A stretch of 64,000 nucleotides of DNA from positions 2,356,001 through 2,420,000 of the forward strand of contig NZ_CP059059.1 in NCBI RefSeq assembly GCF_014217855.1, written 5' to 3'. Within the stretch, counting starts at the first letter, position 1. Each line of letters starts with the position of its first letter. Made by a program: the position numbers and the translations under genes. Shown one piece after another: positions 1-64,000 of the stretch. The notes below the pieces were generated by a model. It was not told where the DNA came from. It did not search any database and saw only the letters and a program-made list of their open reading frames with translations. The stretch comes from Synechococcus sp. HK01-R (GTDB lineage: Bacteria; Cyanobacteriota; Cyanobacteriia; PCC-6307; Cyanobiaceae).

Positions 1-136
1 GACCGCTGCAACTGAGAGCCAACGCCAGCGGCAGCCGCCGTCGCTCAAGACGACCGCGGCGTAAAGCCTGCAAGAGGGTGGAGGGACGCAAAAACCCGGC
101 AGCTACAAGGCGATCCAGGCTTCTGGCTCTCAGCAT
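1..136 (-). CDS. possible 5' end of a secreted or lipoprotein gene (partial)
   Basis: An open frame runs off the left edge on the minus strand from an ATG at 136 with no stop in 45 codons. The visible N-terminus is Arg-rich (RRGRLERRR) followed by a short hydrophobic stretch ending LALALSC, which resembles a lipobox, although the region before it is long for a signal peptide. It is divergent from the AraC-type gene. I do not recognise the product, and so short a frame could be chance in GC-rich DNA. Confidence 0.3.
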   Translation of the reverse strand, partial: MLRARSLDRLVAAGFLRPSTLLQALRRGRLERRRLPLALALSCSG

Positions 137-204
137 TGTGAGAAATCGTCCATCGCCGACTATTCCTAACGAACATGGCCGGTAACTTGCAATCAATGCA
201 TTAG

Positions 205-1230
205 TTGGAATTGACGGCGGCGCTAGTGCAAACCAGCTCCTTTCCTTGCCTGGTTTCCCCCGGCCCGAAAGCGTCTGACCTGAGTTGGAGCACACCGTTC
301 CGAAGCGCCACCGAACTCACCCAATCACTCGCTCGCCTCGGCAAAGACTTCAACGCCCTCCAGCTCAGTCAGGGCCAGCTGCAGGGCCGCATCTCGGTGG
401 TCCACCTGCTGGGTATCAGCCTGCTGGAGATCCAGACCAACCAGCTGTTACTGCTCAACGGTGAGAGGGGAGACGACTGCACGGCTTTCGCTCTGGAGTC
501 GAGTAACACCATCGACGACCACAAGGTTCATGGCAAACCCATCAATCCCAACTCCCTCCATGGGTTCAAAAGTGGATTGAATGAATCGTTCTTCTCGCTC
601 ACCGCTGGATCAACCTCTTACATGGTGGTGACCTCAACCACGCGCTTCCATCGCTACCTGATGCACTGCGGCCAGGAGCACTTGGTGGAGCTCCTGGGGC
701 GGTGCAATGGCGTCACGCTGAATCAAGACCACCACCGGGCCCTCTGCCGGATCATCGCGACCCTGTTCAACGACCCCACAACAACAGCAGCCGATCGCCA
801 GCTGAACAGCTCATTGCTGCAAACCTGCCTGCTCAATGGCCTGGTCGAATCACAAGCTGATGAGTACGTCACCCATCAGCCAAAGGCACGTCATGATCTG
901 ATTCGGGAACTCGTGCATTGGGGCTTCCAGAACGGCCACCAACCCCTGAACCTCGATGATGTGAGCCGTGCGCTCTACACCTCGCGCCGCACGCTGATCC
1001 TGGGGTCCAAAGAGAGCACCGGCATGGGTCCGATGGAGCTGCTGCGATCGATCCGCCTCGAGCAGGTGAACTGGATGCTGCGCTCTCCAGCCACACGAGC
1101 GGCATCGAAGCTTCATTCCATCAGCGAGGTCGCTCAACACTTTGGCTTCCGCAGCCGCGGAAACTTTGCGGCCATCTACCGCCAGCATTTTGAGGAGTCA
1201 CCACGGGACACTCTTCTGGCGGCCGCCTGA
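205..1230 (+). CDS. AraC-family transcriptional regulator
   Basis: A 341-residue DNA-binding regulator. The C-terminal ~100 residues carry the two helix-turn-helix motifs of AraC/XylS proteins: the first around LNLDDVSRALYTSRRTL, the second around ISEVAQHFGFRSRGNFAAIY near the end, followed by the usual ESPRD segment. The N-terminal ~220 residues match no effector domain I can name. The start used is TTG at 205; an ATG at 545 or other internal starts would remove much of the N-terminal part. It ends 13 bases before cobL, so it may be co-transcribed with it, but nothing shows that it controls B12 synthesis. AraC proteins are few in marine Synechococcus; the best known are the chromatic-acclimation regulators FciA/FciB, and relationship to them is untested here. 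Confidence 0.82.
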   Translation: MELTAALVQTSSFPCLVSPGPKASDLSWSTPFRSATELTQSLARLGKDFNALQLSQGQLQGRISVVHLLGISLLEIQTNQLLLLNGERGDDCTAFALESSNTIDDHKVHGKPINPNSLHGFKSGLNESFFSLTAGSTSYMVVTSTTRFHRYLMHCGQEHLVELLGRCNGVTLNQDHHRALCRIIATLFNDPTTTAADRQLNSSLLQTCLLNGLVESQADEYVTHQPKARHDLIRELVHWGFQNGHQPLNLDDVSRALYTSRRTLILGSKESTGMGPMELLRSIRLEQVNWMLRSPATRAASKLHSISEVAQHFGFRSRGNFAAIYRQHFEESPRDTLLAAA

Positions 1231-1243
1231 TCACAATGACCTC

Positions 1244-2527
1244 ATGATCGAGGTCATCGGCACCGATGCCGGCGCACCCGCCACCCTGGCGGCGCCGCAG
1301 CAGCAACTGCTTCGTGAAGCTGCGTTGATCGCCGCACCCCGGCGTCTGCACCCAGCACTCACCCGTTGGCTGGGGAGTGAGCACAACGCGGAGTTGATCG
1401 CGAGCGATGCGCCGCTCAGCCTCTGCGACACCCTGCAGCAGCAATCGAACCAAGTCTGTTCTGTCGTGCTGGCCAGTGGCGATCCGCTCTGGTTCGGCAT
1501 CGGCCGCACCCTGATCGAACGTCTGGGGCCGACGCAGCTTCGTTTCCATCCAGCCCCGTCATCCCTCCAACTGGCCTTCGCCCGGTTTGGGCGTCCCTGG
1601 CAGGACGCCCAGTGGCTCAGCCTGCATGGGCGTGACCCGATGGCGCTAACGCAGCGGCTGCAGCAACGACCCAAGGCCTTAGCGGTCCTGACCGACCCCA
1701 GTCGCGGGGGCGTCGATGAGGTGAGAGGAGTCCTGCACAGCAGCGGCTTGGAAGCGGCCTATGCGCTCTGGCTGTTCGAAGCACTGGGGCACCCCGAGGA
1801 GCGTGTGCGCCAGCTCGACCCCACGGATCTCACCCCCTCTGATCTCCATCCTCTGCACTTGGTGGTGTTGCTGGCGGGCGAGGCTCCTGCCCCGGAGCCA
1901 GAGGCCTTACCCCTCTTTGGCCTAGATGACGGCGTGTTCCTGCAACACGACGACCGCCCTGGGCTGATGACCAAACGGGAAGTGCGCATCCAGCTGCTGG
2001 CCGAGCTGGAGCTGCCGGCGACAGGGGTGCTTTGGGACCTTGGAGCCGGCACCGGCAGTGTTGGCCTGGAGGCGCTGCGCTTACAGCCAGGCCTCCAGCT
2101 CTTAGCGATCGAACGGCGGGGGGGCGGGGCGCACCTGATCAAAGCCAATGCCGAGCGCCTGGGGGTGCAAGCAGCGGCCGTGCTGGAAGCTGATGCCCTG
2201 TCCATCATCCAGAGCGGCGATGGTTCCGGCGCTGACCTTCCGGAGAGCTTGCAACGCCCCGACCGGGTGCTAGTTGGTGGTGGAGGCAAGGATCGTGCCG
2301 CCCTACTCAATGCAGTGCTGCAGCGACTGAACCCCGGCGGCGTGGTCGTGATCCCCCTGGCCACCCTCGAAGCCCTGGCGGATCTGCGAGCACTCCTGGA
2401 GCGCGCAGACCTGAAGGTGAGGGTGAGTCAGCACCAAGCCTGGCGTGGTCAGCCCCTGAGCGATGGCACCCGGCTGGCGCCGATGAATCCTGTGCTGGTG
2501 CTCAAAGGAAGCCTTCCAGGGCCTTGA
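1244..2527 (+). CDS. cobL: precorrin-6Y C5,15-methyltransferase (decarboxylating), CbiE-CbiT fusion
   Basis: Bifunctional cobalamin (in cyanobacteria, pseudocobalamin) enzyme that methylates C5 and C15 of the corrin ring and removes the C12 acetate carboxyl. The N-terminal half is a CbiE-type tetrapyrrole methylase (start MIEVIGTDAG, glycine-rich loop VLASGDPLWFGIG). The C-terminal half is a CbiT class I methyltransferase with the SAM site LWDLGAGTGSVGLEAL. The frame opens upstream inside the AraC gene, but ATG 1244 gives the expected CbiE N-terminus and falls just after the preceding stop. About 427 residues, normal for the fused form. A second corrin gene, cbiB, lies at 54.5 kb, so the pathway is scattered. 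Confidence 0.92.
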   Translation: MIEVIGTDAGAPATLAAPQQQLLREAALIAAPRRLHPALTRWLGSEHNAELIASDAPLSLCDTLQQQSNQVCSVVLASGDPLWFGIGRTLIERLGPTQLRFHPAPSSLQLAFARFGRPWQDAQWLSLHGRDPMALTQRLQQRPKALAVLTDPSRGGVDEVRGVLHSSGLEAAYALWLFEALGHPEERVRQLDPTDLTPSDLHPLHLVVLLAGEAPAPEPEALPLFGLDDGVFLQHDDRPGLMTKREVRIQLLAELELPATGVLWDLGAGTGSVGLEALRLQPGLQLLAIERRGGGAHLIKANAERLGVQAAAVLEADALSIIQSGDGSGADLPESLQRPDRVLVGGGGKDRAALLNAVLQRLNPGGVVVIPLATLEALADLRALLERADLKVRVSQHQAWRGQPLSDGTRLAPMNPVLVLKGSLPGP

Positions 2528-2562
2528 GCAGCAGAATCGAAACCAAGCCCGCAGCGATCGCC

Positions 2563-2685
2563 ATGCCTCTCCAGAAAGACCGTCAGGTGTCCCCCCTGCG
2601 CATGAAGATCACCCTGTTGATCGCTGGCTTCGGGCCGCTGGTGGCCATCGGCCTGTTTCTGCAATCCAAAGGCTTCTTTGGCTGA
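2563..2685 (+). CDS. 40-residue single-membrane-span protein
   Basis: Small ORF directly after cobL. After a charged start (MPLQKDRQVSPLRMK) there is one hydrophobic helix, roughly residues 16-33, and a short tail SKGFFG. An internal ATG (MKITLLIAG) gives a 27-residue version that is almost only the helix. Such one-helix proteins are common as accessory subunits of photosynthetic and NDH complexes, but I cannot match this one to a named subunit. It sits 35 bases downstream of cobL on the same strand and converges on the DUF192 gene. Confidence 0.5.
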   Translation: MPLQKDRQVSPLRMKITLLIAGFGPLVAIGLFLQSKGFFG

Positions 2686-2727
2686 AGCCAAAGCGAACGC
2701 CAAGACTAGGCAAACGGCACGATTTCG

Positions 2728-3186
2728 TTACGGCAATGACACGTTCTCGTGACCAATGTCGTCGATGGCCACGGGATCACCGACCTTGATTCCCAGGCGC
2801 GCCGCCTCACCCGCACCGATCTCCACCACCCCATCGGCGAAATCAGCGCGGCCGTTGCCATCCGCATCCGCCCAGTAGGACGGGCAAGGTTGAGCCCGAC
2901 AGATCGGCACGTTGCTCTGAATCGCCAGCACCCGCCCGCGACGTACAAACACCATGTCGAGCGGGGCGATGGTGTTGAACATCCAGAAGCGCAGGGGCTG
3001 AGACGGCACGAACGGGAACCACATGCCCCGCAAGGGGGGCAGGGCCGGGCGCTGCATCAGACCGAGGCGCTGCTCCTGGGGTTCATCAGCCACCTCGAGC
3101 AGCACACAGGCCTCGCGGCGATCGGCTACGCACCAGCGTGCCTCGAGGGGCAGCTGCTGCGGTGGAAGCGGAGGAGCACCCTCCAC
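2728..3186 (-). CDS. DUF192 family protein
   Basis: A 152-residue protein with the DUF192 fold signature: RLGLMQRPALPPLRGMWFPF, then FWMFNTIAPLDMVFVRRGRVL, and near the end GAGEAARLGIKVGDPVAI. The family is widespread in bacteria and its biochemical role is not settled. The start is GTG at 3186. It lies two bases after the stop of the response regulator on the same strand, so nadK, the regulator and this gene look like one transcript. There is no clear signal peptide with this start, although many family members are exported. Confidence 0.85.
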   Translation of the reverse strand: MEGAPPLPPQQLPLEARWCVADRREACVLLEVADEPQEQRLGLMQRPALPPLRGMWFPFVPSQPLRFWMFNTIAPLDMVFVRRGRVLAIQSNVPICRAQPCPSYWADADGNGRADFADGVVEIGAGEAARLGIKVGDPVAIDDIGHENVSLP

Positions 3187-3188
3187 GC

Positions 3189-3875
3189 TCAGGGGCGCTC
3201 CATCTGAGGCATGCCGTCATTAAGGCAGTAGCCGCGGCCGCGGATCGTATGGATCAGTCGCTTTTCCCCACCCTCTTCAAGCTTCTGGCGCAGGTAGCGC
3301 ACATACACCTCGATCACGTTGCTCGCCGTGCCCTGATCGTCGTTCCAGACCTCTCTCAAAATCTGCTCGCGGCTGAGCACCTCGCCGCGGTGGGCCAGCA
3401 ACAGCAACAGCAGCGAATACTCCCGCGCTGTGAGCGCCACAGGTCGACGGCCACGGCGCACCTGACGACAGGTCGGCTCCACGGTCAGATCAGCCACCTG
3501 GAGCAGGGTGGGCTGGTGACCGTTGCGCTCCTGAATCCGCAGATGCAGGCGCAGTCGCTGCAGAAGATCGCTGGTGCCGAGCGAGGAAAGCCAGAAGTCG
3601 TCCGCCCCTGCGGAGAGGCAGATTTCGCGGGCCTCCACGCTGTCGTTCTCTACATCAAGGAGAATCGGCATCGATCCAAACCGGGAGCGCAGGTCAGCAA
3701 CGCGAGCCGACTGATCGGAAGCCAACACAGCCGCCAGAGGAGATTCGCCATCGGCTGGAAGCGCGGCGGCCATCCCAGCCGACCAGTCGAGGGGGCGGTA
3801 CCCAGACGCCTCGAGTCGGGCCGCCAGGGCCACAGCCCCCTCTCCAACCAACAGCACCGGAGCGTTCATCGTCAT
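3189..3875 (-). CDS. OmpR-type response regulator with degenerate receiver domain
   Basis: A 228-residue regulator. The C-terminal ~100 residues are a clear OmpR/PhoB winged helix ([42 protein letters not shown]). The N-terminal receiver keeps the fold pattern but lacks the acidic pair (LLVGEG instead of LLVEDD), has no canonical phospho-acceptor segment, and has FWLSSL where the conserved Lys-Pro would be. It is therefore probably not switched by ordinary aspartate phosphorylation. The ATG at 3875 overlaps the nadK stop in an ATGA; a second ATG at 3869 is equally possible. The atypical receiver recalls NblR, the regulator of phycobilisome degradation, but I cannot confirm orthology. Confidence 0.82.
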
Positions 3876-4789
3876 GGCCGATCGGGCTTGGCGACATGGG
3901 GCAACCCCCATCCCAGTTTGTTGCGCAGCACCTGAAAAAACTCATGGTCTGACAGGCGCACAAAGCGCACCGGATGCTCGCTGCGACGAATCAGCACCCG
4001 ATCTTCCGGCCACACATAGCAACCGGCACTGCCGTCCACCACCATCATCAAGCGCTCTGGGGTGGCGGGAAACACGGTGACCGGCTCGCGGTCACTGAAC
4101 ACAAGGGCGCGGGATGCCAGGGAATGGGGGGCAATGGGAGTCAACTGCAGCACCGGGCAGTCGGGTGTGATCACAGGCCCCCCTGCGCTGAGGGCATAGG
4201 CCGTCGAGCCTGTGGGCGTCGAAAGAATCACCCCATCGGCGGAGATGTCCACCGGCGCGTGGCGCCCGATCGCGATCTCGAAGTGACACATGCTCGTGAG
4301 CGGCTCGCGGTGCAGCGCCATCTCGTTAAGGCAGAGGGCCTCCCAGCGACGCTGCTCACCGCGCATCACACTCACCACCAAACTGGCGCGCTCCTCGATC
4401 GTCCATTGCTCGGTGAGCACCTGTTCCAGGGCCCGGTCGAGATCATCGAGATAGGCCTCTGCCAGGAAGCCGAGGTGGCCGGTGTTGATCGTGAGAATCG
4501 GCACGCCCACAGGGGCGGTTTGGCGAGCCGCCGAAAGCACAGTGCCGTCACCGCCCAGCACGATCGCCAGGGCCATGCTCGGCTCAAAGCCCTCAGGCAC
4601 ACAAGCGTTGTAGCCCAGCAGGCGCAGATGCTGATCAGGGTTGGCGAAGCCGACCATGCCGCCGGAGCTGCTGGCACGCACCACCTCATGGCCGCAGCGC
4701 TCCAGCCTGGCCTGGATGGTCTGGGCCGTCTCAACGGCCAATGGCTTGCCGTCATTCACGATCAGTCCGACCCGGGGCACCGACCGCAT
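3872..4789 (-). CDS. nadK: NAD kinase
   Basis: Phosphorylates NAD to NADP with ATP. The family signature GGDGT is at residues 79-83, followed by [10 protein letters not shown], the NE dipeptide motif in LNEMALHR, and the glycine/serine-rich [16 protein letters not shown] stretch that binds NAD. Length 305 is typical. The start ATG at 4789 gives [15 protein letters not shown], the expected beginning of the Rossmann-like fold. It is first in a minus-strand run with the response regulator (ATGA overlap) and DUF192 and is separated from pheS by two inverted repeats. Cyanobacteria usually have two NAD kinases; which one this is cannot be told from the sequence alone. Confidence 0.93.
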
Positions 4790-4805
4790 CCACGCAACAG
4801 CTCCG

Positions 4806-4846
4806 CCACTTTATGAGAAGTGGAGCCTCCCTGGCTTAAGCCAGGG
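4806..4846. repeat. two adjacent inverted repeats between pheS and nadK
   Basis: Two perfect hairpin-forming palindromes lie side by side. The first, 4806-4823, has six-base arms CCACTT/AAGTGG around a six-base loop. The second, 4829-4846, is an uninterrupted 18-base palindrome built on CCCTGGCTTAAGCCAGGG. Neither is followed by a T-run on either strand, so they are not standard intrinsic terminators. They fill the whole gap after the pheS stop and before nadK. Confidence 0.7.
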
Positions 4847-4847
4847 C

Positions 4848-5855
4848 TCAGAACTGCTCGAGGAAACGCAAATCGCTCGTGTAAAGCCGGCGGATGTCAT
4901 CGATGCCGTGGCGCACCATGCAGAAGCGCTCCACACCCAAGCCAGCCGCAAAGCCGCTGTAACGCTCCGGGTCGAGCCCCAGACCCTCCAGCACAGCCGG
5001 ATCGACCATGCCGCAGCCCATCACCTCGAGCCAGCGCCCCCTCCACTGCACATCCACCTCAGCGGAAGGCTCTGTAAACGGGAAATAACTGGCACGAAAG
5101 CGCACCGGCAGATCCCCAAAAAAGGCCTTCAGAAACGCCATCACCGTGCCGCGCAGGTGGCTGAAGTCCAGCCCTTCATCGATCGCCAGCACTTCCACCT
5201 GGTGGAACACCGGAGAATGGGTGGCGTCGACGGCATCGCGGCGATACACCCGACCAGGGGCAACGATCCGCACCGGCGGTGGAGTCTGCTCGAGGTGGCG
5301 AATCTGCACCGGTGAGGTGTGGGTCCGCAGCAGCAGGTTGTCGCTGAGATAGAAGGTGTCCTGCATGTCCCGGGCCGGATGGTCCGGGGGAATGTTGAGG
5401 GCGGTGAAGTTGTAATGATCACTCTCCACCTCGGGGCCCTCAGCCACCTGGTAACCGAGGCCGCAGAACAGATCGACGATCTCTTCACTGGTGGTGATCA
5501 AGGGATGGCGATGGCCAGCGGGGATGCCACTGGGAGGAGCCGTCACATCGAGGGTTTCCGCCGCAATGCGTGCCTCCAGAGCTTCGCTTTTCACAGCCTG
5601 CAGCCGTTGACTGAGCAGCTCCTGCACCTGGGTTTTCAGCACATTGGCCCGCTGGCCCACCAAGGGACGCTCATCACCTGGAAGCTTGCCCATGGCGCCG
5701 AGCACACCCGAGAGGCGCCCTTTCTTCCCGAGTAGGCCCACCCTCAGCTGCTCGAGCGCCTCGGCATCGGCGGCGGCGGCAATCGCCTCGGCGGCTTCAG
5801 CTTCCAGGGCCTCCAACTGATCGGTGAGCTGCTGGAGTGACACGGTGGCGCTCAC
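4848..5855 (-). CDS. pheS: phenylalanine-tRNA ligase alpha subunit
   Basis: Catalytic subunit of the alpha2-beta2 class II synthetase that charges tRNA-Phe. An N-terminal coiled-coil (residues 1-~95) that contacts tRNA is followed by the catalytic core: motif 2 around [20 protein letters not shown] (201-220), [12 protein letters not shown] (258-269) and motif 3 [11 protein letters not shown] (301-311). Length 335 matches bacterial PheS. The beta subunit gene pheT is not adjacent, as is common in cyanobacteria. Divergent from surE with 71 bases between the starts. Confidence 0.96.
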
Positions 5856-5926
5856 GGCATCGGATTCTCGGCGACTGACTGTAGGCAGCCATCACGCTTA
5901 GGTTCCCCCCAGAGCCATCGGATGCC

Positions 5927-6736
5927 ATGTCCCCGCTGCGGATTCTGATCAGCAATGACGACGGCGTCTTCGCCGCCGGTATCCGGGCCCTGGCCGCCGC
6001 CGCCGCCAGCCGCGGCCACCAGGTGACGGTGGTCTGCCCTGATCAGGAGCGCTCTGCCACAGGGCATGGCCTCACCCTGCAGACGCCAATCCGAGCGGAG
6101 CGGGCCGATGAGCTGTTTGATCACGGCATCACCGCCTGGGCCTGCAGCGGCACTCCAGCCGACTGCATGAAGCTGGCCCTGTTCGAGCTGATGGACCAAC
6201 AGCCAGATCTTGTGCTGTCGGGAATCAATCACGGCCCCAACCTGGGTACCGATGTGTTCTGCTCCGGCACCGTGGCCGCCGCGATGGAGGGCACCTTGGA
6301 GGGACTGCCGGCGATGGCCATCAGCAGCGCCTGCTTCCAGTGGCGCAACTTCGAGGGCGCCGGTGAGCTGGCCGTGGACATCGCCGAAGCGGCCCTGGCC
6401 GACGGCTGGCCGGAGAACCTGCTGCTCAACCTCAACATCCCTCCCTGCCGGCCAGAGACGATGGGCCCACTGCGTTGGACCCGCCTCTCAATCCGCCGCT
6501 ACGACGAGCAATTCAGCCCCCGCGTCGATCCCCGCGGCCGCACCTACTACTGGCTAGCAGGGGAGGTGGTCGAGGACCTGGAGTCCGGCGGCGATGGTCC
6601 ACGGGACTGGCCCACCGATGTGGCCCAGATTCAGGCCCACGCCCCTTCTCTCACTCCGATCCAGCCAGAACTGTTCTGGCGCGGATCCCTCAGTGGTCTG
6701 CCGGAGCTGCGGCTGGGCGATCAATTGGTTCGATAA
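5927..6736 (+). CDS. surE: 5'-nucleotidase SurE
   Basis: Metal-dependent survival-protein phosphatase acting on nucleoside 5'- and 3'-monophosphates. The metal-binding NDDG is at residues 10-13, followed by [10 protein letters not shown], the substrate loop [10 protein letters not shown], and [22 protein letters not shown], the second metal/nucleotide segment. Length 269 is normal. The 3' end overlaps the convergent DUF3611 gene by 16 bases. It is divergent from pheS. Confidence 0.96.
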
Positions 6737-7296
6737 ATCCTCTGCAGCAGCCAGAGAGAGAAGATCAGCCCGAGGGTGTGGGCAAACAACACCTGGGTGT
6801 TGCTCAGCACTGAAAGCATCTCGATCGAGGTGATCGGGTAACCCACCAGGCTCCGGGCACTGGTGCCTCCCACCGGTGACCCGAAGAAGCCCGGTGCCTG
6901 CAGAGAAGCCTGCACGAACAGGCTTCCAGCCAAAGACTGATAGCCAACGGCTGCGAGCACGAGCCCCAGCAAATCCGCGAGAAGACCACGCTTGAGCAGG
7001 CGGCTGGCCTCACCGCGACTCGGCCTGGCGTTGCTGCCCAAGGCACGCCCGAGACGCACGATCAACCAACCCTGCCAGAGGCTGTAAAGCAGCACAAAGA
7101 ACGAGAGTGTGGTGAGCGACAGGCCAGGGCCGAGGCCAAGGGCACGCTCTGAGTTCCGAGCCAGGCTGCCGCCGATGTTGTTGAACAGCAGCACACCCAC
7201 CACCACCACCCCAAGGGCGGTCTGAATCCAGAAGCGGATCCATGCCATCCGGCGCACCCCAAGGGCCAGCTGCTGGAAGTCGAGGCGATCGGCCAT
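6721..7296 (-). CDS. DUF3611 family membrane protein
   Basis: A 191-residue integral membrane protein of a family found in cyanobacteria and plastids. Four hydrophobic helices can be seen: near residues 18-42, 60-80, 105-130 and 165-188, with the start [22 protein letters not shown] typical of the family. Function is not established. It converges on surE, sharing 16 bases at the 3' ends, and is divergent from ribF with about 60 bases between the starts. Confidence 0.85.
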
Positions 7297-7357
7297 GCGC
7301 GGATGAACGGCGTTCGTCCAAACTTGCCACTAACCAACGCCGGATGCACGGCTGCCC

Positions 7358-8284
7358 TTGATTCCCCTCTGCTCACCTCAGCAGGCCCGCAGGCCGACGG
7401 CCCTGGCCCTCGGCAGTTTTGATGGTCTCCATGCCGGACATCGGCGCGTGATCGAAGCGATCACGCGCGAGCCGCTCGGGGGTATCCCCAGCGTCGTGAG
7501 CTTCTGGCCCCACCCTCGGGAGGTGCTTCATGGCGAGCCGCGGCTGCGCCTTGATCTGCCGTCGGAAAAACTGAACCTGCTCGAACCGCTAGGGATCGAA
7601 CAGCTGGTGCTCGTTCCCTTTGACCAGCAGCTGGCTCAGCTGAGTGCCGAGACCTTCGTTCACACCGTGTTGCTCGAGGCTCTCCAGGCGCGCCACATCG
7701 CTGTGGGAGCCAACTTCCGCTTTGGCCGTGGCCGCAGTGGTGACACCAACACCCTGCGCCTGCTCTGCGAGCAAGCCAACGTGAAAGTCAGCGTGCTGCC
7801 GATCCTGGAGGACGACGGAGGACGCATGAGCAGCAGTCGAATCCGAAACGCCCTCAGTGAGGGAGACCTGAACGCTGCGACCCAGCTGCTCGGGCGCCCT
7901 TACCGCTTCAGCGGACGGGTCGTACGCGGACGGGGCCTTGGGCGCGAACTGGGCTGGCCCACGGCCAACCTTCAGGTGGATGGCCGCAAATTCCTACCCG
8001 GACTGGGGGTCTATGCAGCCTGGGCGATCGTCGGCGACCAAGATCAACCCCTGCCAGCGGTGATGAACCTGGGCCCGCAACCCACCGTGGATCCCACCTC
8101 TCCCTCAGCGGTCGAGGTGCATCTGCTCGATACCCAAATGGAGCTGGAAGGCCGCGAACTCACCGTGGAGCCGGTGACACGTCTCAGAGGTCAGGAACGC
8201 TTTGCAGGACTGGACGCCCTGAGCGCCCAGATCGGCCGCGATGCCCAGCAGGCACGGATGCTGCTTCAGACACCGGTGGGGTAA
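7358..8284 (+). CDS. ribF: bifunctional riboflavin kinase/FAD synthetase
   Basis: Makes FMN from riboflavin and then FAD from FMN. The N-terminal adenylyltransferase half has GSFDGLHAGHRRV with the HxGH nucleotide site at residues 25-28, and SSSRIRNAL near the end of that domain. The C-terminal flavokinase half shows GRPYRFSGRVV and GRELGWPTANL, the ATP/flavin-binding PTAN motif. Length 308 is standard. The start is TTG at 7358, chosen because no in-frame ATG precedes the conserved LALGSFDGLH. The 3' end overlaps a 39-residue minus-strand ORF by 19 bases. Confidence 0.94.
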   Translation: MIPLCSPQQARRPTALALGSFDGLHAGHRRVIEAITREPLGGIPSVVSFWPHPREVLHGEPRLRLDLPSEKLNLLEPLGIEQLVLVPFDQQLAQLSAETFVHTVLLEALQARHIAVGANFRFGRGRSGDTNTLRLLCEQANVKVSVLPILEDDGGRMSSSRIRNALSEGDLNAATQLLGRPYRFSGRVVRGRGLGRELGWPTANLQVDGRKFLPGLGVYAAWAIVGDQDQPLPAVMNLGPQPTVDPTSPSAVEVHLLDTQMELEGRELTVEPVTRLRGQERFAGLDALSAQIGRDAQQARMLLQTPVG

Positions 8285-8385
8285 GCGTTCGTCAGCCCCC
8301 AGACGATGAACACGCCGATTCCACCCAGCAGAACGATCCCCCAGACCAGCACGTGCATCGTGCTCTCGGATCCACCGTTGTCCAT
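8266..8385 (-). CDS. 39-residue single-membrane-span protein
   Basis: Micro-ORF with start ATG at 8385 and stop overlapping the end of ribF. The first ~9 residues are polar (MDNGGSEST), followed by one strong hydrophobic helix (HVLVWGIVLLGGIGVFIVWG) and the short tail LTNAYPTGV. The layout, polar N-terminus and aromatic residues at the helix ends, resembles small thylakoid or plasma-membrane subunits, but I cannot name it. Its start lies 36 bases from the thiE start on the opposite strand, so the two may share a divergent promoter region. Confidence 0.55.
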   Translation of the reverse strand: MDNGGSESTMHVLVWGIVLLGGIGVFIVWGLTNAYPTGV

Positions 8386-8421
8386 GGCCGCTTGGGAGCA
8401 TGCGATCCTGCCAAGACTGCC

Positions 8422-9468
8422 ATGGAATCGATGGTTGTCGCCCCCCTCCGCGACCTGCGTGTGGCTCGGCTGATCGACGCCAATCTCGACCGAGCCCGCG
8501 AGGGACTGCGGGTTGTTGAGGATTGGTGCCGCTTCGGCCTCGATCGCCAGGACTTAGTGGTCACCCTCAAGGACTGGCGGCAGCAGCTGGGAGCACTGCA
8601 TCACGACAGCTACAAACAGGCCCGCTCCACAGCCACGGATACGGGCGCCGGCCTGAGCCATCCCGCCCAACAGCAACGCACAGAGACCCAGGCGGTTGTG
8701 GCCGCCAACTGCGCCAGGGTGCAGGAGGCCTTACGGGTGCTTGAAGAATTCGCGCGGGAAACCCACGCTGAATTAGCCCACTCCGCCGCATCGATCCGCT
8801 ACGGCCTCTATGACCTGGAGATGACGATTCAGCGGGCTGGGCGACGCCAGCAGCGTCTGAGCCAACTGCAAACCAGCCACCTGTACCTGATCACGTCACC
8901 GGTTGAAGGCCTGGTTCAGCAGGTGGACGCCGCCCTCCAGGCGGGAGTGACGCTCGTGCAATACCGGGCCAAGGAAGGCCATGACCGCACACGCCTGGAG
9001 GAGGCGCGAGCGCTGGCGGCGCTCTGCCGGCGGCATCAGGCCCTGTTCATCGTCAACGACCGCATCGATCTAGCCCTACTGGTTGATGCCGATGGCGTGC
9101 ATCTCGGTCAAGACGATCTCCCCACCTCTGAAGCCCGGAGCCTGATCGGTGAAGAGCGACTGCTCGGTCGCAGCACCCATCAGCTAGATCAACTGCTGCG
9201 AGCGCAACAGGACGGTTGCGACTACGTCGGGGTCGGCCCCGTTTTCGCCACCGCCACCAAACCGGATCGCAGCGCCCGAGGCCTGGATTGGGTGCGAGAG
9301 GCCAGTCGCCACGCCACGATCCCCTGGTACGCCATCGGCGGCATCGATGCCGCTCGCATCGCACCGGTCCGAGAAGCCGGTGCCACCCGCGTGGCGGTGG
9401 TGCGAGCGATCATGGAAGCGACCGACCCCCTGGTTGCCAGCCGCGAGCTGCTGGCAACCCTCGGCTGA
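8422..9468 (+). CDS. thiE: ThiD2-ThiE fusion: HMP-P kinase domain plus thiamine-phosphate synthase
   Basis: The last ~215 residues are a thiamine-phosphate synthase: LYLITSP start, VQYRAKEG, the phosphate/diphosphate sites VNDRIDLALLVDADGVHLGQ, GRSTH and GVGPVFATATK, then the IGGID motif. They join hydroxymethylpyrimidine diphosphate to thiazole phosphate. The first ~130 residues, beginning RLIDANLDRAREGLRVVEDW, are the extension described as the ThiD2 HMP-P kinase family, often fused to ThiE in cyanobacteria. ATG 8422 was preferred over upstream codons because it lies just ahead of the conserved domain; ATG 8431 is an alternative. thiS follows 11 bases later. Confidence 0.93.
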   Translation: MESMVVAPLRDLRVARLIDANLDRAREGLRVVEDWCRFGLDRQDLVVTLKDWRQQLGALHHDSYKQARSTATDTGAGLSHPAQQQRTETQAVVAANCARVQEALRVLEEFARETHAELAHSAASIRYGLYDLEMTIQRAGRRQQRLSQLQTSHLYLITSPVEGLVQQVDAALQAGVTLVQYRAKEGHDRTRLEEARALAALCRRHQALFIVNDRIDLALLVDADGVHLGQDDLPTSEARSLIGEERLLGRSTHQLDQLLRAQQDGCDYVGVGPVFATATKPDRSARGLDWVREASRHATIPWYAIGGIDAARIAPVREAGATRVAVVRAIMEATDPLVASRELLATLG

Positions 9469-9479
9469 TTCCCCTCCCC

Positions 9480-9695
9480 ATGGCGACACTCCAACTGCAG
9501 GTGAATGGCGAGCGCCGCGAACTTTCACCAGCTCCGCAGCATCTCGCACAAGCCATCGAGCAACTGGGGCATCACCCCCGGCTGGTGGTGGTGGAGTTCA
9601 ACGGGCTGATCCTGACCCCTGATCGCTGGCAGGACCAGCCGATTCAGAACGGTGACAGCCTGGAGATCGTCACCATCGTGGGCGGTGGTTCCTAG
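9480..9695 (+). CDS. thiS: sulfur carrier protein ThiS
   Basis: A 71-residue ubiquitin-like protein that carries sulfur as a C-terminal thiocarboxylate for thiazole synthesis. It begins MATLQLQVNGERREL and ends LEIVTIVGGGS. The family normally ends in Gly-Gly, which is adenylated and thiolated; here the last codon before the stop is TCC, adding a serine after three glycines. It follows thiE with 11 bases between, as a likely operon. thiG and thiF are not in the window. Confidence 0.9.
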   Translation: MATLQLQVNGERRELSPAPQHLAQAIEQLGHHPRLVVVEFNGLILTPDRWQDQPIQNGDSLEIVTIVGGGS

Positions 9696-9728
9696 AGTCG
9701 TTGCACCGATGAGTCCAGTCTGCAACGC

Positions 9729-10706
9729 ATGGCGATTCCCCGGAGCCAACCTCTTCCGAACCGCTCCCTGAAGAGGCTGCTGAACCGCTGCCTCTCGGCA
9801 CTCCTGGTGCCAGCACTCCTGATCGGCCTGCTGGTGATCCAACCGCAAGCCAGTGAGGCCGCAAGCGGTGGCCGGATCGGAGGCGGCAGTTTCCGCGCTC
9901 CCTCCATGCCCCGCAGCGGTGGCTACAGCCGCAGCTATGGCGGTGGCTACAACCGCGGCTACGGCGGTGGAATCGGCTTCCCGTTCATCATCCCGATCTT
10001 CGGTTTCGGCGGAGGGGGCCTGTTCGGCTTCCTGATCCTGATGGCGATTGTGGGGGTGCTGGTGAACGCTTTCCGTGGGGCTGGCAGTGGTGGCGGCGGC
10101 AACAACGCCCTGACTGGAGAGCGCTACGGCGGCGGAGCCATCAGCGCCGGCCCGGTGACCATGATCCAGATGCAGATCGGACTGCTCGCCAGCGCCAAGG
10201 CCCTGCAGAACGACCTGCGCCAGCTGGCAGCCTCCGCCGATACCAGCACCCCCAGTGGCCTCCAACGGGTGCTGCAGGAAACCACCCTCGCCCTGTTGCG
10301 CCAACCAGACCTCTGGGTTTACGCGAATGTCGAAACCGGCAACGTGCCATTCAACGCAGCGGAAGCCACGTTCAATCGCCTCTCGATGACGGAACGCAGC
10401 AAACTGCGCGCTGAACTCACCAGCAACGTCAACGGCCAGAGCAGCACCTCCTCCGAACAAGACCGTGGCGATGCCGATGCCACCAATGACTACATCGCCG
10501 TCACCGTCTTAGTGGCCAGCCGTCGGCCGGTCACGCTGAAACAAGTCGAGACCGGTGAAGGGCTTCGGGAAGCCCTGCGCATCCTCGGATCCACCGCTTC
10601 GAGCGACCTGATCGCCCTTGAAGTGATCTGGCAGCCCGACGGAGCCGGAGACGTGCTCAGCGCCGACGAGCTCGTGACGGCATACCCGAACCTGCAGCAT
10701 CTCTGA
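9729..10706 (+). CDS. DUF1517 membrane protein with glycine-rich segment
   Basis: A 325-residue protein. Residues ~17-45 form a hydrophobic signal/anchor ending at an ASEAAS-like cleavage site, followed by a Gly/Ser/Tyr/Arg-rich stretch (GGYSRSYGGGYNRGYGGG), a second hydrophobic segment near 83-112 and another glycine run. The remaining ~200 residues are the DUF1517 domain, mostly helical, with repeated Gln/Ala and ending LSADELVTAYPNLQHL. The family occurs in cyanobacteria and plastids; function unknown. It starts 33 bases after thiS on the same strand but is probably separately controlled. Confidence 0.82.
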   Translation: MAIPRSQPLPNRSLKRLLNRCLSALLVPALLIGLLVIQPQASEAASGGRIGGGSFRAPSMPRSGGYSRSYGGGYNRGYGGGIGFPFIIPIFGFGGGGLFGFLILMAIVGVLVNAFRGAGSGGGGNNALTGERYGGGAISAGPVTMIQMQIGLLASAKALQNDLRQLAASADTSTPSGLQRVLQETTLALLRQPDLWVYANVETGNVPFNAAEATFNRLSMTERSKLRAELTSNVNGQSSTSSEQDRGDADATNDYIAVTVLVASRRPVTLKQVETGEGLREALRILGSTASSDLIALEVIWQPDGAGDVLSADELVTAYPNLQHL

Positions 10707-10833
10707 GCGAAGCTTCAGAAAATCTTCCGCTCCAAAGGTTGAGCGCTCCGAGGCAATCAAGCTCTTGCTGCCTAGCTTGAGTTGATTAAGAACTCCCTCC
10801 TTGGCACCCACTTCTCGCCCCGATCCCCGTGCC

Positions 10834-10968
10834 ATGCAATGGCAGAACAACGGAGAGCTTGATCAGGGCGATCTGTTCGAGCTGGTGCGTCACCTCAGGG
10901 ATGTGGAGTCGCCGACCCACAGCAATGAACTGTGGCGTCTGGGCAGTAAGTACGACAAAGCCGACTGA
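10834..10968 (+). CDS. 44-residue hypothetical protein
   Basis: A short, soluble, charged ORF: MQWQNNGELDQGDLFELVRH, then LRDVESPTHSNELWRLG and a KYDKAD tail. In-frame TTG at 10801 could add eleven residues. The amphipathic helix pattern and even use of GC-rich codons look like a real gene, and it is followed by another micro-ORF on the same strand. I do not recognise the family. Confidence 0.5.
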   Translation: MQWQNNGELDQGDLFELVRHLRDVESPTHSNELWRLGSKYDKAD

Positions 10969-11033
10969 TCCCATCACCCCCCCTTGCCGGCGTGGGAAGC
11001 CTGACGCATCGTTTGGCCAGCACTGTCTGACGC

Positions 11034-11213
11034 ATGGCTAGCAGACCCATTCAGTGGGTGAACTCACCCGTCCTGATGGAAGCGATGCTGCGTTACGAAC
11101 AGGGCCTGTTGCCCCGTTCCATGCAGCTCTGGGTGGAGCAGATGTTTGAACTGGATGGCTCTGAGACCACCAGTGGCCTGCTGCCTTCCTCCTTCGACGC
11201 CTCAGTCGACTGA
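11034..11213 (+). CDS. 59-residue hypothetical protein
   Basis: Small ORF starting MASRPIQWVNSPVLMEAMLR and ending in an acidic/serine-rich tail (SSFDASVD). The central part is a Leu/Met/Glu-rich helix (YEQGLLPRSMQLWVEQMFEL). The 3' end overlaps convergent larB by 12 bases. An eight- to ten-base direct repeat (CTGACGCAT) occurs just upstream and again at the start codon. No family is recognised. Confidence 0.5.
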   Translation: MASRPIQWVNSPVLMEAMLRYEQGLLPRSMQLWVEQMFELDGSETTSGLLPSSFDASVD

Positions 11214-11870
11214 CGCCTGCAGGATGCGCAACGCAGCCATCGCAGCGCCATAGCCGTTGTCGATGTTGACGACTGCGAGTCCAGGGGCGCAGCTGGCCAG
11301 CATGCCGTCTAGGGCCGCCCGGCCTCCAGCACTGACGCCGTAGCCGACCGACACGGGCACACCGATGACCGGCTGAGGCATCAACCCAGCCAGCACGGTG
11401 GGTAGAGCACCCTCCATGCCGGCGCAGGCGATCAGCACTCTCGAGGAGCGCAACAATGGCAAACGCTCCAGGAGACGGTGCAGACCCGCGACTCCCACAT
11501 CGAGCATCAGAGAGGCTGCCACTCCATGGAACTCCAAGGCCAGCTGCGCTTCCTTGGCCACCGGAAGATCACTGGTGCCACCGCTCAGGATCGTGACTGG
11601 CGCCTCAGACGCGTTCTGGTCAAGGGGATGGTGACCGCAGCTGAGGCAGCGGGCCTGATCGTGCCATTGCAGGCGGAGATCAGGCAGCAACGCCGCCACA
11701 TCAGCGGCTTTGCCAGCATCCACGCGTGTCACAAGCGCCGCTTCGCCGCGGCCGTGGAACGACTCCAGAATCGCCGCGATCTGCTCAGCCGTCTTGTGCT
11801 CCCCCCAGATCGCCTCGCTGATGCCTAAGCGACGGCGACGATCCCAGTCGAGATGAGCTGTCAAGGTCAT
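11202..11870 (-). CDS. larB: LarB-type nicotinate-adenine-dinucleotide carboxylase/hydrolase
   Basis: A 222-residue protein of the LarB family, formerly annotated as AIR-carboxylase-like. In Lactobacillus, LarB starts synthesis of the nickel-pincer cofactor by carboxylating and cleaving nicotinic acid adenine dinucleotide. Recognisable are ILSGGTSDLPVAKEA, the LDVGVAGLHRLL segment, ACAGMEGALPTVLAG and GVPVSVGYGVSAGGRAAL with the end CAPGLAVVNIDNGYGA. It is last in a minus-strand run and overlaps the TIGR03792 gene start region by four bases. No larA, larC or larE is in the window. Confidence 0.88.
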   Translation of the reverse strand: MTLTAHLDWDRRRRLGISEAIWGEHKTAEQIAAILESFHGRGEAALVTRVDAGKAADVAALLPDLRLQWHDQARCLSCGHHPLDQNASEAPVTILSGGTSDLPVAKEAQLALEFHGVAASLMLDVGVAGLHRLLERLPLLRSSRVLIACAGMEGALPTVLAGLMPQPVIGVPVSVGYGVSAGGRAALDGMLASCAPGLAVVNIDNGYGAAMAALRILQASVD

Positions 11871-12340
11871 TGCGGCAGCAGTTCGCCTTCAAAGACCAGC
11901 GGGAATGGATTGCCCTGACGCTGCCCTGTGCCCTCACGCGCTAGCTGCTCAAAGCGCTGTTGCACAGCCTCCACCTCCTGTTCTGGAATCGCTTTCCAGG
12001 CTTCCCTGCTGCTCCAGCGGATCAGCAAGGTGCCTTCCTCGGCCTCGGGATCCCAGAGCAGATCACGCCCCAGAAACCCCTCTTGGTGGGCAAGCCAGGG
12101 TTCCCAGCTGCCCTGCTCGGCCTCCAGCCAAGCTTGCCGGGCGGCCTCCGGCACCTTCACCTTGAGATGCTCGATCACCGCAGCGTCGTCGCCACCCTGC
12201 GGATCAGCCATCGCGGCGAAACGCGCCTGGGCAGGGGAGCTGAACAGCACAGCCAAGAACAGGGCAAGGCTCAAAACCTTACGCAGCAATCCTGAAAAGT
12301 GGCGGGTCACTGAGTGGCGGGTCGCTGAGTAGCGGGTCAC
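11867..12340 (-). CDS. TIGR03792-family protein with N-terminal signal-like segment
   Basis: A 157-residue protein with a hydrophobic export or anchor segment near residues 17-40 ([18 protein letters not shown], then PAQA) and a ~110-residue domain starting [20 protein letters not shown] with the family pattern [13 protein letters not shown] and [15 protein letters not shown]. The family is cyanobacterial, related to antibiotic-monooxygenase-like folds; function unknown. The GTG start at 12340 overlaps the ispF stop (GTGA). The first ~15 residues, rich in Thr-Arg-His, are encoded by a 15-base tandem repeat, so an internal start is possible. Confidence 0.8.
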
Positions 12341-12343
12341 AGC
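12299..12343. repeat. 15-base tandem repeat, three copies
   Basis: Three head-to-tail copies of a 15-base unit GTGGCGGGTCACTGA (with one or a few changes per copy) lie at 12299-12313, 12314-12328 and 12329-12343. On the minus strand they encode the [10 protein letters not shown]-like beginning of the TIGR03792 protein and run into the ispF stop codon. Confidence 0.85.
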
Positions 12344-12822
12344 GCCTGGAGCAGCGCGACCGCCTGAGCGGAGATTCCCTCTTCCCGCCCCTCAGGGCCG
12401 AGCTTCTCGTTGGTGGTGGCCTTCACCCCCACCTGCTCAGGTTCGATGCCGATGCGCGTGGCAATGGCACAGCGCATCGCCTCAATGTGAGGTTTGAGCT
12501 TGGGGCGCTCAGCGACCACCACCGAATCGAGATTCAGCACCTGCCAACCGCGCTCCCTGACAAGAGCCACGACCTGCTCCAGCAGCACCAGGCTGTCGGC
12601 CCCCTTCCAGCGGGGATCATCCGGGGGGAAGTATTTGCCGATATCCCCCAGGGAGAGGGCACCGAGCAGGGCATCCATGATGGCGTGCACCAGCACATCG
12701 GCATCGCTATGCCCGTCTAGGCCGAGGCCATCGGGATGGTGCAGTCGCTGACCGCCCAAAATCAGTGGCCGCCCTGGCACGAGACGGTGGATGTCGTAGC
12801 CGTTGCCGATGCGGAGCTGCAT
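12337..12822 (-). CDS. ispF: 2-C-methyl-D-erythritol 2,4-cyclodiphosphate synthase
   Basis: Fifth enzyme of the MEP isoprenoid pathway, feeding carotenoids, phytyl chains and quinones. All key features are present: [19 protein letters not shown] with the metal-binding DxH at the N-terminus, [32 protein letters not shown], and near the C-terminus [20 protein letters not shown]. Length 161 is typical. It lies between trmD and the TIGR03792 gene, overlapping the latter by four bases. Confidence 0.96.
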
Positions 12823-12863
12823 AGGGCCTAGGTCAAGGCGTCCATTCTTGATGACCGACAGCC

Positions 12864-13574
12864 CTACTGCTGTTGCTGTTGCTGTTGCTGCCAGCGGGTG
12901 AAGAGGTCTGGCCTGCGCTCCGCGGTTCGCTGCTCGCGCTGCTGCTGCCGCCAGTGTTCGATCGCGCCATGATCGCCACTGCGCAACACATCGGGCACGG
13001 ACAGACCGCGGAACTCTGCGGGGCGGGTGTAGTGAGGATGCTCGAGCAACAGATCGCTATGGCTTTCCTCCACGAGCGAATGGGCCGTGCCGACGGTGCC
13101 CGGGAGGAGACGCACCACCCCGTTGATGATCGTCATCGCCGGCAGCTCACCACCTGTCAGCACAAAATCCCCCAACGACACCTCCTCATCCGCCAGAGGT
13201 CTGATCCGTTCATCAAAACCCTCGTAGTGCCCGCAGAGCAGCACGAGCTGATCGCAATCGTCAGCCCAGCGCTGCAGATCCGACTGGCCAAGGGGCGTCC
13301 CCTGCGGTGTCATCAGCAACACGCGGCGCCGGGGCAGCACCGGAATCGCCTCCACGGCGGCATAGACCGGCTCCGGCTTGAGCACCATGCCAGCGCCACC
13401 GCCATAGGGCTCATCGTCAACCTTGCGATAGCGATCGGTGGCGTAATCGCGAGGATTATGAAGGTGCAGCTCGGCAATGCCGGCAGCGAAGGCTCGACCG
13501 ATCACACCCAGCTCTTCGAGAGGAGCGAAGGCATGGGGAGCCAGGCTCACCACATCCAGGCGGAACGCAGCCAT
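12864..13574 (-). CDS. trmD: tRNA (guanine-37-N1)-methyltransferase
   Basis: SPOUT methyltransferase that makes m1G37 in tRNAs reading CNN/UNN/CCN-type codons, preventing +1 frameshifts. The knot region shows [25 protein letters not shown] and the SAM loop [12 protein letters not shown], followed by the C-terminal tRNA-binding domain ([19 protein letters not shown]). Length 236 is normal, but the last eight residues are all glutamine, encoded by alternating CAG/CAA codons just before the stop. It is five bases from the phycobiliprotein lyase-like gene upstream. Confidence 0.96.
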
Positions 13575-13579
13575 TGCGA

Positions 13580-14050
13580 TCAGGAGCCTGGAGCTGTGAC
13601 CCGGCGGATCTCCGAGCAGAAACTGGCCTGCCTCGGCGTCCCGTCCCGATCCATCAGGGTGGTGCTGCGTAGGCGCAGATTCGCCTTGGTGAACCAGATC
13701 CGCTCGCGCAGGCTGGCGCCAGCCTCAGCGGGCAGGGTCAGCTCCAGACAGCCATCACCGTGCAGTTGCCACTGGCCACTCTGATCGCCCTGGCTTGCCT
13801 GCAGAACCAAGGCACCGTCTGCGGCAAAACGCATTGAAGCCAGCTGACGTCCCTCACCGTTCCTCACCTCCAGGCTGGGGCCAGCGTCAGACGCACCCTC
13901 CACGCACTCCATCACCAGCTCCCCACGCTCACAGCTGTGCCAGTCCTCGGAACCATCGAGCTGGAACACGCTGCGCAGACTCATCCAGCGCCCGTCGCAA
14001 AGTTGCAGGAACGCGCCGAGATCAGTGGGCGGGAAGGGGAGGTCGGTCAT
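13580..14050 (-). CDS. CpcS/CpeS-family phycobiliprotein lyase
   Basis: A 156-residue lipocalin-like protein of the type that attaches bilins to phycobiliprotein cysteines. Diagnostic parts are the N-terminal FLQLCDGRWMSLRSVFQLDG, and the C-terminal ERIWFTKANLRLRSTTL plus QASFCSEIRRV, which match the conserved barrel strands of CpcS/CpeS/CpeU proteins. It is slightly shorter than usual. Which bilin and which subunit it serves cannot be read from the sequence. It lies inside the era to larB run, away from any visible phycobilisome genes. Confidence 0.75.
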   Translation of the reverse strand: MTDLPFPPTDLGAFLQLCDGRWMSLRSVFQLDGSEDWHSCERGELVMECVEGASDAGPSLEVRNGEGRQLASMRFAADGALVLQASQGDQSGQWQLHGDGCLELTLPAEAGASLRERIWFTKANLRLRSTTLMDRDGTPRQASFCSEIRRVTAPGS

Positions 14051-14086
14051 CCGCCTATCTTCTCAGCCCTGGTCCCCCAGCCGTCT

Positions 14087-15013
14087 TCACTCCTCGGCAT
14101 AGCCCAATTCCGCAAGCCGGGCCGGCTTACTTCGCCAATCGGGCACCACCTTCACGAACAGCTCCAGATAGACAGGACCATCGATCAGGGTCTGCATCTG
14201 CAGGCGGGCGCCCTGACCAATCGTTTTGAGCATCGCCCCCCCTTTGCCGATCAGGATCCCCTTCTGGCTCTTGCGTTCCACCAGCACGGTGGCGAGCACG
14301 GCGGTGCGGGGCTTGCCCTTGCCCTTCGAGGGCATGTCCTCCACCCGGTCGATCTGCACCGCCACGCTGTGGGGCACCTCTTCACGGGTGTGGGTCAGCA
14401 CCTGCTCGCGAATCAGTTCTGCCATCAGCAACCGCTCCGGCTGATCGCTCACCATGTCAGGGGGGTACAACTGCGGCCCTTCCGGCATCAGCGCGCTCAC
14501 CGCCGTCACCAGCTCCGTGCAGCCCTGGCCATCGAGGGCCGAGCAATGGTGCACCGACCAATGGCTGCCGTCGAGCAACTCCCGATAGGCCGCGTCCGCC
14601 TCCGGCTTCCTAGCGGGAGGCACCAGATCCCATTTGTTGAGCACCACCTGCACGGGCAGGCGCTGCTGACGCAGCAAATTGACGATGAAGGCATCACCGC
14701 CGCCAGGAGCTTCGCAGGCCTCCAGAAGCAGCAACACCTGATCCACCTCACCGATGGCCGCGCGCGCGCTTTGCACCAACCGCTCCCCCAGCAGGTGATG
14801 GGGTTTATGGATCCCAGGAGTATCCACCAAAATCAGCTGGGCCTCCGGGGTGGTGAGGATCGCCCGCAGCCGGTTGCGTGTCGTTTGCGCCACCGGTGAT
14901 GTGATCGCCACCTTGTCGCCCACGAGCTGATTCACCAAGGTCGACTTGCCCACATTGGGCCGACCGATTAGGGCCACAAAACCGGAGCGGTAAGGCTGTG
15001 AGGAAGCTTCCAT
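14087..15013 (-). CDS. era: GTPase Era
   Basis: Ras-like GTPase needed for 30S ribosome assembly and 16S 3'-end maturation. G1 GRPNVGKS at residues 17-24, G2 TTR near 44-46, G3 DTPG at 64-67 and G4 NKWD at 126-129 are all intact. The C-terminal KH domain that binds 16S rRNA shows ERKSQKGILIGKGGAMLKTI. An upstream extension of the frame exists, but ATG 15013 gives the usual 308-residue length. First gene of a minus-strand run with the lyase, trmD and ispF. Confidence 0.95.
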   Translation of the reverse strand: MEASSQPYRSGFVALIGRPNVGKSTLVNQLVGDKVAITSPVAQTTRNRLRAILTTPEAQLILVDTPGIHKPHHLLGERLVQSARAAIGEVDQVLLLLEACEAPGGGDAFIVNLLRQQRLPVQVVLNKWDLVPPARKPEADAAYRELLDGSHWSVHHCSALDGQGCTELVTAVSALMPEGPQLYPPDMVSDQPERLLMAELIREQVLTHTREEVPHSVAVQIDRVEDMPSKGKGKPRTAVLATVLVERKSQKGILIGKGGAMLKTIGQGARLQMQTLIDGPVYLELFVKVVPDWRSKPARLAELGYAEE

Positions 15014-15077
15014 GCCTTCAGCATCGCCTCTGGGCCCACCACCTGCCCATAGGCTGAGCGCGAGGACGACAGCAGTC

Positions 15078-15599
15078 ATGAGCACGCTTGAACCCACCTT
15101 TCAGCAGGCGATGGAGATCGCCGCCAGCTGGTTGCAGCAATGGGATGGGGAGGAAATCAGTGATGAAGTGATGGCCGATCGTGTGGCTGAGCTGGTCGCC
15201 AGTCGCGATGGCGCCCGCGGCTTCTTCGTGGTGAGCCTTGCCGGCGACAGTGCCCTGATGGACCGGCTGCCGGAACCACTCGTCATCAAGCTGCGGGAAG
15301 CGGGCGATGGCGTGGTGGATCTCACCGCCCGCAACCTGGCCATGAGCGCGGCGATGGTGGTCCACCACCGCAACAACGGCGATGAGCAGCAGGCCGCTGG
15401 CTCGGAGCGGGTCAACGCCCGGTGCTGCGAATTGCTGCGCCAGCTGGATCCCCACCAAGTCAAAGAGCGTCTTGAGACCCTGCTGGAGGCGGCCCATCAC
15501 AGCCGAGGTGACGACCTGGCCTTCCTTGAGCGCTGGGGCTACGACGACCGGCAGAAACAGGCGATCGGTGACTCCGTCGAAGCCGTGGCCGATCGCTAG
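15078..15599 (+). CDS. conserved hypothetical protein
   Basis: A 173-residue soluble, acidic, mostly helical protein beginning MSTLEPTFQQAMEIAASWLQ. Blocks that look conserved are ADRVAELVASRDGARGFFVV, LVIKLREAGDGVVDLTARNL and the Cys-Glu rich NARCCELLRQLDPHQVKERL, followed by an acidic C-terminus. No signal peptide or membrane span. ATG 15078 was chosen to avoid overlap with era; the two are divergent with 64 bases between. I recognise it only as a cyanobacterial hypothetical. Confidence 0.75.
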   Translation: MSTLEPTFQQAMEIAASWLQQWDGEEISDEVMADRVAELVASRDGARGFFVVSLAGDSALMDRLPEPLVIKLREAGDGVVDLTARNLAMSAAMVVHHRNNGDEQQAAGSERVNARCCELLRQLDPHQVKERLETLLEAAHHSRGDDLAFLERWGYDDRQKQAIGDSVEAVADR

Positions 15600-15604
15600 C
15601 CAAC

Positions 15605-15631
15605 AAAAAACCCCGACTGAGAAGCCGGGGT
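15605..15631 (-). terminator. intrinsic terminator downstream of the Bax-inhibitor-like gene
   Basis: Read on the minus strand, a nine-base-pair GC-rich stem (ACCCCGGCT/AGTCGGGGT, one G-U pair) with a TCTC loop is followed directly by six Ts. It lies 30 bases after the stop at 15661 and just after the end of the convergent plus-strand gene. Confidence 0.85.
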
Positions 15632-15660
15632 GAACGCACTGATCGAGGAGGTCACCGTGT

Positions 15661-16395
15661 TCAATCGCGGCGGCCGCCTCCTTGCAGGGCAATGATCAGA
15701 CGGAGCACAAAGATGAACAGGTTGATGTAGGTGAGATACATCCCCAGCGCGCCGGCCAGGAACTGATCATCCCGGTAGGTGCGGGGCATCGTGTAGAAAT
15801 CCACGAAGGCCATGCCCACGAAGAGCACGGTGCCGAAACCAGCAATCGCCAGGTTGGTGGCCGCAAAGATGCCGGGCACAAAGAAGCCGGCGATGAAGAT
15901 GCCCACCATCGCGATCAGCAGACCGATCAGGCCGAGGCCAACCACAGCGCTGAGGGCTTGACCAACGCTGTCGCTCATGCGACGGCCCGCGATCGAGGCC
16001 ACCACGAAGGTGAGGCCGGTCGCGAGGGCTGCAATGCCAATCGAGGCAGCACCAGCAACGGCGATGGCCTGCACCACCAGGCCGGTGAGCGTGAAGCCGG
16101 TGAGCAAACTGAAGGTGGCCATCAGCGGCAGGGCTGTGCCGTTGTTGGCCTTGTTCGCGGCGTTCTGGGCCACGAAGAAGAGGATGAACCAGGGGATGAT
16201 CGCGATCAGCGACAGGGTGTTGAAGGCGCCGTAACCGATCGAAGCCATCGTGGCCATGCCGCCCAGTACGCCACCGGCGGTGAGCACCATGCCACCCCCC
16301 ACGTAGGGGAGGGCTTTATTGACGACATTGGGCCCCACCAAAGCGCTGGACTGCGCCTGACGGATGGCTTCCTGGAAATTGCTGCTGGCAGGCAT
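15661..16395 (-). CDS. Bax inhibitor-1/YccA family membrane protein
   Basis: About 244 residues with six to seven hydrophobic helices spread through residues ~35-235. The family's conserved FVDFYTMPRTYRD and the end YLTYINLFIFVLRLI are present, as is the acidic/charged C-terminus. BI-1 proteins are calcium-leak or stress-related membrane proteins; YccA in E. coli is a substrate and modulator of FtsH. A longer start at 16419 exists, but ATG 16395 gives a MPASSNFQEAIRQA N-terminus that fits better. It is followed by an intrinsic terminator and ends the ffh-rpsP-phoH run. Confidence 0.85.
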   Translation of the reverse strand: MPASSNFQEAIRQAQSSALVGPNVVNKALPYVGGGMVLTAGGVLGGMATMASIGYGAFNTLSLIAIIPWFILFFVAQNAANKANNGTALPLMATFSLLTGFTLTGLVVQAIAVAGAASIGIAALATGLTFVVASIAGRRMSDSVGQALSAVVGLGLIGLLIAMVGIFIAGFFVPGIFAATNLAIAGFGTVLFVGMAFVDFYTMPRTYRDDQFLAGALGMYLTYINLFIFVLRLIIALQGGGRRD

Positions 16396-16477
16396 GGTGC
16401 CCCAGATCACTGGAAACACTCTGGCAGGGCTGATCAGGTTGTGGTCAGATCCCAGGTGCGGATCTCCCCATCAGCGC

Positions 16478-17479
16478 TCAGCGGGGTGACCCTGATCGCG
16501 TCGGCTTCCGTCGATCGTCACGCCGGGCATAGGCCTCCACCACACGTTGCACCAAGGGGTGGCGCACCACATCGGCTGCTGTGAGTTTGCACACCGCCAC
16601 ACCCTCCACACCCTCCAGCACCTGTGAGGCCTCCACCAGACCGCTCATCTGCCCGGGCGGCAGATCCACCTGGGTGATGTCACCCGTCACCACCATGCGG
16701 GAACGCTCCCCCAAACGGGTGAGCACCATGCGCATCTGGGCCGGTGTGGTGTTCTGCGCTTCATCGAGGATCACGAAGGATTCGGCCAGGGTGCGACCGC
16801 GCATGTAGGCCAGCGGAGCGACTTCAATCACCCCCTTCTCCAGGAGGGCCGTGGTTTTCTCAGGACCCATCAGGGTGTGGAGCGCGTCATAGAGGGGACG
16901 GAGATAAGGATCCACCTTCTGTTGCAGATCCCCTGGCAGAAAACCGAGACGCTCGCCTGCCTCAACGGCGGGCCGAGTGAGGATCAGACGCTCGACCTTG
17001 CGCTCCGTGAGCATGCGCACGGCCAGCACCGTGGCCAGGAAGGTCTTACCGGTCCCTGCCGGACCCAAGGCGAAGGTGAGGTCATGGCGTTCCATCGCCT
17101 CCACATAAGACTTCTGGCGCAGAGTGCGGGGCCGCAGCAACTGACCTCGCTGGGAGCGAGCCAGCACCTGCTGCCCCATGGCCTGATGGTCCTGATGGCG
17201 GCCGGTATCGAGGGCCTGCAGAGCGGTCTGGAGATCCACAGGAGAGACGCTCTGCCCCTCCTGCCAGAAGGCGCGCAGCAGCTCCACCACCGCCGCGGCC
17301 CGCTCCAACTGACTGGGTCGACCACTGATTTCAAGTTGAAGACCCCGCATCACCAGAGAGACCCCTGTGAGGGCCTCCAGCTGACGCAGGGTCTGTTCCG
17401 AGGGCCCTGCAAGAGCGAGGGCTGCTTCGGGATGGGGAAGATCAAAGACGAAGCGACCCGGCGCGGCAGCTTCGGTCAT
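16478..17479 (-). CDS. PhoH-like P-loop ATPase
   Basis: A 333-residue cytosolic ATPase of the PhoH/YbeZ family, linked to ribosome and RNA metabolism. Walker A GPAGTGKT is at 139-146, Walker B is FVILDEAQN near 240, and TRPAVEAGERLGFLPG and VTGDITQVDLP are family motifs. The N-terminal ~80 residues resemble the KH-like extension. It follows rpsP by eight bases on the same strand. In many bacteria the partner ybeY is adjacent; none is seen here. Confidence 0.93.
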   Translation of the reverse strand: MTEAAAPGRFVFDLPHPEAALALAGPSEQTLRQLEALTGVSLVMRGLQLEISGRPSQLERAAAVVELLRAFWQEGQSVSPVDLQTALQALDTGRHQDHQAMGQQVLARSQRGQLLRPRTLRQKSYVEAMERHDLTFALGPAGTGKTFLATVLAVRMLTERKVERLILTRPAVEAGERLGFLPGDLQQKVDPYLRPLYDALHTLMGPEKTTALLEKGVIEVAPLAYMRGRTLAESFVILDEAQNTTPAQMRMVLTRLGERSRMVVTGDITQVDLPPGQMSGLVEASQVLEGVEGVAVCKLTAADVVRHPLVQRVVEAYARRDDRRKPTRSGSPR

Positions 17480-17487
17480 GGCGTGGA

Positions 17488-17925
17488 TCAGGCCTCGGCG
17501 GTCTCGTCCGCAGCGGCTTCATCGCCGGCGGGAGCCTCGGCTTCAGCGGCAGCAGCTTCAGCGGCAGCCTTGGCCTCAGCCTCAGCAGCGGCCTTGGCTT
17601 CCGCCGCTTCCTTGGCAGCCTGCTGAGCAGCAGCTTCCCGAGCAGCAGCCTGCTTGGCCTTGCCCACGATTTCGGCAGGACGGACAGTCTTTTCGATCAG
17701 GCCACCCTTCTCGAGGAGGGATCGCACTGCATCGGTGGGCTGAGCTCCCTGGCTGAGACGGGCGCGCAAACCCTCTGTGTCCAGACGGGTTTCCTTGGTG
17801 CGGGGGTTGTAGAAGCCCAGCTCCTGGAGAGGGCGTCCGTCACGGCGTGACGTGCTGTTGCAGGCCACGAGGCGGAAGCTCGCTTCCCGCTTCTTACCGA
17901 ACCGCTTCAGGCGGAGCTTGATCAT
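17488..17925 (-). CDS. rpsP: 30S ribosomal protein S16 with Ala/Glu-rich C-terminal extension
   Basis: The first ~80 residues are a normal S16: [20 protein letters not shown], the [15 protein letters not shown] motif and [20 protein letters not shown]. After that come ~60 residues made almost only of Ala, Glu and Lys and ending in an acidic tail, giving 145 residues against about 80-90 in most bacteria. ATG 17925 is the family start. Between ffh and phoH on the minus strand, as in other picocyanobacteria. Confidence 0.96.
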
Positions 17926-18003
17926 CGTGGCGCTGCTTCTGAGGGTGGAACTCGGCGCTGACTCTGAGTCGCGCGCCAAACAGCCACCATACCCTGCGAC
18001 GGG

Positions 18004-19485
18004 TCAGAGCTCCCCAAAACCCTTCTTCTTCTTGGCCGGGCGCTGCCGCTTCGGAGCACCACCACGACCACCGCGACCCGGACCGCCCATGCCGGGCATC
18101 CCGGGCATGCCACCCATACCCGGCATCCCGGGCATTCCAGGCATCCCACCACCCATACCCGGCATCCCGGGCATTCCAGGCATCCCACCACCACGGGTCA
18201 TCTGCTGCATGAAGCCCCGCATCTTCTGGAAATCGGCCAGCACCTTGTCCACATCCGCCGGCTGATAGCCACAGCCGCCGGCAATGCGGCGACGACGGGA
18301 GGGCTGGGCGGCCAGGAGCTCAGGCTGCGTCCGTTCCGCAGGTGTCATCGAGCCGATCATCGCTTCGATCTTCTTGAGCTGCTGCTCGCCTTGTTTGAGC
18401 ATGCCGTCGTCAAGCTTGTTCATGCCCGGGATCATCTTCATCAAGCCTCCGAGGGAGCCCATCCGCTTGATCAGGCGCATCTGCTGAAGGAAGTCGGAGA
18501 AGTCAAACGACGCCTCCTGCAACTTCTTCTGCATCTTCTCCACATCGGCGAGCTCCACCTCCTTCTGGGCTTTCTCCACCAGGGTCAGAACATCCCCCAT
18601 GCCGAGGATGCGGCTCGCCATCCGCTCGGGATGGAAAGGCTGCAGGGCCTCGACCTTCTCGCCGGTGCCGATGAACTTGATCGGCTGACCGCTCACCTTG
18701 CGGATCGAGAGCGCTGCACCACCGCGGGAATCGCCATCGAGCTTGGTCAGCACCGCCCCGGTAATGCCCACCTGCTCATGGAATGCGCGGGTGAGCTCGG
18801 CCGCTTCCTGGCCGATCATCGAATCCACCACCAACAGCACCTCATCGGGCTGCACCGCAGAACGGATCCGCACCATCTCCTCCATCATCGAGGTGTCGAT
18901 CTGGAGCCGGCCCGCCGTATCGACGAGCAGGGTGTCGTATCCCTCCTCCTTGGCCTTGGCCAAGCCAGCAGCGGCGATGGCCTCCGGCTTGGCTTCTGCT
19001 CCGAGGCTGAACACATCAACATCGATCTGAGCACCAAGGGTCTTGAGCTGCTCGATCGCCGCGGGGCGATACACGTCTGCCCCGACCATCAAGGCCCGCC
19101 GTCCCTGATCTTTGAGGTGCAGGGCGAGCTTTGCGGTCGCGGTGGTCTTACCGGCACCCTGCAGACCAGCCATCAGCACCACGGTGGGCGCCTGCTCAGC
19201 CTTGGCAAGGGGTGCATTGCCACCACCCATCACCTCCACCAGCTGATCGTGCACCACCTGAATGAACTTTTGATCGGGGCTGACCCCGCGCACCACCTCA
19301 GCCCCCACCGCCTTCTCACGGACTTCCGCGACGAAGTCCTTGACCACTGGGAGGCTGACGTCAGCCTCGAGCAAGGCCCGACGCACGTCTTTTAGAGCCC
19401 CATCAACGTTGGTCTCGGAAATCTTGTCCTGCCCCCTCAGCCCCTTGACCGCGTCTTCAAAGCGGGCTGACAGCTCGTCAAACAT
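18004..19485 (-). CDS. ffh: signal recognition particle protein Ffh
   Basis: GTPase that, with SRP RNA, targets membrane proteins co-translationally. N domain residues 1-~85; G domain with GLQGAGKTT at 107-115, DTAGR near 190 and TKLDGDSRGG near 248; then the M domain with the Met-rich helices, including the RRRIAGG helix-turn-helix part that binds RNA. The C-terminus is a Gly/Met/Pro-rich tail (repeated GMPGMPG) partly encoded by a perfect 39-base tandem duplication. The SRP RNA gene is at 48.7 kb. Confidence 0.97.
   Translation of the reverse strand: MFDELSARFEDAVKGLRGQDKISETNVDGALKDVRRALLEADVSLPVVKDFVAEVREKAVGAEVVRGVSPDQKFIQVVHDQLVEVMGGGNAPLAKAEQAPTVVLMAGLQGAGKTTATAKLALHLKDQGRRALMVGADVYRPAAIEQLKTLGAQIDVDVFSLGAEAKPEAIAAAGLAKAKEEGYDTLLVDTAGRLQIDTSMMEEMVRIRSAVQPDEVLLVVDSMIGQEAAELTRAFHEQVGITGAVLTKLDGDSRGGAALSIRKVSGQPIKFIGTGEKVEALQPFHPERMASRILGMGDVLTLVEKAQKEVELADVEKMQKKLQEASFDFSDFLQQMRLIKRMGSLGGLMKMIPGMNKLDDGMLKQGEQQLKKIEAMIGSMTPAERTQPELLAAQPSRRRRIAGGCGYQPADVDKVLADFQKMRGFMQQMTRGGGMPGMPGMPGMGGGMPGMPGMPGMGGMPGMPGMGGPGRGGRGGAPKRQRPAKKKKGFGEL
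18113..18190. repeat. perfect 39-base tandem duplication in ffh
   Basis: Two identical 39-base copies, 18113-18151 and 18152-18190, stand head to tail. On the coding strand each encodes thirteen residues of the GGGMPGMPGMPGM type. The next stretch, 18087-18112, is a degenerate partial copy. The unit is a multiple of three, so gain or loss keeps the frame. Confidence 0.9.
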
Positions 19486-19546
19486 GGAGGGGCTTCCAAC
19501 AGGGCTTAGTTCCTGATCGTAAAAAGCCGCCTCCTCAGCCCGGTCT

Positions 19547-21652
19547 TCAGCCGGGGATATAGGCGTGGAGACGCCAGGTGTCGCCGTCTCGGCCCAGGAT
19601 GTAGGTAATCGGCAGGGTGGTCGCAGCCGTGCGTTCGATCACCTTGCCTGCAGCATCAACGCGCTGATCGGAATAAGCGACGCGGGCCCTGAGTTCGATC
19701 CGCTGCGGCGTGCGGCTGACCAGCTCGAGGGAGGTAATCGAAGCCTCCACCGTCTGCCTTTCGCCAGCGGCTGCATCGACACGGCGCTCCTGCTGCACCT
19801 GCGACACAAGCCCATCGCGGGCGACCGCATCGAGTTGAACATCCGCCACCGTCCCGCCGCCAAGAACAGTCGCCTTGCGATCGAGCCACGTCTGCAAAAG
19901 GGTCTGCAGCTGGGTTTCGCTAGGGGCATCGGCGTTCAGCGGCTGGAACGGTTGAGAGCCTTGGCTGCCCTGTTCAGGCCGCAGGGCCGCCTTCGGCTGC
20001 CCAGGGGCCTTGGGCGTTGCACGTTGCCCAGGGGTTGGCTCGGCTTTGTTCTGCTCTGTTGGCGACTGCCCTTCGGGCTTGAGACGGCTGGGCTCCGCCT
20101 CACGACGCAGGCCAATCAGGCTGAGCGCTGCCACGACGGCCACCACAACCGCGAATATCCCGGACGCGAGCAGCGCCGGACGGCTGGGACGGGGCAGTTG
20201 ATCCAACCGCTCACGCCAGCTCAATCCAGCAGCAGACTCCTCAGACCCTGAATCCGCTCCTGAAGCCAGACCCATGGAGGCTGGCGAAGCTGGTTGTCCG
20301 GGCCAAGGGGCGGAATCGGCTAACGGGTCTCCAGCCGAAGGAATCTCCAGGGGCAGCGTGCCATCCGGATCGAGACCAAAGGCTGGGGTCGAGTCAAACC
20401 CAGCAGGGCGCTGCCTCCCCTCGATCCGCTCGAGACGCTCCACGAAGGCCTGCACATCCCGGTCGGCGAACCAGGCTTCGAGGTCAATGGCCTCGGCATC
20501 CACGTCCCGGTATCCCGGCAACACATCGCGCCCCAGCCAGGAGCGGCAGTAATCGCAGAGGGCCGCCAGATCGTCTCCGGGATGGCGCTGCAACCATTGC
20601 TGCAATTCAGCGTCGGTGCTGGCCTGGAAATGCCCCTGGGCATGCTCCACATCGCCGAGCAGCAGGTCAAGACAGCCCTGCAGCGGACGGGTGTCCAACC
20701 CTTCGAGGGCCAGGCCACGAAGCCGTTGGCGCGCCTGATCGAGTCGCTCGGGCTTGCGACGGGAGAACCCAGCAGCCGTCAGCGCCATGACCCCAAGGAA
20801 TGCCGCATCAGCGGAGCCCTGGGCCTGCCAGCGCTCCAACAGATCCACCTGTTCCTGCACCGTCAGAAAGCGGCGGATTTGCTGGAAGAACAGCTCAAAC
20901 TCCCCCTGGGGCATGCCCGACTCAGGGCTTGGTTCAGAACCTTGATCCAGAACGGCCTGAAGATCTCCTTCCAGTCCGCCACGCCTCTCCACAAAGCGCT
21001 CGAGCAGTTCAAGTCCTTCGCGCCTTGCCACCTGTTCAGCCAGGTCACGACTGAGCAAATCCAGGATCCGGTAAGGGGTGAGCTGATCTCGCTGCTGCTC
21101 AAGAATGCGACGCAGTTCAGGCAGCTTTCCAACACGCTGAAGAAGCTGAAGCCCCTCGCCCAGAAGCACGGCAGCCGACTCGTAGCGCCGCCGCTCCTGA
21201 TCCTGCTCAGCAGCAGCGCGACAGGCCAGGCCGGCCAGCAGGGCCAGATCAGCCTCCCGGCCACTTCCCAAGGCCGGGGCCTGCGGCGGCTGCAGAGCCT
21301 GGCGGGCCAGCTGGAAGGTCTCGTGGGGAGCATTGGCCTCCAACAGCAGGATCAGACCTGCCACCTCACGGCTGGAGGGAAGGTCAAGACCAGCCGTATC
21401 TCCGGGATGATCACGACCCAGCTCCATCAGGGTCGCCTCATACTCCCGGCGACGGGAAGGATCGGTGAGCAAATCAGCCGAGAGCCGCAGGAGTTCCGCC
21501 CGCTGCTGCAGGGCCTCATGGGTGAACCCCTGATCAGGGGCGCGATCGATTCTTAGCTGCAGCGTGCGCAGGATGACATCAGCCTCGGCCGATGGGCTGA
21601 CGCCTAGCAGGCGGAAATGATCGATCGGCAAGTCCAACTGCGATGCAGCCAT
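19547..21652 (-). CDS. ftn2: cell division protein Ftn2/ZipN (ARC6 family)
   Basis: Cyanobacterial and plastid divisome organiser that binds FtsZ and tethers it to the membrane. The N-terminal ~70 residues are a J-like domain (LPIDHFRLLGVSPSAEADVI) without the HPD motif. A long helical Leu/Gln-rich region follows, then one membrane helix near residue 490 (LLASGIFAVVVAVVAALSLI), and a C-terminal IMS-like domain ending AATTLPITYILGRDGDTWRL. ATG 21652 gives the usual start MAASQLDLPID; an ATG 39 bases upstream would place the start closer to pdhA. About 701 residues. Confidence 0.92.
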   Translation of the reverse strand: MAASQLDLPIDHFRLLGVSPSAEADVILRTLQLRIDRAPDQGFTHEALQQRAELLRLSADLLTDPSRRREYEATLMELGRDHPGDTAGLDLPSSREVAGLILLLEANAPHETFQLARQALQPPQAPALGSGREADLALLAGLACRAAAEQDQERRRYESAAVLLGEGLQLLQRVGKLPELRRILEQQRDQLTPYRILDLLSRDLAEQVARREGLELLERFVERRGGLEGDLQAVLDQGSEPSPESGMPQGEFELFFQQIRRFLTVQEQVDLLERWQAQGSADAAFLGVMALTAAGFSRRKPERLDQARQRLRGLALEGLDTRPLQGCLDLLLGDVEHAQGHFQASTDAELQQWLQRHPGDDLAALCDYCRSWLGRDVLPGYRDVDAEAIDLEAWFADRDVQAFVERLERIEGRQRPAGFDSTPAFGLDPDGTLPLEIPSAGDPLADSAPWPGQPASPASMGLASGADSGSEESAAGLSWRERLDQLPRPSRPALLASGIFAVVVAVVAALSLIGLRREAEPSRLKPEGQSPTEQNKAEPTPGQRATPKAPGQPKAALRPEQGSQGSQPFQPLNADAPSETQLQTLLQTWLDRKATVLGGGTVADVQLDAVARDGLVSQVQQERRVDAAAGERQTVEASITSLELVSRTPQRIELRARVAYSDQRVDAAGKVIERTAATTLPITYILGRDGDTWRLHAYIPG

Positions 21653-21737
21653 TGGCAGCAGACTGTAGGCAGTGTCAGGGTTTTTGCCCATTCCCTGTGG
21701 GCTGACCCTTAAAGTTGACCATCACGAAAGGCCTGGG

Positions 21738-22829
21738 ATGAGCCAAAACATCGCAATGGATAGCGCTCTCTCCGGCGCCAGCGCCTCCATGGCGGGCCCC
21801 CATGCCGAAAGGCTTTCATCGCTTGTGACGGCCCAGCGGGCCACGGTGGATCGGGAGACAGGACTTGCCCTTTACCGGGACATGACCCTGGGGCGACGGT
21901 TTGAGGACAAGTGCGCCGAGATGTACTACCGGGGCAAGATGTTTGGCTTCGTGCACCTCTACAACGGGCAGGAAGCGGTGAGCACCGGAGTCATCGGTGC
22001 CATGAAGCGCCAGCACGACTGGTTCTGCAGCACCTATCGCGATCACGTGCACGCCCTCAGCGCTGGAGTCCCGGCCAGGGAAGTCATGAGTGAGCTGTTC
22101 GGGAAAGAAACCGGCTGCAGCAAGGGCCGGGGGGGCTCCATGCACCTGTTTTCCAAGGAGCATCACCTGCTTGGTGGTTATGCCTTCATCGGTGAGGGGA
22201 TTCCGGTTGCCCTGGGCTCCGCCTTCACGAGCCGCTACAAGCGCGACGCCCTTGGTGATGCCTCAAGCAATGCGGTGACAGCGGCCTTCTTCGGGGACGG
22301 CACCTGCAACAACGGCCAGTTCTTTGAATGCCTGAACATGGCCCAGCTTTGGAAGCTGCCCATCATCTTCGTGGTGGAAAACAACAAGTGGGCGATTGGC
22401 ATGGCCCATGACCGCGCCACCAGTGACCCAGAGATCTGGCGCAAGGCCGGCGCTTTCGGCATGGCCGGTGAAGAGGTGGATGGCATGGATGTTCTGGCCG
22501 TGCGCGCTGCCACCCAAAGGGCTCTGGAGCGCGCCCGTGCTGGTGAAGGCCCCACCGTGCTCGAGTGCCTCACCTACCGCTTCCGTGGCCATTCCCTCGC
22601 CGACCCCGACGAGCTGAGGGCAGAGGAAGAGAAGCAATTCTGGGCCCAACGCGACCCGCTCAAGGCTCTGGAGCGAGATCTGGTGGGTGCAGGCTTAGCC
22701 AGCAGCGAGGATCTACGCGCGATCGAAAAAGAAATCGACGCTGAAGTGCAGGATTGCGTTGACTTCGCCCTCGCAGCTCCAGAACCCGATGGTTCGGAAC
22801 TGACCCGTTACATCTGGGCCGAAGACTGA
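21738..22829 (+). CDS. pdhA: pyruvate dehydrogenase E1 component, alpha subunit
   Basis: Thiamin-diphosphate-dependent subunit of the complex that converts pyruvate to acetyl-CoA. The TPP motif starts [12 protein letters not shown] and ends VVENN about thirty residues later; the substrate-channel and phosphorylation-loop type segments appear as [15 protein letters not shown] and [18 protein letters not shown] 21738, with GGGATG spacing, gives 363 residues; an upstream in-frame start is less likely. Divergent from ftn2. The E3 subunit gene lpd is at 31 kb; pdhB is not in the window. Confidence 0.94.
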
Positions 22830-22852
22830 TCAGAACGTGACCAGCAACTGAT

Positions 22853-23791
22853 TCAGATGCTCGGCATCCTGCGGGTGAGATTGCGCAGCTTACGTAGGGC
22901 CTTGAGCTCCACCTGACGCACCCGCTCCCGAGACACCTCCATCAGACGGCCGATCTCGGCAAGGGTGTGGCGCTCATTGCCATTCAAGCCGAAACGCAAA
23001 GCGAGCACGTGCTGCTCCTGCTCACTGAGGTGGGTGAGCCAACGGCCGAGCTGTTCGTGATGAATCGATTGCTCCACCTTGTCGAGCGGCTCATCGGAAT
23101 TGCTGTCAGCAATGAGATCGCCAAGAAAGCTGCGTCCCTCCTCCCCATTCACAGGAGCATCAAGACTGCTGGTGGTCAGGGCCTGACGCAGCAACGAGTC
23201 AAGCTCGTCCATCGGCATCTCCATCGCCTCGGCGATCTCCATGCGACTCGGCATCGCCCCAAGCTTGTGAGCAAGATCGAGGGTCACCTTGCGGATCGTG
23301 GTGAGCCGCTCACTCAGGTGAACGGGCAGGCGAATCGTGCGGGATTGGCAAGCAATCGCCCGGGTCATGCTCTGACGAATCCACCAAAAGGCATAGGTGG
23401 AGAATTTGTAACCACGGGTGGGGTCGAATTTTTCAACAGCTCGCTCTAAGCCAAGAGAACCCTCTTGAATCAGGTCAAGCAACTCCAAACCTTTTCCCTG
23501 ATATTTCTTTGCAACACTGACAACCAAGCGAAGATTCGCTTTCATCATGCGCTCCTTGGCGCGCTTGCCGACACGAATCATCCGGCGATCCTGAGCACTG
23601 TGCGATTCCGAATCCGCCGGCACAGTTCCATCTTCGGTGAGACGCATCATTGCCTGCACCTGATTACCAAGCTCGATCTCCTCAGCAGGAGTCAGCAAAG
23701 GAATACGGCCAATTGTTGCGAGATACCAACTGATTGGATCACTGCTGCGTCGCTTTTGAGTCTCAGCAAGACCCACTGCGAGGGATGCCAT
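22853..23791 (-). CDS. group 2 RNA polymerase sigma factor (sigma-70 family)
   Basis: A 312-residue sigma factor with regions 1.2-4.2 of the RpoD type. Region 2 has LDLIQEGSLGLERAVEKFDP and KFSTYAFWWIRQSMTRAI; region 3 follows, then region 4 with QHVLALRFGL and the helix-turn-helix TLAEIGRLMEVSRERVRQVE. The lack of the long N-terminal 1.1 domain and the short length mark a non-essential group 2 sigma such as SigB/C/D/E. The 5' part and upstream region are visibly less GC-rich than neighbouring genes. Which stress it serves cannot be told here. Confidence 0.93.
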   Translation of the reverse strand: MASLAVGLAETQKRRSSDPISWYLATIGRIPLLTPAEEIELGNQVQAMMRLTEDGTVPADSESHSAQDRRMIRVGKRAKERMMKANLRLVVSVAKKYQGKGLELLDLIQEGSLGLERAVEKFDPTRGYKFSTYAFWWIRQSMTRAIACQSRTIRLPVHLSERLTTIRKVTLDLAHKLGAMPSRMEIAEAMEMPMDELDSLLRQALTTSSLDAPVNGEEGRSFLGDLIADSNSDEPLDKVEQSIHHEQLGRWLTHLSEQEQHVLALRFGLNGNERHTLAEIGRLMEVSRERVRQVELKALRKLRNLTRRMPSI

Positions 23792-23958
23792 TGCGTCTCC
23801 GCAAGAAGTGCGTGGAAAGACTTTCCTATGAAAACCAGAAGCAGTGATGTGTTTTCAGCAACCCTTCAGATTCATGAAAGGAAAACGACACAAATGCCTG
23901 CTCAAGGGAGCCAATCCAATGGCGCGATGAACGCGTATGCAGCTTTTGCATCAACCAC

Positions 23959-25560
23959 TTACTGCGATTGCAGCTGACGAATCAGGCGCGCCAGGCTGGC
24001 CGCCACATCCCCGGCAGCACTCGAACCACGGCAGCGCGCTGCGGCCGTTGCATGCATCAATGCAGCAGCAGCCAACGGTTCCGCCTGCCACTCCATGACC
24101 GGTCCCTGAGCCGCCCAGCCAGCGGCGAGGCCGGCCAGCACATCACCCAGGCCGGTGCGGGCCACATGGGCATCCGTCTCAACAAGCTGGCGGACACTGC
24201 CATCGGGTGCAGCGATCACGCTGTGGGCACCCTTCAGCAGCACCACAGCACCGGAACACGCGGCTGCCTCCTTGGCAGCCAGCAGCGGGTTGGCCAGATC
24301 GATCTGAGGGAACAGTCGACGGAATTCCCCGGCATGGGGCGTAATCCAAGTCACTGCGCGACGCCGCTGCAGCCAGCGCCAGCCCTGATCCGAAAGGGCC
24401 AACTGATTGAGGGCATCGGCATCGAGAACCAGCACACCGGGGAACGCAAGCAAGGGAGCTGCCGCCCGATCCCAGGGGCTGCAGGCTGAGCCAAGACCAG
24501 GTCCGATCAGCAAGGCATCCAAACGTCCGATGTCCTGACGAGCGAGGGCATCAGCCCAGGCCATGCCAACATCCGCCGCGCTGCCACCATCCGCCTGGTC
24601 AGCAACAGCCGCTGTACTTAGAACAGCCGCTGTACTTGGAACAGCCGTGGCCAACACCACCTCCGGGACCTGCTGCCAAAGGAATGGCGCAATCGACTCC
24701 GGCACGATCGCCTGCACACTGCCAGCACCGCTGGCTAGTGCACCCCGCAAGGCGAGCAGAGCCGCCCCTCGGTATCGATCGCTGCCCACCACCAGCAACA
24801 CTCGCCCCCGCTCGTATTTCATGGCCCTCCGTGATGGCTGAGGCCAGGAGAGAGCGTTCAAATCACTGGGCCTCAGTCCAAGGCATTCCGCCGAGGAGCC
24901 ATCGGGCAGCAGACGGTTGGGAGTGCCGGCATCCAGCCGATGCAGTGTCCCCACATGGGCAAGGGCCGAGTCCTGCACCAGCCCCTTCTTGATCAGCGCG
25001 ACCGTCAGGGTCGCCATCGCCACCGCCGCATCCCCCGAATGGGGGATGCCCGTGTCTCCATCCAGGCCAGCGGGCAGGTCCAGGCTCACCAGGCGTCCAG
25101 GTCGATGCTGCTCGCGCTCACGGAACAGAACCGCCAGGGGATCCGGCAACGGCCGATGCTGACCAAGCCCGAAGAGCGCCTCGATCCAAAGCATCGGGTC
25201 CGACGGGTCTGGATCCGCCTCAAGCACAGGCAGCCCAAGCCAGCGGGCATGGCTCCAGTGCTGTTCGGTGAGGGGCTGTCGAATCGGCAGGGGCGCCCAA
25301 AGGCGAACCGCTACGCCGGCCTGAGCCAACTCTCTGGCCAACACCAAACCATCACCGCCGTTATGGCCCGGCCCCACGAGCACGAGCACACCCTCACGCA
25401 GGAGTTCTGGGCGGGCAAGGAACCAGGCGGCCATCGCCAAGCCCACCTTCTCCATCAACGCCGCAACAGGGAGGCCGCTGGCGAGCCACTCCCGCTCGAG
25501 GGTGGTCATCCGCTCCGAACTCACCAACCAGTGATCAGCGTCGGGTGAGGGCCAGGACAC
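23959..25560 (-). CDS. nnr: bifunctional NAD(P)H-hydrate epimerase/ADP-dependent dehydratase
   Basis: Repairs damaged NADH and NADPH hydrates. The N-terminal ~220 residues are the YjeF_N epimerase ([33 protein letters not shown]). The C-terminal ~280 residues are the ribokinase-like dehydratase ([52 protein letters not shown]). The linker-like loop near residue 310 contains the repeated [11 protein letters not shown], encoded by an 18-base tandem repeat. Length 533 is normal for the fused form. Divergent from mnmA. Confidence 0.94.
24605..24640. repeat. 18-base tandem repeat inside nnr
   Basis: Two 18-base copies, 24605-24622 and 24623-24640, differ at one base; a partial third copy follows to 24648. 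They encode the repeated residues STAAVL in the dehydratase half. The length keeps the frame. Confidence 0.85.
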
Positions 25561-25608
25561 GAACAGGCAGCCGGGACCTCACTATGGAGAGATCAGACAC
25601 AACCGCCC

Positions 25609-26775
25609 ATGGGTTCAGCTCCGGCCACCGATGCAGGGCAACAGGCCCTCGCACGCCTGCGCCTCTGGCCTGGTGAGCACCGCGTCGCGGTTGGTCTCTC
25701 GGGCGGGGTCGACAGCTCCCTGACTGCTGCACTCCTGGTGGAGGCCGGATGGCAGGTGGAGGGGCTCACCCTCTGGTTGATGAGCGGCAAGGGCGCCTGC
25801 TGCGCCGAGGGGCTGGTGGATGCGGCAGGCATCTGCGAGCAGCTCGAGATTCCGCATCATGTGGTCGATTTCCGAGAGCATTTCAAGGAGCAGATCGTGA
25901 CCTTCCTGGTGGAGGGTTATGGCAACGGCGTCACACCACTCCCCTGTTCCCGCTGCAATCGTGAGGTGAAATTCGGCCCGATGCTCCGCTGGGCGCAGGA
26001 CGAGCGCAGCATTTCCAGGATCGCCACAGGCCATTACGCCCGCATCCGCCATGGTGATCAGAGCGACAACGGCCGCCACCAGTTGCTGCGAGGCCTCGAC
26101 AGCCAAAAAGATCAGAGTTATTTCCTCTACGACCTGCCGCAGGAGGCCCTGGGCCGCCTGGTGTTCCCCCTTGGAGAGCTGACCAAGGGCGACACGCGGG
26201 CCGAAGCGGAACGCCATGGTCTACGCACCGCCAAAAAAGCGGAAAGCCAGGACCTTTGCCTGGCGGATCACCACGGCTCCATGCGCGCGTTTCTCGATGC
26301 TTACCTGCCCCCCCGCCAGGGGGAGATCGTGCTGCGCGATGGCACCGTTGTGGGGCAGCACGACGGCATCGAGCATTTCACCATTGGCCAGCGCAAGGGT
26401 CTGGGGGTGGCCTGGAGCGAGCCACTGCACGTGGTGCGCCTTGATCCAGCCATGAACAGAGTGGTGGTCGCCCCCCGCGCAGACGCCGGGGAAACGGGCT
26501 GCAGCGTCGGCGCTGTGAACTGGGTCTCAATCCCAGCCCCTGCCATCGGCGAGGGCCTCACGGTGGAGGTGCAGGTGCGGTACCGCAGCCAGCCGGTGCC
26601 CGCCCAACTGGAGGTGATTGAACCGACCGCTGAGGATGCAGCCGCCGATCGCCCCCAACGGGTTCGCCTGCGCTTTGAGGAGCCGCAGTTCTCGATCACC
26701 CCCGGCCAGGCGGCGGTGTTCTACGCGGGGGAGCGGGTGCTGGGGGGCGGCCTGATCCAGCAAAACGCCGCCTGA
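25609..26775 (+). CDS. mnmA: tRNA-specific 2-thiouridylase MnmA
   Basis: Inserts sulfur at position 2 of the wobble uridine of tRNA Lys, Glu and Gln. The PP-loop SGGVDSS is at residues 31-37; the catalytic cysteines lie in [13 protein letters not shown] and [21 protein letters not shown] and the C-terminal [20 protein letters not shown] domain complete the pattern. Length 388. The 3' end overlaps convergent lnt by 80 bases, encoding the last ~26 residues of each. Confidence 0.96.
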
Positions 26776-28222
26776 GCACAGCGAGCGCCGCCAACAGGGT
26801 GATCAGCCCCAGGGGCCCCTCCCCCCAGCGCACATACCCCGTGCCTCCCTGCTGGGGATGCAGCTCAGCAAGGGCAAGCCCGGAGACACCCGGTCGAAGC
26901 AGCCACTGGGTTTGACCATTGGCCGAAACGGTGGCGGTTGGCCCGGTGTTCGCGGCACTGAGCAGAGGCCTGGCGGTCTCGAGACTGCGCAACTGCGCGA
27001 GTGCCAGGAATTGATGCTGCAGCAGCACGGGATAGGGGTCGAGGTTGGCGATGGTGAGCAGCCACTGGGCTCCCTCCGCCACCGCCCTGGCGATCGCCGC
27101 GCCGTTGCTGAGTTCGTAACAGATGGCCACAGCGGCCGGTGGCCCTGACCACCGCCAAAAGCGTGAGGGCGGGCCGGGCTCCACACCACCCACCGCAGAC
27201 AGACCGGCTCCAAGCCCTGGCCAGTCGGGCAGCCATTCGCCGAGGGGCACCAACCTGTGCTTGTCGATGGCGGCACTGGGCTGCTCTGCACCCGTTGGAA
27301 TCAGCAGCAACGCACTGCGTTGACGCCCCTGCCGCCAGCGGAAACCACCGCTGAGCAGGGGCAGGGGAGCTGGACTGCGCAGACGGGCATCGAGGGGCAG
27401 GGTTCCCTCAGGAGCGACGAACCAATCGGCCCCCTGCAGGCCAGCCTGCTCAAGAGCCGATTCCAGGCCGGCGGCCTGACGGGCCTGCTGCTCAGGCTGA
27501 AACTTCTCTCGGGTCGGAATCGCTGGCTGCCAGAGGGCCACTCGCCAGCCCAGAACAGGCTCAGGGCCAGAAGCAAGAAGACGCCCACCGAGGCCATGGG
27601 CCAGCAGCAACACCAGGAGCCCAGCCGCCAACCAGAGGCGCCAGCCCTGCATCCGCAACTGCACCAAGCGCACACCCTGCCAAAGCCACCAGCCCATCAG
27701 CAACAACAGGGCCGCCAGCCCTCCGGCCCCAATCCAGCGGGCCAAACCGGCGAACCAGGGATCCGCCGGCAACAGCGAGCCCCCCACGCCGATCCAAAAC
27801 AGAGGGGTACGGGAGAGGGCGGTCTCCATCAGGCCCCACACCCCGGCCAGCAAGAGGGCGGAGCCGAAGCGGCTGCTGTCGATCCAGGTCGCCAGGGCCG
27901 CCCAGACCGCCAGCAACAGAGCGGCGACAGCAGCGCAAAAGCCCCAGATCAACAGGGCCAACGGCAGGCTCAAGGGAGCCGGGACCCCGATCCAGGTGAG
28001 CGGATGCAAAGCCAGCAGCCAGCGATGACTCACCAGCACAGCCACCGCTGCCCAAAGCGCTGCCGCTGCAGGACGACGCTGGGCCGACCAGAGCAGCGCC
28101 AGTGCTGGGATCATCCACAGCGGTCCCCCCAGCCACCAGCCCCCCGGCAGGCCAAGCGTCAAACCAGCCAGCAGGCCACCCAGCCCTCCCTGCACCAGGG
28201 CCAAGGATCGGTCATTGCCCAT
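26696..28222 (-). CDS. lnt: apolipoprotein N-acyltransferase
   Basis: Transfers an acyl chain to the N-terminal Cys of lipoproteins in the plasma membrane. The N-terminal half has six to seven hydrophobic helices. The periplasmic nitrilase-like domain carries the Glu-Lys-Cys triad in [22 protein letters not shown] and ICYELSNG. The start at 28222 ([13 protein letters not shown]) leaves a divergent gap before the phasin-like gene; a longer frame up to 28291 overlaps it. The C-terminus is extended by a Pro/Arg-rich tail that overlaps the end of mnmA. Confidence 0.9.
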
Positions 28223-28277
28223 GGTCAGCGGCGACGCGCGAAGCCATCCTGATGGCAGGACCGGATCGGGATCAGCC

Positions 28278-28607
28278 ATGGAGACCGCCAACCCCCTTCA
28301 GCAGCTGCTGCTGCGAGGCCTGGGCACCACCACGCTTGTGGCGGATCGACTTCGCTATGTGACCCAGGAGTGGGTGAGCAGCGGTCGGCTGGATCCCTCC
28401 CACGCCAGTGCACTGGTGGACGATGTGCTCAAGGCCCTCAGAGGGGAAACCCCTGAACTGGAGCAGCAGATGGGACGCAATCTCGAGCGCAATCGCGACA
28501 ACCTGCTGCAGGACCTCGGCCTAGCCAGCCAGAGGGAACTTGATGAACTGCGCGGCCGGATTGACCGCCTTGAGCAACAGTTGCGTCAGCGTGAACGCCA
28601 GGAGTGA
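28278..28607 (+). CDS. phasin-like small coiled-coil protein
   Basis: A 109-residue protein beginning METANPLQQLLLRGLGTTTL. The first part is a Leu-rich helical region with TLVADRLRYVTQEWVSSG, followed by an acidic linker and a C-terminal heptad coiled coil (ELDELRGRIDRLEQQLRQRE). The layout resembles the phasin-type or PHA-granule region family, in which such domains pack as oligomeric coiled coils. No PHA synthase is visible here. ATG 28278 is 55 bases from the lnt start in the opposite direction. It is followed 39 bases later by the FKBP gene. Confidence 0.65.
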   Translation: METANPLQQLLLRGLGTTTLVADRLRYVTQEWVSSGRLDPSHASALVDDVLKALRGETPELEQQMGRNLERNRDNLLQDLGLASQRELDELRGRIDRLEQQLRQRERQE

Positions 28608-28646
28608 ACCTGCAACAATCAGCTCCTCCCCGCCAATCCAGCATCC

Positions 28647-29246
28647 GTGCGCGACATTCTGATCAGCTCTGCCGTCTGCGTGGCCTGCCTGATGGTGGCG
28701 CTTGTCAGCCAGATCGTGGCCCCATCCACCATCGCCCCTGCCATGGCCGCCACTGCTCCTGCCCTGGAGAAGAGCGCGCCCTCAGCCGCGGCAACCGCAC
28801 CCATGGAGCTGGATCCTGAGGATCCCAACCCCACACTTTTTGCCATGGCAGCCGACTCCAACCAGGCCGATGCCTCCGCCCTGGGCGGACCCATGAGCGT
28901 CGAAAAACCGCAAATCACCGCCAGCGGCCTTCGCATCACCGACCTCGTAGTCGGAACCGGTGCCGAAGCCAGCGCCGGACAAACCGTTGTTGTGAACTAC
29001 CGCGGCACGCTTGAGAACGGCAAGGAATTCGACAGCAGCTACAACCGCGGACCGTTCAGCTTCCCCCTTGGCGCTGGTCGGGTGATCAAAGGCTGGGATG
29101 AAGGAGTGGCCGGCATGAAAGTCGGCGGCAAGCGCAAGCTCCTGATTCCCCCCGATCTCGGCTATGGCAGCCGTGGTGCAGGCGGCATCATTCCCCCCAA
29201 TGCCACCCTCATCTTTGAAGTGGAACTGCTGGAGGTGAAGGGCTGA
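28647..29246 (+). CDS. FKBP-type peptidyl-prolyl cis-trans isomerase, exported
   Basis: A 199-residue protein with an N-terminal hydrophobic segment (residues ~6-34, [20 protein letters not shown]) that looks like a signal or lumen-targeting sequence, a ~55-residue Ala/Pro linker, and a single FKBP domain. The active-site residues are clear: [39 protein letters not shown] and [12 protein letters not shown]. The start is GTG. Likely located in the thylakoid lumen or periplasm. Confidence 0.9.
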
Positions 29247-29310
29247 GGCTCCGGAGCACGTCTATGGCGGCAGGGCTGTCGTTAGGATCCCGCCGCCGAA
29301 CGTCATCCCC

Positions 29311-29910
29311 ATGGCCCATACCCTTCCCCAGCTGCCCTACGCCCTGGATGCCCTGGAGCCGCACATCTCCCGCTCCACCCTGGAATTCCACCACGGCAAG
29401 CACCACAACGCCTACGTCACCAACCTGAACAAGGCGATTGAGGGAACGGACCTCGACAACAAGAGCCTCGAGGAGGTCATCACCGCAGTGGCCGGTGATG
29501 CCAGCAAGGCGGGTGTGTTCAACAACGCTGCTCAGGTCTGGAACCACAGCTTTTACTGGCAGTGCATGAAGCCAGGTGGCGGCGGCCAACCCAGTGGTGC
29601 ACTGCTCGACAAGATCAACGCTGACTTCGGCAGCTACGAGGCTTTCGTTGAACAGTTCAAGACTGCCGGCGCAACCCAATTCGGCAGCGGCTGGGCCTGG
29701 CTGGTGCTCGATAACGGCACCCTGAAGATCACCAAAACCGCTAACGCCGACCTGCCCCTGGCCCATGGCCAGAAGGCTCTGCTCACCATGGATGTCTGGG
29801 AGCACGCCTACTACCTCGACTACCAGAACCGTCGCCCTGACTACATCACCACCTACCTCGACAAGCTGGTGAACTGGGACTTCGTGGCTGCCAACCTGGC
29901 GGCAGCCTGA
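29311..29910 (+). CDS. sodB: superoxide dismutase, Fe type
   Basis: Iron/manganese superoxide dismutase, 199 residues. Metal ligands by position are H27, H79, D161 and H165. Residues that favour iron over manganese are seen: [14 protein letters not shown] with the active-site Gln-rich FeSOD pattern, GSGWAWLV, and [18 protein letters not shown], all FeSOD-like. No signal peptide. A strong plus-strand intrinsic terminator follows. Many open-ocean Synechococcus use a nickel enzyme instead. Confidence 0.93.
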
Positions 29911-29943
29911 TCGCTTAGCAGCCCGTTCGTTGCTCTTCAGCCA

Positions 29944-29971
29944 AGCCCCCGCAACGCGGGGGCTTTTTTTT
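29944..29971 (+). terminator. intrinsic terminator after sodB
   Basis: A GC-rich hairpin (AGCCCCCG/CGGGGGCT, loop CAACG) is followed at once by eight Ts on the plus strand, 34 bases after the sodB stop. It also separates sodB from the convergent trpC. Confidence 0.95.
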
Positions 29972-29989
29972 GGTAGCTCAGCAGGATGG

Positions 29990-30874
29990 TTAGCCCGCGA
30001 TCAAGGTGCGCAATCCGGCTTCCACATCCGGCTGGCGCATCAGCGCTTCGCCCACCAACACAGCCCCTGCACCAGCGGCCTGAACCCGATCCAGATCGGC
30101 GCGACTGAACAGACCCGATTCGCTCACGAGCAGAACCTGCTGCTCCTGAAGTCGCTCCCCGAACTGGGCCGTGAGCGTTTCTGTCGTGGCCAGGTCCGTC
30201 TCGAAGCTGGTGAGATCTCGATGATTGATGCCGATGAGAGGGAAGCCCCCCAGGCTGAGCACCCGCTCCAGCTCGTCAGCGTCGTGAACCTCCACGAGCA
30301 CCGTGAGCCCAAGGCTAGAGGCCACCTTGCGCAAGTAAGTGAGATCCTGATCGCTCAGAATGGCCGCGATCAGCAAAGCGGCATCGGCACCTGCTGCCCT
30401 GGCCTGATACAGCTGGTATGGGCTGAGGATGAACTCCTTGCAGAGCAGGGGCAGATCCACAGCGTCGCGAACCTCCACCAGCACCTCAAAACCTCCCTGG
30501 AAGAAGGTTTTGTCCGTGAGTACCGATAGGCAGCTCGCGCCACCGGCTGCATAGGCACGGGCGATCGCCACAGGGTCAAAGTCCTCCCTGATCACTCCTT
30601 TGCTGGGGCTGGCCTTCTTGACTTCTGCAATCACGGCTGGAAGCACTGGCGCAGCGCGCAGGGCCGCAAGAAAGTCGCGGGGTGGCGGCAGCTTGGCCAC
30701 CTTGCTCTTCAACTGATCCAAAGGCATCCGCTGGCGGGCTGCCTCAATCTCCCGGTCTTTCTCCCAAACAATCTTCTCGAGGATGTGGCGGGGTTCCTCC
30801 TCGGCGTGGGGGATGGCGTATTCCAGGTGAGCCACCTGGATCCGCGGATTCGGGGGACGGCGCCGGATTTCCAT
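29990..30874 (-). CDS. trpC: indole-3-glycerol phosphate synthase
   Basis: Ring-closing enzyme of tryptophan synthesis, a TIM barrel. [13 protein letters not shown] carries the catalytic lysines at the first strand, LLCKEFIL the next, [15 protein letters not shown] near the middle, and [17 protein letters not shown] near the end. Length 294 includes the N-terminal extension [12 protein letters not shown] common in cyanobacterial TrpC. It starts three bases after the lpd stop, so the two are surely co-transcribed. Confidence 0.96.
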
Positions 30875-30877
30875 CGC

Positions 30878-32320
30878 TCAGGCCCCCAAAGCTGCAGCAG
30901 CCTGCTTGTAGGCCACTTCCACCACCTCGCTGAGGGTTGGGTGGGTGTGCACCTCGGTGACCAGTTGCCGCACGCTCTGACGACGGGCGACGGCATTGGC
31001 GACCTCCTGAATCAGATCAGCCGCATGCAATCCATAAATGTGAGCACCGAGCACCTCACCGCTGGCTTTGTTGAACAGCAGCTTCATCAGGCCGTCACTC
31101 TCGAGTTCAGCGAGAGCCTTGGAGTTGGCCTTGAAGTAACTGCGCACCACGCCAAGCTCAAACCCCTGGTCCGCGGCCAGCTGCTTGGCATCCACCTCAC
31201 TCAGACCCACCGAACTGATCTCCGGATGGGTGAAGGTGGCGGCTGGGATGCTGCGGTAATCAATCTGTCGGGAATGGCCAAGGATGTTGTCCACGGCCAC
31301 GGTGCCCTGGGCTGCGGCCGTGTGGGCCAGCATCAACTTGCCGGTCACATCGCCGACAGCCCAGAGATGGGGAACGGGCTGGCCATTCACCAGCACGCGC
31401 ATGCTGTCGTCAATCGGAACGAAGCCTCGATGGGTCTCAACGCCAAGGGCCTCGAGGTTGAGCCCCTTGCTGCTTGGCACCCGGCCCGTGGCCACGAGGA
31501 CTGCATCCACCTCCAGGGTCTCCACCGGCTCACGGGTCTGCATCTCCACCAACTCAATCTGCACCGGTGCACCAGGCTTGATGGATTGAGCCAACACGCC
31601 TGAGCGGGCATCGATGTCGCGACCATCGATCAGCTTGCGGGCAGCGAGCTTGGCGATATCGGGATCAAAGGTGGGCATCACCCGATCCAACGCTTCGATC
31701 ATCGTGACCTCACAACCGAGGGCGGTGTAGACGTCGGCAAATTCGAGGCCGATGTAGCCGCTACCGATGATCGCGATCCAGCGGGGCAGCCATTCCAGAT
31801 TCACCGCCTCGTCACTGGTAAACACGCTGCGGCCATCGGTTTCGATGCCTGGCGGCACAAATGGATCGGAGCCCGTGGCCAGAATCACATCGCGGGCCGT
31901 GAGCACCCGATCAACACCATTGATTTCACGCACGCCCACCCGCTGACTGCCCTCCAGGCGGCCCTTACCGCGGATGATCGTGACCCCAGAACGCTCGAGC
32001 GTCTTGGTGAGGTTGCTACGGATGGTCGCCACGAGCTGGTTGGCGTGATCCGCAATCTTCTGGCGCTCGAAACGCACCGGTGCCGCATGAATTCCGAAAC
32101 CAGCGAGGTGCTCTGCATCCGCCAGTTCGCGTACGCGACCGCTGGCCGCAAGGAGCGCCTTCGACGGCACACAGCCACGGTTCACGCAGGTGCCGCCCAT
32201 GTCGCGGGATTCGATGATCGCCGTGCGCAGCCCATGCTCGGCTGCATGCTTGGCGGCATCAAAGCCGCCGTAGCCGGCGCCGATCACGATGACATCAAAG
32301 TCGAAACTGGCGTCGCTCAC
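30878..32320 (-). CDS. lpdA: dihydrolipoyl dehydrogenase (E3)
   Basis: FAD disulfide oxidoreductase that reoxidises lipoamide in the pyruvate dehydrogenase and glycine cleavage complexes. FAD site VIGAGYGGFDAA near the N-terminus; redox cysteines C45 and C50 in GGTCVNRGC; NAD site IIGSGYIGLEFAD; FAD second site PHLWAVGDVTG; and C-terminal catalytic HTHPTLSE. Length 480. It overlaps the upstream rRNA methyltransferase gene by four bases and is followed by trpC after three. Confidence 0.95.
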   Translation of the reverse strand: MSDASFDFDVIVIGAGYGGFDAAKHAAEHGLRTAIIESRDMGGTCVNRGCVPSKALLAASGRVRELADAEHLAGFGIHAAPVRFERQKIADHANQLVATIRSNLTKTLERSGVTIIRGKGRLEGSQRVGVREINGVDRVLTARDVILATGSDPFVPPGIETDGRSVFTSDEAVNLEWLPRWIAIIGSGYIGLEFADVYTALGCEVTMIEALDRVMPTFDPDIAKLAARKLIDGRDIDARSGVLAQSIKPGAPVQIELVEMQTREPVETLEVDAVLVATGRVPSSKGLNLEALGVETHRGFVPIDDSMRVLVNGQPVPHLWAVGDVTGKLMLAHTAAAQGTVAVDNILGHSRQIDYRSIPAATFTHPEISSVGLSEVDAKQLAADQGFELGVVRSYFKANSKALAELESDGLMKLLFNKASGEVLGAHIYGLHAADLIQEVANAVARRQSVRQLVTEVHTHPTLSEVVEVAYKQAAAALGA

Positions 32321-33171
32321 CCGGTCAGCTGCGTTGGAGCGGTCATTGTCGCCCGTCGGCGTTCCAACAGGAGTGGAACGGCGGCCGACGCCACGTTCAA
32401 CGACTCGACCTTTGCACTATGGGGAAGGGTGACGCCATGGCTGCAGCAGGCCAGCAGCTCGCCGTGAAGCCCGCCCCCCTCATTCCCCAGCACCAGCGCC
32501 GTGGGTCGTGTCCAGTCCAGCTCCCAGTAGGGAACCACGGAACACTCGACACGAGCGCCGGGCACGAGGGTGGCGACGACCTGAACGCCCCGGTCCCGCA
32601 AGCCCTGGAGTTTCTCAGCCAAGGTGCGCACCCCTGAGTTCTCCCCAGGCCCGAAGCGCTCCACTGGCAAGCGAAGAATGGAACCAGCGGAACTACGCAC
32701 CACCTTGGTACCGAACGGATCCGCGCCCGAAGCCTGCCAAACCACCTCCACCTCCGCCGCCAGGGCTGTACGCAGCAGCGTTCCGAGGTTGCCTGGGTCC
32801 TGGAGGCGATCCAAAGCAAGCACAAACTCGGGCTTGGCCGGGGGTTGAGGCAACGCCGAGAGCGGAAGCAGACACGCCACCCCGTCGGGATGCACCGTGG
32901 ATAAGGAGGCCTGCAACACCGTCTCACTCACCTGGTGCACACGCAGGGCTGATGACCACCCCTCCAGCAGCTGGGGATGACGGCTGATCCAGTCGGGAGT
33001 GGCCACCAGTTCGGTCACATGAACGGCCGCTTCAGCCCCCTGCAACTCCTGCACGCCATGGGTGCCCTCCAGCAAGAGCAATCCCTCGCGTTCCCGTCCT
33101 GCACGGGCTGCGAGCGCCCGAAGGCGCGCGACCAACGGATTACGCCGGCTGGTGATCAGCGGACTCTCCAT
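32317..33171 (-). CDS. SpoU/TrmH-family RNA 2'-O-methyltransferase
   Basis: A 284-residue SPOUT-type RNA methyltransferase, probably 23S rRNA. The three motifs are LDRLQDPGNLGTLLRTAL, LVLGNEGGGL and HSAKVESLNVASAAVPLL. The N-terminal ~100 residues with LLLLEGTHGVQEL form the substrate-binding domain of the TrmH group 3 type. Its TGA overlaps the lpdA start. The exact target nucleotide is not predictable from sequence. Confidence 0.9.
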   Translation of the reverse strand: MESPLITSRRNPLVARLRALAARAGREREGLLLLEGTHGVQELQGAEAAVHVTELVATPDWISRHPQLLEGWSSALRVHQVSETVLQASLSTVHPDGVACLLPLSALPQPPAKPEFVLALDRLQDPGNLGTLLRTALAAEVEVVWQASGADPFGTKVVRSSAGSILRLPVERFGPGENSGVRTLAEKLQGLRDRGVQVVATLVPGARVECSVVPYWELDWTRPTALVLGNEGGGLHGELLACCSHGVTLPHSAKVESLNVASAAVPLLLERRRATMTAPTQLTG

Positions 33172-33197
33172 CGCACGAGCGACCGGGTCGTGGGCGC

Positions 33198-33446
33198 TCA
33201 GAACGACTCGTGCTTGCGCACCTTCATGCCGTCATGAAGGCTGAGCTCCTGACCCTGTAGGTCAATGCCCTTCACAGCGGCGATTTCACCCTTGATGCCT
33301 TCGGCGGACAGATTTTCAACCAGCTTCTTGATCACCTGATCTTCAACAGCGTTTTGATCAATCGAATCAGGCGTCAAAAACTCCAAGAACTTGCCTACTT
33401 TGGCTGCCACCACCTCTGAGGAGTTGGAGATCTTCAGGACAATCAT
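33198..33446 (-). CDS. small conserved hypothetical protein
   Basis: An 82-residue soluble protein, start MIVLKISNSSEVVAAKVGKF, rich in Lys, Val and Glu, with VEDQVIKKLVENLSAEGIKGEI in the middle and a basic end KVRKHESF. It follows a tRNA-Leu gene on the same strand by about 30 bases and precedes the rRNA methyltransferase. The codon usage and the tight flanks suggest a real gene. I cannot name its family. Confidence 0.72.
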   Translation of the reverse strand: MIVLKISNSSEVVAAKVGKFLEFLTPDSIDQNAVEDQVIKKLVENLSAEGIKGEIAAVKGIDLQGQELSLHDGMKVRKHESF

Positions 33447-33476
33447 GTTTTGGGTTGGGCAACCCTTTCAAAATAG

Positions 33477-33560
33477 TGCGGATGGGGAGACTTGAACTCC
33501 CACGACATTGCTGCCACTAGTACCTGAAACTAGCGCGTCTACCAATTCCGCCACATCCGC
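33477..33560 (-). tRNA. tRNA-Leu (anticodon CAG)
   Basis: Minus-strand cloverleaf of 84 bases. Acceptor stem GCGGATG pairs with the 3' CATCCGC (plus-strand GCGGATG at the start). The anticodon loop reads TTCAGGT, giving CAG, and a long variable arm and T-loop TTCAAGT are present, as in class II leucine tRNAs. The CCA is not encoded. It lies upstream of and divergent from murA. Confidence 0.95.
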
Positions 33561-33717
33561 GGGCGTGTGTCGCGCAGGCGACGTGTTCGAACATACGGCA
33601 TCGACCTCCCTCTGATCAGAAGGCTCACACCGCATACGATCCAGTTTGCCGGCCGGCCGTCTAGACGGTCTCAAACACCCTTGCCAACATGGAGCGTCTC
33701 CTGAAGGTCTTCAAGCT

Positions 33718-35016
33718 ATGCCGGCTGCGGCGCCCGTGTCTCAGGAGATTCTCAAGCCGCACCTGGAGATCCAAGGAGGACACCCCCTCAAGGGTGAGTT
33801 GCGCGTGAGTGGCGCCAAGAATTCAGCCCTTGTTTTGATGACTGCCGCCTTGCTTTGCCGCGAGCCTGTCGTCCTCAAAAACGTTCCACAACTGACCGAC
33901 ATCGATGGAATGTCGGAGATTCTTGAAGCCCTGGGTGTGCGTGTTCAGCGCGACGGCGAGACCGTGGAGATTCACGCCGAACAGCTTCTGCACGGCGAAC
34001 CTCCCTATGAACTCGTGAATGGTCTTCGGGCCAGCTTCTTTGCGATCGGCCCCATCCTTGGCCGCCTTGGGAGTGCCCGGGTGCCCCTGCCCGGTGGTTG
34101 CCGCATCGGTGCCCGCCCTGTTGTGGAACATATCCGTGGCCTCAAGGCCCTCGGAGCCGTTGTGAATGTGGAGCATGGCGTGGTCTCCGCCGCCGTCCCC
34201 GGCCGCCGCCGTCGCCTCAAAGGGGACTCGATCGTTCTTGACTGCCCGAGCGTTGGAGCCACCGAGACAATCCTGATGGCCGCCGTTCTGGCCGAAGGCA
34301 CCAGCGTGATTGAAAACGCGGCTCAAGAGCCGGAAGTGCAAGACCTGGCCAACATGCTCAATGCCATGGGTGCTCGGATCAGCGGTGCCGGCGGTCCCAC
34401 CATCACCATTGAGGGCGTCACTGCGTTGCGCGGCTGCACCTATTCGGTGATCCCCGACCGGATTGAAGCCGGCACTTTCCTGCTCGCTGCAGCGATCACT
34501 CGCTCCACCCTCAGGGTTGCCCCCGTGGTCCCTGAGCACCTCAGCGCTGTGCTCCAAAAGCTTCGTGATTGTGGCTGCCAGCTCGACATTGACGACGAGG
34601 GCATCACCATCACCCCCGGCGAGATCCAGGGTGTCGATCTCACAACGCAACCTTTCCCTGGATTCCCAACCGACCTGCAGGCGCCGTTCATGGCCCTGCT
34701 GACCACTGCCCGCGGCACCAGTGTGATCACCGAAAAGATCTACGAAAACCGCATGCAACACGTGGCCGAACTGCAGCGCATGGGTGCCTCGATCCGCCTG
34801 CAAGGCAACACCGCCGTGGTGGAAGGGGTGCCTCAGCTCACCGCTGCACCGGTGACCGGCAGCGATCTCCGGGCCGCCGCTGCAATGGTGCTGGCTGGTC
34901 TGGCAGCCCGCGGCACCAGCCAGGTGTCAGGGCTCAACCATCTCGATCGTGGCTACGACACCATCGAGGCCAAGCTCTGCGCCACAGGCGCATATCTCCA
35001 ACGCCGCGAAGACTGA
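33718..35016 (+). CDS. murA: UDP-N-acetylglucosamine 1-carboxyvinyltransferase
   Basis: First committed step of peptidoglycan synthesis, adding enolpyruvate to UDP-GlcNAc. The inside-out barrel motifs are all present: SGAKNSAL (K34, N35), [12 protein letters not shown] with the catalytic and fosfomycin-reactive Cys at 128, [16 protein letters not shown], and [12 protein letters not shown] 33718 gives 432 residues; the frame opens earlier but in tRNA-like flanks. It sits between two leucine tRNA genes, one divergent and one directly downstream. Confidence 0.96.
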
Positions 35017-35057
35017 TCGGCACGGATCAGAGGGCGCTCGCATAACATCAGCGACAG

Positions 35058-35139
35058 GGGAGCGTGCCGGAATTGGTAGACGGACTCGACTCAAAATCGA
35101 GCGCCTTCGGGCATGTGGGTTCAAGTCCCACCGCTCCCA
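35058..35139 (+). tRNA. tRNA-Leu (anticodon CAA)
   Basis: An 82-base class II cloverleaf. Acceptor GGGAGCG pairs with CGCTCCC; the anticodon stem CTCGA/TCGAG encloses the loop CTCAAAA, so the anticodon is CAA. The T-arm GTGGG TTCAAGT CCCAC is perfect. The CCA is not encoded. It ends eight bases before the argD start codon. Confidence 0.96.
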
Positions 35140-35147
35140 CTGCTGTG

Positions 35148-36332
35148 ATGGGGACCTACGGACGCTTCCCGATCACCCTTGTGCGTGGTCAGGGTTGCTG
35201 GGTGCGTGATCACCGCGGCCGGCGTTATCTCGATGCAGTGGCTGGCATCGCCACCTGCACCCTGGGCCACAGCGACCCGGCGATGCGCAGGGATCTGTCC
35301 CAGCAGCTAAGGCGGTTGCAGCATGTGTCGAATCTCTATCGGATTCAGGAGCAGGAAGATCTGGCCCGCTGGCTGGTCGATCACAGCTGTGCTGACAGCG
35401 TCTTCTTCTGCAATTCAGGCGCTGAAGCCAATGAAGCGGCCATCAAGCTGGCCCGCAAACACGGTCACACCGTCCGCGGTATCGATCGCCCCGTGATCCT
35501 CACAGCCCAATCGAGCTTTCACGGGCGCACCCTGGCAGCGGTCAGCGCCACGGGGCAGCCCCGGTATCACGCGGGCTTTGAACCCATGGTGGAAGGTTTC
35601 GAGACCTTCCCCTACAACGACCTCCACGGTTTCGAGGCTCTGCTCAACCGGATGGAGGCCAATGGTCCGCGTGTGGCTGCAGTTCTGCTCGAACCGCTCC
35701 AGGGCGAAGGCGGTGTCAATCCCGGCACAGTCGACTTCTTCCGTGCCGTGAGGGAGCACTGCAGCCAGCGCGAGATCCTGCTGATCCTCGATGAGGTGCA
35801 AACGGGCATGGGTCGAACCGGTTGTCTCTGGGGCTATGAGCAGCTGGGCATCGAACCGGATGCCTTCACGCTGGCCAAGGGCCTTGGCGGTGGACATGCG
35901 ATCGGGGCCCTGCTGGTGCAGCAGCACGCCGACCATTTCCAGCCAGGTGACCACGCCAGCACATTCGGGGGCAATCCTTTTGCCTGTCGCGCCGGACTCA
36001 CCGTGGCCAGGGAGCTCCAACGTCGTCACCTACTGGCCAATGTCGATGCCAGAGCCGAGCAGCTGCGAACGGGTCTGCAAACCTTGGTAGCGCGTCATCC
36101 CGACCAACTCAGCGGCGTACGTGGCTGGGGGCTCTTGCAGGGTCTTGTCCTGCGGGAGGAGGGATCGTTCCAAGCCGCCGACGTCGTGAAAGCAGCCCTT
36201 GATCAGGGGTTACTGCTGGTGGCGGCCGGTCCACAGGTGGTGCGGATGGTGCCACCGCTGGTGATCAATCGCCGCGAGGTGACGAGTCTGATTCGCCGCC
36301 TTGCTGCCGCTCTGGAGAGCCTGCAGGCGTGA
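35148..36332 (+). CDS. argD: acetylornithine aminotransferase
   Basis: PLP enzyme of arginine synthesis, converting N-acetylglutamate semialdehyde to N-acetylornithine. FFCNSGAEANEAAIKLAR, LLILDEVQTGMGRTG (Asp 215) and LAKGLGGGHAIG with the Schiff-base Lys 244 are the family signatures. ATG 35148 gives MGTYGRFPITLVRG, the usual start, and 394 residues. The GTGA overlap with folC suggests co-translation. The ribosome site must lie within the 3' end of the preceding tRNA gene, which is unusual. Confidence 0.95.
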   Translation: MGTYGRFPITLVRGQGCWVRDHRGRRYLDAVAGIATCTLGHSDPAMRRDLSQQLRRLQHVSNLYRIQEQEDLARWLVDHSCADSVFFCNSGAEANEAAIKLARKHGHTVRGIDRPVILTAQSSFHGRTLAAVSATGQPRYHAGFEPMVEGFETFPYNDLHGFEALLNRMEANGPRVAAVLLEPLQGEGGVNPGTVDFFRAVREHCSQREILLILDEVQTGMGRTGCLWGYEQLGIEPDAFTLAKGLGGGHAIGALLVQQHADHFQPGDHASTFGGNPFACRAGLTVARELQRRHLLANVDARAEQLRTGLQTLVARHPDQLSGVRGWGLLQGLVLREEGSFQAADVVKAALDQGLLLVAAGPQVVRMVPPLVINRREVTSLIRRLAAALESLQA

Positions 36333-37549
36333 ATTTCAACGATCTGCTCCCGCCGTTTGATCAGCGGGGCATGGATCTCTCCCTGGCGCGGATGAACCGT
36401 GCGTTGAAACAGCTGGGATCCCCCACCGAAAGCATCCCCGCGGTGCAGGTGGTGGGCACCAACGGCAAAGGCTCCATTGCCACGCTGATTCACAGCGCCC
36501 TCACGGCGGCCGGAATCCACTCCGGTCTCACCACGTCTCCCCATCTGATCGACTGGTGCGAACGCATCCGCGTGGATGGGCAGACCATCCGGCCTGAAAC
36601 CCTGCGCCAACGACTGATCGAGCTTCAGCCGCTGGCGCGCCAGGAAAACCTCACGCCTTTCGAGCTGCTCATCACCGCGGCCCTGATTCACTTCCAAGCC
36701 GAATCCGTTCAATGGCTCGTGCTGGAAGCCGGCCTGGGCGGACGCCTGGATGCGACCACGGCCCACCCGAATCGCCCCCTGGTGGCGGTGGCCTCGATCG
36801 GCCTCGATCACTGTGAGCATCTGGGGGGGACGCTGACGGCGGTGGCGGAAGAGAAAGCGGCCGTCATCCAAGCCGGTGCCACGGTGATCAGCGCCCCCCA
36901 GGCAGCCGAGGTGAACGCCGTGCTCGCCCGCCGCTGCGATCAGGTGGGAGCCCAACTGATTCAAGTCAGCCCCCTGGGTGCCGACTGGCAGCTGGGGCTG
37001 GGTGGCATCTGGCAACGGGACAACGGCGCTGTGGCGCTGGAGGTGCTGCAGCAGATCGCCACCCGAGGCTGGCCGGTGGATGCGGCCAGCATTCGCCACG
37101 GCTTCGCCGCGGCCCGATGGCCAGGACGTCTTCAACCACTGCTCTGGCGCCAGCGACAGGTTCTGGTGGATGGCGCCCATAATCCGCCAGCGGCCGAGCG
37201 ACTCGCAGGGGAGCGCGCCCATTGGAGCGGTCAGAGTCTGGGTTTGAACTGGATTCTGGGCATTCAGAGCCACAAGGAGGCTCCAGCGATGCTTCGCAGC
37301 CTGCTGCAACCCCAGGACCGGGCTTGGATCGTGCCGCTGAACGGCCACCGCAGTTGGAGCGCAGAGGCCCTCAAGGCCTCCTGCCCAGAACTCGCAACCC
37401 AGCTGCGAGAGGCCGACGGCCGCGAGCCAGTGGAAACCGCCCTGGAGCAGCTGGAACAGGCGGGATGGCCGCAGGCGCGCCCGGTGATTGCCGGATCGCT
37501 CTATCTGCTGGGGGATCTGCTCGGGCGCGGCCTTCTCCGGGCAGAGTGA
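36329..37549 (+). CDS. folC: folylpolyglutamate/dihydrofolate synthase
   Basis: Adds glutamate to dihydropteroate and folates. ATP site VVGTNGKGS at 41-49; LTTSPHLIDWCERIRVDG; LEAGLGGRLDATTA with the conserved Gly-rich loop; SIGLDHCEHLGGTL; and LVDGAHNPPAAERLA near residue 285. Length 406. The start is GTG, overlapping the argD stop. The pentapeptide gene starts 24 bases downstream. Confidence 0.94.
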   Translation: MNFNDLLPPFDQRGMDLSLARMNRALKQLGSPTESIPAVQVVGTNGKGSIATLIHSALTAAGIHSGLTTSPHLIDWCERIRVDGQTIRPETLRQRLIELQPLARQENLTPFELLITAALIHFQAESVQWLVLEAGLGGRLDATTAHPNRPLVAVASIGLDHCEHLGGTLTAVAEEKAAVIQAGATVISAPQAAEVNAVLARRCDQVGAQLIQVSPLGADWQLGLGGIWQRDNGAVALEVLQQIATRGWPVDAASIRHGFAAARWPGRLQPLLWRQRQVLVDGAHNPPAAERLAGERAHWSGQSLGLNWILGIQSHKEAPAMLRSLLQPQDRAWIVPLNGHRSWSAEALKASCPELATQLREADGREPVETALEQLEQAGWPQARPVIAGSLYLLGDLLGRGLLRAE

Positions 37550-37573
37550 AGACCCTGCCGCCGCGCGCCCGTC

Positions 37574-38128
37574 ATGCCAAACCTTTTGCTGTCGCTACGC
37601 CGCTGGCTGAACCACTTCCTGATCAGCGCACTCCTGATCGGCCTGGCCTTTGGCCCCATCGAAGCAGTGCAGGCGTTGGACACCAGTTCTGGAGTGGGCC
37701 TTCAGGACAAGGCACTGTTTCAGGAGCGGGTGGATTACACCCTCACCAATCAAAGCGGCCATGACTTCCATGGTCAGGACCTGAGGAACACATCGTTTGC
37801 CGGCGCCGTGGGCCGAGGCGCCGATTTCAGCGCTGCCGATCTGCACGGAGCCATCTTCACCCAGGGGGCCTTCGCTGATGCTGATTTCAGAGGCGCCGAT
37901 CTGTCCGATGCCCTGATGGACCGGGCTGATTTCACGGGCACCGACCTGCGCGAGGCGCTGCTGAGCGGCGTGATTGCATCCGGGAGCAGCTTCGCCGGGG
38001 CCCGCATCGAAGGGGCAGATTTCAGCGATGCCCTGCTGGATCGTGATGATGTGCGCCGCTTATGCCAAGACGCAGAGGGCGTCCATCCCGGCACTGGCGT
38101 GGCCACCCGCGACAGTCTGGGCTGTTAA
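37574..38128 (+). CDS. thylakoid-lumen-type pentapeptide repeat protein
   Basis: A 184-residue exported protein. The N-terminal hydrophobic segment (residues ~12-35, FLISALLIGLAFGPIEAVQA) is a signal peptide or lumen signal. After it come about a dozen pentapeptide repeats of the A(D/N)LXX kind: DFHGQDLRNTSFAGAVGRG, then DFSAADLHGAIF, DFRGADLSDALMDR, DFTGTDLREAL and so on. The C-terminus is a short tail ending RDSLGC. Similar small proteins of plant thylakoid lumens exist; role unknown. Confidence 0.85.
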   Translation: MPNLLLSLRRWLNHFLISALLIGLAFGPIEAVQALDTSSGVGLQDKALFQERVDYTLTNQSGHDFHGQDLRNTSFAGAVGRGADFSAADLHGAIFTQGAFADADFRGADLSDALMDRADFTGTDLREALLSGVIASGSSFAGARIEGADFSDALLDRDDVRRLCQDAEGVHPGTGVATRDSLGC

Positions 38129-38171
38129 TGCAAAGCAGCTGTTAAGGCAGACCAGCTGTTAAGGCCAATCA
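38121..38171. repeat. 17-base tandem repeat, three copies
   Basis: Three head-to-tail 17-base copies of GCTGTTAAGGCAGACCA type lie at 38121-38137, 38138-38154 and 38155-38171. The first copy holds the stop of the pentapeptide gene (its last Cys codon and TAA); the last copy runs into the stop of the convergent FAD-oxidase gene. A TTAA occurs in each copy. Confidence 0.88.
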
Positions 38172-39509
38172 GCCCGTCCAGCCCCTCAGCTTTCCCGGGT
38201 TGAGCAACCCCTTGGGATCAAACCGAGCCTTGGCCGCCACCTGGTCACCATCAATGACCCCCAGCCCCCCGTCCTCCACCGTGAGCACATGGGGGTTAAA
38301 CAAAACCGCGCCGAGGGAACGGCACTGCGCCATCAAACGGTCCAGAGCCTCAACGCCGCGCCAACGCACCAGTGGCAGAGCGGCCAGGCGGGCCCCACCC
38401 CAATGGCGCACCCCCTCGAGATGCCAAAGCAGATCATCCCCCCAGTCGACCCGCAAGGCCTCGATCAGAGCCTGTTCTGGCTGGGGAAGCAGCATCTGCA
38501 GGTAGGTCCAACCGGGCTCTGCGCTTCGGCAGTGCAGCGTGGTGTGGTTCCAGCTCAGCTCCCGCAGACCGTTGCCGCGGTGGGCGGCCTCCGCTCCGAT
38601 TCGCACGATGATGGCGTTGGAGCGGGCGGCAAGACGCTCAAGCGTGGCAACACCATCAGGTGCCACCAGCAGCAGCAAACGATGACGGCCACCCGCAAGA
38701 CCACTCCAAGGGGGCAGACGATCGACAATCGATCGATCGAGCAGGGTGCAGAGATGCAGCTCAAGGGCGGAGCGCTGACAGAGCGTGGCCAACTGCAGGG
38801 CATCTCCCCAGTCATCACAGTCGATGCTCACTTCCTGCCACGGCACCCTCGGCGCCGTGGCCAGCTGCAGAGCCGTGAGGATTCCGTTGGTTCCGTAGGC
38901 GTGATTAAGGGCTTCGGCATCGGCCCCGTCAAGCCGCAGCAACCGTGGGTCCGGCTCCAGGGTCACCAGCTCAAGGCCGAGCAGATGACCTGGATCCCTG
39001 AGGAATCCCCAGCGCACCGAACCGATACCGCCGGATCCCCCGGCGATGAAGCCACCCACGCTGGCGCTGCGCCAGGTGCTCGGCAGCAAGCGGAGCTGAC
39101 GACCGCAGGCACCGAGAGACTGATCCAACTCCTTGAGCAGACAACCGCTCTCCACCTCCACCACGCCGCTGTCGGCCTCGATGGCGCGCACACGATTCAG
39201 GGCTGTCATCACCATCACCACCCCCCCCTCGAGAGGCACGCACTGGCCGTAATTCCCCGTCCCCGCTCCCCTAAGGGTGAGCGGCACCTGATGGCGTGCA
39301 CAGGCAGCAGCCACCGCCATCACGGCAGCAACGCTCTCAGGGCGCACCACCAGATCGGCACGGCAGCTCCTCAGCCGCTCAAGCAGCACCGGTGAATAGT
39401 CGTAGGCATCACGGGAGAATCGCTCCAGATCAGCGGGATCACGCCAAACGCTCAGCTGCTCCAGCCCGGTGAGCTCCTCGAGCAATCCCTCCAGAACTCT
39501 CGGTTCCAT
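38169..39509 (-). CDS. FAD-binding oxidoreductase, glycolate-oxidase GlcD-like
   Basis: A 446-residue flavoprotein of the FAD_binding_4/FAD-oxidase-C type. The N-terminal FAD domain shows VRPESVAAVMAVAAACARH, LTLRGAGTGNYGQCVPLEGG and the SVGGFIAGGSGGIGSVRWG loop; the C-terminal domain ends RFDPKGLLNPGKLRG, the usual FAD-oxidase end. Homologs oxidise 2-hydroxy acids such as glycolate or D-lactate, but the substrate here is not determined. It converges on the pentapeptide gene and is 24 bases downstream of the amidohydrolase. Confidence 0.87.
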   Translation of the reverse strand: MEPRVLEGLLEELTGLEQLSVWRDPADLERFSRDAYDYSPVLLERLRSCRADLVVRPESVAAVMAVAAACARHQVPLTLRGAGTGNYGQCVPLEGGVVMVMTALNRVRAIEADSGVVEVESGCLLKELDQSLGACGRQLRLLPSTWRSASVGGFIAGGSGGIGSVRWGFLRDPGHLLGLELVTLEPDPRLLRLDGADAEALNHAYGTNGILTALQLATAPRVPWQEVSIDCDDWGDALQLATLCQRSALELHLCTLLDRSIVDRLPPWSGLAGGRHRLLLLVAPDGVATLERLAARSNAIIVRIGAEAAHRGNGLRELSWNHTTLHCRSAEPGWTYLQMLLPQPEQALIEALRVDWGDDLLWHLEGVRHWGGARLAALPLVRWRGVEALDRLMAQCRSLGAVLFNPHVLTVEDGGLGVIDGDQVAAKARFDPKGLLNPGKLRGWTG

Positions 39510-39533
39510 GGCCTTGACCCGCGATCGCTGCGC

Positions 39534-40829
39534 TCAGTGTTGCAACTCTGCGTGGCCCGGGAACGCATCCAGCCATTCGCCGTTGATCAACACGCGCCGA
39601 CGGGGCGGCTCCGACAGCGCCTCAGACCAACTCGACGCCTCGAGACGCATCAGATCCGCCGGCGCTCCAGGCCGCAAAACCCCATCCCAGATCAGGCCCA
39701 TCAACCGGGCTGCTTCGCTGCTGAAGGGTTCCAGTCCAAGCCTTTCCCAAGGAGCCAGATGCGCCTTGAACAAGCTGGCAGCCATCAACGCCAGCGGATC
39801 GAGGTTGCCGCCAGGGAACCAGCAGTCCTGAATGTTGTCGCCTCCCACCGCGACACCCACGCCGGCCCTCTGGAGCTGACGAATCGGAGCCAGGGGCCGG
39901 CAATAGGGCGTGCGATCTCCCTGGCGACCCAGCAGCCAACCGTTGGTGAGGGGCAGGGCCACCACCTGAAGCTGATGCTCGGCAATCCGATCCGCGAGCC
40001 GTCGCAGCGGTTCAGCCCCAAGCAGGGCCAGGCTGCTGGCATGGCTACAGGTGACCGGCACAGACAGCGACAGCCCATCCATGCTTCGCAGCAGCTGTCC
40101 CACTCCGGCGGCAGGGTAAGCATCGGCCTCATCGATATGCAGATCCACCCCGCAGCCGAGCTGCTCGGCGAGCTCCAGCAAGCGACGCAAGGCAGCACGC
40201 ATCTTCCGAACTGGGCACGGGGATGGAATCACCCCTCCGAGCAAGCCGCCCCGGGAGGCGATCCAGGCCGCCAGGCGCTGCCCATCGGAGCTTGACCAGT
40301 GCTCCACCGGCAACAGGGCAACCAGCTGCAGGTCGATGCGATCACGCCAGTGCTGGCGCAGATCCAGCAGGGCCTCCCAGCTGCAAACGGCACCGGGTCC
40401 GAGGCTGTCGACATGACTGCGGATCGCTCTGAGGCCATGGCGGCAGGCCAAACGCAGAGCCCGTTCACCGCGGGCATGCACCTGCTCGGCCGTGCGGGTC
40501 TGGTGCTCCCGCAGATTGGCCGCCATCGCCCCGTCGTAGGTGCCACTGAGATTGGGATGCTCCGACCAGCTGAAGGCCTTGTCGAGATGGGCATGGGGCT
40601 CCACCAGGCGCGGCAGCACCATGCCGTCCGGCGGCGGCTGATCGGCGCCAAGCGGCCGCAGTGCCGTGAGCACACCCCCCTGCCAATCCAGCTCAACGGC
40701 GACCAATCCTTCAGCGCTCGAGCGAGGCCTCGCCTGCTCCGGAAGCTGAAGCAGCAAATCGGGCACCCAGGCCCTGATGCTTCCACCTGCGCCACCCTGC
40801 TGAACTGTGGAGCTGAAGGAACGATTCAC
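39534..40829 (-). CDS. amidohydrolase, cytosine-deaminase-like
   Basis: A 431-residue metal-dependent hydrolase of the CodA-type. Metal ligands can be assigned: EPHAHLDK with H79 and H81, DLHIDEAD with H231 and the catalytic E234, TCSHASSL with H263, and GGDNIQDCWFPGG with D331. The C-terminal composite domain has LINGEWLDAF. Relatives deaminate cytosine, isoguanine, creatinine or related amino-heterocycles; the substrate cannot be picked from sequence. It overlaps the DUF4359 gene (ATGA) and is followed by the FAD oxidase. Confidence 0.85.
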   Translation of the reverse strand: MNRSFSSTVQQGGAGGSIRAWVPDLLLQLPEQARPRSSAEGLVAVELDWQGGVLTALRPLGADQPPPDGMVLPRLVEPHAHLDKAFSWSEHPNLSGTYDGAMAANLREHQTRTAEQVHARGERALRLACRHGLRAIRSHVDSLGPGAVCSWEALLDLRQHWRDRIDLQLVALLPVEHWSSSDGQRLAAWIASRGGLLGGVIPSPCPVRKMRAALRRLLELAEQLGCGVDLHIDEADAYPAAGVGQLLRSMDGLSLSVPVTCSHASSLALLGAEPLRRLADRIAEHQLQVVALPLTNGWLLGRQGDRTPYCRPLAPIRQLQRAGVGVAVGGDNIQDCWFPGGNLDPLALMAASLFKAHLAPWERLGLEPFSSEAARLMGLIWDGVLRPGAPADLMRLEASSWSEALSEPPRRRVLINGEWLDAFPGHAELQH

Positions 40830-41200
40830 TCCAGCCGCCCCCCATCAGCACGGCTGCTGAGGGTGATGAAATGACCGGCCAGGCCGAGGGTGGTGATCGT
40901 GTACCCAGGCAATCGCAGCGACGGGAGAAGATCCTGACCGCCCACCCTGGTGGTGAACACGCTGGCCACACCAAGATTGAGACGCTGCGTGAAACGGCCA
41001 GCCAGGGTTTCCAGGCCGGCACGCTGATCAGCCACCAGACGGGGACAATCTCGGATCCAGAGGCGTAGCACCATGGGCAACCCCTGGCGGTCGCACAGCT
41101 CCTCGGTGGCGAGTCGCACCAGCTGAGCACCGGCGTGCTGCTTGTAATCGCCCATGGAGGGGTTGGTCACCACCAGGGCACTGCCGGCAGCAAGAACCAT
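40826..41200 (-). CDS. DUF4359 family protein
   Basis: Begins with a hydrophobic segment (MVLAAGSALVV) followed by TNPSMGDYKQHAGAQLV, then the cysteine-containing LCDRQGLPMVLRLWIRDCPR and VGGQDLLPSLRLPGYTITTL, the pattern of DUF4359. The longest frame starts at TTG 41326 and would run into the tRNA-His gene, so the ATG at 41200 (just before the hydrophobic stretch) was taken; a few basic residues upstream argue for a slightly longer form. A secreted or membrane-anchored small protein with unknown role. Confidence 0.72.
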   Translation of the reverse strand: MVLAAGSALVVTNPSMGDYKQHAGAQLVRLATEELCDRQGLPMVLRLWIRDCPRLVADQRAGLETLAGRFTQRLNLGVASVFTTRVGGQDLLPSLRLPGYTITTLGLAGHFITLSSRADGGRLE

Positions 41201-41311
41201 CACCCCGCAGGCCAGCTGTGCCTGACTAAACCCCCTTCTCTTGCTCGAGAGGGGCTGAGGGGAGTCGGGCGACAGAGTGCTGTGGGCAGGTTGGTAGATT
41301 CTTACCGACGC

Positions 41312-41385
41312 GGCGGGCGTCGCCAAGTGGTTAAGGCAGCGGCTTGTGGCGCCGCTATTCGGGGGTTCGAATCCCCTCGCTCGCC
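41312..41385 (+). tRNA. tRNA-His (anticodon GTG)
   Basis: Acceptor GCGGGCG pairs with CGCTCGC, with the extra G at 41312 opposite the discriminator C, as in bacterial histidine tRNAs. The anticodon stem GCGGC/GCCGC encloses TTGTGGC, so the anticodon is GTG. T-arm GGGGG TTCGAAT CCCCT. The CCA is not encoded. The 5' end touches the longest form of the DUF4359 frame on the other strand. Confidence 0.96.
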
Positions 41386-41430
41386 CTTTTCAACCAGACG
41401 AGAGCTTCAGCACTCCTCGTCCCCCTTGGC

Positions 41431-42507
41431 TCAGGGCGTCAATAAGGCATCGAGCAACAGGTCGGCGCCATGGCAGCCAGCAACGATGCGGAGGGGATCC
41501 GCACAGGGCAGATTCAGTTCAGCGGCGATCGCGTCCACGGCTTGTTGCGCCTCCGCCGGCTCCAGGCGCGCGGTGTTCAGCGCCAGCGCCCGCACCTTGG
41601 CAGGCGGCCCCGCCTGAACAGGACGAGCGATCGCAGCGAGACCTTCGCAGAGCTGCACCAGCTCCGCCAGCGGGGGCAAGGGCACCTCAGGAAGACGCTC
41701 GATCGTGCCCTGTCCGGCCCGATGCACCATCAGCAACGCCGTGGGCTGACTCCCCCGCAGCAGGGGCAGCGTGGCCGTGGATCCTGGATGGCAAAGGGAG
41801 CCCTGCCCCTCCACCAACACCATCCCTTCCACCGGCAGGGCTTCCGCCCCCTGCAGGACAGCGGCCTCCACCGCCCCAGCGGCGTAATCCACTCGCACGG
41901 CATCCAGCGGCACACCGGCCCCACTGATCAGGATCCCCGCCTGACCTGTCCCGATGAAGGCGCTCGGCAGGCCACGACGTTCGGCCGCGGCCTGCAGGGC
42001 CAGACAAGCGCTCATCTTGCCAACCGCCATGTCGGTGCCCACCGCCAGCACACGTTGCTGGGGAAGGGCTGCTGCCCTGGCCTGGGCCACCACAAGACCA
42101 GGGGGTTCGCAGCGCAGATCCCAGATCCAGCAATCGGGCCGGCAGGCCGCTTTGAGCTCGGGATCGTCTGCCAAGCGGGTATGCAGGCCACTGGCCAGGC
42201 TGAGGCCAGCCCGTAGGGCCGCCAGAGCATCGGCCCGCACCGGCTCCGGCAAGCGCCCCCCCGAGGGAGCCAGACCCACCACCGCCACCGCGGGACCCAA
42301 GGGGAGAGCCGACTGGAGATCTGCCACCACCGGTACGGCGCGCGGAATCCCTGTGACTGCCTCGAGGTCTGCCCCTGCATGAGCCGGGTCAATCACAGCC
42401 ACGATCGGGCCGCGACGGTGCCGAAGCATCGCCAGGCCGGTCTTTCCGGTGAGTGAATCCAGCCCGCCATGCTGGAGAAGCACCACGGGATGGTCAGCGC
42501 GAAGCAT
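41431..42507 (-). CDS. dgcN: N-acetyltransferase DgcN-like (DUF1611)
   Basis: A ~358-residue DUF1611 protein. It has the N-terminal small domain (VVLLQHGGLDSLTGKTGLAM, IPRAVPVVADL), then a P-loop-like site in AVGTDMAVGKMSA (157-167), FIGTGQAGILISG and LVEGQGSLCHPGS. In Pseudoalteromonas and others, DgcN acetylates D-glutamate with its partner DgcA. The start at 42507 overlaps the dgcA stop by one base (TGATG), so they are translationally coupled. Other members of this family are annotated only as hypothetical or as NAD-dependent epimerases. Confidence 0.8.
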   Translation of the reverse strand: MLRADHPVVLLQHGGLDSLTGKTGLAMLRHRRGPIVAVIDPAHAGADLEAVTGIPRAVPVVADLQSALPLGPAVAVVGLAPSGGRLPEPVRADALAALRAGLSLASGLHTRLADDPELKAACRPDCWIWDLRCEPPGLVVAQARAAALPQQRVLAVGTDMAVGKMSACLALQAAAERRGLPSAFIGTGQAGILISGAGVPLDAVRVDYAAGAVEAAVLQGAEALPVEGMVLVEGQGSLCHPGSTATLPLLRGSQPTALLMVHRAGQGTIERLPEVPLPPLAELVQLCEGLAAIARPVQAGPPAKVRALALNTARLEPAEAQQAVDAIAAELNLPCADPLRIVAGCHGADLLLDALLTP

Positions 42508-43607
42508 CAGAGCCTCACCTCCTGCCAATCAATCCCGAGGCCGAGGGTCCTGGGCACTCCCAGGCGGTCCGCACTGATGGGTAAGCCCGTGAAGGGATCG
42601 TCGACAAGGTTGAGATGACTGTCTAAATCCGGCCAACGAATCAAGGGCAACAGCTGGGCGGCGGCTCCATTGAGCAAGGTGCTGTCGGAATAGCAACCCA
42701 CCATCAGCGCCAGATTGAGGCGATGGGCGACCAGGGCCATGAGCAGAGCCTCACTCAAGCCTCCGGTTTTGAGCAACTTGAGGTTGACCCCATCGACATG
42801 GGGGGCAAGCCGAAGCAGATCGTTCAGATCCCAGCAACTTTCATCCGCCACGAGAGGAAGCGGACAATCGGGCTTCAACCTTGCAAAGGCAAGGCGGTCC
42901 GCCTCTGGATCGACCTGAGCCGGAAGGGGTTGCTCCAGCAGCACCACCCCATGGGCTTGAAGGTGGCTGAGCATCCGCCGGGCCTGGTCCAGCGTCCAGC
43001 CTCCATTGGCATCCACCTGCAGCTCCAAGGGCTCTTGCCGGCGTTGTCCCTCCCGCTCGATCGCCTCTGCCACGGCCTCCAGCAGGGCCCGATCATGGTC
43101 GAGACCATCCGGGCTGCCGAGCTTCAATTTGATCCGCGAAGCCGGCAGCAGCTGCCACCAACGCTGAAGTCGCTCAAGCACCCGGTCCACCGAGGCCAAG
43201 CCGAGGGTGACACTGGTGGCGACAGACCACGTCTCGACGGGCCTCTCGACCGGCAGGGCCAGCAGTCGCCAGAGGGGCTGGCCAAGTCGCTTGCCCCACC
43301 AGTCCCAAAGGGCGAGGTCGATGGCGCACCGAGCCGGGGGGGAAAGGGGAGCGATCCGATCCGCGATTGCCCCGCGATCGGCAGGATCCAGGGAGTCCAA
43401 CAGAGGCAGCACCGACTCCAACTCGGCCTGAAGGGCATCGATGGCGTAGTGGCGATGGCCGGTGTCGAAACCACCGGTTTCCCCCAGACCGATGCAGCCC
43501 TCCGCCTCCAGCTGCAGCAACAGATGCTCCACTGACGCGGTCGTGCCCCGACTGATCGCCAGGGGCACAGCCTTGGAGAGGGGGAATCGCCGCAGGGCCC
43601 AGCCCAT
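42507..43607 (-). CDS. dgcA: enolase-superfamily racemase, N-acetyl-D-glutamate racemase/dipeptide epimerase type
   Basis: A 366-residue muconate-lactonizing-type enolase superfamily member. Catalytic KxK is K160 and K162 in IKLKLGS; metal ligands are D199, E225 and D255; the general base lysine is K277 in NLKLLK. DLDSHLNLVDD holds the DxD motif seen in L-Ala-D/L-Glu epimerases. DgcA racemises N-acetyl-D-glutamate; L-Ala-D-Glu epimerases are a close alternative. The ATG at 43607 was chosen; upstream codons would overlap miaB on the other strand. Confidence 0.83.
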   Translation of the reverse strand: MGWALRRFPLSKAVPLAISRGTTASVEHLLLQLEAEGCIGLGETGGFDTGHRHYAIDALQAELESVLPLLDSLDPADRGAIADRIAPLSPPARCAIDLALWDWWGKRLGQPLWRLLALPVERPVETWSVATSVTLGLASVDRVLERLQRWWQLLPASRIKLKLGSPDGLDHDRALLEAVAEAIEREGQRRQEPLELQVDANGGWTLDQARRMLSHLQAHGVVLLEQPLPAQVDPEADRLAFARLKPDCPLPLVADESCWDLNDLLRLAPHVDGVNLKLLKTGGLSEALLMALVAHRLNLALMVGCYSDSTLLNGAAAQLLPLIRWPDLDSHLNLVDDPFTGLPISADRLGVPRTLGLGIDWQEVRL

Positions 43608-43697
43608 CCCATCAACGCACCGATCCTCAAACTGGCACAGCACCGTCGTATCCGACACTGATGAAGCCCACACCGGTTCACCGGAACGCCGTCCACC

Positions 43698-45083
43698 TTG
43701 ACCGTCTCCGCCTCCCCCATCAGCAGCCCCACGCAACGGGGCAGCTACTGGATCACCACCTTCGGCTGCCAGATGAACAAGGCCGATTCCGAGCGGATGG
43801 CCGGCATCCTCGAGGCCATGGGCTACAGGGAGGCCAGCGCAGAGCTTGAAGCCGATCTGGTGCTCTACAACACCTGCACAATCCGAGACAACGCCGAGCA
43901 GAAGGTTTACAGCTATCTAGGCCGGCAGGCCCAACGCAAACGCAGCAATCCCAATCTCACCCTGGTCGTCGCTGGCTGCGTGGCCCAGCAGGAGGGTGAG
44001 TCGCTGCTCCGCCGTGTGCCCGAACTCGACCTGGTGATGGGCCCCCAACATGCCAACCGCCTGGAAACGCTCCTCCAACAGGTGGACAGCGGCCAGCAGG
44101 TGGTGGCCACCGAAGAGCACCACATCCTCGAAGACATCACCACCGCCCGCCGCGACAGCACGATCTGCGGTTGGGTGAACGTGATCTACGGCTGCAACGA
44201 ACGCTGCACTTACTGCGTGGTGCCTTCGGTGCGCGGTAAGGAGCAATCACGGCTCCCGGAGGCGATCCGACTCGAGATGGAGGGACTGGCAGCCCAGGGC
44301 TTCAAGGAAATCACGCTGCTGGGGCAAAACATCGATGCCTACGGAAGGGATCTACCCGGGATCACCAGCGAGGGCCGTCGCCAACACACCCTCACGGACC
44401 TACTCCACCAGGTGCATGACGTGAAGGGCATCGAGCGTCTGCGCTTCGCCACCAGCCATCCCCGCTACTTCACCGAACGGCTGATCGATGCCTGTGCGGA
44501 TCTGCCCAAGGTGTGCGAACACTTCCATATCCCATTCCAAAGCGGCGACAACGATGTCCTGCGTGCCATGGCGCGCGGCTACACGGTGGAGCGCTATCGC
44601 CGCATCATTGACCGGATCCGTGAGCGGATGCCGGATGCAGCGATCAGTGCCGATGTGATTGTCGCCTTCCCTGGAGAGACCGACGCCCAATACCGGCGCA
44701 CTCTCGATCTTGTCGAAGCGATCGGCTTCGATCAGGTGAATACGGCGGCCTATTCGCCGAGGCCGAACACGCCGGCGGCCGACTGGGACAACCAACTGGC
44801 CGAAGACGTGAAGGTAGCTCGCCTGCAGGAACTGAACGCCCTCGTGGAGCGCACGGCCCGCGAGCGCAATGCCCGGTATGCAGGCCGGATCGAGGAGGTG
44901 CTCGCTGAGGGTATCAATCCCAAGGACACCAGCCAGCTGATGGGACGGACTCGGACCAACCGGCTCACCTTTTTCAGTGCACGGTCTGAGGATGGCCGCA
45001 GCTTCCAACCCGGAGACACCGTGAAGATCCGCATTGACGCGGTGCGTTCCTTCTCCCTCAGTGGCACCCCTGTCAGCGGCTGA
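43698..45083 (+). CDS. miaB: tRNA-2-methylthio-N6-dimethylallyladenosine synthase
   Basis: Radical-SAM methylthiotransferase that makes ms2i6A37 in tRNAs reading UNN codons. The N-terminal UPF0004 domain has [15 protein letters not shown] and [18 protein letters not shown]; the radical-SAM cluster is [28 protein letters not shown] and a C-terminal TRAM domain ([11 protein letters not shown]) complete it. Length 461 with a TTG start at 43698. Divergent from dgcA, followed by ddl after 37 bases. Confidence 0.96.
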
Positions 45084-45120
45084 TACCTTTGGCGCTCCCG
45101 CCCGCCTAGGCACCTCTTCC

Positions 45121-46182
45121 ATGCCCAGCTCTTCAGTTCGCGTCGGCGTGGTGTTCGGTGGTGCCTCAGGAGAGCACGCGGTCTCGATCCGGTCGGCCAG
45201 CACCGTGATCACCGCCCTGCGCAGCGCTGCAAACCGAGAGCGTTTCGAGGTCACGCCGTTTTATATCGATCCGGAGGGCCGCTGGTGGCCGGAAGCTGTC
45301 GCTGAGGCTGTGCTCACCAGCGGCCAAGCGGCTGAGAACAGTGATCTTCCCGATCCCTTACCCCCGCAAGGGTTTGGTGGCCTGCCATCCGGCGCTGAGT
45401 CCATCGACGTCTGGTACCCGGTGCTGCATGGTCCGAATGGTGAGGATGGAACCGTGCAGGGCCTCTTCACGCTGATGGGCAAGCCCTTCGTGGGGGCTGG
45501 CGTGCTCGGGTCTGCTGTGGGGATGGACAAGCTGGCCATGAAGGCGGCCTTCGCTGCCGCCGGACTCGCCCAGGTGCCCTATGTGGGTCTCAATGCTGAG
45601 CAACTCACCAAGCCCGAAGAGCGCTCCAAGCTCCTGGAGTGCATTGAGGCAGAGCTCGGCTATCCCTGTTTTGTGAAACCGGCCAACCTCGGCTCCTCGG
45701 TGGGCATCAGCAAAGCGCGCACACGTCAGGAGCTGAACGAAGGCCTCGATCTCGCCGCTGAACTCGACCAGCGCATCGTGGTGGAGAAGGGCGTCAAGGC
45801 TCGAGAGCTGGAATGTGCCGTGATCGGTGTCAAAACACTCGAGGCCTCAGTGGTGGGTGAAATCCGCTTTGACGCCGACTGGTACGACTACACGACCAAA
45901 TACAGCGACGGCCTCAGCCACACCCTGATTCCCGCCCCGATTGCATCCCATCACTCCGATCAAGTGCGCCAGATGGCCCTTGCGGCCTGCCGCGCTCTCT
46001 GCGTGAGCGGGATGGCCCGCGTTGATTTTTTCTACGACGACCACCAAGACCGGCTCTGGATCAATGAAATCAACACACTTCCAGGTTTCACCTCCCTGAG
46101 CATGTACCCCATGCTCTGGAACGCCAGCGGGCTACCTCTGGAAACACTGGTGGCACGACTGGTGGAGAACGCGCGAGAATGA
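45121..46182 (+). CDS. ddl: D-alanine--D-alanine ligase
   Basis: ATP-grasp enzyme that makes the D-Ala-D-Ala dipeptide for the cell wall. N-terminal [42 protein letters not shown]-binding [35 protein letters not shown]; and metal-binding [20 protein letters not shown] 45121 gives 353 residues; the frame extends back into the end of miaB. It starts a cell-division run with a hypothetical membrane protein, ftsQ and ftsZ. Confidence 0.96.
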
Positions 46183-46215
46183 GCGCCTGGAGAAAGGCTG
46201 GGCTCTGAACTGGCG

Positions 46216-46626
46216 ATGATTCACGGATTGCTCTGGTTTCCGCTTCTTCTCGTCTTTGTGCTGCTAGCAGCCCTGGGCTGGCTGGAGCGCCGTCGCCAAT
46301 CGCTGTTCCGCAGCTGGGCTGAAGGCGCGGAACTAGCCAAACTCGATGGCTGCGGGGCAGCCCGCGTCAAGGATGGTGAACTGCACTGGAGCAGTTTTTC
46401 AGCCGGAAAGTTTGAAGAGCAAGGACGCTTTGCGATCAAAACCCTGGAAATGGTCGAACTGATGGCCCTTGCCTCAGGAGAAGCGCCGCTGGCCCATGAA
46501 TCCCAGGGCCGTTGTCGCTTGCGCCTGATCGGTGGAGGGCAGCAGATGGATGTGCCCTTCTCGGATGCGGAGCGAGCCCGCAGCTGGATGGGTCAGTTGA
46601 TGGCCACAGCTCGCTGCGACCTGTGA
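46216..46626 (+). CDS. membrane-anchored conserved hypothetical protein
   Basis: A 136-residue protein with one N-terminal hydrophobic helix (LLWFPLLLVFVLLAALGWL) and a soluble domain with GAELAKLDGCGAARVKDGEL, SFSAGKFEEQGRFAIK and LRLIGGGQQMDVPFSDAERA. It lies between ddl and ftsQ, and its TGA overlaps the ftsQ GTG, so it is translated together with ftsQ. Position suggests a role around the divisome, but no family is recognised. Confidence 0.8.
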   Translation: MIHGLLWFPLLLVFVLLAALGWLERRRQSLFRSWAEGAELAKLDGCGAARVKDGELHWSSFSAGKFEEQGRFAIKTLEMVELMALASGEAPLAHESQGRCRLRLIGGGQQMDVPFSDAERARSWMGQLMATARCDL

Positions 46627-47468
46627 GCCGTCGCCGTCCAGCCTCAAAGTCAGCCTCGCGGACCACTGAAGCGCCGCTCCGCCCTGGCGTCGAACGCCGG
46701 CGTCGCCGGCGTCGCGAGCGCCGTCAAGATCGCTTGATCCAGCTCTGGCGACTGCTGTGGTTCAGTGGAGCCGCCGGTGGCCTTGGCTGGGTGCTCCTCT
46801 CCCAAGGATGGGTCCTGCGCAGCCCCCAACAGCTGCAGGTCAGCGGCAGCGAACGCCTGGGGGTGGAAGCCGTCAGCCAGGCGGCTGGCATGCGTTTCCC
46901 CCAGCCCCTCCTTGGCCTGGATCCCCATGCGATGGAGCAGACCCTGATGCGGGAGCTGCCTGTGCAATCAGCCGCCGTGCGGCGGCGCCTGCTGCCTCCA
47001 GGACTCGATGTGGAACTCGACGACCGTCGACCGATGGCAGCGGCCAGTCGCACCGGTCCCCGCGGAGTCGAGCGGGGAATGGTTGATCGGCGAGGCCAGT
47101 GGATGCCGGCGACGATGGCCGCCCGCGGCGACAAACCGGAAACAAGCATTGAAATCCAGGGCTGGATCCCTAGCCAGAGAGACGCCATCGCACTGCTGCT
47201 CGAGAACCGTGCGCAGCTGGGCGGGACACTCCAGCGGGTCCTGTTCAGTCCTGAGGGGGGAATCAGTCTTCAGGTGACCGGGCTTGGGCTGGTGCATCTC
47301 GGCTCCGATCCAGGCCTGATGCAGCAACAGATGGTCATGATGGCCCAGCTGAGCCGAAGTCTTCCCGCTCACCTGAGGCAACAGCAGGGCAGCAGCCTTG
47401 ATCTGAGTGATCCAAGCCGTCCGGAGCTGCAGCTGAACAAGAAAGCACCCACAGACAGCAAACCCTGA
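46623..47468 (+). CDS. ftsQ: cell division protein FtsQ
   Basis: Bitopic divisome protein linking the Z ring to periplasmic cell-wall synthesis. A very basic cytoplasmic tail (RPGVERRRRRRRERRQDR) precedes one membrane helix near residues 45-65 (LLWFSGAAGGLGWVLLSQGW); the POTRA-type domain follows with WVLRSPQQLQVSGSERLGVE, then the FtsQ domain with LELQGWIP-like and SPEGGISLQVTGLGLVHLG. The start is GTG 46623 in a GTGA overlap. Length 281. ftsZ follows after 74 bases. Confidence 0.88.
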   Translation: MSRRRPASKSASRTTEAPLRPGVERRRRRRRERRQDRLIQLWRLLWFSGAAGGLGWVLLSQGWVLRSPQQLQVSGSERLGVEAVSQAAGMRFPQPLLGLDPHAMEQTLMRELPVQSAAVRRRLLPPGLDVELDDRRPMAAASRTGPRGVERGMVDRRGQWMPATMAARGDKPETSIEIQGWIPSQRDAIALLLENRAQLGGTLQRVLFSPEGGISLQVTGLGLVHLGSDPGLMQQQMVMMAQLSRSLPAHLRQQQGSSLDLSDPSRPELQLNKKAPTDSKP

Positions 47469-47542
47469 CGCTTTGTTGCTGAGCGAGGCAGGACGCCCCA
47501 GGCTGACCAAAATCTGCAGCGGACGCGAACCGCAGGGACATA

Positions 47543-48694
47543 ATGCACCCACAGCTCAACGGTTCGGCCTTAACGATGGAGATGATGGGTACACATCAGT
47601 CCCCCAGCCCCGAGAGCACAGGGATTCTTCCGAGTCAGTCCGCCCGCATTGAAGTCATCGGAGTTGGCGGTGGTGGCAGCAATGCTGTGAATCGAATGAT
47701 TCAGAGCGATCTCGAGGGGGTCTCCTACCGGGTTCTCAATACCGATGCCCAAGCCCTTCTGCAGTCGGCGGCAGACCACCGGGTTCAGCTTGGACAGACC
47801 CTGACCCGTGGCCTTGGTGCCGGTGGCAATCCCAGCATCGGCCAGAAGGCGGCCGAAGAATCCAGGGCTGACCTTCAGCAGGCTCTTCAGGGTGCTGATC
47901 TGGTGTTCATCGCCGCCGGGATGGGCGGTGGCACCGGTACCGGTGCTGCTCCCGTGGTCGCGGAGGTCGCGAAGGAGAGCGGTGCCCTCACCGTTGGAAT
48001 CGTCACCAAACCCTTCGGTTTCGAAGGTCGTCGAAGGATGCGCCAGGCCGATGAAGGCATTGCCCGTCTGGCGGAGCACGTCGACACCCTGATCGTGATT
48101 CCCAACGACCGTCTCAGGGATGCCATCGCCGGTGCCCCTCTGCAGGAAGCATTCCGCAGTGCTGACGACGTGCTGCGGATGGGCGTGAAGGGCATTAGCG
48201 ACATCATCACCTGCCCCGGCCTGGTCAATGTGGACTTCGCCGATGTGCGTTCCGTGATGACTGAAGCTGGCACCGCCCTGCTCGGAATCGGCGTGGGGTC
48301 CGGACGCTCCCGCGCCATCGAGGCTGCTCAGACCGCGATCAACAGCCCCCTCCTGGAAGCAGCTCGCATCGATGGCGCCAAGGGTTGTGTGATCAACATC
48401 AGCGGTGGTCGCGACATGACCCTCGAAGACATGACCACTGCCTCAGAGGTGATCTACGACGTGGTGGATCCCGAGGCCAACATCATTGTGGGTGCAGTCG
48501 TGGACGAGCGTCTCGAAGGAGAAATCCACGTCACCGTGATCGCCACGGGGTTTGAGAACGGTCAGCCTTACCGCAGTGAGCGACGCGCCAGCTCCAACGC
48601 ATCTCCCTCCTTCAGCCCAGCCCCTGAGGCCGGCGCCAGCATCCCTGAATTTCTGCGCCAGCGTCAGCTCAAGCGCGATGGAGGGATCGGCTGA
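47543..48694 (+). CDS. ftsZ: cell division protein FtsZ
   Basis: Tubulin-like GTPase that forms the division ring. [18 protein letters not shown], tubulin signature [27 protein letters not shown] and the T7 loop [11 protein letters not shown] are intact, and the C-terminal conserved peptide [12 protein letters not shown] that binds membrane anchors is at the end. The start at 47543 gives 383 residues; ATG 47576 (MEMMGTHQ) is a serious alternative. It is followed by the SRP RNA on the opposite strand. Confidence 0.97.
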
Positions 48695-48727
48695 GGAGTT
48701 CCTCATCCAATCTCCCATTGGAAGGGG

Positions 48728-48825
48728 GTGACCCGGAGTCCACGCCTGCCCTGAGCATCCCGTGTGGCTGCTCCCTTCCGGTCCTGACCAGGTTTGGGCG
48801 TCCGAACCGCATGGGTCCGAGTCGT
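48728..48825 (-). ncRNA. ffs: signal recognition particle RNA (4.5S type)
   Basis: On the minus strand the conserved apical segment is clear: the ...CCTGGTCAGGACCGGAAGGGAGCAGCC... motif of bacterial SRP RNA, with the GGAA tetraloop-like and asymmetric loop sequences that bind Ffh, flanked by complementary arms (the segment around GGACCCATGCGG pairs with the distal GTGGACTCCGGGTC). The 5' and 3' ends are approximate. Ffh itself is at 18-19.5 kb. Confidence 0.92.
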
Positions 48826-48866
48826 TGCGATGCTAGCAATGGACCTCCGCTGGCCTGGAGAGGCAG

Positions 48867-49685
48867 ATGCGCCCATCTGACCTGATCCGTTACAAACAGA
48901 CCGGTCAACCGATCACTGTGCTGACCGCCTGGGATGGGTTGTCAGCAACCCTGGTGCAGGCCGCTGGTGCCGACCTTGTGCTGGTCGGTGATTCCTTGGC
49001 CATGGTGGTACTCGGCCATGCCACCACCCTGCCGGTCAGCCTGGAGCAGATGCTGCATCACTGCCAGGCGGTCTGCAGAGGGCTGAGCGGCCCTCTGGAG
49101 CAACAGCCACTGGTGATCTGCGATCTGCCCTTTCTCAGCTACCAGTGCGGTGAGGATCAAGCCGTTGCGGCAGCCGGACTTTTACTCAAAGACTCCGGTG
49201 CCGCCGCCGTGAAGCTGGAGGGGGCTGAACCGGAGGTCGTGGCGGTGATCGATCGCCTCGTCCGCATGGGGATCCCTGTGATGGGGCATCTGGGACTGAC
49301 CCCTCAGGCGGTGCATCGTCTGGGCTACCGCCAGCAGGCGCAGGATCCCCGTAGCCAGGAGAAGCTGCTGCGTCAGGCCCAGGCGCTTGAGAGTGCGGGC
49401 TGTTTCTCCCTGGTGTTGGAGCATGTGCCGACGGAGCTGGCCGCCAAGGTCCAGGCGATGCTGACGATTCCTGTGATCGGCATCGGAGCCGGCGCGTCCT
49501 GCGATGGACAGGTACGGGTGACCGCCGATCTGCTCGGCCTGACCCCTGTGCAGCCCCCCTTCAGCCCTGCCCTCATCCCTGGTCGTCAGCTCATGATTGA
49601 GGCCCTCAAGGGTTGGGTGGAACAGCAACGCCAGGGGGCAGCGCCTCCCACCAGCGCACCACTTCAAGAAGCACCTGATTGCTGA
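48867..49685 (+). CDS. panB: 3-methyl-2-oxobutanoate hydroxymethyltransferase
   Basis: First step of pantothenate (coenzyme A) synthesis, making ketopantoate with methylene-THF. [33 protein letters not shown] with the metal Asp, [46 protein letters not shown] with the catalytic Glu, and VIGIGAG. Length 272. The 3' end overlaps convergent hemW by 80 bases. Confidence 0.96.
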
Positions 49686-50850
49686 GGGCCATTCCCTCCG
49701 GATCGCTGAGGCGCCAGCGCTGACCGCAACGCTGAATCAGTCCAGACGCTTCCGCCTGCGTCCAGCGACGCTCCAGATCGGGAAGATGTCGGCGGCAAAG
49801 GGAAGGATCCCAGCCACTGGCGCAGGCGCTCGCCCAGAGATCCACACCTTCGCGGCGCCTCAGTCCCACGAGCAAACGGTCATCCAGCGGAAGCCGCTCC
49901 GCCAAGGCGGCTTGCAGGGAAGGGTCGAGGGTTTGCCGTTGCGTTGCGATCCAGAGCCCGTAGGCCTCGCGGGTGCGCGGCCTTGCCAGCCGCTGCCCCC
50001 AGGGGGCACTGGTGGCCCCGAGGCCAAACCCCCACCAACCGGCTCCGCTCCAATACACCCGGTTGTGCCTGGAGGCGTGACCGGGTCTGGCGTAGTTGGA
50101 AATCTCATACCGACAGAACCCCGCCTGCTGGAGGCGCTCAGTGGTGCGTTCCATCACAGCGACCGCTTCGTCCTCCTCGGGGAGGTCCAGCTCACCCCGT
50201 TGCTGCCGCCAGGCGAACACGGTGCCGGGCTCAACGGATAGGTCATAGATCGACAGATGGGGAGCCCCCACCTGAAGGGCTTCGTGCAACTGCTCCTCCC
50301 ATCCGGAGCGCGTCTGAGCGGGCAGATTCCGAATCAGGTCAAGGCTCCAGCTCCAGAGACGACCATCGATCTCGGCCGCCCGCAACCAGTCGCAGGCCTG
50401 CAGCAGATCCAGCCGTCGGTGCCGTCGACCCAGCGCGGTCAGAACCCCATCGTCGAAGCTCTGGCCACCGAGGCTCACACGATTGACTCCGGCATCGAGC
50501 AATGCCCCCAGAGCGGCCTGATCAAAGCTGGCCGGATCCATCTCCAGGGTGATTTCCGCCCCCTGCTGCACCCCGAAGCGGTCCTCCAATCGATGGAGCA
50601 GGGTCTCGATCTGTGCTGGTGTCAGCAGGGATGGGGTCCCGCCCCCGATGTACACGGTGCTCAAGGGCGGGCCTGGGGGCGCCAGGGCGATCTCCTCATG
50701 GAGCAGCGCAAGATAAGCCTCGATCGAAGCCCGACCGGGCCCGCCGGCAGCATCCACGCGATCCCCCAGTGGAACCACCGCGAAATCGCAGTAGTAACAA
50801 CGCCTGTGGCAGAAGGGAATATGGAGATAGGCGCTACGGGGTGCGGACAT
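49606..50850 (-). CDS. hemW: heme chaperone HemW / coproporphyrinogen-III-oxidase-like radical SAM protein
   Basis: A 414-residue radical-SAM protein of the HemW type. C14, C18 and C21 in the CHRRCYYC site bind the cluster; the following residue pattern C-D-F lacks the fourth cysteine of true HemN, which supports a heme-chaperone rather than an oxidase role. [38 protein letters not shown] and [17 protein letters not shown] are present. ATG 50850 was chosen; the 3' end overlaps panB. Confidence 0.92.
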
Positions 50851-50921
50851 CTGCCCGGGCCAAGCGGCGGAAGATGGTGCATGCTGCCTGCAACTGGAGT
50901 GAGCAGCCACGACCTGAACCC

Positions 50922-52079
50922 ATGGTGGAAGCGCTCATCCTGCTTGTGTTTCTGATCTCAGGTGCCTCAGCCGGCTGGATGGGCGTGCATCTGTTGCCTC
51001 AGGATCTGTTCAACGACACCACCAATGTCGAAGGAGTGCGCTGGGTGCTCACCGGCTTTGGCGCCTTCATTGGCCTGATTGCTGGCCTGGTCTTTCGCCG
51101 GCTGCGTCAGCAGCTGATGCGCCAAGTGCGCACCATGCCCACGGATCTGTTGGTCAGCCGAGCCGTGGGCCTGATTCTTGGGCTGCTGGTGGCCAACCTG
51201 CTCCTCGCCCCGATCCTGTTGCTGCCCCTCGCCGGTGCCGTGTCACTGGTGAAGCCGCTAGCGGCGGTGCTGAGCAATGTCTTCTTCGGAGTGCTGGGCT
51301 ACAACCTCGCTGAAGTGCATGGCCGCACGCTCCTGCGCTTGTTCAACCCGTCGTCGACGGAGGCGCTGCTGGTGGCCGATGGGGTGCTGACTCCGGCCAG
51401 CGCCAAGATCCTCGACACCAGCGTGATCATTGATGGACGCATTCGCGGGCTCCTGGCCTGCGGATTGCTCGAGGGCCAGGTGATCGTGGCCCAGACGGTG
51501 ATTGATGAGATGCAGCAGCTGGCCGACTCCGCCAATGCGGAGAAGCGGGCCCGTGGCCGGCGCGGGCTCAAGTTGCTGACAGATCTTCGCGAAACCTACG
51601 GTCGCCGACTGGTGATCAACACCACCCGCTACGACGGAGCTGGCACCGACGACCGCCTGCTGCAGCTGAGCGCCGATACCGGCGGCACCCTGGTGACGGC
51701 TGATTTCAACCTCGCCCAAGTGGCCCAGGTGCAGGAGCTGAAGGTGATGAACCTCAGTGAGCTGGTGATCGCCCTGCGTCCAGAGGTTCAGCCAGGCGAT
51801 GAACTTCTGCTCAAGATCGTGCGCCAGGGCAAGGAAAACAACCAGGGCGTTGGCTACCTCGACGACGGCACCATGGTGGTCGTGGAAGGAGCCGGCACCG
51901 CGATCGGTGACCGCCTCCCCGTGGTCGTGACCGGTGCCCTGCAGAACCCAAGCGGACGGATGGTGTTTGCCCGCCTGGAGAAAGAATCCGCCGCCCCACG
52001 CTCAGCCAAGGCCAACCGCCCCCCACGAGGAAACAGTGGAAGCAAAGGAAATGAGCGGCCTCCGGCCAACCCCCGCTAG
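50922..52079 (+). CDS. membrane PIN-TRAM domain protein (YacL type)
   Basis: A 385-residue protein with four N-terminal hydrophobic helices (residues 2-20, 42-60, 82-104, 112-128), a PIN nuclease-like domain starting ILDTSVIIDGRIRGLLACG (Asp 165 and Asp 171 acidic site, plus VIDEMQQL), and a C-terminal TRAM domain. A charged Ser/Pro/Asn tail ends it. YacL-type proteins are membrane-linked putative RNases of unknown target. It precedes clpR by 30 bases and diverges from hemW. Confidence 0.88.
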   Translation: MVEALILLVFLISGASAGWMGVHLLPQDLFNDTTNVEGVRWVLTGFGAFIGLIAGLVFRRLRQQLMRQVRTMPTDLLVSRAVGLILGLLVANLLLAPILLLPLAGAVSLVKPLAAVLSNVFFGVLGYNLAEVHGRTLLRLFNPSSTEALLVADGVLTPASAKILDTSVIIDGRIRGLLACGLLEGQVIVAQTVIDEMQQLADSANAEKRARGRRGLKLLTDLRETYGRRLVINTTRYDGAGTDDRLLQLSADTGGTLVTADFNLAQVAQVQELKVMNLSELVIALRPEVQPGDELLLKIVRQGKENNQGVGYLDDGTMVVVEGAGTAIGDRLPVVVTGALQNPSGRMVFARLEKESAAPRSAKANRPPRGNSGSKGNERPPANPR

Positions 52080-52109
52080 GCTCCCGAGACGCAAGGGGAT
52101 GTGCAGAGG

Positions 52110-52784
52110 ATGACCACGTCAGCGCCCTACTATGGGGATTCCACGGTGCTGCGGACTCCGCCACCGGATCTGCCCTCGCTGATGCTCAAGGAGAGGATCG
52201 TCTATCTCGGTCTTCCGCTGTTCTCCGACGATGACACCAAGCGTCAGCTCGGGCTTGATGTGACCGAACTGATCATTGCTCAGCTCCTTTACCTGGAGTT
52301 CGACAACCCTGACAAGCCGATTTACTTCTATATCAACTCCACCGGCACCAGTTGGTACACAGGGGATGCGATTGGCTTCGAGACCGAAGCCTTCGCGATC
52401 TGCGACACCCTTCGCTACGTCAAGCCCCCCGTGCACACGATCTGCATTGGCCAGGCCATGGGTACGGCGGCGGTGATCCTCTCCGCCGGCACTAAAGGGC
52501 AGCGTGCCGCCCTGCCCCATGCCTCGATCGTGCTGCACCAGCCGCGCAGCGGCGCCCGCGGCCAGGCCACGGACATTCAGATCCGTGCCAAGGAAGTGCT
52601 CCACAACAAGCGGGCGATGCTCGAAATCCTTTCGGAGAACACAGGACGCAGCGTGGAGCAGCTCTCCAAGGATTCCGACAGGATGAGTTATCTGACACCG
52701 GAACAGGCCGTGGAGTACGGCTTGATTGACCGGGTGCTCAGCAGTCGAAAGGACCTGCCCACCAGTCCTCCGGCCTCTCTCTGA
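52110..52784 (+). CDS. clpR: ClpR, non-catalytic ClpP-like subunit
   Basis: A 224-residue ClpP homolog that has lost the active site. In the IGQAMGTAA segment, a glycine (G118) stands where ClpP has the catalytic Ser, and Met 192 replaces the catalytic Asp; only His 143 (VLHQP) remains. It also has the ClpR-type insertion in FYINSTGTSWYTGDAIGFET. In S. elongatus ClpR and ClpP3 form one mixed core that works with ClpC. ATG 52110 has an AGAGG site upstream. clpP3 is next. Confidence 0.93.
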   Translation: MTTSAPYYGDSTVLRTPPPDLPSLMLKERIVYLGLPLFSDDDTKRQLGLDVTELIIAQLLYLEFDNPDKPIYFYINSTGTSWYTGDAIGFETEAFAICDTLRYVKPPVHTICIGQAMGTAAVILSAGTKGQRAALPHASIVLHQPRSGARGQATDIQIRAKEVLHNKRAMLEILSENTGRSVEQLSKDSDRMSYLTPEQAVEYGLIDRVLSSRKDLPTSPPASL

Positions 52785-52864
52785 CCAGCTGACCCGGCCT
52801 GAAGCCGGATTCGCTTCAACATCACAGCTCACACCGCCCAGCCCCTCTCACTTCTGCTCGAGCC

Positions 52865-54518
<1,654 letters not shown>

Positions 54519-54545
54519 TCAGGGGCCATTCACCCTTTTCTCCTG

Positions 54546-55547
54546 GTGATTGCCGCCGCAGGTCTCGACCTGCTGGTTGGCGATCCCCGCTGGTCTCCCC
54601 ATCCGGTGATCTGGATGGGGCGCTGGATCACAATCCTTCGAGCAGGGGTCGAACGCCTGGCTGGCGATCGACCCTGGGCCCTGAGGGCCGGCGGCACACT
54701 GATCACCGTGCTTCTGGTGGGCGCCAGTGCCGGATGCGGCTGGTGCATCGAAAGAGCGGCCCAACCAACGCTGTCCCCGCTGTTCTCAGCTTCGGGAACG
54801 GTCCTTCTGGTGATCGGTTTGGCCAGTGCCTTGGCCGCGCGCAGCCTGCGGTCCAGCGTGTTGGCAGTCCTCAAGGCGCTTCCCAGTTCAGATGGCGGTG
54901 ACCTGTCATCGGCACGCCAACGACTGAGCTGGATCGTTGGACGCCAGACGGATGGCCTGCAAGAACCGGAGATCCTGCGAGCCGCGGCGGAAACCGCCAG
55001 TGAAAACGCAGTGGACGGACTCTTCGCACCCCTGTTTTGGATGTTGGTCGGTGCAGGCCTCTGGCAAATCGGCTGGCAAGAAGGTCCCGGTCCGCTCTGC
55101 CTGGCCTGGGCCTTCAAGGCCAGCAGCACCCTTGATTCGATGCTGGGTTATCGAACCGGAAGGCTTCGCTGGCTAGGGACCGCTGGAGCGAGGCTCGACG
55201 ATTGGCTCACCTGGCTGCCCTGCCGCCTGGTGATGGTGAGCCTGCCCCTGATCTGTCGCCCTTGGAGCGCTTGGCTACGGCTGGTGCGTGCCGCTGAACG
55301 GGATGGCCGCCCTGATCCATCACCGAATGCAGGACGCTCACAGGCGATCTATGCCCACTGCGCTGGTGTTCGCCTCGGCGGCAGAAATCGCTATGGCGAC
55401 CGCTGGGTGAACAAACCAGTCCTCGCAGGTGGCATGCCCGATGTCAATCAGAGCGCCGTGGACAGAATCCTGAACCTCAGTCTTGCCCTTGAAGTGGCAT
55501 GGCTTCTGGTCGCTCTCATGATCAGCCGTCTGGCCGTCGCTCAGTAA
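54546..55547 (+). CDS. cbiB: adenosylcobinamide-phosphate synthase
   Basis: Membrane enzyme of late cobalamin synthesis that attaches the aminopropanol arm. LLVGDPRWSPHPVIWMGR near the start, RQRLSWIVGRQTDGLQEPEILRA in the loop, ETASENAVDGLFAPLFW and STLDSMLGYR are typical of CbiB/CobD, with four to five hydrophobic helices. The start is GTG 54546, 27 bases after ilvC. Length 333. The 3' end shares seven bases with the convergent sugar transferase. Confidence 0.92.
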   Translation: MIAAAGLDLLVGDPRWSPHPVIWMGRWITILRAGVERLAGDRPWALRAGGTLITVLLVGASAGCGWCIERAAQPTLSPLFSASGTVLLVIGLASALAARSLRSSVLAVLKALPSSDGGDLSSARQRLSWIVGRQTDGLQEPEILRAAAETASENAVDGLFAPLFWMLVGAGLWQIGWQEGPGPLCLAWAFKASSTLDSMLGYRTGRLRWLGTAGARLDDWLTWLPCRLVMVSLPLICRPWSAWLRLVRAAERDGRPDPSPNAGRSQAIYAHCAGVRLGGRNRYGDRWVNKPVLAGGMPDVNQSAVDRILNLSLALEVAWLLVALMISRLAVAQ

Positions 55548-56263
55548 GCGCCCCGATCCATCGGGAGCAGGAGCACGCCGAAGGTGCGCAGGATGATCGC
55601 CAAGTCAAGAAGGAACGAGCGACCACGGGCATAGGCCAGATCCAGCCGCACCCGCTTGGCGTAGCTGAGGTTGTTGCGTCCACTCACCTGCCAGAGCCCA
55701 GTGAGGCCAGGGCGCACAGCGAGCACCTCATCCATGTAGGGCCCGTAACGCTCAATCTCCTTATCAACGATCGGCCGAGGGCCGACCACACTCATCTCCC
55801 CCCTCAACACGTTGAGGAACTGAGGAAGCTCATCCAGACTCGAGCGACGCAGGAAACGACCGATCGGGGTGATGCGGGGGTCCTGACGCAGCTTGAAGTC
55901 CCGCTCGAATTCAGCGCGCATCGTTGCTGATTCAGCCAGCACCCTGGCGAGCACCTGATCGGCATCGGCACGCATGGTGCGGAATTTGATGCAACCGAAA
56001 TGCCGATAACCGCGCCCAACACGCCGCTGCACATAGAACACCGGACCGGGAGAACTCAGCTTCACCAGCACGGCCAAAACAACAAGCACCGGAGCACCGA
56101 GACTGAGCACAGTCAGGGCAAACACCACATCGCCGCTGCGCTTGAGTGTGCGACCGAAGCCACTCTGCTGACGCACGAGCAGGCCGGCCGGCAGGGTGGA
56201 AGGTGGAGCGGCAAGCAATCGCAGATGGCGACGGCTGGCCTGACGACGCAGGGTGCTAACCAT
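55541..56263 (-). CDS. bacterial sugar transferase (undecaprenyl-phosphate sugar phosphotransferase)
   Basis: About 240 residues with one strong membrane helix near the start (VVFALTVLSLGAPVLVVLAV), then the catalytic domain of the WcaJ/PglC type: SSPGPVFYVQRRVGRG, FGCIKFRTMR, LDELPQFLNVLRGEMSVVGP and PGLTGLWQVSGRN. Such enzymes start exopolysaccharide or O-antigen units. ATG 56263 gives MVSTLRRQASRR; the frame extends further up into the glycosyltransferase stop. Likely acts with the glycosyltransferase that follows. Confidence 0.9.
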   Translation of the reverse strand: MVSTLRRQASRRHLRLLAAPPSTLPAGLLVRQQSGFGRTLKRSGDVVFALTVLSLGAPVLVVLAVLVKLSSPGPVFYVQRRVGRGYRHFGCIKFRTMRADADQVLARVLAESATMRAEFERDFKLRQDPRITPIGRFLRRSSLDELPQFLNVLRGEMSVVGPRPIVDKEIERYGPYMDEVLAVRPGLTGLWQVSGRNNLSYAKRVRLDLAYARGRSFLLDLAIILRTFGVLLLPMDRGAY

Positions 56264-56289
56264 TTCGTTTCCCACGCGTCTCATTCCAC

Positions 56290-57528
56290 TCAATCGCAAC
56301 GCCCGAGCTCCGGCAGCCCACCAGGGTCACTCGCCGCAACGGCACAGGCCTTCCGATGGGCCAGCCAGAGGCGGTCGACAAGCGTCTCAAAGCGGGACGC
56401 AAACGCCTCCGGACGGAAACGCTCAGCCCACAGGCGAAGGGACTCAGGGGCAAGCTCCTGCCAGAGGCGCCGCTCTTCAAACCAGCGCACGGCCTCAGCC
56501 ACAGCGGCCGGAGTTTGCTCAGAAAACAGCACACCAGTCGGGGCGGACACCCCGGCTGCCGCACAGCGGACACTGTCAAGCAAGCCGCCCCGTCCAAGGG
56601 CGATCACGGGGGCGCCGGCCGCCATCGCCTCCACTGGGGCAATGCCGAAATCTTCGAGGCCGGCATACACAAAAGCCCGGCAGGTTCCCATCAGCCTCTC
56701 GACCTGATCCTGGGGACATCGCCCAAGGATCTGAACCGATGGTCCCGCCAGTCGCTCCAGAGCAGGGCGCTCTGGCCCGTCTCCAACCACGAGGAGTGGC
56801 AACCCAAGGCGATTAAAGGCCTCCACCACCACATCCACCCGCTTGTAGGGCACAAGACGACAGACGCAGAGATAGACATCAGAGCGTGGGAGGTCCCAGC
56901 GGAAGCGCTCCACCTGCACGGGCGGATGCAGAACCTGAGCCTCGCGCCCCCAGAACTGTTGAATCCTCCGGGCCGTGAACCTGGAGTTGGCCAGAAGATG
57001 ATCCACCCGCTGAGCACTGAGCTGATCCCACTGGCGCAGTGCATGCAGCTGCCAGCGGATGAGTGGTCCGAAGCCACGACGCACCAGGGCAGAGCGACGC
57101 AGATAGGCGTGCATCTGATCCCAGGCGTAACGCACGGGAGTGTGCACGTAGCTGATGTGAAGCTGATCGGGGGCCGTAAGAACTCCCTTGGCCACCAGAT
57201 GGCTACTGCTGATCACGAGGGGGTAATCGGAGAGGTCGATCTGCTCGATCGCCAGAGGCAGGAGGGGCAGATACTGCTGCACATGGGAGGTGCCCCAGGG
57301 CAGCGCCTGAATCGGGCTGGTCAGAATGCAACGCCCCTGCCAGCGGCTCCCAGGGCGACCGCTTTCTGCATCCACAAGGGCCGCAAGATCAGGCCTGATG
57401 CCCCGGGTAGCGAGATGGTCATCGATGGCCGCCACCACCTGCTCAGCACCACCCACCGAGCGAGGGGTAAACCACTCGTGCACCAGAGCAATGCGACCGG
57501 GCAGATGTGGCAATGCCTCGCCTGGCAT
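56290..57528 (-). CDS. GT4-type glycosyltransferase
   Basis: A 412-residue cytosolic glycosyltransferase of the GT4/group 1 type. The N-terminal Rossmann domain begins IALVHEWFTPRSVGGAEQVV; the C-terminal nucleotide-sugar domain has LCVCRLVPYKRVDVVVEAF, LLVVGDGPERPALERLA and the E-x7-E site in GLEDFGIAPVEAMAAGAPVI. Sugar donor and acceptor are unknown. The gene starts upstream of the sugar transferase, with 26 bases between, so a polysaccharide operon is likely. Confidence 0.9.
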   Translation of the reverse strand: MPGEALPHLPGRIALVHEWFTPRSVGGAEQVVAAIDDHLATRGIRPDLAALVDAESGRPGSRWQGRCILTSPIQALPWGTSHVQQYLPLLPLAIEQIDLSDYPLVISSSHLVAKGVLTAPDQLHISYVHTPVRYAWDQMHAYLRRSALVRRGFGPLIRWQLHALRQWDQLSAQRVDHLLANSRFTARRIQQFWGREAQVLHPPVQVERFRWDLPRSDVYLCVCRLVPYKRVDVVVEAFNRLGLPLLVVGDGPERPALERLAGPSVQILGRCPQDQVERLMGTCRAFVYAGLEDFGIAPVEAMAAGAPVIALGRGGLLDSVRCAAAGVSAPTGVLFSEQTPAAVAEAVRWFEERRLWQELAPESLRLWAERFRPEAFASRFETLVDRLWLAHRKACAVAASDPGGLPELGRCD

Positions 57529-57604
57529 CCAAAGGAGGGCTCAGATTCATCACGAAGTCTCTCAGCAGGTTGCGCCTGTCGAGCGCCCTCTCGAAGCTGG
57601 ATCC

Positions 57605-57862
57605 ATGTCCACGACGAACATGGCGATCCATGCCCTGCTGGAGGAGTCGCTGAGCGAACCATCGATTGGAGAGACCAGCTGCTTCCGATGGCATGCCACC
57701 CCTGTTGGCATTGCCGCCCTCTGGAACAAAAGTCAGTCACCGCTCACGCCTCCCTTTGAGGATGCGATGAAAGAAGGCTTGCAGGTGGGTCTGGATCTCA
57801 GCCGTGAGGAACGGGAATTTCACCAGGTGAGCCAGGGCTTGGTGCTGTTATTTCACTCCTGA
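57605..57862 (+). CDS. small conserved hypothetical protein
   Basis: An 85-residue soluble protein beginning MSTTNMAIHALLEESLSEPS, with a TSCFRWHATPVGIAALWNKS section and acidic end LDLSREEREFHQVSQG. No membrane span or known motif. ATG 57605 was taken as start; the frame is open far upstream but that part overlaps the divergent glycosyltransferase. It lies between the glycosyltransferase start and tRNA-Ser. Confidence 0.65.
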   Translation: MSTTNMAIHALLEESLSEPSIGETSCFRWHATPVGIAALWNKSQSPLTPPFEDAMKEGLQVGLDLSREEREFHQVSQGLVLLFHS

Positions 57863-57886
57863 TCCATCGACCAAGCCGGATGAAAA

Positions 57887-57973
57887 CGGAGAGGGTGGGA
57901 TTCGAACCCACGAGGGTGTGACCCCTACACGATTTCGAGTCGTGCGCATTCAACCGGACTCTGCCACCTCTCC
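57887..57973 (-). tRNA. tRNA-Ser (anticodon CGA)
   Basis: An 87-base class II cloverleaf on the minus strand. Acceptor GGAGAGG pairs with CCTCTCC; the anticodon arm encloses ACTCGAAATC, so the anticodon is CGA. A long variable arm and T-loop TTCGAAT are present; the CCA is not encoded. Confidence 0.95.
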
Positions 57974-57993
57974 AAACGCCGATTAGGCGCACC

Positions 57994-59796
57994 TCACTTT
58001 AGGGGGCGACCCGTTGCCTGCCTCAGGTTCACACGGCGGCGACCGGCCTGAAGCAACAGCAGCCCCTGTCCCGCCATCTGTTTTGGAGCCTGCAGTTCCA
58101 GCCCCGCACTCGCCAGTCGCTGGCCTGGGGCTAAAGGCGGCTGCCCCTGGTGTTCCGCCAGCACCGTGCGCGCGAGAGCACGCCAGCAATGCAAAGCATC
58201 GCTGGCCACAGGATCGAGCAACGCAACCCAATCAAGGCGACGATGGCCATGGGCCTCAACGAGACGGCGGGCCAGGGCACAGCTCCGCCGATCCCCATGA
58301 CTGCTCACCAGAGCGGCCCGCCCCTGATGACGCGCCAGCAGCCAATGGCGCCCCCACTGCTCCACCACCACCAGCCCATCGGCAAGCTGCACCATCGCCT
58401 GGATCAGCACCGCCAGCAGCAACAACGGCAGGGTTCGCAAGCGAAGACCACACCAGTGTTGAAGCAACCAAGGCAGCAGGCCCAGCACCAACAGCAGCAC
58501 CACCCAGGGCTGAGGACGACCGGTCAGCAGCTGAGCAAAAGGCCACTGGCTGATCCAAGTCACCATGGCGATCAGCAGCGCCGCCAGATGCTTCACGGGC
58601 CAGATCAACCAGGGCAGAAGCAGCAGGGTGACCCCCTCAGGGAGCACGAGCACCACGAGGGCCAGGGCCATGGACGCCAGGGTGAGGGGAGCCAGGAGAG
58701 GCGCAGCCAGCAGATTCGCCACCAACGCATACAAGGGCGTCGAACCGAAGTGCAGCAGTTGAAGCGGCAGGGTCCAGAGCAAGGCCGCCAACGGCACCGA
58801 GAGAGCGGTGGAGAGCCATGGGCCGAAGCGATGCGGCCATCGGGCCGCCAACCAGAGCTCCAGTGGCCGGGCGGTGATCACCAGACCGGCCGTGGCAGCA
58901 GCACTCAACTGAAACCCGATCGAGTGCAACCAGGCCGGGTGGATCAACACCATCAGCACAAGACTGAACACCAGCACCCCCAACGGTCGACTGCGCTGCC
59001 CGCCCTCGCGAATCAACAGCGCCACCGAACCCATCAACACCGCTCGCACCACGGAGGGCTGGGCACCAGCCAGGGCCAGAAACAGCCCCATCGCTCCGGC
59101 ACCGCTGCTCAGTCGCCATGCCGCCGGCCAGGATCGGGCCAGAGCAAGGGTGGTTCCAAGCAGGACCGACAGATGAAAGCCTGAAGCCGCCAGGGCGTGG
59201 GAGAGGCCAGCAACCCGAAAGCCATCGCGCAGCTCGGCGGAGAGTTGCACCTGGGCACTGCCCAGCACCAACGCCGCCAGCAGACCGCCTCGATCCGGCC
59301 CGGCCGCATCCTGAAATTGAGTGGCAATCCGTCGCCGGGCATCGGCCAGGGGGGTCCAGTCCTGCCCGGTGACCTCCAGCGCCTTGGTGCGGAACTGACT
59401 CCAGGCCCCATGGGCCGCCAGTCGTTGGGCCGGTGCACTCAGCAGGGGATGGGCCGCAGGTGCCGGTGCTCGCAAACGCCCCCTGGCACGGATCCAGGCA
59501 CCCGCTCGCAATCCCTCGCGGCAGGGGCGCCACTGCAGTTCGGTGCGCCCCGATCGGCGCTGGCCATTGATCCGATGCACCTGCACAAGGGCCCGACAGG
59601 CCCCATCACGCAGGGGACCATCAACCAGCACGCGACCCTCAAGCCAAAGCATCGCGGCCTGAGACTTGGTGCTGATCAACGCCGCTGGATCCTGGGGCCC
59701 CGGGTTGGGTGCGGAGGCCCACAACAAGCGCAACGACAGCAGAGCCATCAGCACAAACAGCAGCAGGATCCGCGCTTTCGGCAGACGGGCGGGCAT
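57994..59796 (-). CDS. comEC: ComEC/Rec2-family competence membrane protein
   Basis: A 600-residue membrane channel of the DNA-uptake type. The N-terminal OB-like domain (LEGRVLVDGPLRDGACRALV) leads to the competence domain with many helices between ~residues 170 and 480, including AGLSHALAASGFHLSVLLGT and GAQPSVVRAVLMGSVALL. The C-terminal ~110 residues follow where family members have a metallo-beta-lactamase domain, but no HxHxDH motif can be found. It is shorter than full ComEC proteins of 700-800 residues. Ends near tRNA-Ser. Confidence 0.9.
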   Translation of the reverse strand: MPARLPKARILLLFVLMALLSLRLLWASAPNPGPQDPAALISTKSQAAMLWLEGRVLVDGPLRDGACRALVQVHRINGQRRSGRTELQWRPCREGLRAGAWIRARGRLRAPAPAAHPLLSAPAQRLAAHGAWSQFRTKALEVTGQDWTPLADARRRIATQFQDAAGPDRGGLLAALVLGSAQVQLSAELRDGFRVAGLSHALAASGFHLSVLLGTTLALARSWPAAWRLSSGAGAMGLFLALAGAQPSVVRAVLMGSVALLIREGGQRSRPLGVLVFSLVLMVLIHPAWLHSIGFQLSAAATAGLVITARPLELWLAARWPHRFGPWLSTALSVPLAALLWTLPLQLLHFGSTPLYALVANLLAAPLLAPLTLASMALALVVLVLPEGVTLLLLPWLIWPVKHLAALLIAMVTWISQWPFAQLLTGRPQPWVVLLLVLGLLPWLLQHWCGLRLRTLPLLLLAVLIQAMVQLADGLVVVEQWGRHWLLARHQGRAALVSSHGDRRSCALARRLVEAHGHRRLDWVALLDPVASDALHCWRALARTVLAEHQGQPPLAPGQRLASAGLELQAPKQMAGQGLLLLQAGRRRVNLRQATGRPLK

Positions 59797-59832
59797 CGCT
59801 CAGGGACAAGGCTTCCCTGAGCATTCCCCCGG

Positions 59833-60705
59833 CTAAGGCTGCTTCAGGAGAGGGAAACCAAGCGCCTCACGCTCCGCCAGCCAGGACTCCGCAACTTTGC
59901 GGGCCAGATTGCGGATGCGGGCGATGGTGGCGGTGCGCTCGGTCACGGAGATCACTCCCCGGGCCTCAAGCAAGTTGAAGGTGTGGCTGCACTTCAGAAC
60001 GAAGTCAAGAGCCGGTGCAGGCAGAGCCTTCTCGATCAGTGCCGCGGCCTCAGCTTCATAGATCGCGAACAACTGCTTGAGTCGCTCAGGATCGGAAGCT
60101 TCGAAATTGAAGTGGCAGTGTCCCTTTTCGAAGGGAAGCCAGAGATCGCCATAGCTGCGCTCTGCGTTCCAACTCAGATCCCAGATGCTCTCGACATCCT
60201 GGAGATACATGGCCAGGCGCTCCAGGCCGTAGGTGATTTCAATCGACACCGGACGACAGTCGATGCCTCCGCACTGCTGGAAATAGGTGAACTGCGTCAC
60301 CTCCATGCCATCCAGCCAAACTTCCCAGCCCACGCCCCAGGCCCCAAGAGTGGGCGACTCCCAGTTGTCTTCCACGAAACGAATGTCGTGCTCGGCCGCC
60401 TTGATCCCCAAGGCCTCAAGGGAGGCCAGGTAGGTCTCCTGAATGCCATCGGGTGATGGCTTGATCAGCACTTGGTATTGGAAATAGTGCTGTGCCCGGT
60501 TGGGATTGTCTCCGTAGCGCCCATCGGTGGGTCTGCGGCAGGGTTCGGGATACGCCACCGCCCAGGGTTCCGGCCCGATCGCTCGCAACACCGTGTGCGG
60601 ACTCATGGTGCCGGCGCCTTTTTCGGTGTCGTAGGGCTGCAGCAGCAGACACCCCTGGTCGGCCCAGAAACGATTGAGGGTGCTGATGATGTCCTGGAAG
60701 TGCAT
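59833..60705 (-). CDS. glyQ: glycine--tRNA ligase alpha subunit
   Basis: Catalytic subunit of the heterotetrameric bacterial glycyl-tRNA synthetase. [65 protein letters not shown] and [20 protein letters not shown] are nearly invariant in the family. Length 290. The beta subunit gene glyS is not adjacent, as is common in cyanobacteria. Confidence 0.96.
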
Positions 60706-60750
60706 CCGCTGGCGGCCGATCGCACGCCATTCTCCAGCCGAAGGGTCCCC

Positions 60751-61107
60751 CTACCGGCTCAGGGAGAAGCAGCGATGCAAGTGGGCGATGGCGTGATGCC
60801 GATGGGGATTGCTGCGACTCGGACTCATCATTCCCAACCAGAAGCTGCCATCCCCCTGGAAGACGAGCACAGGCTTGGCGGATGCTTTGCCGTGGGAATC
60901 CAGCAGCGACATGCAGAGCTTTTCTGCCACTTCCATGCCCTTCGGCCGAGCGCGCAGGCGACGCAGCACCGGATCCACCTGGGAGAACGAGACGAAGGTG
61001 GCGCGCTGGGAGTCGGTCACCAGGATCATCCCGTCAAGCCACTGCACCTCAAGGAGCAGGTCCTCGATCGAGGAGAGCAGAGAGGGGAGAGGGAACGCCA
61101 CGGCCAA
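60751..61107 (-). CDS. conserved hypothetical protein
   Basis: A 118-residue soluble protein. MAVAFPLPSLLSSIEDLLLE starts an amphipathic helical region; EVQWLDGMILVTDSQRATFV, LRARPKGMEVAEKLCMSLLD, VLVFQGDGSFWLGM and a basic His-rich end HRHHAIAHLHR follow. No membrane helix. It lies 45 bases upstream of glyQ on the same strand. No function is evident. Confidence 0.7.
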   Translation of the reverse strand: MAVAFPLPSLLSSIEDLLLEVQWLDGMILVTDSQRATFVSFSQVDPVLRRLRARPKGMEVAEKLCMSLLDSHGKASAKPVLVFQGDGSFWLGMMSPSRSNPHRHHAIAHLHRCFSLSR

Positions 61108-61187
61108 GCACCGTTTTCTTAATCATTTCTTTCTAAACCCACCACCGCCCTGGTCGCAAGCGACACAGCATGAGACGAAATGGATGG

Positions 61188-61889
61188 TCAGGTTTTCAGC
61201 AGCAGCAGACCCATCTGCCCCCCGGCGAGGGGGCGATGGTGGGCTTCAAGAAAGCCTGCAGCCAAGGCCATCTGCTCCTGAGCCGGGCCAGTGGCAAAAC
61301 GTTCGAGACTGGCCTCTAAATAGGCGTATTGATCACGCAAGCCCGCCATCGCAGCGGCTGGCACCACCAGCCTGCGCAAGTAAGCCCGCCGAAAAGCTTC
61401 TGCAGCACTGCCGGGCGGTTGCCGGTTGAAATCCAGCACGGCAGCCCGCGCCCCGGGCTTCAGCACCCGTTGCAACTCTCGCAACCCCGCGGCGGGATCT
61501 TCCAAATTGCGTAACCCGTAAGCCATCACCGCTCCATCCAGAGCCGCGGGGGGAAGGCCTGTCGCGAGGGCATCTCCCTGGTGCCATCGGACAGGCAACC
61601 AGGGCTCTCGGGATGCCCGCTCCTGGGCCCGCCGCAAGGGGGCGGCCGCCGCATCGAGGCCCAGAACCTCACCCCCCGGACGTAGACGGCGGGCTAGCGC
61701 CAGGGCCAGATCCCCTGTGCCGCAGCAAAGATCAAGCCAGCGCTCGCCCGGACGGGGCTGCAACCAGACCAGCATCTGCCGCTTCCAATGGCGATGCAGG
61801 CCAAGACTGAGCAGGTCGTTCAGGCGGTCGTAACGGGGGGCAACAGCGTTGAAGAGCTGCTCAACGGCTGCGGGATCTCCGGGTTTCAA
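61188..61889 (-). CDS. menG: UbiE/MenG-type C-methyltransferase (demethylphylloquinone methyltransferase)
   Basis: SAM-dependent methyltransferase acting on the quinone ring. FNAVAPRYDRLNDLLSLGLH is the UbiE start; the SAM site is WLDLCCGTGDLALALA; MAYGLRNLEDPAAGLRE and YAYLEASLERF fit motifs 2 and 3. Length 233. In cyanobacteria this enzyme makes phylloquinone, the photosystem I acceptor. A small membrane protein is upstream and hisF further upstream on the same strand. Confidence 0.93.
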   Translation of the reverse strand: MKPGDPAAVEQLFNAVAPRYDRLNDLLSLGLHRHWKRQMLVWLQPRPGERWLDLCCGTGDLALALARRLRPGGEVLGLDAAAAPLRRAQERASREPWLPVRWHQGDALATGLPPAALDGAVMAYGLRNLEDPAAGLRELQRVLKPGARAAVLDFNRQPPGSAAEAFRRAYLRRLVVPAAAMAGLRDQYAYLEASLERFATGPAQEQMALAAGFLEAHHRPLAGGQMGLLLLKT

Positions 61890-61900
61890 AGGGACCGTTC

Positions 61901-62119
61901 TCAGAGCGGCAGGCCGTTCAATGTCATCACCATGACCGTCGCGAGGCCCACGGCGGCAGAACAGACCATGCAGCCCGCCAGCATGAGCGAAAACTCCTGC
62001 TGATCAACAGCCGCCTGCATCAATTGCAAGGCCCAGGCCACCAAAGCGATGACTGCGAGCACTGCAGCCAAGCCGAGCGGCAGAGCCCAGGCGCGTTCGA
62101 CCAGGGGCAGACCAGCCAC
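61901..62119 (-). CDS. small two-helix membrane protein
   Basis: A 72-residue protein made of two hydrophobic helices, residues ~12-34 and ~43-66 (LGLAAVLAVIALVAWALQLM; LAGCMVCSAAVGLATVMVM), joined by a short polar turn VDQQEF. A Cys stands in the second helix. It lies 11 bases upstream of menG on the same strand and downstream of hisF; the role is unknown. Confidence 0.7.
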   Translation of the reverse strand: MAGLPLVERAWALPLGLAAVLAVIALVAWALQLMQAAVDQQEFSLMLAGCMVCSAAVGLATVMVMTLNGLPL

Positions 62120-62158
62120 CGCAGCTTTTACATACCGTCATCGATCTTAAGAAGCTGA

Positions 62159-62938
62159 TCAGGCCTGCGCGGGCCGGATCGGCAGACCCCGACGCAACAG
62201 ATCCGCCTTGATGGCCTCCACGGTCAGAACCCCGTCATGGAGCAGCGAAGCCAGCAGGGCGGCCGAGGCCTGCCCCCCCGCTGGCCCCTGATCGAGCGCG
62301 GCTGCGATGTGATCCAGGCATCCCGCCCCTCCTGAGGCGATCACAGGCACGGGCACCGCCTGGGCAACGGCCCGCGTGAGCGCAAGGTCGTAGCCCGCCT
62401 GGGTGCCATCGCCATCCATGGAGGTGAGCAGGATTTCCCCCGCACCAAGCTCCGCCACCCGACGCGCCCACTCCACGGCATCCAGACCGGTGTTCTCACG
62501 TCCCCCCTTGACGTACACATCCCAGCCGCCGCCATCCCTGGCCCGGGCATCGATCGCCACCACGATGCATTGACAGCCGAACCGTTCGGCGCCCCTGGCC
62601 ACCAGCTCAGGCTCACGCACGGCTGAGGAATTGAGGCTCACCTTGTCGGCCCCCGCCCGCAGAAGCTCGGTGATCCCCTCCACGGAACGAATCCCACCTC
62701 CAACGGTGAAGGGAATCGTGACCGCTTCAGCGGTGCGACGCACCAGATCCACCAGGGTGCCGCGCCCTTGATGACTGGCGGCGATGTCGAGAAACACCAG
62801 TTCATCAGCCCCGGCCTGGCTGTAGCGGCAAGCCAGCTCCACCGGATCACCGGCATCGCGCAGCCCCACAAAATTCACGCCCTTGACGACACGACCGTCA
62901 GCGACATCCAGGCAGGGAATCAGGCGAAGGGCAACCAT
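62159..62938 (-). CDS. hisF: imidazole glycerol phosphate synthase, cyclase subunit
   Basis: Synthase subunit of histidine biosynthesis that works with HisH. The TIM barrel has [19 protein letters not shown] with D11, [40 protein letters not shown] with the second Asp near 130 and [15 protein letters not shown] 62938 gives 259 residues and the usual [10 protein letters not shown] start; the frame is open further up over chlG but that part is a shadow. hisH is not adjacent. Confidence 0.95.
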
Positions 62939-63005
62939 CAAGCCTTTGGCAAAGATCGGGGGCGCAGCTGTTAGGGTGACGCCCACTTTCCAAGCCTTGC
63001 AGGCC

Positions 63006-63227
63006 ATGTCACAGCAGGCGGCAGTCACCATCGACATCGGCTCCAAGGTGCGGGTCACGCGAGTGCGTGATCGCATTCCGGCAAGCCTCGTGGAGCTTCT
63101 GAAGAAGGACGCCACCGGCACCGTGACCGATTTCCGGACCACCGATGGCAAAGGGATCGGTGTTGTAGTTGAGCTCAGCAATGGCGCCACCTGCTGGTTC
63201 TTCGATGACGAAATCGCCCCCGCCTGA
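63006..63227 (+). CDS. DUF2862 protein
   Basis: A 73-residue cyanobacterial protein beginning [20 protein letters not shown] and containing [38 protein letters not shown]; these fit DUF2862. The SH3-like beta pattern may bind partner subunits, but no role is proven. It sits between hisF (divergent) and chlG, whose start is 11 bases downstream. Confidence 0.85.
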
Positions 63228-63238
63228 GGCTCAGGCCC

Positions 63239-64000
63239 ATGAGTGACGCCCGTCAACTGCTTGGCATGAAAGGTGCCAGCGGCACTACCAATCTTTGGAA
63301 GCTGCGCCTGCAGCTGATGAAGCCGGTCACCTGGATCCCCCTGATTTGGGGTGTGGTCTGCGGTGCCGCTGCCAGCGGCAATTACCAATGGCGTTGGGAT
63401 CACTTTCTGGCGGCCTTGGCCTGCATGGTGATGAGCGGTCCGCTCCTGGCGGGCTTCACCCAGACGATCAACGACTACTACGACCGGGAGATCGACGCGA
63501 TCAACGAGCCCTACCGGCCGATCCCCTCCGGCGCGATTCCGCTCGGTCAGGTCAAGCTTCAGATCTGGGTGCTGCTGCTGGCAGGACTGGCTGTGGCCTG
63601 GGGCCTGGACCTCTGGGCAGGACATCAGACCCCCGTGGTGCTGCTGCTGGCACTCGGCGGCTCTTTCGTGAGTTACATCTATTCCGCCCCACCCCTCAAG
63701 CTGAAGCAGAACGGCTGGCTCGGGAACTATGCCCTTGGCGCCAGTTACATCGCCCTCCCCTGGTGGGCTGGCCAAGCCCTGTTCGGACAGCTCACCTGGG
63801 CAACGGCGATCCTCACGCTTGCTTACAGCCTCGCCGGTCTTGGCATCGCCGTTGTGAACGACTTCAAAAGCGTCGAAGGCGATAAGGCCCTTGGCCTTCA
63901 ATCGCTACCGGTGGTGTTTGGTCTTGAGAAAGCCAGCTGGATCAGCGCAGGAATGATCGATGTGTTCCAGCTGCTGATGGTTGCCGTTCTGATCGCCATC
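63239..64000 (+). CDS. chlG: chlorophyll synthase ChlG (3' end cut by the window)
   Basis: UbiA-type prenyltransferase that esterifies chlorophyllide a with phytyl or geranylgeranyl diphosphate. The visible 254 codons show [19 protein letters not shown], the first Asp-rich site [40 protein letters not shown] and the second site [20 protein letters not shown]. Six hydrophobic helices are present; about 60 residues lie beyond the edge. ATG 63239 immediately follows the DUF2862 stop and gives [12 protein letters not shown]. Confidence 0.95.

Follow-up and report, generated by a model that had tools for sequence, protein, structure and literature searches.

A coupled epimerase–DUF1611 gene pair in picocyanobacteria and its probable role in returning cell-wall D-glutamate to metabolism

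The gene pair and its DUF1611 protein

The window, the 64-kb stretch of Synechococcus sp. HK01-R DNA analyzed here, carries two genes on its minus strand that encode an enolase-superfamily epimerase and a DUF1611 protein (Table 1). The initial annotation had described a one-base overlap of the two genes, intact catalytic motifs in the epimerase, a P-loop-like site in the DUF1611 protein, and argD, murA, and ddl within the window; all of these were borne out, and the second acid/base lysine, K280, is kept as well. A tRNA-His gene is treated as a boundary marker because it lies close to miaB whether or not the pair is present.

Table 1. Features of the epimerase–DUF1611 locus (positions within the window)
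Feature	Position	Strand	Basis or remark
dgcA-like enolase-superfamily (MR/MLE) epimerase/racemase, 366 aa, first gene of the pair	42507..43607	-	ATG at 43607; Pfam, NCBIfam, motifs, AlphaFold model
dgcN-like DUF1611 protein, 358 aa, second gene	41431..42507	-	Pfam, NCBIfam, AlphaFold model
TGATG stop/start overlap, one base	42505..42509	-	Epimerase TGA 42509-42507; DUF1611 ATG 42507-42505
P-loop GTDMAVGKMS, DUF1611 residues 157-166	42010..42039	-	Met instead of the usual Ser/Thr after Lys164
Arg20 in the "20s loop" (ISRGT) of the epimerase	43548..43550	-	Alignment of named relatives
KxK (K160, K162), catalytic base motif of the epimerase	43122..43130	-	Conserved motif
Metal ligands of the epimerase (span)	42843..43013	-	D199 43011-43013; E225 42933-42935; D255 42843-42845
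K280, second acid/base lysine of the epimerase	42768..42770	-	Conserved residue
DLD (D327, D329), DxD motif of the epimerase	42621..42629	-	Alignment
tRNA-His (GTG), just beyond the pair	41313..41386	+	Boundary marker, not part of the system

The DUF1611 protein matches the DUF1611_N and DUF1611 domains of Pfam (215.6 bits). Its AlphaFold model (pLDDT 95.8) aligns with 2obn (Anabaena Ava_3511) at Z 48.4 and with 7xrj, titled "N-acetyltransferase DgcN-25328," at Z 37.0 over 329 residues. At 50% identity and 315 bits, 2obn is a protein of the same kind, and its entry title gives no function; 2g0t (Thermotoga TM0796) is more distant (Z 38.5, 31%), with a title that offers only "putative nucleotide binding." The titles of the three DUF1611 structures name no bound ligand. 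The C-terminal domain (residues about 146–358) adopts a P-loop fold of the BioD/ParA kind, with Z of about 12–14 to BioD, CobB, ParA/Soj, MinD, and HypB, and the matches listed beyond DUF1611 structures are P-loop nucleotide-binding proteins. DgcN is reportedly called a GNAT acetyltransferase in its abstract; no GNAT protein was among the listed fold matches, where being unlisted rules nothing out. The Walker A signature GK(S/T) is not matched, as HK01-R has GKM, and 89 of 90 sequences collected by pattern-independent searches have Met, Arg, or Lys after this lysine. Because the Ser/Thr after the lysine is missing, the P-loop may serve to bind CoA through its phosphates and not a nucleotide for hydrolysis.

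Coupling of the two genes and conservation of their flanks

The initial annotation had proposed a survey of co-occurrence. DUF1611 was present in 41 of the 101 Cyanobiaceae genomes searched and the epimerase in 39, all of which also encode DUF1611. We compared 40 places with an epimerase gene, and at 39 the two genes are adjacent on the same strand; the 40 places are 42 rows minus two short split-gene pieces, with one genome counted twice, its pair lying near both contig ends. At the fortieth place, the epimerase gene lies near a contig end and the DUF1611 gene is on another contig. The two genes are also absent together, and remnants of their loss persist in two genomes. Pairing of the epimerase with DUF1611 is far beyond chance.

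The flanks tell a different story from the initial annotation, which had taken the nearby argD, murA, and ddl as a pathway link; this proximity is old synteny. Clusters of argD, ddl, folC, miaB, and an FAD oxidase recur in 12/12 Cyanobiaceae loci compared, and the murA cluster in 8/12, where the compared stretch may end before it. Eight picked Cyanobiaceae genomes that lack the pair retain miaB (the query), an amidohydrolase, the FAD oxidase, and tRNA-His (8/8 each), folC (7/8), and DUF4359 (5/8), in a flank search whose queries did not include argD, murA, or ddl. In one genome, DUF4359, the amidohydrolase, and the FAD oxidase all lie beside a remnant of the pair. Proximity to argD, murA, and ddl was therefore rejected as functional evidence, the block being conserved and its sampled part kept without the pair. 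On the same grounds, we rejected the idea that the pair acts in one pathway with the products of the genes downstream of it (DUF4359, a cytosine-deaminase-like amidohydrolase, and an FAD oxidase), as each is present without the pair. A location near murA, ddl, and ftsZ would also suit a role in cell-wall synthesis, in which the pair makes or tunes D-glutamate instead of removing it. We consider such a role highly improbable: the HK01-R genome encodes murI, and the pair is dispensable, being missing from all eight opened genomes in which the sampled flanks are kept. It is likewise missing from the 20 Cyanobiaceae genomes listed out of 60 without a match, and 19 of these 20 are 1.3–1.9 Mb in size.

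The pair also occurs in other cyanobacteria, Melainabacteria, Bacteroidota, Planctomycetota, Chloroflexota, and haloarchaea. Among 60 wider cyanobacterial loci, which we chose from a larger set of places, 58 have a DUF1611 gene; at 41 of these, an epimerase gene lies directly upstream with tight spacing, at 5 a gap separates it from the DUF1611 gene, and at 5 it lies downstream, and the remainder hold an Orr-linked paralogue (4) or no such neighbor (3). All five downstream cases fall in a single family that groups with a named Melainabacterium in the DUF1611 tree (170 sequences thinned to 96; a quick tree with SH-aLRT support only), and the three neighbor-less genomes encode the epimerase elsewhere (>400 bits). 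The HK01-R protein clusters in that tree with those of cyanobacteria, Planctomycetota, Bacteroidota, and others (support 99). In the best 80 loci of a genome scan, 46 of them labeled non-cyanobacterial, an epimerase gene is adjacent in 62, absent from the adjacent position in 14 (nine cyanobacterial), and 4 more loci end at a contig edge. Distances among DUF1611 proteins correlate with those among epimerases (r 0.949 for 126 loci, 0.824 for 20 thinned loci; 0 of 2,000 permutations as high), which is weak evidence because genes of shared descent also correlate.

Other contexts were observed as well. A Streptomyces plasmid carries a DUF1611 gene with no racemase gene nearby. Neighbors of non-cyanobacterial DUF1611 loci yielded no clear functional theme, the top counts being 4/114; the 114 genes used, of 187 listed, lie at most two genes away and encode 150–620 aa under a crude longest-ORF choice. 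Two sphingomonad DUF1611 genes have as neighbor a gene for a 371–373-aa protein that matches neither Pfam nor NCBIfam models at 0.001. Separately, a DUF1611 paralogue is coupled to an alanine/ornithine racemase (Orr-like) gene at nine Cyanobiaceae loci and four further cyanobacterial loci, and the Orr-linked DUF1611 proteins form one clade of their own (support 100, quick tree).

Candidate substrates and a proposed route

In heterotrophic marine bacteria, the DgcN–DgcA pair, in work attributed to Yu et al. 2023 in ISME J, reportedly acetylates D-glutamate and racemizes the product. By analogy, the cyanobacterial pair probably converts cell-wall D-glutamate into a usable L-form precursor. On balance, we favor a salvage module of the DgcN–DgcA kind, running from D-glutamate through N-acetyl-D-glutamate to N-acetyl-L-glutamate and perhaps on into the arginine pathway. 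By extension from its named relative, the DUF1611 protein would acetylate the amino group of D-glutamate with acetyl-CoA as the donor. Enolase-superfamily enzymes invert an alpha carbon on a metal-bound carboxylate with two lysines as acid/bases, and the epimerase would act in this manner on N-acetyl-D-glutamate, with K162 and K280 in those roles. N-acetyl-L-glutamate might then enter the acetylated arginine pathway, since the HK01-R genome encodes ArgJ and has no ArgE over cut-off. Neither ArgE nor ArgA passed in this genome, which says little because the models are narrow (2/14 and 1/14 control genomes pass, respectively). The arginine link drawn in the initial annotation is thus compatible with these enzymes, but the fit is weak, and the proximity of argD is uninformative. 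Against a salvage route, MurI can already interconvert D- and L-glutamate.

The epimerase matches MR_MLE_N and MR_MLE_C (Pfam, 97.8 bits). Among solved structures, its AlphaFold model (pLDDT 93.4) best matches dipeptide epimerases, together with an N-succinyl amino acid racemase. These relatives bring in muropeptide recycling, in which the enzyme would be an L-Ala-D/L-Glu dipeptide epimerase, the DUF1611 protein would modify the same dipeptide or its product, and D-glutamate would never be free. The solved relatives nearest by sequence are 3iji (whose title names L-Ala-D-Glu), 3jva, and E. coli AEE; by fold, the dipeptide epimerase 3q45 ranks first (Z 44.7), with 3rit, 3jva, and 3iji close behind, although the N-succinyl Arg/Lys racemase 2p88 is nearly as good a match (Z 43.7). 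Scores against L-Ala-D/L-Glu epimerase models fall below their cut-offs (100.1 bits against 343 for NF011708; 71.6 against 500 for NF041118). The epimerase retains DxD; the aspartate of this motif contacts the L-Ala ammonium group in dipeptide epimerases, a group absent from N-acetyl-glutamate. As a sign of a dipeptide epimerase, DxD was rejected because three named DgcAs also carry it. Arg20 of the 20s loop, which we take to bind the side chain, is common to the epimerase, the named DgcAs, and E. coli AEE in our alignment and, like DxD, is non-discriminating.

A quick epimerase tree (136 sequences and two PDB rows thinned to 71, with four truncated sequences omitted; SH-aLRT support only) places the E. 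coli enzyme, which comes from a genome with no DUF1611 match, with the named DgcAs, and the cyanobacterial clade stands apart. Given this grouping and the presence of DxD in both E. coli AEE and the named DgcAs, the sequence of the racemase is unable to settle its substrate. Also in keeping with the dipeptide alternative, the HK01-R genome has murI, one NlpC/P60 hit, and two S66 (LdcA-type) peptidase hits. An NlpC/P60 gene adjoins the DUF1611–epimerase pair on a Halorussus plasmid, but this family is outside the 25 commonest of the 95 Pfam families among the 114 neighbors. Muropeptide recycling would leave unexplained both the 39/39 co-occurrence with DUF1611 and the activity of the named DgcN, and we hold it to be a serious but minority possibility.

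Epimerases of cyanobacteria, Planctomycetes, and one Myxococcota have an altered β7 motif (among the variants, GCYSDS, GCYSQT, and GCFSES), whereas most other epimerases have GCM. They also have DLDS instead of DLDG, as does a group from Bacteroidota, Verrucomicrobia, and Paracoccaceae. Such changes would be in keeping with the same two-step logic in which the main substrate is not D-glutamate but D-Asp, D-Gln, or D-Asn as the acidic D-amino acid, or in which the acyl donor is a different one; given the conserved Arg20, we deem this unlikely.

D-Amino acids derive largely from bacterial cell walls and are counted as slowly degraded marine organic matter. If the cyanobacterial pair performs the D-glutamate chemistry of its named relatives, phototrophs could recycle or take up D-glutamate and perhaps feed it into arginine. 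More speculatively, DUF1611 might be a family of amino-acid N-acyltransferases whose P-loop, without the metal-binding Ser/Thr, grips CoA and whose members are tied genetically to a racemase that determines stereochemistry. Its racemase partners would then come from two or more unrelated folds, enolase-type for glutamate and PLP-dependent Orr-like for another amino acid. Cyanobacteria with both would then have separate modules that return D-amino acids to metabolism or make acylated D-amino acids. We offer this generalization tentatively and with some doubt; pairing with a second, unrelated racemase would give a Pfam domain of "unknown function" a general role.

Comparison with known racemase systems

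PMC10845958 describes DgcN–DgcA as very likely the main D-glutamate route in Shewanella psychrophila WP2. Carriers of dgcN are mainly heterotrophs, mostly Alphaproteobacteria in one survey, to which the Mariana Trench adds Bacteroidetes, Marinisomatia, and Woeseiales, according to PMC12363236, in whose main text the string "cyanobacter" is absent. In the literature listings searched, neither DUF1611 nor DgcN was linked to cyanobacteria, and the two papers containing the term DUF1611 deal with Dickeya; available portions of PMC8305020 and PMC3605383 contain nothing on DUF1611.

The name "dgcN-dgcA" given by the initial annotation is a loose one: the cyanobacterial genes are homologous to the named ones, strictly coupled, and found in many cyanobacteria, but both proteins score below the curated cut-offs and lie outside the named clades. 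Against NF041892 (DgcN; cut-off 480), the HK01-R DUF1611 protein scores 210.8 bits and that of Pseudoalteromonas sp. CF6-2 scores 493.4; against NF042940 (DgcA; cut-off 400), the epimerases score 155.7 and 412 bits, respectively. Acetyltransferase activity is extrapolated because of these scores and clade positions. Such cut-offs would miss cyanobacterial pairs, and both picocyanobacterial pairs scored fell below them. Identity to the named proteins is 29–38% for DUF1611 and 26–32% for the epimerase, and the named DgcNs share a long branch with two sphingomonad proteins (support 100, quick tree), away from the cyanobacterial clade.

The DgcN–DgcA system of CF6-2 (NZ_CP091443) belongs to the same two families, with adjacent genes and homology over most of the length. 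DgcA has the catalytic residues and Arg20 of the HK01-R epimerase, and the DgcN structure 7xrj has the fold of the HK01-R DUF1611 protein. The two systems differ in gene order, which is dgcR-dgcN-dgcA in CF6-2 and epimerase-DUF1611 in HK01-R with no dgcR-like gene beside it, and in sequence (29% identity for DUF1611, 26% for the epimerase). Moreover, the HK01-R epimerase has GCYSDS and DLDS, whereas the named DgcA has GCM..S and DLDG, and the two fall in separate clades. L-Ala-D/L-Glu epimerases (E. coli YcjG, B. subtilis, and Bacteroides 3iji/3ijq) share the fold, KxK, metal ligands, K280, and DxD, and the E. coli enzyme also shares Arg20; however, E. coli, one of 14 control genomes, has no DUF1611 match, and the annotation of the 5 kb around ycjG includes no DUF1611 gene. 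Plasmids of Vibrio europaeus and Phaeobacter porticola carry the same pairing of DUF1611 with an Orr-like racemase that occurs in cyanobacteria; the partner is a PLP enzyme with a fold unrelated to that of the enolase-type epimerase.

Gene pairing in the Cyanobiaceae and beyond

The initial annotation had described an enolase-superfamily epimerase gene overlapping a DUF1611 gene, and both are located as described in the genome, a single contig of 2,479,154 bases. The epimerase retains the KxK motif, three metal ligands, the second lysine (K280), and the DxD motif. Among 101 Cyanobiaceae genomes, DUF1611 was retrieved from 41 and the epimerase from 39, with DUF1611 also present in all 39 epimerase-encoding genomes. 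Comparison of 40 epimerase places (42 rows minus two short split-gene pieces in G087 and G047; G054 counted twice) with 53 DUF1611 places gave 39 pairs adjacent on one strand; at the fortieth (G069), the pair is split between contigs. Given this co-occurrence (39/39) and adjacency (39/40), the pairing exceeds chance.

Positions of the genes, remnants, and clusters discussed
Feature	Location	Strand	Remarks
Epimerase	window, ATG 43607 to TGA 42507	-	two MR/MLE domains in Pfam
DUF1611 gene	window, 41431-42507	-	starts inside the epimerase stop codon, one base common to both genes; DUF1611_N and DUF1611 in Pfam
Amidohydrolase and FAD oxidase	window, 38169-40829	-	cytosine-deaminase-like and GlcD-like; both below NCBIfam cut-offs
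Epimerase-start stub, genome G034	L294, 602-709		36 residues
Fused remnant, genome G349	L302 (G349:C1:699000-706000), 1775-2314		epimerase residues 1-131 fused into DUF1611 residues 281-340
DUF1611 paralogue beside ornithine/alanine-racemase-like PLP enzyme	L061-L069 (family); L152, L153, L158, L159; L175, L176		
Halorussus halophilus plasmid cluster	L177, 3920-7116		
Gene after DUF1611, two sphingomonad plasmids	L179, 5867-6988; L180, 5813-6928		371-373 aa protein

Across the phylum, DUF1611 matches occurred in 91 of 292 genomes, 89 of them exceeding the family cut-off; several matches were weak or partial. Sixty regions were picked from these places, 58 of which contained the DUF1611 gene. 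The epimerase was placed upstream, tightly in 41 and across a gap in 5, or downstream in 5; an ornithine-racemase-like gene lay downstream in 4, and neither neighbor was present in 3. The three neighbor-less genomes encode the epimerase elsewhere (>400 bits); in three genomes with the other DUF1611 copy alone, the epimerase search gave nothing above 43 bits. In a scan of named genomes, the best 80 of at least 587 confirmed stretches included haloarchaea, Bacteroidota, Planctomycetota, Chloroflexota, Verrucomicrobiota, Paracoccaceae, and Melainabacteria; the epimerase was adjacent in 62, a contig edge ended 4 more, and 14 had none adjacent. Within these 80, the adjacent pair appeared in 24 of 34 stretches labeled cyanobacterial (epimerase first in 22, DUF1611 first in 2, one of which, L225, is Melainabacterial) and in 38 of the 46 others (epimerase first in 17, DUF1611 first in 21). 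Named dgcN/dgcA records place dgcN first.

Two plasmid arrangements were also observed. On that of the archaeon Halorussus halophilus, an NlpC/P60 peptidase gene directly precedes DUF1611 and a dipeptide epimerase whose 20s loop carries Leu in place of Arg. The sphingomonad clusters also hold a dipeptide epimerase, a peptide transporter, and a TonB receptor; the protein encoded after their DUF1611 gene has no match in Pfam or NCBIfam.

Loss of the pair from a conserved neighborhood

Eight Cyanobiaceae genomes lacking the pair were opened at miaB. The miaB, tRNA-His, amidohydrolase, and FAD oxidase genes were kept in all eight, folC in seven, and DUF4359 in five. One of them, the same-genus genome G034, has an epimerase-start stub beside the retained flanking genes; nothing else of the pair was found at that locus. 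A ninth genome, G349, carries a fused remnant of both genes, as a single deletion spanning the two would leave. These two remnants show loss of the pair, and we infer loss in the other seven. Retention of the flanking genes, together with the remnants, indicates that the pair is a dispensable two-gene unit within an old synteny. The proximity of argD, murA, and ddl, which the initial annotation had read as a link to arginine synthesis and the cell wall, is therefore no evidence for function. The amidohydrolase and FAD oxidase genes occur together in each of the eight genomes.

In Synechococcus elongatus PCC 7942, two laboratory wild-type lines have distinct mutations in the gene synpcc7942_2373, labeled an L-Ala-D/L-Glu epimerase: W98* in the first and G27R in the second (PMC13273366, Table 2). 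If this gene is the DUF1611 partner, these mutations would point to a gene that is readily lost in laboratory culture.

Predicted folds and a second racemase partner

The AlphaFold model of the DUF1611 protein (pLDDT 95.8) matched 2obn (Z 48.4) and 7xrj, titled N-acetyltransferase DgcN-25328 (Z 37.0, rmsd 3.2, 329 residues); its C-terminal part matched BioD, CobB, ParA/Soj, and MinD (Z about 12-14). The Ser/Thr after the Walker A lysine normally holds the magnesium of the nucleotide. In 89 of 90 DUF1611 sequences found independently of the pattern (169 of 170 once a pattern-biased scan was added), Met, Arg, or Lys follows the P-loop lysine. Because the magnesium-holding residue is replaced, the P-loop may have been put to other use, perhaps binding CoA phosphates. 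DgcN reportedly forms a new group within the GNAT superfamily, according to the abstract of its paper; the matches in the fold listing were P-loop proteins, which is compatible with a GNAT assignment as well.

The epimerase model (pLDDT 93.4) was matched best by 3q45, a dipeptide epimerase (Z 44.7), and by 2p88, an N-succinyl Arg/Lys racemase (Z 43.7); the modeled fold would thus suit either a dipeptide or an N-acylamino acid. All 17 family sequences keep Arg20 (loop ISRGT), and so do 60 of the 63 further cyanobacterial sequences that have letters at this position; E. coli AEE (IARGS), the three named DgcAs, and the main haloarchaeal type share it. Leu takes its place in the second haloarchaeal type and in E. 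faecalis 3jva.

DUF1611 also lies away from the epimerase at 13 of 53 Cyanobiaceae places (contig-split G069 excluded), and in all nine opened it is directly followed by an alanine/ornithine racemase-family gene. The two racemase-family genes scanned match Pfam Ala_racemase_N, with that at L063 scoring 287.6 of 480 on NF040742. The same arrangement recurs in cyanobacteria at four further loci and on plasmids at two (Vibrio europaeus and Phaeobacter porticola), and the DUF1611 proteins of these pairs form one clade (SH-aLRT 100*, quick tree). DUF1611 is thus linked to enolase-type and PLP-type racemases, whose folds are unrelated. Because the PLP type requires a free amino group, racemization in the second pair would precede, not follow, acylation.

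Predicted substrate and comparison with DgcN/DgcA

For N-acetyl-L-Glu, the predicted product of the pair, the simplest fate would be entry into arginine synthesis, although another deacetylase is possible. The window's genome encodes ArgJ (461.8 bits, above cut-off); neither ArgE (best 29.2 of 297.7) nor ArgA (best 133.5 of 202.85, taken as a putative related kinase) was found above cut-off with models that are narrow, being passed by 2 and 1 of 14 control genomes, respectively. The main rival is dipeptide recycling. The same genome has MurI (197.5 bits), one NlpC/P60 protein, and two S66 peptidase hits; these would also allow a dipeptide route, but we consider it fairly improbable as the role of the pair. 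The initial proposal of D-Glu salvage stands in part: the pairing with DUF1611 and the homology to DgcN/DgcA favor it, whereas gene proximity and the family scores do not. A D-Glu salvage module is our best reading, with modest confidence.

In Shewanella psychrophila WP2, DgcN-DgcA was judged from transcript levels to be very likely the main D-Glu route (PMC10845958). A Mariana Trench study reported dgcN in 32 class-level clades, its main text lacking the word "cyanobacter" (PMC12363236). The annotated counterpart of the present pair is dgcR-dgcN-dgcA of Pseudoalteromonas sp. CF6-2, whose proteins exceed the NCBIfam cut-offs (DgcN, 493.4 versus 480; DgcA, 412 versus 400). In contrast, the window proteins fall below them (DUF1611, 210.8; epimerase, 155.7), as does the pair of a second picocyanobacterium (225.4 and 165.2). 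Cyanobacterial epimerases carry GCYSDS (in the variants shown) and DLDS, unlike the GCM..S and DLDG of named DgcAs. In quick trees, the clade of the window DUF1611 (99*) includes cyanobacteria, Planctomycetota, Bacteroidota, and others; a branch 1.26 long carries the named DgcNs together with two sphingomonad proteins. Among the epimerases, E. coli YcjG joins the named DgcAs (93, not starred), and another clade (99*) includes the cyanobacterial enzymes. Judged from this grouping, racemase sequence alone cannot distinguish racemases of N-acetyl-Glu from dipeptide epimerases. E. coli, among the 14 control genomes, has no DUF1611 match, and whether DUF1611 is present is a better guide to the substrate.
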